Positions 1-42,435 of a stretch of 42,435 nucleotides of DNA are shown piece by piece. Numbering within the stretch: the first letter of the stretch is position 1; the number at the start of each line of letters is the position of its first letter. Source of the DNA: Collimonas silvisoli (lineage in GTDB: Bacteria > Pseudomonadota > Gammaproteobacteria > Burkholderiales > Burkholderiaceae_D); NCBI RefSeq assembly GCF_018305005.1, contig NZ_JAGQEG010000048.1:1-42435 (forward strand), read 5' to 3'. The translations under genes were made by a program, and so were the position numbers. Below the pieces are notes generated by a model that saw nothing but the letters and a program-made list of their open reading frames with translations, searched no databases and had not been told where the DNA came from.

Positions 1-126
1 ATTTGCACTATTTTGGAGAAAATAATTGCTGGAAAAGTTAACTGGCATGAAATTCGGCTCATCAAAATTGACCGCTTCCGAGAGCAAGAGATGGGAGTCT
101 TCAATGCGACGAAAGGCCAATTTTGA
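1..126 (+). CDS. 3' end of an unidentified gene (partial)
   Basis: Frame 1 is open from the left edge to a TGA at 124-126, giving the last 41 residues of a protein (ending NATKGQF). The other two forward frames close early. The fragment is rich in Lys, Ile and Arg and shows no motif I recognise. The start lies outside the window, so it may be the tail of a real gene or chance reading. Confidence 0.35.
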   Translation: MCTILEKIIAGKVNWHEIRLIKIDRFREQEMGVFNATKGQF

Positions 127-212
127 GTTTGACCTCGGGGAAATCGACTACTGACCGAAGGAAAGCTTAATTATTCTTATCCATGACCCAATCTTCGATT
201 CAGAATAACAAA

Positions 213-235
213 ACGCCACGTAATTAGCGTGGCGT
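213..235 (-). terminator. Hairpin with minus-strand U-tract
   Basis: ACGCCACG (213-220) pairs with CGTGGCGT (228-235) around a 7-nt loop. Read on the minus strand the stem is followed by a T-rich stretch, so it may be a second terminator for the binding-protein gene at 379-1521, or may end a transcript arriving from the left. Confidence 0.5.
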
Positions 236-316
236 TCTGCTATCTGCTCATGAGCGATTGATTAATTACAGGATCACCGAGTGATCGCTTTTTTTTTACG
301 GCTACAGCCTGGTGGC

Positions 317-351
317 AAAAAAAAAGCGCCCCGCCAACCGGAACGCTTTTT
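317..351 (-). terminator. Terminator of first binding-protein gene
   Basis: A GC-rich imperfect hairpin (AGCGCCCCG against CCGGAACGCT) is flanked by an A run on the left and a T run on the right, so it can work in both directions. It lies 28 bp past the stop of the minus-strand gene and resembles the hairpins after the other two paralogues. Confidence 0.7.
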
Positions 352-378
352 GAAGCAAACGGCAAGAACCGTTAACCG

Positions 379-1521
379 TTATTTCGTCACTGCCAGCTGG
401 GTGCGCTGACCGTTTCTGTAGGTGTACAAGGTGATGGTGCCATCCTGGATGTCGCCCTTGGCGTCAAACGAGATCATGCCGGTCACGCCCTTGTGGTGAA
501 TCTTGGCCAGCTCCGGCAGATATTTTTTCGGATCGGCCGACTTGGCTTTTTGCATAGCGTCCGCCATGACCATCAAGGCGTCGTAGGTGTACGGCGCATA
601 GATCACGACGTCCTTGCCGTATTTCTGCTTGTAGGCGGCCTTGTATTCATCCAGGCCCTTTCTGGCGGACTCTTCCACACCGCCGGCTTCGGCGCAAATC
701 ACTTGATCGTTGCTGATGCCGTCGCCGGCCAGTTTCGGCAGATCGGAAGTGCAGATGGCGTCGCCGCCCATGTACTTGGCGCTGATGCCCAATTGCTTCA
801 TCTGGCGCAGCATGGGGCCGCCGCCGGCATCCAGTCCGCCGAAGAATATGACGTCAGGTTTCTTGGCTTTGAACGAGGTCAGGATGGCGTTGAAGTCGGT
901 CGCCTTGTCGCTGGTGAATTGGGTGGCGACGATAGTCATGCCGGCGGCTTTGGCGGCCTTGGAGAATTCTTCCGCCAGACCCTGGCCGTAGGCAGTGCGG
1001 TCGTCGATCACGGCAGCGGTTTTGGCATGCAGCGTCTTGGCTGCATAACGGCCCAGGGCGCCGCCCAGCTGGCTGTCGTTGGCGACCACGCGGAAGGTGG
1101 TGTTGAAGCCTTGCTGGGTGTATTTTGCGCTGGTGGTGGAAGGCGAAATTTGCGGAATGCCGGCATCGTAATAAATCTTCGAAGCTGGAATCGAGGTGCC
1201 CGAATTGACATGGCCGATGACGCCGGCAACTTTGGCGTCGACCAGTTTCTGCGCTACCGCGGTAGCTTGTTTCGGATCGGATGCGTCGTCTTCCGTCATC
1301 AATACGAATTTGGTTTTCTTGCCATCCAGCGTGACGCCTTTTGCATTGAGTTCCTCGATCGCCATCTTGGCGCCGTTTTCATTGTCTTTGCCGATGTGAG
1401 CGATGGGGCCCGTGATCGGACCGACGTGCGCGATCTTGACCACTTGTTCCTGTGCGTATGCGCTTGCAGACAGGGACAACGCGATCGCCGCGGCCAATGG
1501 AATCATTTTAATTTTATGCAC
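379..1521 (-). CDS. Branched-chain amino-acid-type ABC transporter binding protein (copy 1)
   Basis: This is a 380-residue periplasmic solute-binding protein of the Leu/Ile/Val (LivJ/LivK) type, which captures an amino acid or amide and delivers it to a membrane ABC permease. Residues 1-23 are a Sec signal peptide ending AYA|QEQ. The mature part opens with the family's VVKIAHVGPITGP strand and continues with the EDDASDPKQA and SGTSIPASKIYYDAGIPQISP blocks of the first lobe. The GTG start at 1521 is chosen because AGGAG sits 8 nt before it. Copies 2 and 3 downstream on the map are close paralogues. No permease or ATPase gene is in the window, so partner and ligand are unknown. Confidence 0.93.
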   Translation of the reverse strand: MHKIKMIPLAAAIALSLSASAYAQEQVVKIAHVGPITGPIAHIGKDNENGAKMAIEELNAKGVTLDGKKTKFVLMTEDDASDPKQATAVAQKLVDAKVAGVIGHVNSGTSIPASKIYYDAGIPQISPSTTSAKYTQQGFNTTFRVVANDSQLGGALGRYAAKTLHAKTAAVIDDRTAYGQGLAEEFSKAAKAAGMTIVATQFTSDKATDFNAILTSFKAKKPDVIFFGGLDAGGGPMLRQMKQLGISAKYMGGDAICTSDLPKLAGDGISNDQVICAEAGGVEESARKGLDEYKAAYKQKYGKDVVIYAPYTYDALMVMADAMQKAKSADPKKYLPELAKIHHKGVTGMISFDAKGDIQDGTITLYTYRNGQRTQLAVTK

Positions 1522-1614
1522 CAGATTTTCTCCTAAGGATTTGCAACGGAATTGATAGCAAACGTTTTTTTAGACATCCGACTTCGATCAGTAGTTCGGT
1601 CTGTTCAGGGAGTT

Positions 1615-1651
1615 AAACGTTACAACATAACAATAGCTTCGCAAAGCGGTT
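1615..1651 (-). promoter_or_regulatory. Shared leader element, copy 1
   Basis: A 37-bp block upstream of binding-protein copy 1 begins ACGTTACAACATAA and ends with CTTCGCAAAGCGGTTTT (plus strand). Nearly the same block lies upstream of copies 2 (3029-3064) and 3 (4484-4520). Such conservation outside coding sequence points to a promoter or regulator site; which one is not clear. Confidence 0.55.
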
Positions 1652-1740
1652 TTATATGTTTTTTATCGATCGGGCGGGATCAAATGCGTAAGGTGCAAAA
1701 TAAGCCGCAAGGTAGGGCGCAAAGCAGCGCACGCGGAAAC

Positions 1741-1777
1741 AAAAAAGCGCCCCGGCGCTAAGGCCGGGGCGCTTTTT
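1741..1777. terminator. Bidirectional terminator of binding-protein copy 2
   Basis: GCGCCCCGG (1747-1755) pairs with CCGGGGCGC (1764-1772), bordered by six A on the left and five T on the right. It lies 31 bp past the stop of copy 2. Confidence 0.85.
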
Positions 1778-1807
1778 CACCGCTTTTCCACAACAGCCGC
1801 CGATGAT

Positions 1808-2959
1808 TTACTTGGTCACGCTCAACAAGGTGCGCTTGCCATCCTTGTAGGTGTACAAGGTCAAGGTACCGTCCTTGATATCGCCCTTGGGATCGAAGGC
1901 GATCATGCCGGTCACGCCCTTGTGCTGGATCTTCACCAGCTCCGGCAGATATTTTTTCGGATCGGCGGAGTTGGCTTTCTGCATGGCTTCCACCATGGTC
2001 ATCACGGAATCATACGAGTAGGGTGCGTACAGTTTGACTTCGGCGTTGTACTTCTTCTGGAACGCAGCCTTGAAATTGTCCAGGCCTTTCTTGCCCGATT
2101 CTTCGACACCGCCGGCTTCGGCGCAGACCACTTCGTCATTGATCAAGCCATCGCCTGCCAGCTTGCCCAGCTCGGCAGTACACATGCCGTCGCCGCCCAT
2201 GAACTTGGCCTTGATGCCAAGCGCCTTCATCTGACGCAGCATCGGACCGGCTACCGCATCCATGCCGCCGAAGAAAATCACATCCGGATTCTTGGCTTTG
2301 ATCGAGGTCAGGATGGCGTTGAAATCGGTTGCCTTGTCGTTGGTGAACTGGGTCGCGACAATATTCACGCCGGCGCCTTTGGCGCCCTTGGCGAATTCCT
2401 GCGCAACTCCTTGGCCGTAAGCGGTGCGATCATCGATCACGGCGATATTCTTGGCCTTCAGCGTGGCGGCTGCATAACGTCCCAGCGTACCGCCCAATTG
2501 GCCATCGTTGGCGACTACCCGGAACACGCTGTTAAAACCTTGCTGGGTGTATTTAGGGCTGGTGGCGGCCGGCGAAATTTGCGGGATGCCGGCGTCGTAG
2601 TAAATCTTCGAAGCCGGAATCGTGGTGCCCGAATTCAGGTGGCCGATGACGCCGTCGATTTTGGCGTCCACCAGCTTTTGCGCAGCAGCAGTGCCTTGCT
2701 TGGGATCGGAAGCATCATCTTCCGCCAGCAAGACGAATTTGATTTTCTTGCCGCCCAGGGTGACACCCTTGGCGTTCAATTCTTCGACTGCCATCTTGGC
2801 GCCGTTTTCCATGTCTTTGCCAAGATGGGCGGAAGGACCGGTAACCGGGCCGACGTGGCCGATCTTGACGATTTGTTCCTGAGCGTAAGCTGAGCCGACA
2901 GCGCTCAGGGCCAACGCGATTGCTCCAGCCAACGGCAACATTTTGTTCTTGATCTGCAC
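1808..2959 (-). CDS. Branched-chain amino-acid-type ABC transporter binding protein (copy 2)
   Basis: A 383-residue periplasmic binding protein of the Liv family, paralogous along its whole length to copies 1 and 3. The signal peptide (about 1-26, ending SAYA|QEQ) is followed by IVKIGHVGPVTGPSAHLGKD, the EDDASDPKQGTAAAQKLVDAK segment and the IPASKIYYDAGIPQISPAATSPKYTQQ segment typical of the first lobe. Translation starts at GTG (2959), with AGGAGG about 8 nt upstream. It has its own leader and terminator, so it is probably transcribed separately from its paralogues. Differences among copies lie mostly in the second lobe, suggesting related but not identical ligands (inference). Confidence 0.93.
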   Translation of the reverse strand: MQIKNKMLPLAGAIALALSAVGSAYAQEQIVKIGHVGPVTGPSAHLGKDMENGAKMAVEELNAKGVTLGGKKIKFVLLAEDDASDPKQGTAAAQKLVDAKIDGVIGHLNSGTTIPASKIYYDAGIPQISPAATSPKYTQQGFNSVFRVVANDGQLGGTLGRYAAATLKAKNIAVIDDRTAYGQGVAQEFAKGAKGAGVNIVATQFTNDKATDFNAILTSIKAKNPDVIFFGGMDAVAGPMLRQMKALGIKAKFMGGDGMCTAELGKLAGDGLINDEVVCAEAGGVEESGKKGLDNFKAAFQKKYNAEVKLYAPYSYDSVMTMVEAMQKANSADPKKYLPELVKIQHKGVTGMIAFDPKGDIKDGTLTLYTYKDGKRTLLSVTK

Positions 2960-3028
2960 GTATTTCCTCCTAAGGATTTATAAAGATGAGTGAAAGTCAT
3001 TTCCGCTCTTCAATGAGCGGAACATGTA

Positions 3029-3064
3029 AACGTTACAACAGAACAAAATCTTCGCAAAGGGTTT
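3029..3064 (-). promoter_or_regulatory. Shared leader element, copy 2
   Basis: A 36-bp version of the block seen at 1615-1651: ACGTTACAACAGAA at one end and CTTCGCAAAGGGTTTT at the other. It is 1 bp shorter and slightly diverged, and lies about 70 bp upstream of the GTG start. Confidence 0.5.
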
Positions 3065-3187
3065 TCCTGTTTTTTGGACAATACCCTTGTAGTCGATGCG
3101 GAGATTAGTTGTGCGGAGCGGGAGGAGTTTGTGCGTGACAGGACAATCGCATCGTCGCCACGGTATGCGTGTTCTTTAGCGGGAATA

Positions 3188-3218
3188 AAAAAAAGCGCCC
3201 CGGCGGCCGGGGCGCTTT
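3188..3218. terminator. Terminator of binding-protein copy 3
   Basis: AAAGCGCCCCGG (3192-3203) pairs perfectly with CCGGGGCGCTTT (3207-3218) around a 3-nt loop, with further A residues on the left that give a U-tract on the minus strand. The core is the same as in the terminator at 1741-1777. Confidence 0.85.
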
Positions 3219-3237
3219 CATATGCTGCGAGAGACGA

Positions 3238-4386
3238 TTATTTTGTCACTGTCAGCAGAGTGCGTTTGCCATCCTTGTAGGTGTACAAGGTCAGCGAACC
3301 GTCCTTGATGTCGCCCTTTGGATCAAAGGAGATTTCGCCGGTCACGCCTTTGTGATGGATCTTGGCCAGTTCCTTCAGATATTTCTTCGGATCGGCCGAA
3401 CCGGCTTTTTGCATTGCATCAACCATGGTCATCAGCGCGTCATACTCATACGGTGCGTAGATCACGACTTCCTGGTTGAATCTCTTCTGGTAAGCCGCCT
3501 TGAAGGCGTCCAGCGCCGCCTTGCCTGCATCCGGCACACCGCCCGCTTCGGCGCAGACTACCTGATCGTCTTTCAAGCCAGCGCCGGCCAGCTTGGCCAG
3601 CTCAGTGGTACACACGCCATCGCCGCCCATGAATTTGGCCTTGATGCCGAGCTGGTCCATCTGACGCAGCATCGGGCCGCCGACCGCATCCATGCCGCCA
3701 AAGAACACCAAGTCAGGATTCTTCGACTTGATCGAGGTCAGAATCGCGTTGAAATCGGTGGCCTTGTCGTTGGTGAATTGGGTAGCGACGATAGTGCCGC
3801 CTGCTTTCTTGGCGCTTTTGGTGAATTCTTCCGCAACCCCTTGACCGTAGGCGGTACGGTCATCGATCACCGCGATATTCTTTGCCTTCAGCGTATTGAT
3901 GGCGTAGCGGCCCAGGGTGCCGCCCAGCTGGCCATCGTTGGCCACCACGCGGAACGCGGTGTCAAAGCCTTGCTGAGTGTACTTGGGATTGGTGGCGGAA
4001 GGAGAGATTTGCGGGATGCCTGCATCGTGATAAATCTTCGAAGCAGGGATGGTGGTGCCGGAATTCATGTGGCCGATAACACCGTTGACCTTGGCGTCCA
4101 CCAGCTTCTGCGCAGCGGCAGTGCCTTGTTTCGGATCGGAGGCGTCGTCTTCGGAAGCCAGTACGAATTTCACCAGTTTGCCGCCGATTTTGGTGCCTTT
4201 GGCATTCAATTCCTCGATCGCCATCGTGGCGCCGTTTTCATTGTCCTTGCCGATGTGGGCGTTAGGGCCTGTGAGCGGGCTGACCTGGCCGATGGTGACT
4301 ACTTCCTGGGCCGAAGCTGAACCGGCGAAGGAAAAAGCCATGGCGATTGCGCCAACCAACGGCATCATTTTGATCTTGTTTTGCAT
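3238..4386 (-). CDS. Branched-chain amino-acid-type ABC transporter binding protein (copy 3)
   Basis: A 382-residue Liv-family periplasmic binding protein, the third paralogue. The signal peptide ends near residue 26 (SASA|QEV), followed by VVTIGQVSPLTGPNAHIGKD and the same EDDASDPKQG and SGTTIPASKIYHDAG blocks as its sisters. The ATG start at 4386 has AGGAGG 6 nt upstream. It is divergent from the Lrp-type regulator at 4566, the shared leader element lies between them, and control by that regulator is a reasonable inference. Ligand unknown. Confidence 0.93.
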   Translation of the reverse strand: MQNKIKMMPLVGAIAMAFSFAGSASAQEVVTIGQVSPLTGPNAHIGKDNENGATMAIEELNAKGTKIGGKLVKFVLASEDDASDPKQGTAAAQKLVDAKVNGVIGHMNSGTTIPASKIYHDAGIPQISPSATNPKYTQQGFDTAFRVVANDGQLGGTLGRYAINTLKAKNIAVIDDRTAYGQGVAEEFTKSAKKAGGTIVATQFTNDKATDFNAILTSIKSKNPDLVFFGGMDAVGGPMLRQMDQLGIKAKFMGGDGVCTTELAKLAGAGLKDDQVVCAEAGGVPDAGKAALDAFKAAYQKRFNQEVVIYAPYEYDALMTMVDAMQKAGSADPKKYLKELAKIHHKGVTGEISFDPKGDIKDGSLTLYTYKDGKRTLLTVTK

Positions 4387-4483
4387 GAACGTCCTCCTGA
4401 GGATTTAAAATAAACCAAACATTTACTTACAGTTTCACTATCCGCTGCTTTTTATTACATATTCAGTACCCTGAATAAAAGCA

Positions 4484-4520
4484 ACGTTACAACATAAAAA
4501 ACGCTTCGCATAGCGGTTTT
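4484..4520 (-). promoter_or_regulatory. Shared leader element, copy 3
   Basis: A 37-bp block nearly identical to that at 1615-1651 (ACGTTACAACATAAA to CTTCGCATAGCGGTTTT). Here it sits between binding-protein copy 3 and the divergent Lrp/AsnC regulator, the natural place for a regulator site. Confidence 0.5.
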
Positions 4521-4565
4521 TTTGCGAATTCTTAAAACTGCCGGAGCAACCCTTTACACCTTGGC

Positions 4566-5075
4566 ATGAGCAAACATTACACCCTAGACAAAGTCGATCG
4601 CAAACTGCTGAACTTGCTGCAGCGCGACAATCAAACGCCGACTCGCACTCTGGCCGATAAAGCGCATATTTCACAGCCAACCTGCCTGCGCCGCCTGCGC
4701 GATTTGCGCGAGGCCGGCGTGATCAGCGCCGATGTCTCCCTGGTCGATCCGTTTGCCCTCGGCTACGGCATGCTGGCCTTCCTCGAAATCTCGCTGAATC
4801 ACCAGTCGGACGAACATATGCAGGAATTCGAATTGCGCATGAACAAGGAGGTCGAGGTCATGCAATGCTACTTCGTGTCCGGCGATTACGATTATTTTCT
4901 GGTTGTGCATGTGATCGATATGGATGCCTATTATCAGTTTGTGCGCCGGGTTATTTCGGGTTCCGGCAATGTCCGTCATTTCCAATCTCGTTTTCCCATG
5001 AAGCGCGCCAAATTCGTTACCCGGGTCGCCTTCGACGAAAAGCCGGCAACGGTCGAGGTGCGCAGCGCCAAGTGA
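4566..5075 (+). CDS. Lrp/AsnC family transcriptional regulator
   Basis: A 169-residue DNA-binding regulator of the feast/famine family. The N-terminal winged helix-turn-helix (about 5-65) carries LDKVDRKLLNLLQRD and the recognition-helix region ISQPTCLRRLRDLREAGVI. The C-terminal ligand-sensing RAM domain (about 75-155) includes the conserved GDYDYFLVVHVIDMDAYYQFV stretch. These proteins assemble as octamers and respond to amino acids. It is divergent from three amino-acid binding proteins and convergent with D-amino-acid dehydrogenase, both plausible targets. It is not an Lrp orthologue with certainty; a BkdR- or DadR-like local regulator is equally possible. Confidence 0.9.
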   Translation: MSKHYTLDKVDRKLLNLLQRDNQTPTRTLADKAHISQPTCLRRLRDLREAGVISADVSLVDPFALGYGMLAFLEISLNHQSDEHMQEFELRMNKEVEVMQCYFVSGDYDYFLVVHVIDMDAYYQFVRRVISGSGNVRHFQSRFPMKRAKFVTRVAFDEKPATVEVRSAK

Positions 5076-5183
5076 TGCACTCCAACAGTGCGTCTGAACA
5101 ACAAAACGGCAACGCAACTACATTGCGCAGACACTTACGCAAAAACCGCGCCATGCATTAAGCCATACCTCCAATAGACAAAA

Positions 5184-5219
5184 AAAAGACCGGTGCTGTC
5201 ACCAGCACCGGTCTTTTTT
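5184..5219. terminator. Strong bidirectional terminator
   Basis: GACCGGTGCTG (5188-5198) pairs perfectly with CAGCACCGGTC (5203-5213) around a 4-nt loop, with A and T runs on either side. It separates the convergent Lrp-type gene and dadA and can serve both. Confidence 0.92.
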
Positions 5220-5250
5220 CATCGTCTTGCTACCGCAGGCGTGACGCTAA

Positions 5251-6567
5251 TCAAGCTTGCACAGGACGCGGCAGAATCAATGGCTGCGGCACCTGCCGCG
5301 GCATGCCGGTAAACGCAAAATCGACTTCCGGTCGGCGGCCCGAGATGATCTCGGCGATGGCGCGGCCGGAACCGCAACCCATGGTCCAACCGAGAGTGCC
5401 ATGGCCGGTATTGAGGAACAGATTGCTGATTTTTGTCTTGCCGATATACGGCACGTTGGATGGCGTCATCGGCCGCAAACCGGTCCAGTAAACCGGATTG
5501 TCGTAATCGCAGCCGTCCGGGAACAACTCGCGGGTACGGCGGGTAATCGCTTCGCAACGGGTGGTGTTGAGTTCACGCGTGTAGCCGTTCAATTCGCAAG
5601 TGCCGGCCACGCGCAGGCGGTCGCCCAGGCGCGATACCACCAGCTTGTAGCCATCGTCGGTCAGCGAAACGCTTGGCGCCGCATCAGGGTTGGTGATGCG
5701 ATAGGTGGCGGAGTAACCCTTGCCCGGATAAATCATCAACTCGATGCCCAGCGGTTTCAGCAGCGGTGTCGAGAAGCTGCCCATGGCGACTACGAAGGCG
5801 TCCGCATGCAGCACTTCGTGACGGCCGTCGGCATTGATCACTTCGACTCCGGTGATCTTGGCGCTGGCGCCGCTGCCTTCGGTAATCAGACGGGTGACGC
5901 TGGTGTTGTACTGGAAATTGACGCCGGCTTCGGCGGCCTTGTCGGCCAGCCCCGAGGTGAACTTGTAGACGTCGCCGGATTCATCGGTGGCGGTAAAATC
6001 GCCGCCGACGATCTTGTCGCGGATGCGTGCCAGCGCCGGTTCGATCTTCACCACTTCATCGGCGCTGATGGAATCGCGCGGGCAGCCCAGGTCGCGCATC
6101 AGTTGCGCGGCAGGCAGCGAGATATCGAATTCTTTTTGTTCGGTGTAGAAGTGCAGGATGCCGCGCGTCAGGCAATCGTAGTCGACTCCGGTTTCGGCGC
6201 GCACCGCTTGCAAGGTCTGGCGGCTGTATTCGCAGATGGCGACGATCTGGCGGATATTGTCGTTGGTGCGGGCGGGTGTGCATTCACGCAGGAAATTGAG
6301 AGCCCATTTCCATTGCAGCCATTCCGGACGGAAGCGATACAGCAGCGGCGCATCTTCCTGGCCCAGCCATTTCAATACCTTCAGCGGCGCTTGCGGATTG
6401 GCCCAAGGTTCGGCGTGCGATACCGAAATCTGGCAACCGTTGGCAAAACTGGTTTCTTGCGCCGCGCCCGGCTGGCGTTCGATCACTGTCACATCGTGAC
6501 CTTCCTTGTTCAGAAACCATGCAGAAGTGGTTCCGATAACGCCAGCGCCCAATACAATTACTTTCAT
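5251..6567 (-). CDS. dadA: D-amino-acid dehydrogenase (DadA type)
   Basis: A 438-residue FAD-dependent oxidoreductase (DAO superfamily) that oxidises D-amino acids such as D-alanine to 2-oxo acids and ammonia, passing electrons to the respiratory chain at the inner face of the membrane. The N-terminus MKVIVLGAGVIGTTSAWFL is the Rossmann GxGxxG FAD site; the C-terminal region has the conserved YWTGLRPMTPSNVPYIG and NLFLNTGHGTLGWTMGCGSG blocks. Length matches the E. coli enzyme (about 432). The ATG at 6567 is chosen over an upstream in-frame ATG because GGAG sits just before it and the Rossmann strand starts there. The neighbouring Lrp-type regulator may control it. Confidence 0.92.
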   Translation of the reverse strand: MKVIVLGAGVIGTTSAWFLNKEGHDVTVIERQPGAAQETSFANGCQISVSHAEPWANPQAPLKVLKWLGQEDAPLLYRFRPEWLQWKWALNFLRECTPARTNDNIRQIVAICEYSRQTLQAVRAETGVDYDCLTRGILHFYTEQKEFDISLPAAQLMRDLGCPRDSISADEVVKIEPALARIRDKIVGGDFTATDESGDVYKFTSGLADKAAEAGVNFQYNTSVTRLITEGSGASAKITGVEVINADGRHEVLHADAFVVAMGSFSTPLLKPLGIELMIYPGKGYSATYRITNPDAAPSVSLTDDGYKLVVSRLGDRLRVAGTCELNGYTRELNTTRCEAITRRTRELFPDGCDYDNPVYWTGLRPMTPSNVPYIGKTKISNLFLNTGHGTLGWTMGCGSGRAIAEIISGRRPEVDFAFTGMPRQVPQPLILPRPVQA

Positions 6568-6610
6568 CTCATCTCCAAAAACATCCGTTAACTTACTTAC
6601 CAATGAGCCA

Positions 6611-6640
6611 CGTTTTCAATAGCGTTATTGTAAGAAAACG
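6611..6640. promoter_or_regulatory. Inverted repeat upstream of dadA
   Basis: CGTTTTC (6611-6617) and GAAAACG (6634-6640) form outer arms with AATA/TATT matching inside, 44-73 bp ahead of the dadA start in an AT-rich gap. It could be an operator, perhaps for the nearby Lrp-type protein, but no known consensus is matched convincingly. Confidence 0.3.
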
Positions 6641-6729
6641 GAGATTTTTTAGGGGATCAAAATGAGATCTATTTTTTTTATTTTTATCTACGGCGCTGCA
6701 AATTGTGACCGGAAATCAAAAAATCCACG

Positions 6730-7158
6730 CTAAATGTTTGTTTTTTTTAATTTGACTAATTCCAGTGATACTGCTCTGGAAATTACCTCGTCCAGGGTTT
6801 GATGCAAGCCATTCCTGATTTGCGCCGCCATGCCTTCCACGGCAGTCTGTAAAACATCCGCCAGGCCGTCGCGGACTCTTTGCTCGATCACGAAATCGAT
6901 GCGGTCTTGCAACTGCCGCAGCACTTTTTCCCTCACTTCTGCCTCCAGCCGCTCCCAGTCTTGCTGGCTCAGGGTGTGCTGCACAACTGTTTCCCGTTGC
7001 GCCACTGGCAGTTCAAAACTGTCTTCATCCTCGACTGGTGGTGCGGCAGCGCTGGCAACCGGCGCTGGCGGCGTTTCTATAATGTCGGTCAAAGTCGGCA
7101 GCGGAACAATGACCTCGGTCAATAAAGGGATATTGGCGTCATGTTTACCGTGGGGCAT
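6730..7158 (-). CDS. Small acidic protein after holC (DUF2486-like)
   Basis: A 142-residue protein with no enzymatic motif I recognise. Residues 1-50 are Pro/Ala-rich with an acidic patch EDEDSFELP (about 44-52); residues 60-135 are predicted largely helical, with SQQDWERLEAEVREKVLRQLQDRIDFVIEQRVRDGL suggesting a coiled coil. It begins 11 bp after holC with GAGGAAT as ribosome-binding site, so the two are very likely one operon. In betaproteobacteria holC is often followed by a protein of this kind (DUF2486, from memory). A role in the replisome is only guessed from the location. Confidence 0.75.
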   Translation of the reverse strand: MPHGKHDANIPLLTEVIVPLPTLTDIIETPPAPVASAAAPPVEDEDSFELPVAQRETVVQHTLSQQDWERLEAEVREKVLRQLQDRIDFVIEQRVRDGLADVLQTAVEGMAAQIRNGLHQTLDEVISRAVSLELVKLKKTNI

Positions 7159-7169
7159 TGCGGATTCCT

Positions 7170-7595
7170 CTATACATTGTCGGCAACAAAATGGGTCAGC
7201 GGATAGCCGCGCTGCTGGTAAAGCCGATAGCGTTCGCGTCCGCCGGCCTTGTCGTCCTCGGCCAGCGAGATGATTTCAAACATTCTTTCGAAGCGGGCGA
7301 AATGTTGCGGGATTTTGCCGGAAAGGTTAATCAGGATCTGGTGATGCGGCCACTCGGTTTCTTCGTCGGCGGCCAGGATCACCGGGGTTTGCGCCGCCAG
7401 CGGATCGCCGGCCCTGACGTGCGGCAGGAAATCGTGCTCGGAAAATGTCCAGAGCGCGCGGTCGAGCGTCGCCAGATCTTCGGTATTACTGCTCAATATG
7501 ACGATCTGGCGTTGTGCCGTGCGCGCTTTACGCACCAGTCGGCAGGTATACAGAAATTTGTCCGAAATATTGGTGTGAAAGTCGATTTGCGTCAT
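7170..7595 (-). CDS. holC: DNA polymerase III chi subunit
   Basis: A 141-residue protein matching HolC (E. coli chi, 147 residues), the clamp-loader accessory subunit that links the polymerase III holoenzyme to single-strand-binding protein. Visible family features are the N-terminal IDFHTNISDKFLYTCRLVRKA, the central LDRALWTFSEHDFLPH and the DPLAAQTPVIL block, and the C-terminal RFERMFEIISLAEDDKAGGRERYRLYQQRGYPLTHF. In many proteobacteria holC lies next to pepA; here it follows a glutaredoxin-like gene and precedes the small acidic protein. Confidence 0.92.
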   Translation of the reverse strand: MTQIDFHTNISDKFLYTCRLVRKARTAQRQIVILSSNTEDLATLDRALWTFSEHDFLPHVRAGDPLAAQTPVILAADEETEWPHHQILINLSGKIPQHFARFERMFEIISLAEDDKAGGRERYRLYQQRGYPLTHFVADNV

Positions 7596-7630
7596 GCGTA
7601 GTAATAGTTAGGCGGCAGTATCTTACAAGC

Positions 7631-8257
7631 TTAAAAGCGGAATCCGGGCGGCGCGTTGCCTGCCGCCGGCAGTGCGTCGCCGTTGTTGGCGCCATTGGCG
7701 GCCGGCGCCGTGGTTTTATTAGGCAAGCTGGGCGCGGGGGCGGCGGCCACCGGCGCTGCATTGCGATAGGTTTTTGGCAAATAATTCTTTTCCGGATAGC
7801 CGGCTGCCGTCAGCGCTGTGCCCCAAGCGCTGTCGGAGAAACCGCTTTCCTTGCTGCGCCCAACGGTCAGCACCGGCAAGTCGTTCGCGCTGGTGATCTT
7901 GCGTAAGGCGGCAATATCTTCATTGCTCTTCACGGTTTTTTCGCTGAACGGAATGCCGCGCTGGTTCAGCATTTTGCGGCCATCGTCGCAGGGAGTGCAT
8001 TTATCCGAGCTATACAAGGTGACGGGATTGTTCTTGACCGCCAGCGCCAGTTCATACGGCAGACCGTCGCCACTGTCGCCGGTGCCGGCGGCGGCTTTCT
8101 GCTGTGTCACGTTGCCCTTGGCCGGCGGTGTATCGCTGTAAGTGACCTTGCCATCCGGACCGGTCGATTTGTATAGCTGCGCTTGTGCGCCAGCGGCCGA
8201 CATCAGCAGAAAAAACGTTACAGCGAATCTTTTCCCGCTTTTCATCTCAACCTTCAT
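7631..8257 (-). CDS. Exported DUF4124-glutaredoxin fusion protein
   Basis: A 208-residue envelope protein. Residues 1-27 are a signal peptide (FFLLMSAAGAQA|QLY). Residues 28-50 form a short DUF4124 module (LYKSTGPDGKVTYSDTPP), a beta-hairpin found at the start of many exported betaproteobacterial proteins. Residues 79-155 are a glutaredoxin-like thioredoxin fold with active-site C87-T-P-C90 and a cis-proline region NDLPVLTVG. The tail from about 165 is Ala/Pro/Asn-rich and probably disordered. A periplasmic thiol-disulfide role is inferred from export plus CxxC; the substrate is unknown. The first ATG is used because GGGGA lies 7 nt upstream. Confidence 0.85.
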   Translation of the reverse strand: MKVEMKSGKRFAVTFFLLMSAAGAQAQLYKSTGPDGKVTYSDTPPAKGNVTQQKAAAGTGDSGDGLPYELALAVKNNPVTLYSSDKCTPCDDGRKMLNQRGIPFSEKTVKSNEDIAALRKITSANDLPVLTVGRSKESGFSDSAWGTALTAAGYPEKNYLPKTYRNAAPVAAAPAPSLPNKTTAPAANGANNGDALPAAGNAPPGFRF

Positions 8258-8329
8258 TCTCTTCCCCTTATTGTAAGAATCGCCGACATGCGGCGAAGGT
8301 TTGGCTGCTTGACGCCGCCTCGATCTTGC

Positions 8330-10408
8330 TTATGCCGCCATGCCGCTATGCCGCAACAAGGCATCTATGCTTGGCTCACGTCCGCGAAATGCCTTGAACG
8401 ATTCCAGCGCCGGACGCGAGCCGCCGACGGCAAGGATTTCGTCGTGGAATTTTTTGCCGGTCTCTGCCGAAACCACATTGCCGCCAAGCGCGGCCGCTTC
8501 TTCAAACGCGCTATATGCATCGGCCGACAATACTTCGGCCCATTTGTAGCTGTAATAACCGGCAGCGTAGCCGCCGGCAAAAATGTGGCCGAATGAATGC
8601 TGGAAACGATTGAACGGCGGCGGGCTGATGACCGCGATCTTGGCGCGCACCTGGTCGATCACGTCTTGTACGCTTTGGCTGCCATACGGATCGTAATCGT
8701 CGTGCAAGCGCATGTCGAACAGGGAGAATTCGACCTGGCGCAAGGCTTGCAGCCCGGACTGGAAATTCTTGGCTGCGATCATTTTGTCGAACAGCGCGCG
8801 CGGCAACGGTTCGCCGCTTTCCGCCTCGGCGGTCATGTGCTGCAACACCTCCCACTCCCAGCAGAAATTCTCCATGAATTGCGACGGCAATTCGACCGCA
8901 TCCCATTCGACGCCGGAAATGCCGGAGACGCCGAGCTCGTCGACCCGGGTCAGCATGTGATGCAAGCCGTGGCCGAACTCGTGGAACAGGGTGATCACTT
9001 CGTCATGTGTAAACAAAGCCGCTTTGGCAACGCCGTCGACTACTGCCGGGGCGGTGAAGTTGCAGGTCAGGTAAGCAACCGGGGTTTGTATTTCGCTGCC
9101 GAGGCGGCGCCGGGCGCGCGCATCGTCCATCCATGCGCCGCCGCGCTTGCCGTTGCGGGCATACAGGTCGAGATAAAACTGGCCGATCAGCTTGCCGTCT
9201 TTTTGAATCCGGAAAAACTTGACGTCCGGGTGCCATACCGTTGCCTGGTCGGCGCTGATATCGACCGAAAACAATTTCTGCACCAACTGGAACAAGCCGG
9301 CGACCACCACCGGTTCCGGGAAATATTGTTTTACTTCTTGCTCGGAAAAGGCGTAGCGTTGCTCGCGCAGTTTTTCGGCGGCATACGCCAGATCCCAGGC
9401 TTCCAGCGAGGCCAGGCCCAGTTGTTCTGCGGCGAAGGCGCGCAGCTCAGCCAGGTCCTGCTCGGCAAACGGACGGGCGCGCTGGCCCAGGTCTTGCAAG
9501 AAATGCATCACTTCGGCGGGCGTCTTGGCCATCTTCGGCACCAGCGACAACTCAGCGTAATTCTTGAAGCCCAGCAGTTTCGCTTCTTCATTGCGCAAAC
9601 GCAGGATCTCGGCAATATTCGCGCTGTTGTCCCATTCCGGATTTTCGCCCAGCTCGGATGCCTTGGTGGCATTGGCGCGATATATCTTTTCACGCAAGGC
9701 GCGGTTGTCCGCATATTGCAGAATCGGGAAATAAGACGGGAAATGCAGCGTAAATTTATAGCCTGGCTTGCCGTCCTGCTCGGCGGCGGCGCGCGCTGCC
9801 TGGCGCACATCGTCCGGCAGCCCGGCTAATTCCGCCTCGTCGCTGACGAACAAACCGTAGGCGTTGGTGGCGTCGAGAATATTTTCCGAGAAGCGGGTGG
9901 TCAGCGCTGCGTGTTTTTCCTGGATTTCGGCAAAGCGGGCTTTCTTGGCCGGCGCCAGTTCCGCGCCGCCCAGTCTGAAATCGCGCAGGGCGTTATTGAC
10001 GATCTTGCGGCGCGCCTCTGACAGATCGGCAAAATCGAGATTGTTCCTGATCGCCTTGTACTTGTCGAACAAGGCCAGGTTTTGCGCCAGCGCGGTCCCG
10101 AACTCGATCAGCTTCGGCTGGTTCTCGTTATACGCGGCACGCAGTTCCGGCGTGTCGGCTACCGCATTCAAATGGCTGACAATGCCCCAGGCACGGCTCA
10201 ACTTCTCGGTCACGTGTTCCAGCGGGATCACAAAATTGTCCCAGGTGGCGGCATCGGTCGAGGTTTCCAGCAGGGCAACCACGGTATGCGCTTGCTGCAG
10301 CAGCGCTGCAATCGCTGGCGTGATGTCGGCTGGCGTGATCTGGTCGAATTTGGCCAGACCGGTAAAGTCGAGCAGGGGATTGCTGGTCTTGATTGCGGTA
10401 GATGTCAT
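8330..10408 (-). CDS. prlC: Oligopeptidase A (M3 family zinc peptidase)
   Basis: A 692-residue cytoplasmic metallopeptidase that degrades short peptides, including released signal peptides. The zinc site is complete: H476-E-F-G-H480 with E506 in the following VELPSQFMENF helix. The N-terminal half is the helical domain of the thimet oligopeptidase fold. Length matches E. coli PrlC (680). The ATG at 10408 is chosen because an upstream in-frame extension reads through the end of folD and has basic, low-complexity content. The start lies 5 bp after the folD stop, so translation is probably coupled. Confidence 0.96.
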   Translation of the reverse strand: MTSTAIKTSNPLLDFTGLAKFDQITPADITPAIAALLQQAHTVVALLETSTDAATWDNFVIPLEHVTEKLSRAWGIVSHLNAVADTPELRAAYNENQPKLIEFGTALAQNLALFDKYKAIRNNLDFADLSEARRKIVNNALRDFRLGGAELAPAKKARFAEIQEKHAALTTRFSENILDATNAYGLFVSDEAELAGLPDDVRQAARAAAEQDGKPGYKFTLHFPSYFPILQYADNRALREKIYRANATKASELGENPEWDNSANIAEILRLRNEEAKLLGFKNYAELSLVPKMAKTPAEVMHFLQDLGQRARPFAEQDLAELRAFAAEQLGLASLEAWDLAYAAEKLREQRYAFSEQEVKQYFPEPVVVAGLFQLVQKLFSVDISADQATVWHPDVKFFRIQKDGKLIGQFYLDLYARNGKRGGAWMDDARARRRLGSEIQTPVAYLTCNFTAPAVVDGVAKAALFTHDEVITLFHEFGHGLHHMLTRVDELGVSGISGVEWDAVELPSQFMENFCWEWEVLQHMTAEAESGEPLPRALFDKMIAAKNFQSGLQALRQVEFSLFDMRLHDDYDPYGSQSVQDVIDQVRAKIAVISPPPFNRFQHSFGHIFAGGYAAGYYSYKWAEVLSADAYSAFEEAAALGGNVVSAETGKKFHDEILAVGGSRPALESFKAFRGREPSIDALLRHSGMAA

Positions 10409-10413
10409 TGCAA

Positions 10414-11259
10414 TTACATTCTTTCTGCGGCTTCGATGGTATTGACCAGCAACATGGTGATGGTCATCGGCCCGACGCCGCCTGGCACCGGGGTGATGTA
10501 GCCCGCTACCTCTTTGGCGTTGGCAAAATCGACATCGCCGCACAGCTTGCCGTGATCGTCGCGGTTCATGCCGACGTCGATCACGGCAGCGCCGGGCTTG
10601 ACCATGTCGGCGGTAACGATATTGCGTTTGCCGGTAGCCACCACCAGGATGTCAGCCATGCGCGTGTGCAGTCCGAGATCGCGGGTCTTGGAATTGCAGA
10701 TGGTGACCGTGGCGCCGGCTTGCAAGAGCAGCATGGCTTGCGGCTTGCCGACGATATTCGAAGCGCCGACGATCACCGCATGCGCGCCGCGCACCGGGAA
10801 ATTCACCGATTCCAGCATTTTCATCACGCCGTAAGGAGTGCATGGGCGGAACAGCGGCTGGCCGGTCATCAGCAGGCCGGCGTTGCTGATGTGGAAACCG
10901 TCGACGTCCTTTTCCGGGGCGATGGCTTCAATCACTTTATGAGCGTCGATGTGGGCCGGCAACGGCAGTTGCACCAGGATGCCATTGATCTTCGGATCCT
11001 GGTTCAAGGCGTCGATACGCGCCAGCAGAGCCGCTTCGGTCAGATCGGCGTCATATTTTTCGAACACCGAATGCAAGCCGTTGTCTTCGCAAGCCTTGAC
11101 CTTGTTGCGCACATACACTTGCGAAGCCGGGCTGTCGCCGACCAGGATCACCGCCAGTCCAGGCTGCTTGCCTTGTGCGGTCAGCACGGCGGCGCGCCTG
11201 GCGACATCGGCGCGTAGTTGTTGCGAAAGGAGATTTCCGTCGATCAGTTGGGCTGGCAT
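10414..11259 (-). CDS. folD: Bifunctional methylenetetrahydrofolate dehydrogenase/cyclohydrolase
   Basis: A 281-residue cytoplasmic enzyme that converts 5,10-methylene-THF to 10-formyl-THF through NADP-dependent oxidation and ring hydrolysis, supplying one-carbon units for purines and formyl-Met. Family signatures are seen: [13 protein letters not shown] with the catalytic lysine, [12 protein letters not shown], the NADP-binding [18 protein letters not shown] and the C-terminal [16 protein letters not shown]. Length is the usual 280-290 residues. It is immediately followed by prlC. Confidence 0.97.
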
Positions 11260-11564
11260 AGTGATGGCATTGAAAAATTAAAAGCAAAGCAGGATTATAA
11301 AGGGTGCGCACCTATAAGTTCGCGCCGGCAGCGAGTTCCTTGCGGTTTCTTGTAAATTTATCGTGGCTTGTCTATTTGATAAAAGGCGGCGTCATCCGGC
11401 CCGATTTTCGCCGGTCGATTGCGCTCCATGCGACATCCAACGCGTTCTTTCATTTTCGGCTATTCTCGCCTTCTACGACCCGGTTTAGGGACAGCAGCAA
11501 ACACAAGAACGGCCCAAGAACCCAGGACAACGAGTTCGACGAATTTAAAAAAAAGGATGCTGAA
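11260..11564. other. Intergenic region between folD and gshA
   Basis: About 305 bp separate the divergent folD and gshA starts. An open frame continuous with gshA covers part of it but looks non-coding (no conserved content, no ribosome-binding site). A perfect 10-bp palindrome GGTGCGCACC occurs at 11303-11312. I see no convincing -35/-10 pair, although both promoters must lie here. Confidence 0.4.
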
Positions 11565-13151
11565 TTGACTGATCATTACACTCGCCGGCTGGCGCTGCTA
11601 GGGCAAGAGCAGCATCGCGGCTTGCTAGGCCAGGGCTTGCGCGGCATCGAGAGAGAAACCTTGCGGGTCGACGGCGATGGCCGGCTGGCCCTGACGCCGC
11701 ATCCGCGGGCGCTGGGTTCCGCCCTGACGCAGCCGCAGATCACCACCGATTATTCGGAATCGCTGCTGGAATTCATTACGCCCGCCGAGCACGACATCGC
11801 CACCGCGCTGACCGAGCTGGATGCGATCCACCGTTTCGTCTATTCGAAACTGGGCGACGAACTGCTCTGGAGCCAATCGATGCCGGCCCATCTGCCGGCC
11901 GAAGAACAGATCCCGATCGCCTGGTACGGCACCTCGCACATGGGCATGCTGAAGCACGTCTACCGGCGCGGGCTGGCGCTGCGTTACGGCAAGCGCATGC
12001 AATGCATTGCCGGCATCCATTACAACTATTCACTGGCCGAAGGCGTGTGGCCGGTGTTGCAGGCAGCCGAGGGTGACAGCGGCACGGCGATGCATTTTCA
12101 ATCGGAAAGTTATATCGCGCTGGTGCGCAATTTCCGCCGCTACAGCTGGCTGCTGATGTACTTGTTCGGCGCTTCGCCGGCCCTGTCGACCTGTTTTCTC
12201 GACGGCCGCCAGCATCGCCTGGAACAACTCGACAAGGACACCCTGTATCTGCCATACGCCACCAGTTTGCGCATGAGCGATCTCGGTTACACCAGCGAAG
12301 CCCAGGCCCGACTGACGCCGCAATTCAACAGTCTCGACAGCTACATCAAGAGCCTGGCGCGGGCAGTCAGCCAGCCGTACCCGCCGTATGCCGCAATCGG
12401 CACCCATCGCAACGGCGAGTGGGTGCAGATCAATACCAATATCCTGCAGATCGAGAACGAGTACTACTCGACGATCCGGCCGAAACGCGTGATCAATTCC
12501 GGCGAGCGGCCGGTCCAGGCGCTCTCGGCGCGCGGCGTGCAATACATCGAAGTGCGCTGCATGGACATCGATCCGTTCGAACCGATGGGCATCAACCTCG
12601 AAACTTCGCGCTTCCTCGACGCTTTCCTGCTGTTCTGCGCAATGGACGACAGCCCGTTGACCAGCGATGAAGAGAGTCTGGAAAACGTCGAGAATTTTTC
12701 CCGCACGGTGAAAGAAGGGCGGCGCCCTGGCTTGCAATTGCGGCGTGACGGCAATCCGGTGCCCTTGCAAACCTGGGGCCAGGAATTACTGCAGCGGATC
12801 GCGCCGGCGGCGGCCTTGCTCGACGCCCAGCGCAGCGACGGCGTGCATGCCGCGTCGCTGGCGCAGCAGGGCTTGAAGCTGGATGCGGTTGAGCTGACGC
12901 CGTCGGCCAAGGTGCTGGCTATCTTGCAGCAGAATCAGGAATCGTTTGCCAGCTTTGCGCTGCGTCAAAGCAAAGCCCATGCAGCGTATTTCCTGGCGCA
13001 TCCACCCAGCCCTGAAGAGCGCAGTTATTTCGAAACTCTGGCCGCCACTTCGCTGTCGGAGCAGGAGAGCCTGGAACGTAGCCAGACTGGCGATTTCGAT
13101 ACCTTTGTCGCGGCTTACCGCGCTAGCACCTTGGGCAATATGAGTGTTTAG
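11565..13151 (+). CDS. gshA: Glutamate-cysteine ligase
   Basis: A 528-residue cytoplasmic enzyme for the first, rate-limiting step of glutathione synthesis: ATP-dependent joining of glutamate and cysteine. The sequence follows the gammaproteobacterial-type GshA family: [24 protein letters not shown] near the N-terminus (glutamate/ATP site), [11 protein letters not shown], and the SMPAHLP, YGTSHMG and GIHYNYS blocks. The start is TTG at 11565 ([13 protein letters not shown]), because AAGGA lies 8 nt before it and the resulting length fits E. coli GshA (518); an upstream ATG would add 87 unlikely residues. Product glutathione fits the glutaredoxin and peroxide-defence genes nearby. Confidence 0.95.
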
Positions 13152-13175
13152 CCAACCTTGAAATCGTAGCTGACG

Positions 13176-13616
13176 CTATTTGTTCAGCTCCGATGGCTTC
13201 CATCCAGGAATCGGCTTCGGTTCGCAGTATCCCGTTTTTGTGCACGGAGGCTGAAACATCACATACCCAGTATCTGATAGCTGTTGAGTTGATCGTGAAG
13301 ACGTTTCGTCGAGGATGCCTGTTTTAATTTCTCGGATACCTAATGACTGTATCAATGACTTCATAGCGTCAGCACGCCGCTGTGCAAGGTCAGGTGTAAC
13401 ATTGAATCGGTTATTGATAGTCGCTCCAATGTCATATTCACCATCACCGAATGCCTGTTGCTTTTCGATTTTCCATTCAACAAATGCCCGTACCTCACTC
13501 GCAGGAATATGGTCTGAGTTTTTATCAAAATGAATCTCATGGGTTAGGCCGGCAAAGGATGCGGCAAAAACCGTAGTCGTTCCTAAAAGAACAATCGAGC
13601 AGAGAATTCGTTTCAT
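13176..13616 (-). CDS. Probable immunity-family protein, copy 5 (type A)
   Basis: A 146-residue exported protein, last in the putative effector-immunity operon. A signal peptide (MKRILCSIVLLGTTTVFAA) precedes the family core LTHEIHFDKNSDHIPASEVR, then PDLAQRRADAMKSLIQSLGI, and a C-terminal QPPCTKTGYC with two cysteines that could form a disulfide. The LAxRRAxAxxSLxxSLG segment recalls the OmpA-like peptidoglycan-binding fold, but the resemblance is weak. It is most similar to copy 1 (14977-15399). The ATG at 13616 is used because a longer frame starts inside copy 4. A role in neutralising the M35 peptidase is inferred from position and export. Confidence 0.75.
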   Translation of the reverse strand: MKRILCSIVLLGTTTVFAASFAGLTHEIHFDKNSDHIPASEVRAFVEWKIEKQQAFGDGEYDIGATINNRFNVTPDLAQRRADAMKSLIQSLGIREIKTGILDETSSRSTQQLSDTGYVMFQPPCTKTGYCEPKPIPGWKPSELNK

Positions 13617-13635
13617 AAATATTTTTGTGGCAACG

Positions 13636-14088
13636 CTATTTGTTCGGCCCTGGTGGCTTTGATCCAGAAATCGGCTGTGGGCCGCAATCATGAGTCTTTG
13701 TGCAAGGTGGCTGAATAACTACGACGGCAGAATTCAGTCTATCTATCAATTCTTGATATTTAACTTTGTTAAACCGCTCTTCCACGGAAACCTCTGTTTG
13801 AATTCCTAAATTGTTCATAAGCTGAACGACAGTCTCGGCTCTTTTTTTAAGGAGCGCGTCCGTTACCTGCATCGCCGTATTTTTAATTAAGAAGACATCA
13901 TATTCACCGCCAGAAAACTCCCGTTTTTTCTCGCTCTGCCAATCAATGAAAGAGCGAATTTCTTCTGCTGAAATCTGCGCGGAATGTGGTTGAAAATTGA
14001 TTTCATGGGTTAGGCCTGCAAAGCTCATGGCTAGACCGTAGCCCGACATCAAATACAGGGCAATAAAGCTAGTTATGCGCATCAGCAT
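13636..14088 (-). CDS. Probable immunity-family protein, copy 4 (type C)
   Basis: A 150-residue exported protein of the same family: signal peptide MLMRITSFIALYLMSGYGLA, then SFAGLTHEINFQPHSAQISAEEIRSFIDW, a degenerate LLKKRAETVVQLMNNLGIQ segment and the QPPCTKTHDCGPQPI tail. It is the most diverged intact copy in the middle third. ATG 14088 overlaps the end of the broken copy 3; ATG 14082 (TGATG stop-start overlap) is an alternative. Neither has a visible ribosome-binding site, suggesting translation coupled to copy 3, which its nonsense codon would weaken. Confidence 0.72.
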   Translation of the reverse strand: MLMRITSFIALYLMSGYGLAMSFAGLTHEINFQPHSAQISAEEIRSFIDWQSEKKREFSGGEYDVFLIKNTAMQVTDALLKKRAETVVQLMNNLGIQTEVSVEERFNKVKYQELIDRLNSAVVVIQPPCTKTHDCGPQPISGSKPPGPNK

Positions 14089-14483
14089 GAGTGGGTTCTG
14101 GTGCATGGGGGCTGAACCGTGACAAAAACTGTGCTAGCCTCCTGTTGGGATAAATTCCGGCCAACATATTCAAGGTCTTGAATTCCCGTATCTTTAGTTT
14201 GAATTCCTAAAGAATTCATCAACGACACTATCGCATTGCGACGACGATCCGCAAGTTCAAAACTTATGTTAAGTCGATTATCTTTAAATCCAAATACGCC
14301 ATAATCGACACCGCCGAACTGTACTGTTTTTATTTTTCAGTCAACCAAGGATCGGATTTCTTCACTTGAGATTTGATCTGAATTTTTACTAAAATGGACC
14401 TGATGTTCTAATCCCGCAAAGGATGTTGCCATAGCCGAAGTGATTGTCGCTAGAACCATTGCAAATGTCAGAAATTTCATCAT
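14082..14483 (-). pseudogene. Immunity-family copy 3 (type B), interrupted by a nonsense codon
   Basis: Translation from ATG 14480 or 14483 gives a signal peptide (MKFLTFAMVLATITSAMA), then SFAGLEHQVHFSKNSDQISSEEIRSLVD, then TGA at 14337-14339 (codon 48 from 14480) exactly where all sisters have the Trp of the DWK/EWK/DWQ motif. The frame continues intact afterwards (FELADRRRNAIVSLMNSLGIQTK) to QPPCTRTHSC and stops at 14082, lacking the extra C-terminal 10-18 residues of its sisters. A single TGG-to-TGA change explains the break. Copy 2 is its closest relative. Its start overlaps the stop of copy 2 (ATGA). Confidence 0.8.
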
Positions 14484-14950
14484 TCGTGATCTGCTTCAAT
14501 TTTGTTCAGCTCCGGTGGCTTCGATCCGGAAATCGGTTTTGGGCCACAATCAAGTGTCTTTGTGCAGGGTGGTTGAAATATTATTGTTGCGGTATTTGTT
14601 TTCTTTCTCGATAAACCCGATTCCCTGCGCTTTGACTGCTGGTCAATCACCACAACTTTTGTGATTTGAATCCCTAACGTGTTCATAAGCGACACAATGG
14701 TGTCACGGCGTTGTTCGACAAGATTTGAACCTATTTCAAGTTGCTCATCTTTATACAAAAATACTTCGTAATCAATACCGCCCATTTCCACAGAGTTGAT
14801 TTTCCAATCTACCAAAGAGCGCATTTCTTCACTTCGGATTTGGCCCGAATTCTCGCTAAAATGCACTTCGTGTTCTAACCCTCCAAAGGATGTCGCCGTG
14901 GCGGAATTGACTGATGCCAGAAAAGCCATACAGCATAAAACGTGTTTCAT
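14480..14950 (-). CDS. Probable immunity-family protein, copy 2 (type B)
   Basis: A 156-residue exported protein: signal peptide MKHVLCCMAFLASVNSATA, core GLEHEVHFSENSGQIRSEEMRSLVDWKI, the LVEQRRDTIVSLMNTLGIQ segment and QPPCTKTLDCGPKPISG near the end, followed by a longer charged tail (ELNKIEADHE). It lies 26 bp after copy 1 and overlaps copy 3 by 4 bp. The exact function is unproven; export, tandem copies and an adjacent toxin-like peptidase make immunity the best reading. Confidence 0.75.
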   Translation of the reverse strand: MKHVLCCMAFLASVNSATATSFGGLEHEVHFSENSGQIRSEEMRSLVDWKINSVEMGGIDYEVFLYKDEQLEIGSNLVEQRRDTIVSLMNTLGIQITKVVVIDQQSKRRESGLSRKKTNTATIIFQPPCTKTLDCGPKPISGSKPPELNKIEADHE

Positions 14951-14976
14951 GAGTGTCGCCTATTTTCGTGCCATGG

Positions 14977-15399
14977 TTAACGTGGGTTAATTGGCTGTGG
15001 GCCGCAATCATGGGTCTTTGTGCAAGGGGGCTGGAACATCACATACGCGGTATCTGCTTCTTGCTGAGTTGTCAGAGAAGATTTGTCTTCCAATGATCCT
15101 ACGTCGTCAAGATGAACACCTAAGGACTGCATTAGTGACTTGATCGCCTTCGCACGTCGCTCTGCAAGGTCGCGCGTGACGTTAAGTCGTTTATTGATCG
15201 TTGTTCCAATATCATATTCCCCATCGCCAAAATCCCGTTGTTTTTCGATTTTCCAATCGACAATTGCCCTTACTTCGCTCGCCGGAATATGATCAGAATT
15301 TTTTTCGAAATGAATTTCATGTGTCAGCCCGACAAAAGATGTCGCGGTGGCTGAAGTAATAAAAACTAAAAGCACCATGCTGCAAAGAGCTCGTTTCAT
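14977..15399 (-). CDS. Probable immunity-family protein, copy 1 (type A)
   Basis: A 140-residue exported protein beginning with a signal peptide (MKRALCSMVLLVFITSATA), then SFVGLTHEIHFEKNSDHIPASEVRAIVDWKIEKQ, RDLAERRAKAIKSLMQSLGV and QPPCTKTHDCGPQPI. Its ATG overlaps the stop of the M35 peptidase gene by 4 bp (ATGA), the tight coupling expected for a toxin and its antidote. It is shorter at the C-terminus than the other copies. Copy 5 is its closest relative, so the array order is A-B-B'-C-A. Confidence 0.78.
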   Translation of the reverse strand: MKRALCSMVLLVFITSATATSFVGLTHEIHFEKNSDHIPASEVRAIVDWKIEKQRDFGDGEYDIGTTINKRLNVTRDLAERRAKAIKSLMQSLGVHLDDVGSLEDKSSLTTQQEADTAYVMFQPPCTKTHDCGPQPINPR

Positions 15400-16100
15400 T
15401 TATCCCCACCTTTCGCCCAAACAATATATGCACCTATACTTTCTGCATTCGTTATACAAAGGCGATCCTTAGCCTCTGCTCTACGTTTTGACTTCCAGGT
15501 TGTATACCACTCATCATTTGAGCCCATGGTGTCATTGAAGTGAGAGACTTCATGCACAAGCGTGAGAAGTCTTGAGTCTCCGTCGTAAGCTTTGCCTGTG
15601 TCAAAATTCTTTCTCTCATCAGGTAACTCACAAAATTTTAAGGTAATCGCAATCATGTGTGTTGCAACGTCCGGCTTACAAACTACTGCGGCCGTTGTAC
15701 TAGGGTTCACTTTGCTGCCATCGCAGTTGAGATAAGACAATGCCGTTTCTGACCAACGCACGAAATTTGACGGGGTAAGTTCGGAGAACACCCGATTCAT
15801 TTGTTTTAGACCTGTCAACAGTTTCGAACGGAAGTCATCGCTATCTGCGCCGAACCACTGAATCACTGCCTCTTTGTCACTCGCGTCCCACCGAGCAAGT
15901 TGATTAATCCGCGTCGTTGTTCGCACAACAGCTTCATCCCGCAAACGCATAACCGTTCTAGCGAACTCTCCATTCGTCATATTTGGACATATCGCTTCAA
16001 AATTTGCGTAAATTATTTTTTCAGATGTGTCGCTTGCGAGAGTAGTATTTTTTGCGGCAATTTTCTTTAATGGTGTTCCATCGGGGTAGGTGACTGTCAT
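15396..16100 (-). CDS. M35-type (aspzincin) metallopeptidase, probable type VI effector
   Basis: A 234-residue zinc endopeptidase-like protein. Residues 183-187 are H-E-V-S-H, followed by G193-S-N-D196-E-W-Y199, matching the HExxH + GTxxDxxY aspzincin signature in which Asp is the third zinc ligand. The upstream helical region (ARWDASDKEAVIQWFG, LLTGLKQMNRVFSEL) and the later NAESIGAYIVW fit the lysine-specific metallo-endopeptidase branch of M35. There is no signal peptide, which fits delivery by a secretion machine. It overlaps the PAAR-like gene upstream and the first exported immunity-family gene downstream by 4 bp each. Likely cargo: a toxin acting in the periplasm of rival cells, since the partners are exported (inference). 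Confidence 0.82.
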   Translation of the reverse strand: MTVTYPDGTPLKKIAAKNTTLASDTSEKIIYANFEAICPNMTNGEFARTVMRLRDEAVVRTTTRINQLARWDASDKEAVIQWFGADSDDFRSKLLTGLKQMNRVFSELTPSNFVRWSETALSYLNCDGSKVNPSTTAAVVCKPDVATHMIAITLKFCELPDERKNFDTGKAYDGDSRLLTLVHEVSHFNDTMGSNDEWYTTWKSKRRAEAKDRLCITNAESIGAYIVWAKGGDK

Positions 16101-16675
16101 GATTCTTCGTCGCCTTCAAAGAAGATTTCTACAAACTCCGATCCCATGCTCGATGCCAGCATGTGCGTACTCCCGTCCTTATTCGTAACGCCGTACTCAA
16201 GGCTGCCGTCGGGGCGCTTGAGCGCGTAGCGTGCGTTAGCTATCGGCTCGTTGGTTTTCTGGTGGAGAATCTTGTAGAAGTCATTAAACGCTTCGCCCTG
16301 GCTTGCCTCCCCGTTATTGCCAACGGCCGTTTGCCGAGGAATATGCTTCGCGCCGTCTGCCCATTCTTGCGGATGCGGCAGATTATCCTCAACGAAAAAC
16401 GTAGTTGTGTCTGCGGCTATAAGCGTTGGAAGAACGGGGCAGTGACAGTGTAGTTTGTCGTCATGCAATGCAATCTGTTTGCCGTTCGGCATTTTGCATG
16501 AGACTTCGTTTAGCGCGATGATCGGCGCATCCATATTGCAGACCGGACAGAAGCCAATGTCGCTCACAGTTGCCACTTCGACGCCATTGTCGGGTAACTG
16601 GCTTGACACCTTTTTGATAAATCCTCCATTTGACGTTTTATCGCCTAACTTAACTACTCGTCTCTTCACGCCCAT
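16097..16675 (-). CDS. PAAR-like spike protein with C-terminal beta-sandwich extension
   Basis: A 192-residue protein that probably caps the VgrG spike of a type VI secretion system. Residues 5-80 look PAAR-like: VVKLGDKTSNGGFIKK, repeated short strands and five cysteines (43, 46, 60, 77, 79) plus H71 and H76 that may bind the tip metal ion. Residues 140-185 (PIANARYALKRPDGSLEYG, TNKDGSTHML) resemble the prealbumin-like adaptor seen at the end of many spike proteins. It overlaps the M35 peptidase by ATGA, so spike and cargo are translated together. No vgrG or other secretion genes lie in the window; this is an orphan cargo island. Confidence 0.8.
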   Translation of the reverse strand: MGVKRRVVKLGDKTSNGGFIKKVSSQLPDNGVEVATVSDIGFCPVCNMDAPIIALNEVSCKMPNGKQIALHDDKLHCHCPVLPTLIAADTTTFFVEDNLPHPQEWADGAKHIPRQTAVGNNGEASQGEAFNDFYKILHQKTNEPIANARYALKRPDGSLEYGVTNKDGSTHMLASSMGSEFVEIFFEGDEES

Positions 16676-16684
16676 GTTCTCGTC

Positions 16685-16729
16685 CTAATAATCGGTTTTA
16701 GGGTGGATAACTTCTACTTCGTTGCACAT
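16685..16729 (-). CDS. Candidate 14-codon leader ORF
   Basis: ATG at 16729 follows AGGAG at a good distance and reads MCNEVEVIHPKTDY before TAG at 16685, 9 bp ahead of the PAAR-like start. The stop overlaps the weak ribosome-binding site of the next gene, so it could couple translation. It may also be chance. Confidence 0.3.
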   Translation of the reverse strand: MCNEVEVIHPKTDY

Positions 16730-16776
16730 CGTGTTGCTCTCCTATCAGCTTGCTCATTGGTTAAATTAACAAGACA

Positions 16777-16806
16777 ACTATAAGCGTGAGGATTGGGCGA
16801 TAGCAA
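16777..16806 (-). promoter_or_regulatory. Candidate promoter of the PAAR-M35 operon
   Basis: On the minus strand TTGCTA (16806-16801) and TATAGT (16782-16777) are 18 bp apart, about 50 bp before the leader ORF. The surrounding 16676-17077 gap is AT-rich and holds no other gene I can support. Confidence 0.4.
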
Positions 16807-17029
16807 GAAATACGTTAAAAATTTGACATGACAATTCTTAACAATTGCCAGTGAGCGCGGCAGCAATCATGTAGAAGGCTGGTTTTGTGCATGCCCAATT
16901 TCTACTTTTTAGGGCGAGCCTTAGATCGTGGGTTGAGCGGAGTAACGTGTAATGTATTCTGTATCGATAACTTGTTTGTCGGCGGCGGCTTGCATAGCTA
17001 TCGGTAATCCCGTCGATAGATTTAAATGC

Positions 17030-17055
17030 AAATTAGATTGCTTGCAATTTAATTT
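17030..17055. promoter_or_regulatory. Candidate OhrR operator ahead of ohrR
   Basis: Inverted repeat with 12-bp arms and one mismatch (AAATTAGATTGC, TT, GCAATTTAATTT), centred on ATTGC-TT-GCAAT, 23 bp before the ohrR start. The same core occurs ahead of ohr at 17596. OhrR-type regulators are known to bind AT-rich palindromes and to autoregulate. Confidence 0.65.
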
Positions 17056-17077
17056 TGAGCGTTATATTATTCAACTC

Positions 17078-17563
17078 ATGGAAACCAGCAAACAAGCAAA
17101 CGCAAACATGCCGTCCGAACTATTCGGGCCGGACAGTCTGTTGCTGGATAATCAGCTGTGTTTTGCGCTGTATTCGGCATCGCTGACCATGACCAAGATA
17201 TACAAGCCGCTGTTGCAGAAAATGGGCCTGACCTATCCGCAATATCTGGTGATGCTGACCTTGTGGGAGCGCGACGAAGTTACCGTATCGGCGCTGGGCG
17301 AACGTCTGTATCTGGATTCCGGCACGCTGACGCCATTGCTCAAGCGCCTGGAAAACAGCGGATTTCTGCGCCGCCAACGGGCGCCCCACGATGAGCGCCA
17401 GGTGATCGTCAGCTTGACCGCGGCGGGTAAAAATCTGCGGCAGCAAGCGCAGGCAATCCCGCAGCAGGTGAGTTGCAGCGCCGAATGCTCGCTGGATGAA
17501 TTGAAAGCGCTGACCCAGGAACTGCGGCGGCTGCGTGCCGCGATGGCTGGCAATATCGCTTAA
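17078..17563 (+). CDS. ohrR: Organic-hydroperoxide-sensing MarR-family repressor
   Basis: A 161-residue winged-helix repressor. Helix 1 carries [14 protein letters not shown], whose C28 corresponds to the peroxide-sensing cysteine of OhrR; C133 and C137 near the C-terminus make this the two-cysteine type that resolves to a disulfide. The DNA-binding part is [34 protein letters not shown] with wing [11 protein letters not shown]. Start ATG 17078 (METSKQ) is preferred over a 42-codon longer frame that would run through the operator. The target ohr follows 198 bp downstream in the same direction. Confidence 0.93.
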
Positions 17564-17585
17564 AGATAGAGGATCCGGTTTTGCA

Positions 17586-17612
17586 TTGACTATAAATTGC
17601 GAGCAATATAAT
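17586..17612 (+). promoter_or_regulatory. ohr promoter with overlapping OhrR operator
   Basis: TTGACT (17586-17591) and TATAAT (17607-17612) form a sigma-70-like pair with a short 15-bp spacer. The spacer carries ATTGC-GA-GCAAT (17596-17607), the same core as the operator before ohrR, so repressor bound there would block polymerase. It lies about 150 bp before ohr. Confidence 0.6.
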
Positions 17613-17761
17613 TGTGTAGTTTTGTTTTGTCGGGCATCACGTTTCTTTTTTATGTTTCATTCTTGCGTCATCTTAATGTTGTAACTTTTAATCCGGATCG
17701 TCAGTACGGCCGACTGTATTGATCCAAAGGATTTTCCAAACGGCCAATAAAGGAAATCATC

Positions 17762-18187
17762 ATGTCAGTTGAAAATATCTTGTATACAGCGCAAGCCACA
17801 GCAACCGGAGGCCGCGATGGCCGTGCCGTCTCGTCCGACAATGTGCTGGATGTCAAATTGACGACGCCAAAAGAATTGGGCGGCGCCGGCGGCGTTGGCA
17901 CCAATCCTGAACAATTGTTTGCAGCCGGTTATTCCGCATGCTTCATCGGCGCCATGAAATTCGTCGCCTCGCAAGAAAAAATCACCCTGCCAGCTGATGT
18001 GGCAATTACCGGCCTGGTCGGCATCGGCGTCATTCCTGGCGGCTTCGGCATTGCAGTTGAGCTGCAAATTTCCCTGCCTGGCATGGACGCCGGCGCAGCT
18101 GAGGCGCTGGTTGACAAGGCGCACAAGGTTTGTCCTTATTCCAACGCTACCCGCGGCAATGTCGACGTTACCCTGACTCTGGTGTAA
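17762..18187 (+). CDS. ohr: Organic hydroperoxide resistance protein
   Basis: A 141-residue cytoplasmic thiol peroxidase of the Ohr/OsmC family, which reduces fatty-acid and other organic hydroperoxides. The two catalytic cysteines are C60 ([10 protein letters not shown]) and C124 ([13 protein letters not shown]), the latter in the Ohr-specific C-terminal motif. Length is exactly typical. AAAGGAAA precedes the ATG. It is a partner of the ohrR gene upstream. Confidence 0.97.
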
Positions 18188-18230
18188 TTCTGCGCTATTG
18201 ACTGGGGCGGACCATCTGCCTCATCCGCCC

Positions 18231-18254
18231 AGCCTGGCTTGCCAGGCTTTTTTG
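18231..18254 (+). terminator. ohr terminator
   Basis: AGCCTGGC pairs perfectly with GCCAGGCT around TT, followed by a T run, 43 bp after the ohr stop. It also lies just past the convergent chemoreceptor gene end. Confidence 0.88.
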
Positions 18255-18270
18255 TTTTAGCTGAATCTTT

Positions 18271-20229
18271 TTAGCTGAGCTTGAAAACAGCAGCAGTCTG
18301 CGCCAGCTGCGCCGCCTGGTCTTGCAGGCTTTCGGCAGCTGCTGCAGCTTGCTCCACCAGCGCCGCATTTTGCTGGGTGATGTCGTCGATATGTCCCATG
18401 GCACGGTTGATCTCTTCGATGCCGCTGCTTTGTTCGCCGGTTGCCGCCGTGATTTCATGCATGATGTCGGCCACCCGCTTGACCGCGGCGACTATGCCTT
18501 GCATGGTCTGGCCGGCCGCATCGACCAGCTTGCCGCCGGCGTCCACTTGTTCCACCGAGGCGCTGATCAAGCCCTTGATTTCCCTGGCCGCCGCCGCCGA
18601 GCGCTGCGCCAGGTTGCGCACTTCCGCCGCCACCACGGCAAAACCGCGGCCCTGTTCGCCAGCCCGGGCTGCTTCCACCGCCGCATTCAACGCCAGGATA
18701 TTGGTCTGGAAGGCGATGCTGTCAATCACGCCGATGATGTCGTGGATTTTGCGCGAGCTATCCTTGATGGTGCTCATGGTAAGCACCACCTTGCCGACCA
18801 CCTGGCCGCCCTCAAGCGCCTGTCCCGATGCCGTGATCACTAGCTGGTTGGCGTGCTGGGCGCTGTCGGCGTTTTGTTTTACCGCTGCCGTCAGCTGCTC
18901 CAGCGAGCTGCTGGTCTGTTCCAGCGAACTGGCTTGCGATTCGGTCCGGGCTGACAGATTGGCGTTGCCTTCGGCAATCTCTTGCGAGGCGCGCGCCATC
19001 TCGCCGGTGCCTTGCCGCACATTGCCGATGACACCGGCCAGGCCCTGGCTGATGCCATTGATGGCTTGTTCCAGCTGGCCGATTTCGTCGCCGCGCCGGC
19101 TGCTCAGCGTGCTAGTCAGATCACCCGCCGCCAGTTGCTGCGCAACCTGTTTCACTCTTTCCAGCGGCTGGCTGATGTTGGCGCGGATCAGCCAGTACAG
19201 CGCCGCTACCATGATCAACACCGCCATCAAGCCGAACAGGGCGTTGCGATTGCGCAGCGTGGTGATCTCCTGCGTCAGTTCGGCGGCGTCTTCATTGCCG
19301 ACGATCAGCCAGTTCCAGTTCTTGTACAGTGCGAAAGCGGCGATTTTTTCAGAACCGCTGGCAGCGCTTTCCTGCAAGGCATAGCGCATGCTGCCTTCTT
19401 TGCGCTCCAGGATTTCCTTGATGAATTCACGGCCGTCAGCATCCTTCAGCGCCAGCACATTCTTACCTTCTTCGGCCGGCGCTATCAGCAGCTTGCCCAG
19501 ATCTTTACCCTGGCTGGCGTTGAGCACATAGAAATAACCGGCGTCGCCCAATTTGACCGAGCGGATGCGCGCTTTCAGCGTTTCGATGTCGCTGCCGATA
19601 TCCACCCCGACGAACAGCGCGCCGACGATCTTGCCGGCTTCATCCTTGACCGGGTTGTAGGCCGTCATGTACTCCTTGCCGAACAGGGTTGCGCGGCCGA
19701 TATACGACGAGCCGCCTTGCAAGCGTCCATAGCCGGGGTGCGCATGGTCGAGCACGGTGCCGATAGCGCGTTCGCCGTTTTCTTTCTTGAGCGAGGTCGA
19801 GATGCGGATGAAGTCATCGCCGTTCTTGATGAAAATCGTCGCTACCGCCCGGCTGGACGACGTAAAACTGTCGGCGACGGAAAAATTCATATTGATGATG
19901 TCATTGCCGTTCTTCAGCAGCGGCGTCGGTTTGCCGGCGACATCGATCGTCTTGCTGCTGTCGATAGAAAATTTCCCAGGGAAATAACTCGCCAGCAAAA
20001 GTCCGAAACGATCGGCTTCGCTTTTATGGCTGGCGTCGAATGTATCCAGCATCTGGATCATGGTATCGGTCCTGCCGGCGATATCGCGCGCTGCGCGCTG
20101 TTCCAGCAACTGCGAGGTGGAACTGGCGCTGGCCCAGCCATAAGCCAGGAAAATCAAGGTGGCCAGGAAGAAGGTGAGCAAGCTGAGCTTGATGCCCACA
20201 TTCAGGTTTTTGAAGAATTTCTTGTTCAT
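18271..20229 (-). CDS. Methyl-accepting chemotaxis protein with Cache sensor
   Basis: A 652-residue chemoreceptor. Membrane segments at about 13-33 and 329-348 enclose a long periplasmic region (about 35-325) of Cache_3-Cache_2 type, including GRTDTMIQMLDTF, ATLFGKEYMTAYNPV and LGDAGYFYVLNASQGKDLGKLLIAP. A HAMP linker (about 350-400) leads to the signalling domain with the universal tip [31 protein letters not shown] and methylation-helix repeats. It is transcribed away from the other two receptors. The C-terminus (AAVFKLS) lacks a CheR-docking pentapeptide. Cache_3-type receptors often sense organic acids, but no ligand can be assigned. Confidence 0.94.
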   Translation of the reverse strand: MNKKFFKNLNVGIKLSLLTFFLATLIFLAYGWASASSTSQLLEQRAARDIAGRTDTMIQMLDTFDASHKSEADRFGLLLASYFPGKFSIDSSKTIDVAGKPTPLLKNGNDIINMNFSVADSFTSSSRAVATIFIKNGDDFIRISTSLKKENGERAIGTVLDHAHPGYGRLQGGSSYIGRATLFGKEYMTAYNPVKDEAGKIVGALFVGVDIGSDIETLKARIRSVKLGDAGYFYVLNASQGKDLGKLLIAPAEEGKNVLALKDADGREFIKEILERKEGSMRYALQESAASGSEKIAAFALYKNWNWLIVGNEDAAELTQEITTLRNRNALFGLMAVLIMVAALYWLIRANISQPLERVKQVAQQLAAGDLTSTLSSRRGDEIGQLEQAINGISQGLAGVIGNVRQGTGEMARASQEIAEGNANLSARTESQASSLEQTSSSLEQLTAAVKQNADSAQHANQLVITASGQALEGGQVVGKVVLTMSTIKDSSRKIHDIIGVIDSIAFQTNILALNAAVEAARAGEQGRGFAVVAAEVRNLAQRSAAAAREIKGLISASVEQVDAGGKLVDAAGQTMQGIVAAVKRVADIMHEITAATGEQSSGIEEINRAMGHIDDITQQNAALVEQAAAAAESLQDQAAQLAQTAAVFKLS

Positions 20230-20620
20230 TGATCATCCTTTTCTTGTTAGGTGGAGCCGCGCTTTTTGCCGCCGCTCCGATTAACACCATCAGTGGCCGA
20301 GCGGGCCAGGTTACGGCCCGGCGACCGGCGAACGGCGTCCTGCCGAAATCCTGGCAATCAAAAGCAATAACGACAACTATCGCGGAAGTTGAAGGGCGGC
20401 CGGTGAGCGGGTGATCAGCCGCCGTGGCGCAGTTGCGATTTTGCGGGCCTTAAGAAACGCCGCGGGCTGCCGTTAACACGATCAGGGAAGTGAACATGAA
20501 GCGCGAATATGACGTGGAGATCCAAATTTCCCGCGCAATTCAGATTCCCGGCTTGCCGACCATGTACCCAATGTTTTTGCGTGCTTTTGCGTGTATTTGA
20601 AACCCATCCGAGAAAAAATC
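20230..20620. other. Intergenic region between divergent chemoreceptor genes
   Basis: About 390 bp without a supported gene. It holds a sigma-28-like promoter (20450-20476) for the rightward gene; no comparable promoter for the leftward gene is clear. Confidence 0.45.
20450..20476 (+). promoter_or_regulatory. Candidate sigma-28 (FliA) promoter
   Basis: TTAA (20450-20453), exactly 15 bp, then GCCGTTAA (20469-20476), compared with the sigma-28 consensus TAAA-N15-GCCGATAA: one mismatch in each half. It lies about 145 bp before the chemoreceptor at 20621, a class of gene usually driven by FliA, which is itself encoded at 35287. Confidence 0.5.
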
Positions 20621-22243
20621 ATGACCTGGTTCTATAACTTGAAAATTGCGACCAAACTGCTGCTGTCGTTCGCTTTGATACTAATACTGACAGTAGTGCT
20701 GGGCGTGACCTCGATCACGCAACTAGGGCAAGTCAACGCCACTACCGTCGAAATCAATACCAACTGGATGCCGAGCGTGCGGGTATTGCTGACCTTGAAG
20801 AGCAACCTGGCGCTGCTGCGCAATATCGAAATGCAGCACGTCATGTCGAACGATGTAGCGGACATGGACAAGAGCGCCCAGTTCATCAACGACATCCGGG
20901 CCGATCTGCAAAAGAACCTGAGCGAATACGCGCCTATGGTGATGGAACAGGAACGTATTGTGTACGATCAGTTAAAAGAAAAAATCCCGCAGTATCTGGA
21001 GATGGACAAGAAAATCGTCCAAATCTCGCGTGTGTTCAAAAAGGATGATGCGATAGCAGAGATACGGGGCGATTCCCTGGCCGCCATCATAGGGCTGGAT
21101 AAACAGGTTGATCAACTGGTAAGAATCAATACCGATGGCAGCGCTACCGCCGCCAAAAACGGCGCAGCCATCTATGACAAAGCCAGGATCTGGATGGTCG
21201 GCTTGATGATTGCCATGGCGGTGCTCGGCTTTGCGCTGGCGTTGTGGATCGCACGGGCAGTTGCTCAGCCGCTGGGGTTTGCAGTGGAAGTGGCGCGCCG
21301 GGTCGCCGACGGCGATCTGACGGCAGATATCGAAGTCAGGTCCAAGGATGAGACCGGGCAGCTGATGCAGGCGTTGAAAGACATGAACGACAGCTTGCAG
21401 AAAATTGTCGGCGAAGTGCGCAGCGGCACCGACACCATTGCAACCGCATCCAACCAGATTGCGGCCGGCAATCTGAACCTGTCGCAACGCACCGAAGAGC
21501 AAGCCAGTTCGCTGGAAGAAACCGCCGCATCGATGGAGCAGCTGACCTCGACCGTCAAGCAGAATGCCGACAACGCCAGCCAGGCCAACCAGCTGGCGGT
21601 ATCCGCCTCGGAAGTGGCGATCCATGGCGGCACGGTGGTGACCCAGGTGGTCAGCACCATGGGCGCCATCAATACTTCTTCGAAAAAGATCGTCGATATC
21701 ATCGGCGTCATCGACGGCATCGCCTTCCAGACCAATATCCTGGCCTTGAACGCCGCCGTCGAAGCGGCTCGGGCCGGCGAGCAGGGCCGCGGCTTCGCAG
21801 TGGTGGCCGCCGAAGTGCGCAATCTGGCGCAACGGTCCGCCGCTGCCGCCAAGGAAATCAAATCCCTGATCGACGACTCGGTGGAAAAAGTCGGTCTCGG
21901 ATCGCGCCTGGTCGACCAGGCCGGCAGCACCATGGAGGAAATTGTCGCCAGCGTCCGTCGCGTGACCGACATCATGGGCGAGATCACCGCCGCCAGCCAG
22001 GAACAAACCTCGGGTATCGAACAGATCAATCAGGCCATCAGCCAGATGGACCAGGTGACCCAGCAAAACGCCGCCTTGGTGGAAGAAGCCGCAGCTGCTG
22101 CCGCCAGTTTGCAAGATCAGGCTGGCGCGCTGGAACAAGTGGTCGGCGCCTTCAAACTGGAGCGGATGCACATCGCGGCGCAGGCCAAGCGAATGATAGA
22201 TATCACACCGCAAACGCAGATGTTGCGCAGCGCAGCCGCATAA
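20621..22243 (+). CDS. Methyl-accepting chemotaxis protein with four-helix-bundle sensor
   Basis: A 540-residue chemoreceptor. A membrane segment at about 10-30 ([16 protein letters not shown]) is followed by a 4HB_MCP-type helical periplasmic domain of about 150 residues, a second membrane segment near 190-210 ([19 protein letters not shown]), HAMP, and the signalling domain with tip [43 protein letters not shown]-type sequence. ATG 20621 ([17 protein letters not shown]) is the usual start for this family; a GTG 30 bp upstream is less likely. No C-terminal docking pentapeptide is present. Confidence 0.94.
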
Positions 22244-22428
22244 GAGTCAACCAGGCGATGAAGAAGCGGCATGGCCGGAGCAAGCGGTGTTTTAGGCTGC
22301 TGTTCGCGGCATCGGCCTGCCGCCGCCGTACTTATATTGCAATACGGGCCGTTGCCGCTGAAACCTGAGCACGGCGCTCCCAACCATCGCTTTCCTGGAT
22401 TGCGATCTGGATCTGAAGTGAGGCGAAA

Positions 22429-24228
22429 ATGAATGCATTGAGTTTGAAGAAAAAATTGCTGGCGGTGCTGGCGTTCATGTGGCTCGGCATGTTGATGCTG
22501 GGCGGCTGGTCGGCCTGGAATACGCGGGATACGATGTTGCTGGAACGCCAGAACGGTCTGAAAAACCTGGTGGAAACGGCGGAAGGTATCGTCAAAAGCT
22601 ACGCTGCCGACGTCACCGCCGGCAAGCTTGAAAAGGACGCTGCGCAGGCGGAAGCATTGAAACGCATCCTGGCGATGCGTTACGACAAATCCAACTATGT
22701 GTTCGTGGCTGACTCGCGTCCCGTGGTGCTGGCCCATCCAGTTTTGCCAAACCTGGTCGGGACCAATGTCATGGACCGCAAAGACAACAAGGGCAAATTC
22801 TTTTTCAGAGAGATAGTGAGTCTCAGCAAGGAAAACGGCCAGGGTTTTATCGAGTCCATGGCGCAGGGCGCAACCGGACAGTATCGGCCGAAGCTCAGCT
22901 ACGCCAGATATTTTCAGCCTTGGGACTGGCATCTGCTATCCGGTGTCATGCTGGACGATGTCGATACCGCGTTCTATGCAAATCTACGGCTTGAGCTGAT
23001 CATCTTGTTCGCCATCGGCGCCTGCGTCTCGGCCTTGATGCTGCTGGTGATCCGCAGCGTTACCAGCAGCCTGGGCGGCGAACCGCAATATGCGACCGAG
23101 ATTGCGACCAGGATTGCCGATGGCGATCTGGATCTGCAGGTCGAAGTCGACAGCAAGGACCAGCCTAGCCTGCTGAACGCCATGCGCCAGATGCAGGAGC
23201 GGCTGGCTGCGACAGTGCGCGAGATCAGAGAAGGCAGCAGCGCGATCACCGGCGCTACCCGTGAAATCGCCGCCGGCAATGCCGACCTGTCGGCGCGCAC
23301 CGAACAGCAAGCCGCTTCGCTGGAAGAAACCGCCGCCAGCATGGAGCAGCTAACCGCAACCGTGAAGCAAAACGCCGACAATGCGCGCCAGGCCGGCCAG
23401 CTGGCGCAGACCGCATCCGACATCGCCGCCAGAGGCGGCGTGGTGGTAGGGCAGGTGGTCGACACCATGCAAGGCATCACCACCAGTTCCAGAAAGATCG
23501 CCGACATCATCGGCGTGATCGACGGCATCGCGTTCCAGACCAATATCCTGGCCCTGAATGCGGCGGTGGAGGCGGCGCGCGCCGGCGAGCAGGGACGCGG
23601 TTTCGCCGTGGTTGCCGGCGAAGTACGCACGCTGGCGCAACGCAGCGCGCAAGCCGCCAAGGAAATCAAGGAACTGATCGACGATTCGGTAAGCCGGGTC
23701 GATTCAGGCTCGGAACTGGTTGACCGCGCCGGCGAAACCATGGGCGAAGTGGTGCAGGCAGTTAAACGCGTAACCGACATCATGGGCGAAATCTCGGAAG
23801 CGTCGGCCGAGCAAAGCAGCGGCATCGAACAGATCAACCAGGCGGTGATCCAGATGGATCACGTCACCCAGCAGAATGCCGCGCTGGTAGAGCAGGCCGC
23901 GGCGGCAGCCGGTTCGCTGGAAGATCAGGCGCAACGGCTGCATCAGGCGGTATCGGTATTCCGTTTGCAGGAAAGTCATCTCCAGCAAGCACAGGCAGCG
24001 CCAGACAATAAGCAGCGTGCAGCATTGGCGCAGGCCGCTCGAGCTGCCGCATCGGTAAAAAAGGCGTCACCAGAAGCAGCAAAAGTAAGTACGCCGGCTG
24101 CAAGCAGGGTTGCGGCAACACATGCGAAGGCGCATTCCAAGCCGCATCTTAAGCTGGCGCCAGTTAAGTTGAGGCCTGCTTCAGCACAGGCCAAGACTGC
24201 CGCCGCCGACGACTGGGAAACATTTTGA
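22429..24228 (+). CDS. Methyl-accepting chemotaxis protein with single Cache domain and WETF tail
   Basis: A 599-residue chemoreceptor. A membrane segment at about 9-28 precedes an sCache_2-type domain (about 35-185: [48 protein letters not shown]), then a second membrane segment (about 187-207), HAMP and the signalling domain with the same tip as its neighbours. After the signalling helices comes an Ala/Lys-rich linker of about 80 residues ending in DDWETF. WETF is the CheR/CheB docking sequence of high-abundance receptors. The gene directly precedes cheR, so this is probably the main receptor working with that methylation system. Confidence 0.95.
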
Positions 24229-24286
24229 TGCCCGCGATATGCACATCATTTGCGCATCATCTGCTGTTAATCATAGGGCCTACTGA

Positions 24287-25156
24287 ATGACGATTAAATC
24301 AACTGCCCGTCCGGTCGCTGCTTCAGCGCGAGATTTTTTGCTGACCGACAGCGATTTTTCCCGGGTGCGCGCGCTGATTCACCAGCGCGCAGGCATTGCG
24401 CTAGGCGAGCAAAAACGCGAAATGGTTTACAGCCGTCTGTCGCGCCGCCTGCGCGAGCTCGGCATGAGCGACTTTACTTCGTATCTGAACCTGTTGGAGA
24501 CTGAAAAAGACAGCGCCGAATGGCAGGCTTTTACCAATGCCTTGACTACCAATCTGACGGCGTTTTTCCGCGAGGCGCATCACTTCCCATTGCTGGCCGA
24601 GCATGTGAAAAATTGCACGGCGCCGGTCAGCGTCTGGTGCTCGGCCGCCTCCACCGGTGAAGAGCCCTATTCGATCGCGATGACCTTGATCGAGGCGCTC
24701 GGCAGCCGCGCCGCCACCGCCAGCATAATCGCCACCGACATCGATACCCAGGTGCTGGAAAAAGCGGCGGCCGGCGTCTACACCATGGAACAGGTCAGCA
24801 AAGTGCCCTTGGAACGTCTCAAACGCTTCTTCCTGAAAGGCAGCGGCGCCCGCGCCGGGCAGGTGCGGATACGGCCGGAGGTGGCGGCCATGGTGAAATT
24901 CGATCAGCTCAATCTGCTGGATCCGCAATGGGGATTGAAAGAACAGTTCGACGCGATCTTTTGCCGCAACGTGATGATCTATTTCGACAAGCCGACCCAG
25001 AACAAGATCCTGCAACGCTTTGCGCCCTTGATGAAACCGCATGGCTGGCTGTTTGCCGGGCATTCCGAGAATTTTTCCCAAGCCAGCCAGCCGTTCCGGT
25101 TGCGCGGCCAGACGGTCTATGAACTCGATTCCAGGCAAGCTAAAGGCGGCACATGA
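24287..25156 (+). CDS. cheR: Chemotaxis protein methyltransferase
   Basis: A 289-residue S-adenosylmethionine-dependent enzyme that methylates receptor glutamates. The N-terminal helical domain (about 18-85: [35 protein letters not shown]) precedes the catalytic domain with [12 protein letters not shown], the SAM-binding [17 protein letters not shown], and [17 protein letters not shown]. Its stop overlaps the cheD start by 4 bp. Confidence 0.97.
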
Positions 25157-25818
25157 TTTCGACGGCAGAAGAATCGGTGGCGAGCCATCATTACTTTGAC
25201 CGCGAGTTCGACAGCGCTGCGGTCAAGCTGTTGCCGAACGAATATTACGTGACGCCGGACGACATGGTGCTGAGCACCGTACTCGGTTCCTGCATAGCCG
25301 CCTGCGTACGCGACAGCACCGCCGGCGTCGGCGGCATGAATCATTTCATGCTGCCCGACGATGGCAGCAGCGGCGGCGGCAGCAACAGCGGCTCGGCTTC
25401 CATGCGCTACGGCGCGTATGCGATGGAGATGCTGCTGAACGAATTGCTCAAGGCGGGCGCGCGCCGCGAACGGCTGGAAGCCAAGGTGTTCGGCGGCGGC
25501 GCGGTGCTGGCCAACATGACGATGCTGAACATCGGCGATCGCAATGCCGATTTTGTATTGCGCTATCTGCAGATGGAGCAGGTGCGGGTGGCTGCGCAGG
25601 ACTTGCGCGGCAGCCTGCCGCGCCGGATCAGCTATTTCCCCCGAAGCGGCAAGGTCATGGTGCGCAAGCTGCACCGTATCAACGATGCGGTGCAGGTCCA
25701 GCGCGACGAACAGCAGCTGGTGCAGGCGCTGGCGCAGCAGCCGGTGCGCAGCAAGGTGGAATTATTCAATACGACGGTTCGGCAGAAGGTCGTACAACAA
25801 GGCAGAGGCAGTGCATGA
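25153..25818 (+). CDS. cheD: Chemoreceptor glutamine deamidase
   Basis: A 221-residue CheD that converts specific receptor glutamines to glutamates. Catalytic residues are visible: C47 in [11 protein letters not shown] and H64 in GGMNHFMLP, with the VFGGGAV block following. The C-terminal tail of about 60 residues ([19 protein letters not shown] onward) is usual for the betaproteobacterial form. It overlaps cheR and cheB by ATGA on both sides. Confidence 0.96.
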
Positions 25819-26900
25819 GCGATAAAAAAATACAGGTATTGTGCGTAGACGATTCAGCGCTGATACGCAGCTTGATGACAGAAATCATCAACAGCCAGCC
25901 CGACATGACGGTGGTGGCGACCGCGCCCGATCCTTTGGTGGCGCGCGATCTGATCAAACAACTCAATCCGGACGTGCTGACGCTGGATGTCGAAATGCCG
26001 CGCATGGACGGCCTCGATTTTCTGGAAAAGCTGATGCGGCTGCGGCCGATGCCGGTGTTGATGGTGTCGTCGCTGACCGAACGCGGTTCCGAAATCACGC
26101 TGCGGGCGCTGGAACTGGGAGCGGTCGATTTCGTCACCAAGCCGCGCCTCGGCATCCGTGAAGGCTTGCTGGAATATACCGACCTGATTGCCGACAAGAT
26201 CCGCGCCGCCTCGCGCGCTCGCCTTAAGGTGGCGCGCCAGCCCGGCGCCGATGCGTCGGGAGCGGCGGCAGTATCGGCGCCGATGCTGCGCAGTCCGTTG
26301 CTGAGTACCGAGAAGCTGATCATCATCGGCGCTTCCACCGGCGGCACCGAAGCGATTAAGGAAGTATTGCAGCCGCTGCCGCCGGATTGCCCCGGCATCA
26401 TGATCGCGCAGCATATGCCGCCCGGCTTCACCCGCTCCTTTGCGCAGCGCCTGGACGGCCTGTGCCGCATCACCGTCACGGAAGCCGAGCATGGCGAGCG
26501 GGTGCTGCCAGGCCACGCCTACATCGCACCCGGCGGCTTCCATCTGTCGCTGGCGCGCAGCGGCGCCAACTATGTTGCGCATCTGGATCAGGAAGATCCG
26601 GTCAACCGTCACCGGCCATCGATCGACGTGTTATTCGATTCGGTCGCCAAGCACGCCGGCAAGAACGCCCTCGGCGTGATCCTGACCGGCATGGGGCGAG
26701 ACGGTGCGGCAGGCTTGCTGCGCATGCGCCAGGCCGGCGCCTACACTCTGGCGCAAGACGAAGCCAGCTGCGTCGTGTTCGGCATGCCGCGCGAAGCGAT
26801 TGCGATGGGCGCGGCCAACGAAATCGCCGGCATCGATGAAATGAGTCAGCGCTTGATGGCGCGTCTGATGTCGTATGGCGAGCGCTCGAACCGGGTATGA
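25815..26900 (+). CDS. cheB: Chemotaxis response regulator protein-glutamate methylesterase
   Basis: A 361-residue two-domain protein that removes receptor methyl groups when phosphorylated by CheA. The receiver domain (about 5-125) has D13/D14-type acidic pocket ([10 protein letters not shown]) and phospho-acceptor D58 ([12 protein letters not shown]). The methylesterase domain (about 165-355) has the triad S174 (GASTGGTEA), H200 (AQHMPPGF) and D296 (LTGMGRDG). It completes the overlapping cheR-cheD-cheB unit. Confidence 0.97.
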
Positions 26901-27025
26901 GGAGTGATGAATGCAGCAAATCCGGCCTACGCTTTTCCGGTGTTTGTGACGTTATACAGGAAGAGCGTCAAGAGTTTGTTCAGGTTTAAGGTGTCGGCAA
27001 GTCCTATTTATAGTGTGGAGTAATC

Positions 27026-27424
27026 ATGGTTGATAAAAGCATCAAAATTCTGGTCGTGGACGATTTTCCTACCATGCGGCGGATTGTGAGAAATCTGTTG
27101 AAGGAGCTGGATTTCGTCAACGTCGACGAAGCCGAGGACGGCGCGGCAGGATTGGCCAAGCTCAAGGACGGCAATTTCGGGTTTGTGGTATCGGACTGGA
27201 ACATGCCGAATATGGACGGCCTGACCATGTTGCAATCGATACGCGCCGATCCCGCCCTGGCCAAGCTGCCGGTGCTGATGGTGACGGCCGAGGCCAAGAA
27301 AGAAAACATCATCGCCGCCGCCCAGGCCGGCGCCAACGGTTATGTGGTCAAGCCCTTTACCGCGGCGACGCTGGAGGAAAAGATCACCAAGATATTCGAA
27401 AAAATTGCGAAAGAGAGTGCCTGA
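27026..27424 (+). CDS. cheY: Chemotaxis response regulator
   Basis: A 132-residue single receiver domain. Acidic pocket D12-D13, phosphorylation site D57 ([12 protein letters not shown]), the switch residue Thr in LMVTAEA, and K109 in VVKPF are all present. The NMPNMDGL and [10 protein letters not shown] features are those of the motor-binding CheY rather than a generic regulator. It begins 125 bp after cheB and is followed 1 bp later by cheZ. Confidence 0.97.
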
Positions 27425-27425
27425 T

Positions 27426-28067
27426 ATGAGCGCGCACGCCTTACAGATGCCAGCCGCCGGCGATTCCGCCGAACAGCTGGTCAATCGCATCGGACACCTG
27501 ACGCGCTTGCTGCGCGAAAGCATGCGCGAACTCGGCCTGGACCAGGAAATCGCCAAGGCAGCCCAAGCCATCCCAGACGCCCGCGACCGTCTGAACTATG
27601 TAGCAGCGATGACCGAGCGAGCCGCTGAAAGAGCCCTCAACGCAATCGACGTCGCCCAACCGATCCAGGAAAAACTCAGCAAGCAAGCCAAGACCCTGAA
27701 TCAACGCTGGGACGAATGGTTCGTCAGCCCGGTCGAGCTGGACGACGCGCGCGTGCTGGTGCTAGACACCCGCAACTATCTGAAAGACGTACCGCAACAA
27801 GCCTCAGCCATCAATGCCCAACTGATAGAAATCATGATGGCGCAAGACTTCCAAGACCTGACCGGCCAAGTCATCAAGAAGATGATGGAAGTCGTGCATG
27901 AGATGGAAAAGCAGTTGCTGCAAGTATTGATCGACAACACCCCGGTAGAAAAGCGCCAAGACGGCAACGGCCTGCTGAACGGCCCGCAAATGCGAGCCGA
28001 TGAAAACCCCGACGCAGTTTCGGATCAGGAGCAGGTTGATGATTTGCTGTCCAGCCTGGGCTTCTAA
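27426..28067 (+). CDS. cheZ: CheY-P phosphatase
   Basis: A 213-residue all-helical phosphatase that resets CheY. The active-site helix [21 protein letters not shown] supplies the catalytic glutamine, and the C-terminal [12 protein letters not shown] is the CheY-binding helix. ATG 27426 lies 1 bp after the cheY stop and is chosen over an upstream in-frame start inside cheY. Confidence 0.96.
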
Positions 28068-28081
28068 TCAGTAACAAGGCT

Positions 28082-28141
28082 GTTGCAGTTGAAGTTGAAG
28101 TTGAAGTTGAAGTTGAAGTTGACGTTGCCGTTGCCGTTGAA
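28082..28141. repeat. Hexanucleotide tandem repeat (GTTGAA-type)
   Basis: Ten consecutive 6-bp units: GTTGCA, five GTTGAA, GTTGAC, two GTTGCC, GTTGAA. The array starts 14 bp after the cheZ stop. The perfect inner run of five units could change length by replication slippage. No coding role is apparent. Confidence 0.9.
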
Positions 28142-28164
28142 ATGAATTCCGCATTGAGACGTTG

Positions 28165-28258
28165 CCAAATGTAGCGGGTGTCAGTCGGGAATTGTGGGAG
28201 GACATGTCTGAGCGCAGCGAGTTGGTCCTCCCACCCGACTGGCACCCGCTGCATTTGG
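28165..28258. repeat. Long compound palindrome (REP-like)
   Basis: Arms 28165-28189 and 28234-28258 are inverted copies of 25 bp with two mismatches; directly inside, GTGGGAGGAC (28194-28203) pairs with GTCCTCCCAC (28225-28234). The loop contains TGAGCGCAGCGAG, a string common in dispersed bacterial repeats. The whole can fold into one stem-loop of about 94 nt. Confidence 0.85.
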
Positions 28259-28495
28259 GAACCTGACCGAAGGGAAGGCAACGGCTTTGCGGTCGCCTTT
28301 CTTTGCTTCCTTTCTTTGGCGAAGCAAAGAAAGGGAGCGGCTGCCGGGCCGCCCCCGGCGTGCATCCACGGAGTAGCGGACGTTTTAGTTAGCGATGAAA
28401 TTTCGTCGAATGCAACGGCATGTACTCCGTGGCCCGTTAAAAGGGGTCAGAGTAATTTTCGCAAAAGGCCGCGAAAAAAAAACCGACCCCATTTA
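28259..28495. repeat. Cluster of further inverted repeats in the cheZ-flhB gap
   Basis: Three more nested hairpins follow: CCTTTCTTTGCTTC (28296-28309) with GAAGCAAAGAAAGG (28321-28334); CCACGGAGTA (28366-28375) with TACTCCGTGG (28423-28432); GGGGTC (28443-28448) with GACCCC (28485-28490), enclosing TTTTCGC/GCGAAAA. The GGGGTCAGAGTAA-type edge resembles sequences often seen near REP-associated transposases (from memory). The reading frames across it look like repeat-derived junk. The rest of the 28068-28669 gap, to 28669, shows no gene. Confidence 0.7.
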
Positions 28496-28669
28496 ACTGC
28501 GATTGGCGGCCAACACGGAGCAGGAAAAGCATCGGAACGCCACCGATTCCTCATCGATTGCCCAAGCAAGGCCCCGATCCGCACCTTGTTTGCCCGATTG
28601 CATAATCCCCCTTGCATCAATAATCCGTATTGATAGGGCGCTACTCGTCCCTTCTGGTACGGAGCATGC

Positions 28670-29821
28670 ATGGCGGAAGAAAGCGATCTCGAAAAGACAG
28701 AACCCGGTTCTTCACGCCGCCTGGAAAAGGCGCGCGAAGAAGGTCAGGTTGCGCGCTCCCGCGAACTAAGCACCTTCGTCATGCTGACCACCGGCATCGG
28801 CGGCCTATGGCTCACAGCCGTGCCGATGGCCGAGCACATCGGCCACACGCTAAGACAAGCCATGCAATTCAAGCGCGCCGCCGGCTTCGACACCTCCTAC
28901 ATGCTGACCCAAGCCGCCGCCGCCCAAGAAGCGCTGCAAGCCCTGCTACCGTTGCTAGGCATGCTGGCGCTGGCAGCGCTGGTCGCGCCGGTGATGCTAG
29001 GCGGCTGGCTATTCTCAACCCAATCGCTAGCGCCAAAATTCTCAAAACTCAACCCCGCCGCCGGCATCGCCCGCATCTTCTCCAGCCAATCGCTGGCTGA
29101 ACTATTCAAGGCATGCACCAAGTCGGCACTGGTAGGCGGCATCGCCTATTGGGTCATGTCGCGCAACCTCGACAATCTGCTCGGCCTGCTGAGCGAGCCG
29201 GTCCACGGCGCCTTGGCGCATACGGTACGGCTGGTGGCCAATTGCTGCAGCCTGATCATCGGCTCGCTGCTGCTGGTGGCCGCCATCGACGTGCCATATC
29301 AATTGTGGAGTTACTACCGCAAGCTGCGCATGACGCGCGAAGAATTGAAGCAGGAACACAAGGAAAGCGAAGGCGATCCGCACATCAAAGGCCTGATCCG
29401 GCGCCAGCAGCAACAGATGGCGCGCCGCCGCATGATGGCCGACGTCGCCAGCGCCGACGTGGTGGTCACCAATCCGACCCACTTTGCAGTCGCCCTCAAA
29501 TACAGCGATAAGGAAATGCGAGCCCCCCGGGTAGTTGCCAAAGGCACCGACCTGGTCGCGCTGCGGATCCGCGCCATCGGCGCCGAGCACAAGATTCCGA
29601 TGCTGGAAGCGCCGCCCCTGACCCGTGCGCTATATCGCCATACCAACCTCGGCGAAGAAATCCCGGCCGCCCTGTATACCGCGGTGGCCGAAGTGCTGGC
29701 CTGGGTCTATCAATTGCAGCGCTGGCGCAGCGAGGGCGGCATTGCGCCGCGCACGCCGGCTGATCTTCCGGTTCCCGCTTCACTAGACACCTCACTCGAT
29801 ACCATAGGGAGCCCGGCATGA
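28670..29821 (+). CDS. flhB: Flagellar type III export protein FlhB
   Basis: A 383-residue inner-membrane protein of the flagellar export gate that switches substrate from rod/hook to filament proteins. The N-terminus has the family DLEKTEPGSSRRLEKAREEGQVARSREL segment, followed by four membrane segments (about 33-52, 92-115, 150-165, 188-208). The cytoplasmic domain carries the autocleavage site N268-P-T-H (VVVTNPTHFAVALKY). It overlaps flhA by ATGA. Confidence 0.97.
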   Translation: MAEESDLEKTEPGSSRRLEKAREEGQVARSRELSTFVMLTTGIGGLWLTAVPMAEHIGHTLRQAMQFKRAAGFDTSYMLTQAAAAQEALQALLPLLGMLALAALVAPVMLGGWLFSTQSLAPKFSKLNPAAGIARIFSSQSLAELFKACTKSALVGGIAYWVMSRNLDNLLGLLSEPVHGALAHTVRLVANCCSLIIGSLLLVAAIDVPYQLWSYYRKLRMTREELKQEHKESEGDPHIKGLIRRQQQQMARRRMMADVASADVVVTNPTHFAVALKYSDKEMRAPRVVAKGTDLVALRIRAIGAEHKIPMLEAPPLTRALYRHTNLGEEIPAALYTAVAEVLAWVYQLQRWRSEGGIAPRTPADLPVPASLDTSLDTIGSPA

Positions 29822-31923
29822 AGCCAGCAGGCCCAGCTTTTTCATTCGCATCCTTGCCACGCTTAGGGGCCGCCATATTGGCCGGCAACAGCGTCAAGGG
29901 CATGGCCGGCCCGATGCTGATCATCATGATTCTCGGCATGATGATCCTGCCCTTGCCGCCGTTCCTGCTCGACTTGCTGTTCACCTTCAACATCGCACTC
30001 TCGGTGATGGTGCTGCTGGTCAGCATGTACACCATGAAGGCGCTGGATTTTGCCGCTTTCCCGGCAGTCTTGCTGTTTTCGACTCTGCTGCGCTTGTCGC
30101 TCAACGTCGCTTCTACCCGCGTGGTGCTGCTGGAAGGCCACACCGGCCCGGACGCCGCCGGCAAGGTGATCGAAGCCTTCGGCCATTTCCTGGTGGGCGG
30201 CAATTTCGCGGTGGGTATCGTGGTCTTTGTGATTCTGGTGGTAATCAACTTCATGGTGATTACCAAGGGCGCCGGGCGGATCGCCGAAGTCGGCGCCCGC
30301 TTCACGCTGGATGCGATGCCCGGCAAGCAGATGGCGATCGACGCCGATTTGAACGCCGGCCTGATCGGCGAAGACGTAGCCCGCAAACGCCGCGCCGAAG
30401 TAGCGCAGGAGGCGGATTTCTACGGTTCCATGGACGGCGCCAGCAAGTTCGTGCGCGGCGATGCGATAGCCGGTTTGCTGATCATGGTGATCAATGTGGT
30501 CGGCGGCCTGATCGTCGGCGTCGCGCAGCACGGCCTGGATATTTCGGTGGCCGCCAAGAATTACACCTTGCTGACTATCGGCGACGGCCTGGTAGCGCAA
30601 ATCCCGGCGCTAGTGATTTCCACCGCCGCCGGCGTCATCGTCTCACGCGTGACTACCGATGAAGATGTCGGCCAGCAGTTGATGGGGCAGTTGTTTTCCA
30701 ATCCACAGGTGCTGTTCCTGACCGCCGGCATCATCGGCCTGATGGGGCTGGTGCCAGGCATGCCGCATGTGGCGTTCTTGCTTATTTCAGGCGGCCTGGT
30801 TTACCTCGGCCGTCGTCTGCTGCAGCGTAGCGCCGCGGCTGAATATGCCGCCAAGGCGCCGCCGCCTTCCGCGGCAGCGGCGGAACCGGCCGACGCCAGC
30901 TGGGATGATGTGGCGCTGGTCGATCCGCTTGGACTGGAAGTCGGCTACCGCTTGATTTCCCTGGTGGACCGCAGCCAGAACGGCGAGCTGCTGGGCCGCA
31001 TCAAAAGCATCCGCAAGAAATTTGCGCAAGACATCGGTTTCCTGGTGCCGGTAGTGCATATCCGCGACAACCTCGAACTCAAGCCGAATTCCTACGTGAT
31101 TACCCTGAAAGGCGTGGAGATCGCCAACGGCGAAGCCTGGCCGGGGCAATGGATGGCGATCAATCCGGGCCAGGTCAGCGCGACCTTGCCCGGCACGCCG
31201 ACGGTCGATCCGGCCTTTGGCTTGCCGGCGGTCTGGATCGATAGCCACATGCGGGAACAGGCGCAGATCTACGGCTATACCGTGGTCGACGCCAGCACCG
31301 TGATCGCCACCCATCTCAACCACCTGATCCACGCCCATTCGGCGGAACTGCTGGGACGGCAGGAAGTGCAGCAACTGCTGGACCGGGTCGCCAAGGATGC
31401 GCCGAAACTGATCGAGGATCTGGTGCCCAAGCTGCTGTCGCTGACAACCTTGCAGAAGGTATTGCAAAACCTGCTGGATGAAAGTGTTTCGATCCGCGAC
31501 ATGCGCACCATTCTGGATGTCCTGCTGGAGCACGGCGCCGGCGTCAGCGATGCTACCGAACTGACATCGCTGGTGCGGCTGGCGCTGGGCCGGGCGGTCA
31601 CCCAGCAGCTATTCCCCGGCAACGGCGAGCTGCAGGTGATCGGTCTCGACGGTTCCCTGGACCGGGTTCTGCTGCAAGCGTTGAGCAACGGCAGCGGGCT
31701 GGAGCCAGGCCTGGCCGATAGCTTGCTGACCCAGACCCAGCTTGCGATTACGCGTCAGGAGCAGTTCGGTTTGTCGCCGGTGCTGGTGGTACAGCATCCT
31801 CTGCGCGTCTTGCTGGCGCGCTTCCTGCGCCGCAGCCTGCCGCAGCTCAAAGTGCTGTCGCACGCCGAGATCCCTGACACCCGCACCATCAAAGTAACCG
31901 CCACCATCGGAGGTAAGGTTTGA
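29818..31923 (+). CDS. flhA: Flagellar type III export protein FlhA
   Basis: A 701-residue core component of the export gate that couples proton motive force to secretion. The N-terminal half has about eight membrane segments and the FHIPEP-type block (ASTRVVLLEGH, GGNFAVGIVVFVILVVINFMVITKGAGRIAEVGARFTLDAMPGKQMAIDADLNAGLI). The C-terminal half is the cytoplasmic substrate-docking ring domain. Length is typical. The gene overlaps flhF if flhF starts at TTG 31920. Confidence 0.97.
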   Translation: MKPAGPAFSFASLPRLGAAILAGNSVKGMAGPMLIIMILGMMILPLPPFLLDLLFTFNIALSVMVLLVSMYTMKALDFAAFPAVLLFSTLLRLSLNVASTRVVLLEGHTGPDAAGKVIEAFGHFLVGGNFAVGIVVFVILVVINFMVITKGAGRIAEVGARFTLDAMPGKQMAIDADLNAGLIGEDVARKRRAEVAQEADFYGSMDGASKFVRGDAIAGLLIMVINVVGGLIVGVAQHGLDISVAAKNYTLLTIGDGLVAQIPALVISTAAGVIVSRVTTDEDVGQQLMGQLFSNPQVLFLTAGIIGLMGLVPGMPHVAFLLISGGLVYLGRRLLQRSAAAEYAAKAPPPSAAAAEPADASWDDVALVDPLGLEVGYRLISLVDRSQNGELLGRIKSIRKKFAQDIGFLVPVVHIRDNLELKPNSYVITLKGVEIANGEAWPGQWMAINPGQVSATLPGTPTVDPAFGLPAVWIDSHMREQAQIYGYTVVDASTVIATHLNHLIHAHSAELLGRQEVQQLLDRVAKDAPKLIEDLVPKLLSLTTLQKVLQNLLDESVSIRDMRTILDVLLEHGAGVSDATELTSLVRLALGRAVTQQLFPGNGELQVIGLDGSLDRVLLQALSNGSGLEPGLADSLLTQTQLAITRQEQFGLSPVLVVQHPLRVLLARFLRRSLPQLKVLSHAEIPDTRTIKVTATIGGKV

Positions 31924-34361
31924 GCATGAATAACAACAGCGCCAACAACGTCACCATCGTCGCCCCGTCCAGCCGTGAAGCATTGCGCCTGGTGCGCGAA
32001 CAACTGGGGCCGGATGCGATTATCGTTTCCAACCGGGCTACCGCAAGCGGCGTCGAGATTGTCGCCATGCTGGAAACGGCGCTTGCGCAACCTGCAGCGG
32101 CGCCGCCAGCCGCAAGCGCAGCTGCGGCAACTGATCCGGCAGTTGCTGTAGCAACCAACGTGGCAACTAACAAAGACAACAACGATAGCGTTATCAGCGA
32201 GATTCATTCGATGCGCGGCATGATCGAAGAACAGCTGGCCGGCCTGGTGTGGAACGACAAGCAACGGCGCGATCCGGTACGCGGCCATCTGCTGCGCACC
32301 TTGCTAGGCGCGGGCTTCAGCGCCAGCCTGGCGAAAGCGATGCTGGACCATCTGCCGACCGGCCAGAATTTCGCCTCCGGCATGGCATGGGTCAAGGCCG
32401 AACTGGCGCGCAATCTGCCCTTGATGGAAAACGAAGACACGCTGATGGATGGCGGCGGCGTCTATGCCTTGATGGGGCCGACCGGCGTCGGCAAGACCAC
32501 CACCACCGCAAAACTGGCGGCGCGCTGCGTCATGCGCTTCGGCGCCGACAAGCTGGCGCTGCTGACCACCGACAGCTACCGCATCGGCGCGTTCGAACAG
32601 TTGCGCATCTACGGCAAGATCCTGGGCGTGTCGGTGCATGCAGTCAAGGACGCCGCCGATCTGCGATTGGTGCTGGACGACCTGCGCGACAAGCACATGG
32701 TCTTGATCGACACCGTCGGCAAGAGCCAGCGCGACCGCAGCGTCTCGGACCAGGTCGCCATGCTGTGCGGCGCCGGCCGACCGGTCAAGCGGCTGCTGCT
32801 GCTGAACGCCGCCAGCCACGGCGACACGTTGAACGAAGTAGTGCACGCCTATAAAGACAGCGCCGGCGGCAACCAGCTGGCCGGCTGCATCTTTACCAAA
32901 ACCGACGAAGCCACCCATCCCGGCGCATTGCTGGATACCGTGATCCGCCACCGGCTGCCGGTGCACTACGTCTCCTGCGGCCAGAAAGTGCCGGAAAACC
33001 TGATGATCGCCGAGCGCTCGCAACTGGTCGACAGCGTGTTCCAGAGCGCCAGCCGCAGCGCCTTGTTCGTGCCGGGCGAGGCCGATCTGGGCGAGTTGCC
33101 GGCGGCATTGAACAACGATAACGAACTGGCCGCCGCGGCCGCCACCACCGAACGCTTGCGCAGCCAATGCCAGCAACTGATCCGGGTATTGGCGCACGAC
33201 GCCGAGGAATTGGCGGCCAACGCCAGCGCGCTGGCTAACGGCCAGATCGGCTTCGACGGCAGCAGCGCATTGTGGCGCGACCTGGCCGACGACAGCGTCA
33301 GCAGCAAGGCGACGGTGCACAAGCTGTTGACATTGGCGAACGCAGAAATAGAGACTGCATGCGCTAGCCATGTGCTGGCCGTCAGCGGCAAGACGGAGTT
33401 GCTGGCCAGCCGCAGCGGCGACGCCTACACTTTGCAATCCAGCGTACTGCTGTCGGACCGCAACGGCATGCCGCTGGCGGCGCCGCATCAGCTGTTGTCT
33501 ACCGCGCTGTCCACCACACCTGCCGCCGGTGCAACCGATGCAATCAGCGTTGCGCCAAGGCCAGCGCTGCGTCAGCTGGCATGGATGCAGCAACAACATT
33601 TCGCCAAGCCCCTCGTGCATTTGCTGGACAGAATGCCGGCCTCAGACTTGATCCAGTCCTGGCAAGCAGACGGCCTGTCATGGCTGGCGCGGGCGCGCGG
33701 CACCACTGGCGTGATGCACGGCGAGCAGCGCACCACGCTGGCGAAACTGGCGGCGCAACTGACGTTCGACGCGCCCCAGGCTATCGTCTACAAAGGCAAG
33801 CCGGCGCAGCAAACGCTGGCAGAAACGGCGATCGCTTTGCGTGGCGACAGCCAGTCCGGCAGCTGCTTATCCGGTTTCGCCAGCCTGCGTTGCGTGGTCA
33901 TGCGTATTGTCGATCAGCACAGCGGCAAGTTGCTCGCCAGCTGGTATTTGCTGAGCAATCTCGCGCCCTCGGTGACGGCACAGCAACTGGCCGCATGGTC
34001 TTGCTGGAAGCAAGCTGCCGATCCCTATTTCAAATTGCTCAAGCAAGCCATCCAGCAACTCGACGCTTGCACCGAACCGGGCGATAGCCATATGCAGAAA
34101 CGCTTGCTGGTTGCGGCCCAGGCCAGCACTACGGTCTGGCGTCTGGCGCACACGCAGGATAGCTGGGCCGCTGCAGCGCGGGCGTTGCTGGCGCAACTGG
34201 CAGGGCACCGTATCCGCTCCAGCTCTGTCACCGTCACCGCTGCGGCGGCGCTGTTTGAAGGTTTCGGCAAGCTGATCGCATTGCTGGATGCACTGGCGCT
34301 GGATGCAGAGAACGCTCCTGGCCTAACGCCGGCGCACCACACGGCAGCGTTGCCAGGGTGA
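31920..34361 (+). CDS. flhF: FlhF GTPase fused to a transposase-like C-terminal domain
   Basis: An 813-residue protein, about twice the usual FlhF length (roughly 370-500). Residues 10-45 are the FlhF N-terminal motif (REALRLVREQLGPDAIIVSNR); 55-90 an Ala-rich linker; 90-380 the SRP-type NG GTPase domain with P-loop G186-PTGVGKTTT, DSYRIGAFEQL, D264-TVGKSQRD and T326-KTDE. FlhF sets the site and number of flagella. From about residue 405 to 800 the sequence resembles an IS4-family transposase: KPLVHLLDR (563-571), LLASWYLLSN (671-680), YFKLLK (703-708) and KRLLVAAQASTTVWRLA (728-742). TTG 31920 has GGAGG 6 nt upstream; ATG 31926 is an alternative. Confidence 0.9.
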   Translation: MSMNNNSANNVTIVAPSSREALRLVREQLGPDAIIVSNRATASGVEIVAMLETALAQPAAAPPAASAAAATDPAVAVATNVATNKDNNDSVISEIHSMRGMIEEQLAGLVWNDKQRRDPVRGHLLRTLLGAGFSASLAKAMLDHLPTGQNFASGMAWVKAELARNLPLMENEDTLMDGGGVYALMGPTGVGKTTTTAKLAARCVMRFGADKLALLTTDSYRIGAFEQLRIYGKILGVSVHAVKDAADLRLVLDDLRDKHMVLIDTVGKSQRDRSVSDQVAMLCGAGRPVKRLLLLNAASHGDTLNEVVHAYKDSAGGNQLAGCIFTKTDEATHPGALLDTVIRHRLPVHYVSCGQKVPENLMIAERSQLVDSVFQSASRSALFVPGEADLGELPAALNNDNELAAAAATTERLRSQCQQLIRVLAHDAEELAANASALANGQIGFDGSSALWRDLADDSVSSKATVHKLLTLANAEIETACASHVLAVSGKTELLASRSGDAYTLQSSVLLSDRNGMPLAAPHQLLSTALSTTPAAGATDAISVAPRPALRQLAWMQQQHFAKPLVHLLDRMPASDLIQSWQADGLSWLARARGTTGVMHGEQRTTLAKLAAQLTFDAPQAIVYKGKPAQQTLAETAIALRGDSQSGSCLSGFASLRCVVMRIVDQHSGKLLASWYLLSNLAPSVTAQQLAAWSCWKQAADPYFKLLKQAIQQLDACTEPGDSHMQKRLLVAAQASTTVWRLAHTQDSWAAAARALLAQLAGHRIRSSSVTVTAAAALFEGFGKLIALLDALALDAENAPGLTPAHHTAALPG
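33132..34319 (+). other. Transposase-derived (IS4/DDE-like) region within flhF
   Basis: This is residues 405-800 of FlhF. Order and spacing of motifs follow an IS4-type transposase: a helical N-terminal part, a VSGKTEL strand (488-494) where the family has a catalytic Asp (here G490), KPLVHLLD570R carrying the second Asp, a WLARARG strand, LLASWYLLSN, and WSCWKQAADPYFKLLK (693-708) in place of the Y-x2-R-x3-E-x6-K motif, with C, K, D and K. One of three catalytic acids is lost and one is changed to Asp, so the domain is probably not an active transposase. No terminal inverted repeats or separate start were seen. Similarity was judged by eye. Confidence 0.72.
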
Positions 34362-34371
34362 GGAGACAGCT

Positions 34372-35193
34372 TTGAACAAGGTGGTCAGCGATCAGGCAGA
34401 CGGTTTGCGCTGCCTGATGGCGCAGCATTCGGGCATGCATGCGGCGCATGTCATTGCATTGGTTGGCAGCAGCCCCAGGATCGGCGTCACCAGCGTCGCC
34501 TTGAACCTGGCCGCAGCGCTGGTGCAGCAAGGAAAAGAGGTGTTGTTGCTGGATGAACAGAGCGGGGCGCATCCGGCAACCGCGAAGTGGGCTGGCGCTG
34601 GCGTTGCGGCCGGCAGTTGGTCCGAGGTTGCGGCTGGCGGCCTGCCGTTGTCGCTGGCGGCGTCGCGCATGGCCTGCGGTGCGTTGCTGCTGCCGGTGCG
34701 GTCAACCTGCAGGCGCGATCCGGCAACTGCGGAGGCCGATGTGCGCAGTGTGTTTCGAGGCCAGGTGATCTTGATCGACGCCAGCCTCGACCAGCGCGGC
34801 GGCTTGTCGCCGTTGGCGGCGCAGGCGGACGATGTAGTGGTGGTGTTGCGGCCGCAGGCAGCGTCGATTACCGCCGCTTACACCTGCATCAAGCAATTGC
34901 ACTATACCCACGCCATGCAGCGGCTGCGCATCATGGTCAATCTGGCGGCCGGCATGCCGGAAGCGCAACGTGTGCTGAGCAATCTGGCAGCCACCGGCAG
35001 CCGTTATCTGGGGCTGGCGCTGGAACCCGCCGGCTGTGTCGCCGAGGACCCGCATCTGGTGCGCGCCCAAGGTCTCAAATTGAGTGTGGTAGAGGCATTT
35101 CAAACCAGCGCGGCGGCGGTCGATTTCCGTCGCATCGCCGGGCAGTTGCTGCAATGGCCGCGTCGCGTTGCGGCAACAGCGCAGTCGCATTAA
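34372..35193 (+). CDS. flhG: FlhG/FleN MinD-like flagellar number regulator, degenerate P-loop
   Basis: A 273-residue MinD/ParA-type protein. FlhG normally binds ATP, dimerises at the membrane and stimulates FlhF GTPase, limiting flagellar number. Residues 7-13 (DQADGLR) match the DQAxxLR FlhF-activating helix. The deviant Walker A (normally GKGGVGKT) is here VGSSPRIGVTS (31-41), lacking both lysines, while VALNLAAAL, LLLDEQ (58-63) and the VILIDAS strand keep the fold. Start is TTG 34372 with AGGAG 6 nt upstream, right at the flhF stop. It may be an ATP-independent FlhF activator (inference). Confidence 0.85.
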   Translation: MNKVVSDQADGLRCLMAQHSGMHAAHVIALVGSSPRIGVTSVALNLAAALVQQGKEVLLLDEQSGAHPATAKWAGAGVAAGSWSEVAAGGLPLSLAASRMACGALLLPVRSTCRRDPATAEADVRSVFRGQVILIDASLDQRGGLSPLAAQADDVVVVLRPQAASITAAYTCIKQLHYTHAMQRLRIMVNLAAGMPEAQRVLSNLAATGSRYLGLALEPAGCVAEDPHLVRAQGLKLSVVEAFQTSAAAVDFRRIAGQLLQWPRRVAATAQSH

Positions 35194-35286
35194 TGAATGC
35201 TGGTAAGAACGCTGGTGAAAATTGTGCGCTGTTTTTTTAACCCAAATCTGAACACTGCGTGAGTAAAGCAGGAAGAGGAATCCGTC

Positions 35287-36036
35287 ATGTATACAGCTCA
35301 GGGAAAAATCGACAAATCCGATACGCTGGCGAAATATGCGCCACTGGTGCGGCGTCTGGCTTTGCAGCTGATCGCCAAGCTGCCGGCCAGCGTGGAACTG
35401 GACGACATGATCCAGGCCGGCATGCTGGGCTTGCTGGACGCCGCCAATCGTTATCAGGACGATCAGGGCGCGCAATTCGAAACCTACGCCAGCCAGCGCA
35501 TCCGCGGCGCCATGCTGGATGAGCTGCGCGCCAACGACTGGCTGTCGCGCGGCTTGCGGCAATCCTCGCGCAAGGTTGACGCCGCAGTGCAGGCGCTGGA
35601 GCAGAAACTGGCGCGGCCGCCGAGCGAGCGCGAAATCGCCGCATCGATGCAACTGTCGCTGGAAGACTACCAGCATCTGCTGCAGGAAATCCACGGTTCG
35701 CAGCTGGTGTATTACGAAGACTGCGAAGGCGGCAGCAATGAGAATTCCTTCCTCGATCGCCAGAGCAGCGACGGCGAGCATAACCGCGGCGGCGCTGACG
35801 ATCCGTTGCAGCGCATGCTGGAAAGCGGCATGCGCGACATGCTGGTAGAAGCGATCGCCCGCATGCCGGAGCGCGACCGCCTGCTGCTCAGCCTGTACTA
35901 CGAACAAGAAATGAATCTGCGCGAGATCGGCGCCGTGCTGGAAGTCAGCCAGTCACGCGTCTGCCAGTTGCACAGCCAGGCCATCAGCCGCTTGCGGGTG
36001 CGCTTGAATGAAAGCAGCTGGACCGAGGCAGCCTGA
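35287..36036 (+). CDS. fliA: Flagellar sigma factor FliA (sigma-28)
   Basis: A 249-residue alternative sigma factor for late flagellar and chemotaxis genes. Region 2 (about 15-90) includes YAPLVRRLALQLIAKLPASVELDDMIQAGMLGLLDA and FETYASQRIRGAMLDELRANDWLSR; region 3 follows; region 4 (about 190-245) ends in MNLREIGAVLEVSQSRVCQLHSQAISRLR. Length matches E. coli FliA (239). GAGGAA lies 9 nt before the ATG. Confidence 0.97.
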   Translation: MYTAQGKIDKSDTLAKYAPLVRRLALQLIAKLPASVELDDMIQAGMLGLLDAANRYQDDQGAQFETYASQRIRGAMLDELRANDWLSRGLRQSSRKVDAAVQALEQKLARPPSEREIAASMQLSLEDYQHLLQEIHGSQLVYYEDCEGGSNENSFLDRQSSDGEHNRGGADDPLQRMLESGMRDMLVEAIARMPERDRLLLSLYYEQEMNLREIGAVLEVSQSRVCQLHSQAISRLRVRLNESSWTEAA

Positions 36037-36037
36037 G

Positions 36038-36622
36038 ATGCGGGCCTTCGCTTACCGTTGCCGTGAATTCAAATTGCGCTACGCCATCGTCGCCAGCCTG
36101 TTGCTGACGTTGGCGGTGTTGCCGGCGGCAAGCGTCTTTGCCGGCGATCAGCCGGCGGCGGCAATCAGTCTGAGCACCTATCTGGGACGGAATGGCAATG
36201 CAGGGAATGCGCCAGCCGGCCCCGGCGCCATACAACTCAACAGCAACGCCACACCAAGCCGGCCTGGCCGCGTCACCGGTTCCTGGAGCGCTGCAACTTC
36301 AGCGCCGGCGATTTTCCACCGCGGCGTCAACTATCAATCGCCTCAGATCGCCCCGGCCGGCAGCGGCGTCACCTCAAGTTCGAAGACACGCCGGGTCAGC
36401 TGGCAATACAGTTTCCTGACAGCGCCGCCAGCCGGTGTGCATGCCTACTTGTGCAACTATGCCAGATGCGTCGGCCTCAGCAGCGCCAGCGGCAACACTG
36501 ACGCGTTTGACGACGACAATGGCTGGTCGAACTTTGTGTTTGCTTTTGTGATCGATGGCCGGGGCGCGTTGACGCCGGCGTTGCAGGGGAGCGGCAGCCA
36601 GGTGATCGTGAGTTATGAATAA
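36038..36622 (+). CDS. flhE: Flagellar protein FlhE
   Basis: A 194-residue exported protein. A signal peptide runs to about residue 36 (YAIVASLLLTLAVLPAASVFA). The middle is low-complexity, and the C-terminal 110 residues match FlhE: GSWSAAT, RRVSWQYSFLTAPPAGVHAYLCNYARCVGL with the two conserved cysteines, and PALQGSGSQVIVSYE at the end. FlhE is a periplasmic protein that helps regulate proton flow through the export gate. It is longer than the E. coli protein (130) because of the Ala/Gly/Ser-rich insert. ATG 36038 begins 1 bp after the fliA stop. Confidence 0.85.
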   Translation: MRAFAYRCREFKLRYAIVASLLLTLAVLPAASVFAGDQPAAAISLSTYLGRNGNAGNAPAGPGAIQLNSNATPSRPGRVTGSWSAATSAPAIFHRGVNYQSPQIAPAGSGVTSSSKTRRVSWQYSFLTAPPAGVHAYLCNYARCVGLSSASGNTDAFDDDNGWSNFVFAFVIDGRGALTPALQGSGSQVIVSYE

Positions 36623-36926
36623 TGTGTATAGATCGTGATTTTATTTGACAAGATATGTCAGGGCGTGAAGTTCGCAGTTTGACTCAAACTGGATTCCTTG
36701 CGTGTCTGCAATGCAGTAGAAATGATCGTTGATAATCAGTTAACGATCGGCATTCCTTTCACGGCCTGGCCATGCTGCACGAGCCCAGGCGTTTGCCACC
36801 CATCCGGCGCCCACTAGGCAGGCCGAGTGGTGCATCGGCCATGACATTGCCGATCTTCGAGCACCACTCGTTCAACCTGGAGACGCCGTACCGCAGTTTT
36901 TTTTCACTCGATATGCAGGTAAACGC

Positions 36927-36954
36927 TTGCATATATCAAATGCTCACCTATAAT
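36927..36954 (+). promoter_or_regulatory. Promoter for the SRPBCC-ArsR operon
   Basis: TTGCAT (36927-36932), 16-bp spacer, TATAAT (36949-36954), in AT-rich sequence about 110 bp ahead of the first gene. The -10 box is perfect. Confidence 0.65.
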
Positions 36955-36968
36955 TATTTACAACGTAC

Positions 36969-37003
36969 TTGGACATCGGCAAAAGCCTTCAAAGCGGGCT
37001 GAC
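36969..37003 (+). pseudogene. Remnant of an arsR 5' end
   Basis: TTGGACATCGGCAAAAGCC and the following bases closely match the start of the intact arsR gene at 37532, with a few substitutions and one frame-shifting difference. It reads as a leftover of a duplication or rearrangement. Confidence 0.55.
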
Positions 37004-37020
37004 ACCAGGAGGTTTTTGCC

Positions 37021-37056
37021 ATGACAACGCACGCAGTCGTTTCGATCAACCCGTAA
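37021..37056 (+). CDS. 11-codon ORF with strong ribosome-binding site
   Basis: ATG 37021 follows AGGAGG by 8 nt and reads MTTHAVVSINP, stopping at 37056, 9 bp before the SRPBCC gene. It may be a leader that couples translation or the first codons of a deleted gene. Confidence 0.35.
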   Translation: MTTHAVVSINP

Positions 37057-37065
37057 GGAGAAATC

Positions 37066-37521
37066 ATGGTGGATATCCTGCATAGAGTCGGAATTAAATC
37101 GTCCCTGGATGAAGTCTATAAAGCATTGAGCACGTGTGAAGGCCTTGCCGCCTGGTGGACCAACAACACGGAAGGGGAAAGCAAAGTCGGCGGGGTGATC
37201 CAGTTCCGCTTTAGCGCCGGTGGCGCCGAGATCGGCAGTTTCGAGATGAAGGTGCTTGAGCTTCATCCCGCCGAGCGGGTGCTGTGGCAAGTGGTAGGCG
37301 GGCCCGAGGAATGGATCGGCACCAAGATAAGCTGGGATCTCAAGCAGGACGGCGAATATTGCATCGTCCTCTTCAAGCACCAGGGCTGGAAGGAGCCTGT
37401 GGAATTCATGCACCATTGCAGCAGCAAGTGGGCGATTTTTCTCATGAGTTTGAAGTCGCTTCTGGAAACCGGAAAAGGTGCTCCCAACCCTAACGACGTC
37501 AAGATCGACAACTGGAACTAA
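37066..37521 (+). CDS. SRPBCC (AHSA1-type) domain protein
   Basis: A 151-residue START-like/AHSA1 protein, a small hydrophobic-pocket fold. Family features are the N-terminal HRVGIKSSLDEVYKALSTCEGLAAWWTNNTEGESKVGG, central VLELHPAERVLWQVVGGPEEWIGTKISWDL and the C-terminal amphipathic helix KWAIFLMSLKSLLETGKGAP. The ligand is unknown. It forms a compact operon with the following arsR and second SRPBCC gene, a frequent arrangement in which the regulator controls the pair. AAGGAG lies 6 nt upstream of the ATG. Confidence 0.88.
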   Translation: MVDILHRVGIKSSLDEVYKALSTCEGLAAWWTNNTEGESKVGGVIQFRFSAGGAEIGSFEMKVLELHPAERVLWQVVGGPEEWIGTKISWDLKQDGEYCIVLFKHQGWKEPVEFMHHCSSKWAIFLMSLKSLLETGKGAPNPNDVKIDNWN

Positions 37522-37531
37522 AGCGGCGAAT

Positions 37532-37861
37532 TTGGACATCGACAAAGTATTCAAAGCGCTGGCTGACCCGGGCCGCAGGCGCCTGCTTGACCTGCTGCAT
37601 CAGGAGAACGGCCAGACGCTCACGGCACTCTGTGAGCACATGGACATGACACGCCAAGCCGTGACGCAGCACTTGCAACAGCTAGAGGAGGCAAACCTGG
37701 TCGCCATCGTTTGGCAAGGCCGAGAAAAGCTCCACTACCTGAACCCTGTGCCGCTGCACGAGATCTACGAGCGCTGGATCGAAAAATTCGAGCGCAGCCG
37801 CCTTGGTGCGCTGCGCGACCTCAAGAAGAGACTAGAAGGAGATGAAGATGACAAAACCTGA
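37532..37861 (+). CDS. ArsR-family winged-helix repressor
   Basis: A 109-residue regulator: LDIDKVFKALADPGRRRLLDLLHQENGQTLTALCEHMDMTRQAVTQHLQQLEEANLV forms the ArsR winged helix. No metal-binding cysteine cluster (CxC) is seen, so it belongs to the branch that pairs with SRPBCC proteins rather than metal sensors. TTG 37532, 10 bp after the previous stop, is chosen because conserved sequence begins there; the longer frame overlaps the upstream gene. The end overlaps the next gene. Confidence 0.9.
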   Translation: MDIDKVFKALADPGRRRLLDLLHQENGQTLTALCEHMDMTRQAVTQHLQQLEEANLVAIVWQGREKLHYLNPVPLHEIYERWIEKFERSRLGALRDLKKRLEGDEDDKT

Positions 37862-38327
37862 TTTTGTATACGTGACCTATATCGCGACGACGCCGGAGAA
37901 AGTGTGGCAGGCTTTGGTCGACACAGACGTGACGCGCAAGTATTGGTCTGGCTTGAATGCTGATTGTCCGGTGCATGTGAACGTGTCGGATTGGCGGCCC
38001 GGTTCTCAATGGGAGCACCAACGCCTCGACGATGCGCGAACGGTTGACATTGTCGGCACGGTCGTCGAGAGCAGCCCTCCACGCCGCCTGGTTCTCACAT
38101 GGGCCAGGCCGACGGACGCCGAGGACAAGTCGAAACATTCGCGCGTTGCGTTCGACATCGAGCCGCACAGCGACGGCCTGGTTCGTTTGACGGTCACGCA
38201 TGAAGACCTTGAGCGCGACCCTCAAATGCTGGCGGGCATATCGGGCGGCTGGCCGAAGGTTCTGTCGAATCTCAAGACGCTGCTCGAAACCGGCCGCACG
38301 CTCCCTGGGTCACCTGCGGCAAGCTGA
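37848..38327 (+). CDS. Second SRPBCC (AHSA1-type) domain protein
   Basis: A 159-residue AHSA1-like protein: FVYVTYIATTPEKVWQALVDTDVTRKYWSGLNADC at the N-terminus, WRPGSQWEHQRLDD, the VVESSPPRRLVLTWARP strand pair and the terminal helix GWPKVLSNLKTLLETGR. It differs clearly from the first SRPBCC protein, so they are not a recent duplication. ATG 37848 is favoured over ATG 37842 because AAGGAG then has a normal 7-nt spacing. The start overlaps the arsR end. Confidence 0.9.
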   Translation: MTKPDFVYVTYIATTPEKVWQALVDTDVTRKYWSGLNADCPVHVNVSDWRPGSQWEHQRLDDARTVDIVGTVVESSPPRRLVLTWARPTDAEDKSKHSRVAFDIEPHSDGLVRLTVTHEDLERDPQMLAGISGGWPKVLSNLKTLLETGRTLPGSPAAS

Positions 38328-38482
38328 AGAGGAAGCGGAGAGTGAAAGTGGCGCGGCGCATGGCTCTCCGCGCACAGGGAGCGTCTTGCCCTGGCCGATT
38401 GTACGCGTTCAGCATCAATGCAGAAAGCGTGCAACCGGCCAAGAATTGTCGCCCGATCCAACTACAATATGGCTTTCATTAG

Positions 38483-38788
38483 ATGCCGCGAATCATGGAA
38501 CAGATAAATAAAAATGCAGCCCTGCTCATCATCGACATGCAACAAGGCATCAATTCAATTTTACTGCGAACAGATAGCCCCTTGGTTACAGCTGCTTGGT
38601 TTCGCCGTACAAGGTTAGGACAGACAAGCTTCGGTACGTCAAGTTACTCGCCTGACTGCCCTCCTTGCGTATCGATCAAGAGCTATCGCAACGTAATTCC
38701 AGCGGGATGTGGGGTTGCGTCGTTCATATCCTCTGGCAGGAGATTGCCATCGTCAAGCGCTGCATCGGCCTGCGCTATGCCTGGGTAG
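38483..38788 (+). pseudogene. 5' remnant of an isochorismatase-family hydrolase
   Basis: Residues 5-25 (MEQINKNAALLIIDMQQGINS) match the start of cysteine hydrolases of the isochorismatase family, including the catalytic Asp in IDMQ. After about base 38560 the frame continues but shows nothing of the family, and it then runs into the antisense of the dctA end. Most of the gene has been lost at this junction. Confidence 0.55.
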
Positions 38789-40077
38789 CGCTCGGGATAT
38801 AAATGACGCTCCGCAACCACTTTATCGAAGGTTCCTGACCATTTGGCAATCACGACGGTTGCAACGCTGTTGCCAATTGTGTTGCAAGTAGCGATTGCCA
38901 TCGACATGAAACGATAGACACCAAAGATGACTGCCAACCCTTCCACGGGCAGAATGCCAGTCGAAGTCACCGTCGCCGCAAACACCACGAACGATCCGCC
39001 TGACACGGTGGCTGCGCCTTTAGACGTCAGGAGCATCAACACAAGGATGCCGACCTGCTGATCGAGCGTAATGGGAATTCCGTATGCATGCGCAATGAAC
39101 ATCACGCCCATCGACATGAACAGCGAGGTGCCATCGAGATTGAACGCGTAGCCCGTTGGCAGTACGAGGCCAACAGTTTGCTTGGCGCATCCAAGACGTT
39201 CCAGTTTGATCAACAGGCGCGGCAGGGCACTTTCCGATGAAGCCGTACCCAGCACAATGAAAATTTCATCTTTGATGTACCTGAGAAAGCGCCAAAGGCT
39301 AAAGCCGGCAAACTTGGCAATGAGTCCCAGTACGACCACGATGAACAGCACCACCACGCCGTAAAAGCCAAGTACCAGTTGTGCCAATGCGACCAGCACT
39401 GCTGTTCCGTTGCTACCGACGGAGTAAGCAACTGCACCGAATGTCCCGATTGGAGCCAGTTTCATGACTAGGTTGATAAAAGAGAACAACACCTCTGAAA
39501 TATAATCTAGCCCGGTATTGATCTTCTCTCGTCGCCTTTCCGGGATCGCCAAGATGCCTATACCGACCATGACTGCCAAGACTACTACTTGCAAAAGCTC
39601 TCCTTTTGCGAAGGCACCGACAAAATTATCCGGCACGATGTGCGCCATGAATTCAAGGAAGCCTTGTGGCGCTGCTTTTGCTACGGTCGGAGGCACCGCG
39701 CCCGTAGCGACAGAACTCATATTGCTGCCAATTTTTAATAGATTGCCAGCCAACATGCCGATCATCAGTGCGATGCTTGAAACGACCTCAAAGTAGACGA
39801 TAGAGCGCCAGCCAACCCGGCCTGCACTTTTCACGTCACCAGCGGATGCAATTCCGTGCACGATAGTGAGAAACACCAAGGGAGCGACCCCGGCCTTGAT
39901 CAGCGAAAGAAACATGTCGCCTAGCAATTTGAGCTGCGAAGCAAACTTGGGAAATAACAACCCGGCTGCAATACCGAGTACAAGCGAGAGCAGCACTTGC
40001 ATGCCTAGCTTGCGATACCAGGGCAATTTCCTGGGCGGCGCGATTGGGGTGTCAACCCCGAATGATGCTTTATTCAT
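38683..40077 (-). CDS. dctA: Dicarboxylate:cation symporter (DctA type)
   Basis: A 464-residue inner-membrane transporter of the DAACS family, which takes up C4-dicarboxylates or acidic amino acids with protons or sodium. Multiple membrane segments surround the family landmarks IKAGVAPLVFLTIVHGIA, LGTASSESALPRLL (serine-rich hairpin loop) and PTGYAFNLDGTSLFMSM. The overall sequence is closest to DctA. GGAGGAG precedes the ATG, 30 bp after the lyase stop, so both are likely one transcript that imports and degrades the same kind of compound. Confidence 0.88.
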   Translation of the reverse strand: MNKASFGVDTPIAPPRKLPWYRKLGMQVLLSLVLGIAAGLLFPKFASQLKLLGDMFLSLIKAGVAPLVFLTIVHGIASAGDVKSAGRVGWRSIVYFEVVSSIALMIGMLAGNLLKIGSNMSSVATGAVPPTVAKAAPQGFLEFMAHIVPDNFVGAFAKGELLQVVVLAVMVGIGILAIPERRREKINTGLDYISEVLFSFINLVMKLAPIGTFGAVAYSVGSNGTAVLVALAQLVLGFYGVVVLFIVVVLGLIAKFAGFSLWRFLRYIKDEIFIVLGTASSESALPRLLIKLERLGCAKQTVGLVLPTGYAFNLDGTSLFMSMGVMFIAHAYGIPITLDQQVGILVLMLLTSKGAATVSGGSFVVFAATVTSTGILPVEGLAVIFGVYRFMSMAIATCNTIGNSVATVVIAKWSGTFDKVVAERHLYPERYPGIAQADAALDDGNLLPEDMNDATPHPAGITLR

Positions 40078-40107
40078 GGCGTCTCCTCCGTATGAATTAG
40101 GCGTTAG

Positions 40108-41484
40108 TTAGGCGTTAGTTTCGCGGGATAGCGCAACGGCACGGTCCACCATCTGGGGCGCCAAGCCGAGATAGTTCGCAGGGTCGGTCAGGCGATCAAT
40201 CGTTGCACAATCAAAATGCGCGGTGACTTCAGACATGGTGCTAAGCGCTTCCGCCAGCGTGCCCCCTTTTTCGTTCACGGCGCGGCAAGCGTCATAGACA
40301 ATGTCGTGAGCCTGCTGCCGCCCGATCAACGGCGCCATGCCCATCATTACTGCTTCTGCGACGATCAAGCCCTTACTGATGCCAAGATTGGTTTTCATAC
40401 GATCTGTGTCGACAATGAGCCCGCCCAGCGCGAACTTGGCCTGATGCAAAGCGCCGGCTGTGAGAATGAAACTCTCCGGGATGGCAATCCATTCGGCGTG
40501 CCATGGTCCGGTAGCACGCTCGAAATCCTGGATCATTGCGTCGACCATCAAGCCCGCGTGCTGTCGTACTGCCTTGGCTGCGGCTAGCATCAGTTCGCTC
40601 GAAATGGGATTGCGCTTCTGCGGCATTGTGCTGCTAGCACCACGTCCTTTTACGAAGGGTTCATACAGCTCTCCGAATTCGGTGGACGCCATGATCATGA
40701 TGTCCAGAGCAATCTTGCCGAGAGAGCCGGTAACAAGCGCAAGCAGGTTGATCGTCTCGGCAAAGCCATCGCGCGCTACATGCCAAGTCGTCGCCGGAAC
40801 CCCGAGATTTAATTCCTCGGCCATTGCCTTCTGCACTTCAAAACCTTTGTCGCCCAATGAGGCGAGCGTGCCGGCAGCACCAGCGAACTCGACGACTGCA
40901 ACGCGTGGACGCAGTTCGGCAAGACGCTGCTGGTGGCGGTCAAACATTGCTAACCAGATCGCGGCCTTATAGCCGAACGTGACCGGCAGCGCTTGTTGCA
41001 AGTGGGTACGACCTGCCATCGGCGTATCCCGGTATTTAATTGCGAGGTTGGAGAGAATCTGGCGCAACTCACGGATGTCTGCTTCGACTACATCCAGTGC
41101 GTCCCGCACCTGCAGCGCAACTGCGGTGTCCATGATGTCTTGCGTAGTCGCGCCCCAATGGACGTAACGGCCAGCATCGCCGCACATTTCAACCAACTGA
41201 TGTACCAAAGGAAGAATCGGATAACCGACGATGTCAGTTTCATGGCGCATGTGATCGAAGTCGATGCGCTCTATTTTCGATTCCTGAGCAATGATTTTGG
41301 CGGCTTCTTCCGGGATGACGCCGACGCGTGCTTCAGCCTTGGCAAGTGCCACTTCGGCATCAATATAACGCTGGATTAGTGCGTGATCAGAAAACAATGC
41401 ACGCATTGTCGCGGTGCCAAAAGCATCGCGGAACAGGATGGAATCTACTACGGTGCTAGCGGTGAAAGCAGAGGAGAACGACAT
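40108..41484 (-). CDS. Fumarase/aspartase-superfamily lyase (PcaB/adenylosuccinate-lyase-like)
   Basis: A 458-residue lyase, probably homotetrameric, that would eliminate a group beta to a carboxylate. The flexible-loop signature with the catalytic serine, GRGASSTMPQKRNPIS, is intact; VHWGATTQDIMDTA and MAGRTHLQQALPVTFG are the other two conserved regions that build the shared active site. Overall it is nearest to the 3-carboxy-muconate cycloisomerase (PcaB)/adenylosuccinate lyase-like branch, but no protocatechuate genes are nearby. Pairing with a dicarboxylate symporter suggests a substituted succinate as substrate (inference). An 11-bp tandem repeat covers its last codons. Confidence 0.85.
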   Translation of the reverse strand: MSFSSAFTASTVVDSILFRDAFGTATMRALFSDHALIQRYIDAEVALAKAEARVGVIPEEAAKIIAQESKIERIDFDHMRHETDIVGYPILPLVHQLVEMCGDAGRYVHWGATTQDIMDTAVALQVRDALDVVEADIRELRQILSNLAIKYRDTPMAGRTHLQQALPVTFGYKAAIWLAMFDRHQQRLAELRPRVAVVEFAGAAGTLASLGDKGFEVQKAMAEELNLGVPATTWHVARDGFAETINLLALVTGSLGKIALDIMIMASTEFGELYEPFVKGRGASSTMPQKRNPISSELMLAAAKAVRQHAGLMVDAMIQDFERATGPWHAEWIAIPESFILTAGALHQAKFALGGLIVDTDRMKTNLGISKGLIVAEAVMMGMAPLIGRQQAHDIVYDACRAVNEKGGTLAEALSTMSEVTAHFDCATIDRLTDPANYLGLAPQMVDRAVALSRETNA

Positions 41485-41541
41485 GACGACCTCGCGGTAG
41501 GATGACTAAGAAAACCAGTCGGATTGTTTATGGATTGAAAC

Positions 41542-41607
41542 AATATGTCCGCACATATATATGTTATTATGTTCGGACATATTGAATGTAATATGTTCGA
41601 ACATATT
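41542..41607. promoter_or_regulatory. Three evenly spaced palindromic operators
   Basis: Three 18-bp boxes lie between the divergent lyase and GntR genes: AATATGTCCGCACATATA (41542-41559), ATTATGTTCGGACATATT (41566-41583) and AATATGTTCGAACATATT (41590-41607). The last is a perfect palindrome. Centres are exactly 24 bp apart. They are the obvious binding sites of the adjacent GntR-type repressor. Confidence 0.85.
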
Positions 41608-41647
41608 GCGCAACACGTTTTTACGATTCCCGTTCATAATTGCTGTC

Positions 41648-42403
41648 ATGAATGCTGTCACCAATAAACCTCACTTCGCCGATATCGCCCGCAACCTTAC
41701 CGAGGGCATTGTTTCCGGGCGCTTCCCAGTCGGTTCCTTGCTGCCAACTGAACTGGAACTGTGCGACTCCTACTCCACAAGCCGTCACACCATTCGGGCA
41801 GCGCTGCATGAGCTTCAGCAGCTTGGCTTGGTGTCCCGACGCAAAAATGTTGGCACGCGGGTCGAGTCGTCTGAGCCTACCAACGACTTCCGCCCATCTT
41901 TAGCGTCAGTAGATGACCTGGTGCAGTTTGGTAGTACACATGTCCGCAAAGTGCTGGAAATTGAGGAAACGACGGTAAGCGGGGCACTTGCCACGGAATT
42001 CGGATGCCAGAATGAGACGCGATGGCTGCGTATTTCCAGCTTGCGGATGAATGGGGCTACCGACCGGCTCCCGGTAGGATGGACCGATGTATATATCGAG
42101 CCAGCATATGCAGAGATTGGCGAGATCGTCCGCAAATCACCTAGCGTACTAATCAGCGCCTTGATCGAATCACGATACGGCCGGCGCATCGCAGAAATAC
42201 GGCAGGAAATCCGAGCAACTACAGTGCCGGACACAATGGCGCGTTCGTTACAGGTAGAGCCGGGTACGACCGCTCTCAAAATTATTCGGTGGTACTTTGA
42301 TGCGGCTGGCCAAGCGTTTGAAATCTCGGTTAGCGTGCACCCCGCTGAGCGTTTTGCAGTATCGATGCAACTAAAACGATCAGACTTGCACGACAAAAAA
42401 TGA
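41648..42403 (+). CDS. GntR-family (HutC/UTRA type) transcriptional regulator
   Basis: A 251-residue regulator. The N-terminal winged helix (about 8-75) has PHFADIARNLTEGIVSGRFPVGSLLPTELELCDSYSTSRHTIRAALHELQQLGLVSRRKNVGTRV. The C-terminal effector domain is UTRA-like (about 95-245: TRWLRISSLRMNG, VGWTDVYIEP, ALKIIRWYFDAAGQAFEISVSVHPAERF). Start ATG 41648 is preferred to an upstream in-frame ATG that lies within the operator boxes. It is divergent from the lyase-symporter operon and probably represses both itself and that operon until the substrate is present. Confidence 0.92.
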   Translation: MNAVTNKPHFADIARNLTEGIVSGRFPVGSLLPTELELCDSYSTSRHTIRAALHELQQLGLVSRRKNVGTRVESSEPTNDFRPSLASVDDLVQFGSTHVRKVLEIEETTVSGALATEFGCQNETRWLRISSLRMNGATDRLPVGWTDVYIEPAYAEIGEIVRKSPSVLISALIESRYGRRIAEIRQEIRATTVPDTMARSLQVEPGTTALKIIRWYFDAAGQAFEISVSVHPAERFAVSMQLKRSDLHDKK

Positions 42404-42435
42404 CCGTATAGAGCAAACAGGCGAAAGCTGCTTTT

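Follow-up and report, generated by a model that had tools for sequence, protein, structure and literature searches.

In one lineage of flagellar clusters, FlhF very probably carries an IS4/Tn5-type transposase as its C-terminal half

Results

The flhF locus of Collimonas silvisoli

The window, a stretch of 42,435 nucleotides from Collimonas silvisoli, carries flhF between flhA and flhG. The three genes and the parts of the FlhF portion are:

29818..31923, plus strand: flhA, upstream of flhF (named from operon context and sequence)
31920..34361, plus strand: flhF, encoding the 813-residue putative FlhF-transposase fusion (open frame, profile matches)
31953..32720, plus strand: canonical FlhF part, residues 12-267 (TIGR03499 match)
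32460..33041, plus strand: SRP54-type GTPase domain, residues 181-374 (PF00448, E 4.7e-34)
34372..35193, plus strand: flhG, downstream of flhF (named from operon context and sequence)

An earlier note on this DNA had proposed that an intact FlhF continues without a stop into a captured transposase. The frame is indeed open over all 813 codons (31920-34361, plus strand), and residues 1 to ∼385 are FlhF by both Pfam and NCBIfam profile matches. TIGR03499 scores 261.7 bits (curated cut-off 174.15), and the PF00448 match and the P-loop sequence GPTGVGKTT identify an SRP-type GTPase. The fused FlhF is the sole TIGR03499 match in the genome at E ≤ 1e-20; a genome search with the whole protein gave two weaker places besides flhF (E 4e-14 and 3e-8). 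Translation could start at TTG (31920) or at an ATG two codons downstream (31926). The operon overlap that the note described, a TTG at a stop codon, exists, but its partner is flhA rather than flhG: the TTG at 31920 shares bases with the flhA stop (TTGA; flhA ends at 31923), and flhG starts at its own TTG (34372) after a ten-base gap. The position between flhA and flhG is the context from which a flagellar-placement function of the fused FlhF would follow. The G+C content is even across the frame (0.634 in the FlhF core, 0.639 in the extension).

FlhG keeps the DQAxGLR helix and has a degenerate Walker A motif (VGSSPRIGVTS), and is possibly a pseudo-ATPase. Similar decay is seen in many unfused Burkholderiales, with GVGKT retained in some (e.g. 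members of family f14). We considered the degenerate motif as a partner of the fusion and dismissed this, since it is degenerate also in unfused families (e.g. f1, f34, f25). Elsewhere in the window, three adjacent chemoreceptor-like genes (18271-24228) lie just upstream of what we take, from their sequences, to be a cheR/cheD/cheB/cheY/cheZ-flhB-flhA-flhF-flhG run. On the minus strand, 379-4386 holds three tandem paralogues of 380-383 residues each, presumably branched-chain amino-acid ABC transporter substrate-binding proteins.

The earlier note had named a frameshift or assembly error at about 33130 as grounds for rejecting the fusion. None was found. A search of 294 genomes from the GTDB family matched 16, of which 12 carry the same unbroken fusion, four of them in single-contig assemblies. 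It is also present at all 12 named loci, five of which repeat genomes from that search; an error at this point is therefore ruled out in practice. The probability that a frameshift introduced in sequencing or assembly merged two genes is negligible, given 29 distinct fused sequences that include single-contig assemblies and the megaplasmid of Cupriavidus metallidurans CH34.

The fusion point

33051..33116, plus strand: junction, residual FlhF tail (SRSALFVPGEADL...) (comparison with the ends of unfused FlhFs)
33081..34358, plus strand: putative transposase-derived extension, residues 388-813, start approximate (homology, predicted fold)

The number of residues past the NG domain falls into two groups, 25-101 in 61 unfused FlhFs and 402-477 in 29 fused ones, with no intermediate lengths between 101 and 402 among these 90 proteins (locus L118 has no NG match and is absent from the set). 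Of the FlhFs compared at the junction, most unfused ones end 25-40 residues past the NG domain, and fused ones of several lineages preserve the start of an unfused-type tail (e.g. ALFVPGEADL) before continuing. The pattern would be explained if the flhF stop was lost and translation read through into an adjacent transposase gene, which is probably how the fusion arose. Among the repeats of 32900-34700 there is no convincing pair of terminal inverted repeats around the extension, nor the combination of such repeats with a target duplication that marks an IS element; an old, decayed element would show none.

Families f9, f38, f21 and f19 also have long FlhF frames, as does genome G541 (f31). These were examined as further fusions and rejected: their added length is N-terminal, and 26-101 residues follow the NG domain. 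Very long N-terminal parts are found in the unfused FlhFs of loci L074 and L083-L086 (f38, f9), whose frames span 755-1242 residues.

The long-FlhF model PRK14723 (NF011312, 768 aa) spans residues 13-792 of the fused protein at 882.4 bits, below its equivalog cut-off of 951. The model shows that long FlhFs have already been collected as a family.

The extension is related to IS4-type transposases

Direct profile searches with the extension (residues 400-813), as suggested by the earlier note, were negative for transposase models, which taken alone would have argued for rejecting the proposal. With E values up to 10, no Pfam transposase model matched the extension of this protein, and PRK14723 was the only NCBIfam model that did, no IS4 model being found. 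Three further extensions had no transposase match in Pfam. Six other extensions were scanned against NCBIfam: transpos_IS4_3 matched those of Herminiimonas (5e-8) and Rhodoferax (8e-4), transpos_IS4_1 matched that of genome G633 (0.02), and no transposase model matched the remaining three. The best E value in a PDB sequence search was 0.35. We nevertheless set this negative result aside, because both relatives of the extension and its predicted fold link it to transposases.

The extension alone matched 16 of the 294 family genomes, in the form of the 12 fused FlhFs and four stand-alone genes that resemble transposases. One of the four matches strongly, with 33% identity over query residues 12-392 (E 4.9e-38), and the remaining three weakly (E 1.6e-4 to 6.4e-4). 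Seventeen of 72,556 plasmid records matched. Nine of these are genes annotated 'transposase' (E 1e-21 to 4e-17), in Methylotuvimicrobium, Acinetobacter, Citrobacter, Aeromonas and Serratia. The remaining eight are four Arsenophonus places annotated 'hypothetical protein' (E 3e-7) and four megaplasmids of Cupriavidus; a fused FlhF is present in both of the two Cupriavidus records inspected. Pfam DDE_Tnp_1 recognizes four of five stand-alone relatives above its cut-off and scores the fifth at 21.6 bits (cut-off 23). Conversely, the C-terminal half of PRK14723 matches three of four stand-alone transposases (E 2.1e-41, 8.5e-32 and 1.3e-23), ISSysp3 being the one not matched. The same three score 74.6-92 bits with transpos_IS4_3, under its cut-off of 160, and ISSysp3 lies above it. 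Homology to the IS4 family is thus reached through the relatives and not through a direct model match of this protein, and the close stand-alone relatives also fall below the NCBIfam IS4 cut-offs, which counts against this reading. One intact stand-alone relative (L095, 1366-2649) lies directly upstream of sul1 on the IncC plasmid p11663 of Serratia marcescens.

In a tree of the extensions with 13 transposase rows, one branch (99/98) sets the extensions apart from the transposases; the tree has long branches (ISSysp3), a number of rows with unusual composition and one row that was cut wrongly.

Structure prediction gave the following layout of the extension:

33240..33359, plus strand: N-terminal end of the Tn5-like match, model residues 54-93, boundaries approximate (structure alignment)
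33360..34154, plus strand: RNase H-like core, residues ∼481-745 (predicted model)
34155..34322, plus strand: C-terminal helices aligned to the C-terminal part of Tn5, residues ∼746-801 (predicted model)

The model of the extension is of middling quality (pLDDT 67.9, pTM 0.63) and has an RNase H-like fold of the Tn5 type over most of the domain, as the earlier note had anticipated; alignments to Tn5 start near Tn5 residue 5. AlphaFold may have learnt Tn5, which weakens the fold as evidence. A full-length model was uninformative as a guide to domain packing (pLDDT 52.2, pTM 0.32). Homology, predicted fold and phylogeny together bear out the capture of an IS4-type transposase.

The active site is degenerate

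33387..33389, plus strand: G490, position of catalytic Asp 1 (alignment)
33627..33629, plus strand: D570, position of catalytic Asp 2 (alignment)
33999..34043, plus strand: degraded Y-R-E-K signature, S694, K697, D701 and K708 (alignment)

The catalytic site was compared in an alignment of 29 extensions with seven stand-alone relatives. As the note had read from this one sequence, glycine (G490) replaces the first catalytic aspartate of the stand-alone transposase, so that G490/D570/D701 stand in place of the DDE triad. The Y-R-E-K motif, a marker of the IS4 family (PMC2266710), is likewise incomplete (S694/K697/D701/K708), in line with the degraded motif reported earlier. The counts extend the loss of the site to the whole group. 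Asp 1 is present in none of the 29 extensions (24 Gly, 2 Ala, 1 Ser, 1 His, 1 Gln), whereas it is found in five of the six relatives that cover the position; the sixth has Asn, and the seventh relative is truncated. The second position is Asp in 13/29 and Glu in 4/29 extensions, the Glu position is Glu in 13/29 and Asp in 11/29, and the combination D-D-E occurs in 0/29. The first aspartate was probably lost before the sampled lineages split, and decay probably then continued independently.

The extension is under purifying selection

dN/dS was estimated by Nei-Gojobori counting over the 36 pairs of nine Collimonas-genus sequences; the values are rough because dS is high and near saturation (median 0.89). 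The median for the GTPase is 0.03 and that for the linker before the N domain 0.52 (28/36 pairs usable). The whole extension has a median of 0.22 (range 0.15-0.33, maximum 0.334; 36/36 pairs), and no value within it exceeds 0.49. The extension is therefore under purifying selection, weaker than that on the GTPase, which supports the earlier view that it has been retained in frame. Within it, residues ∼400-470 give 0.16 (34/36 pairs usable), the catalytic-core region (∼471-700) gives 0.28 and is the least constrained large part, and the C-terminal helices (∼701-797) give 0.13 and are the most constrained; these bounds are numbered one above the numbering used elsewhere in this text.

The earlier note had offered, as a possible role, DNA or protein binding that links flagellar placement with the nucleoid or with gene control. 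One such reading is that the extension retains ancestral DNA binding and so would anchor FlhF, and with it flagellar placement, to the nucleoid or to specific sites on the DNA. Tn5-type transposases bind DNA, and the predicted fold extends to the N-terminal part that aligns near Tn5 residue 5. Against this, the catalytic-core region is the least constrained large part, and the net charge is lower in the 29 extensions (-7 to +3) than in seven related transposases (-3 to +13), a mild shift that is weak evidence and does not settle the matter. We consider retained DNA binding unlikely.

Distribution and history of the fusion

The 29 fused sequences comprise nine from the Collimonas genus, one from Herminiimonas and two from genus g15; five from Polaromonas, one each from a Rhodoferax MAG, a Burkholderiales MAG and family f49, and five from family f4; and four from Cupriavidus, namely two g133 genomes (taken as Cupriavidus from their placement in the tree) and the named C. 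metallidurans CH34, where the fusion sits on the megaplasmid, and C. campinensis. To these conserved in-frame fusions is added one divergent case, in a gammaproteobacterium outside the Burkholderiales (G949, locus L132) whose FlhF runs 369 residues past the NG domain and whose genome also encodes FlhC. A broad profile run against 369 genomes of the class matched six at E ≤ 1e-5: the window's own, G949 and four stand-alone or broken transposase-like frames (two inspected: G900, G926). An order-level sample of 399 genomes, 251 of them above the TIGR03499 cut-off and with frame lengths covered for a subset including 80 genomes, held at least ten fused genomes. Three of these (G389, G428, G635) escaped the A1 profile and were recognized by length; some divergent fusions may therefore have gone unnoticed.

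Within the Collimonas genus the fusion is present in 9/15 genomes. The remaining six cannot be counted as domain losses, as they have no FlhF match at all at E ≤ 1e-30; two papers describe Collimonas species without flagellar genes, in the parts available to us disagreeing on C. pratensis (PMC4690342, PMC11288634). Herminiimonas (g13) includes one fused and one unfused genome.

In an NG-domain tree of 90 FlhFs, all 29 fused proteins fall into one clade of 32 (99/99) together with three unfused proteins of family f31. With G949 included, the clade has 33 rows (93/92) and G949 is long-branched; this tree leaves out L074, L079, L081, L113 and L115 for long branches or doubtful place. An FlhA tree, built from 78 of the 90 loci (12 had too little sequence, nine of those fused), places 20 fused and two unfused f31 loci in one clade (98/98). 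The best NG trees imply two state changes, with a single change in 18% (90 FlhFs) and 3% (with G949) of bootstrap trees, and the best FlhA tree also implies two, a single change being found in 0% of its bootstrap trees. A tree constrained to unite the 29 fused proteins was not rejected by the AU test (p 0.381). The three unfused FlhFs inside the fused clade and the two changes in the best NG tree would also fit two independent captures, but the simplest account appears to be one capture followed by one loss, in family f31 outside Cupriavidus. The unfused FlhFs of families f1, f49 and f4 fall elsewhere in the NG tree, which suggests that the flagellar cluster was transferred between families.

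The same distribution weighs on the idea that the extension is a tolerated passenger, folding merely so as not to harm FlhF. Its dN/dS exceeds that of the GTPase more than sevenfold, few residues are invariant between divergent lineages (five columns in an alignment of 22 rows), and it is absent from one lineage inside the fused clade. One stop codon would, however, suffice to remove it, and yet 402-477 residues persist without an internal stop in 29 sequences from several families, and 369 in the divergent one. We regard a passenger as quite improbable.

FlhC is present in 21/21 fused and 30/37 unfused genomes; FlhDC was therefore discarded as a distinguishing trait. The absence of a contrast also counts against the proposal that the extension is an adaptor for a protein partner (a landmark protein, the C-ring or a regulator) which alters FlhF localization or flagellar number. 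Such a role would agree with a conserved extra domain under purifying selection and with the description of FlhF as a tether between a polar landmark protein and the developing flagellum (PMC12826062, as far as its text was available), but it remains rather doubtful.

Discussion

On the basis of homology, predicted fold, active-site counts and selection, we consider it very probable that FlhF in one lineage of flagellar clusters has an IS4/Tn5-type transposase as its C-terminal half, and that this domain has lost its first catalytic aspartate and been kept by selection. The extension probably acts in non-catalytic self-association or partner binding. Our tentative model is that of a non-catalytic structural module in which the C-terminal helices would provide FlhF with an additional, GTP-independent surface for self-association or for a partner. 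We judge this the likeliest role because the catalytic site has been lost and the best-kept part is the C-terminal helices. Tn5 transposase dimerizes via its C-terminal part, and the Tn5 inhibitor is an inactive, non-transposing Tn5 product that acts by contact with the transposase. The additional surface would act beside the NG domains, which form a GTP-dependent homodimer stimulated by FlhG (PMC12826062, PMC12713375, in the text available), and would change how firmly FlhF is held at the site where the first flagellar ring is built. Among the roles weighed, we place self-association first, the adaptor second, DNA binding third and the passenger last.

Ordinary FlhF (TIGR03499, B-N-G) shares the FlhF part and the flhA-flhG setting of the fused protein, but ends 25-101 residues past the NG domain (61 examined) where the fused type runs on for 402-477 (29). 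FlhF is presented as B-N-G in a 2025 review (PMC12826062), and the word 'transposase' is absent from its text as available. PRK14723 covers the fused protein under the name 'flagellar biosynthesis regulator FlhF', which is silent on the transposase; the fusion has stayed hidden under this database name because Pfam detects nothing in the extension. The extension has homology and a predicted fold, over most of the domain, in common with the IS4-family Tn5/IS50 transposases, but has lost their triad and Y-R-E-K motif and lacks convincing terminal repeats. The extension belongs to a host GTPase, whereas a live transposon makes the Tn5 inhibitor (PDB 1b7e) as a protein of its own.

Most known host-transposase fusions are eukaryotic. 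In CSB-PGBD3, as in the FlhF fusion, a host gene and a transposase domain have been joined and kept (PMC3459987, text seen in part), but in that primate case alternative splicing links the gene to a piggyBac element, while the FlhF fusion is bacterial, IS4-type and in a single frame. TnpA-REP and other bacterial domestications are likewise cases of transposase reuse, and the portions available of this literature (PMC8266576, PMC8987985) hold no fusion of a transposase to a flagellar-placement GTPase. The available text of one of these, a review of bacterial domestication (PMC8987985), has no occurrence of 'IS4', 'DDE' or 'fusion', and that of 'IS4 family goes genomic' (PMC2266710) none of 'flhF', 'fusion' or 'domesticat'. 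Among the matches listed from open-licence PMC literature, as far as their text was available, none describes a transposase domain in FlhF, which is not proof of absence, and no paper in the literature searched combines FlhF, 'transposase domain' and 'fusion'. We rate the FlhF fusion as an unusual host-transposase fusion, being bacterial, widely shared and located in a core cell-organization GTPase.

The finding places transposase reuse in a core flagellar-placement factor whose ordinary form is well studied. In the less likely event that the captured transposase serves as a DNA-binding tether that sets the sites of flagellar assembly relative to the nucleoid or to chromosomal sites, which we think improbable, it would constitute a bacterial link between flagellar assembly sites and the nucleoid made by a captured transposase; we know of no comparable one. 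The fusion also bears on one flagellar switch giving different flagellation patterns, and C. metallidurans CH34 and Collimonas would allow direct study of the domain's role in environmental bacteria.
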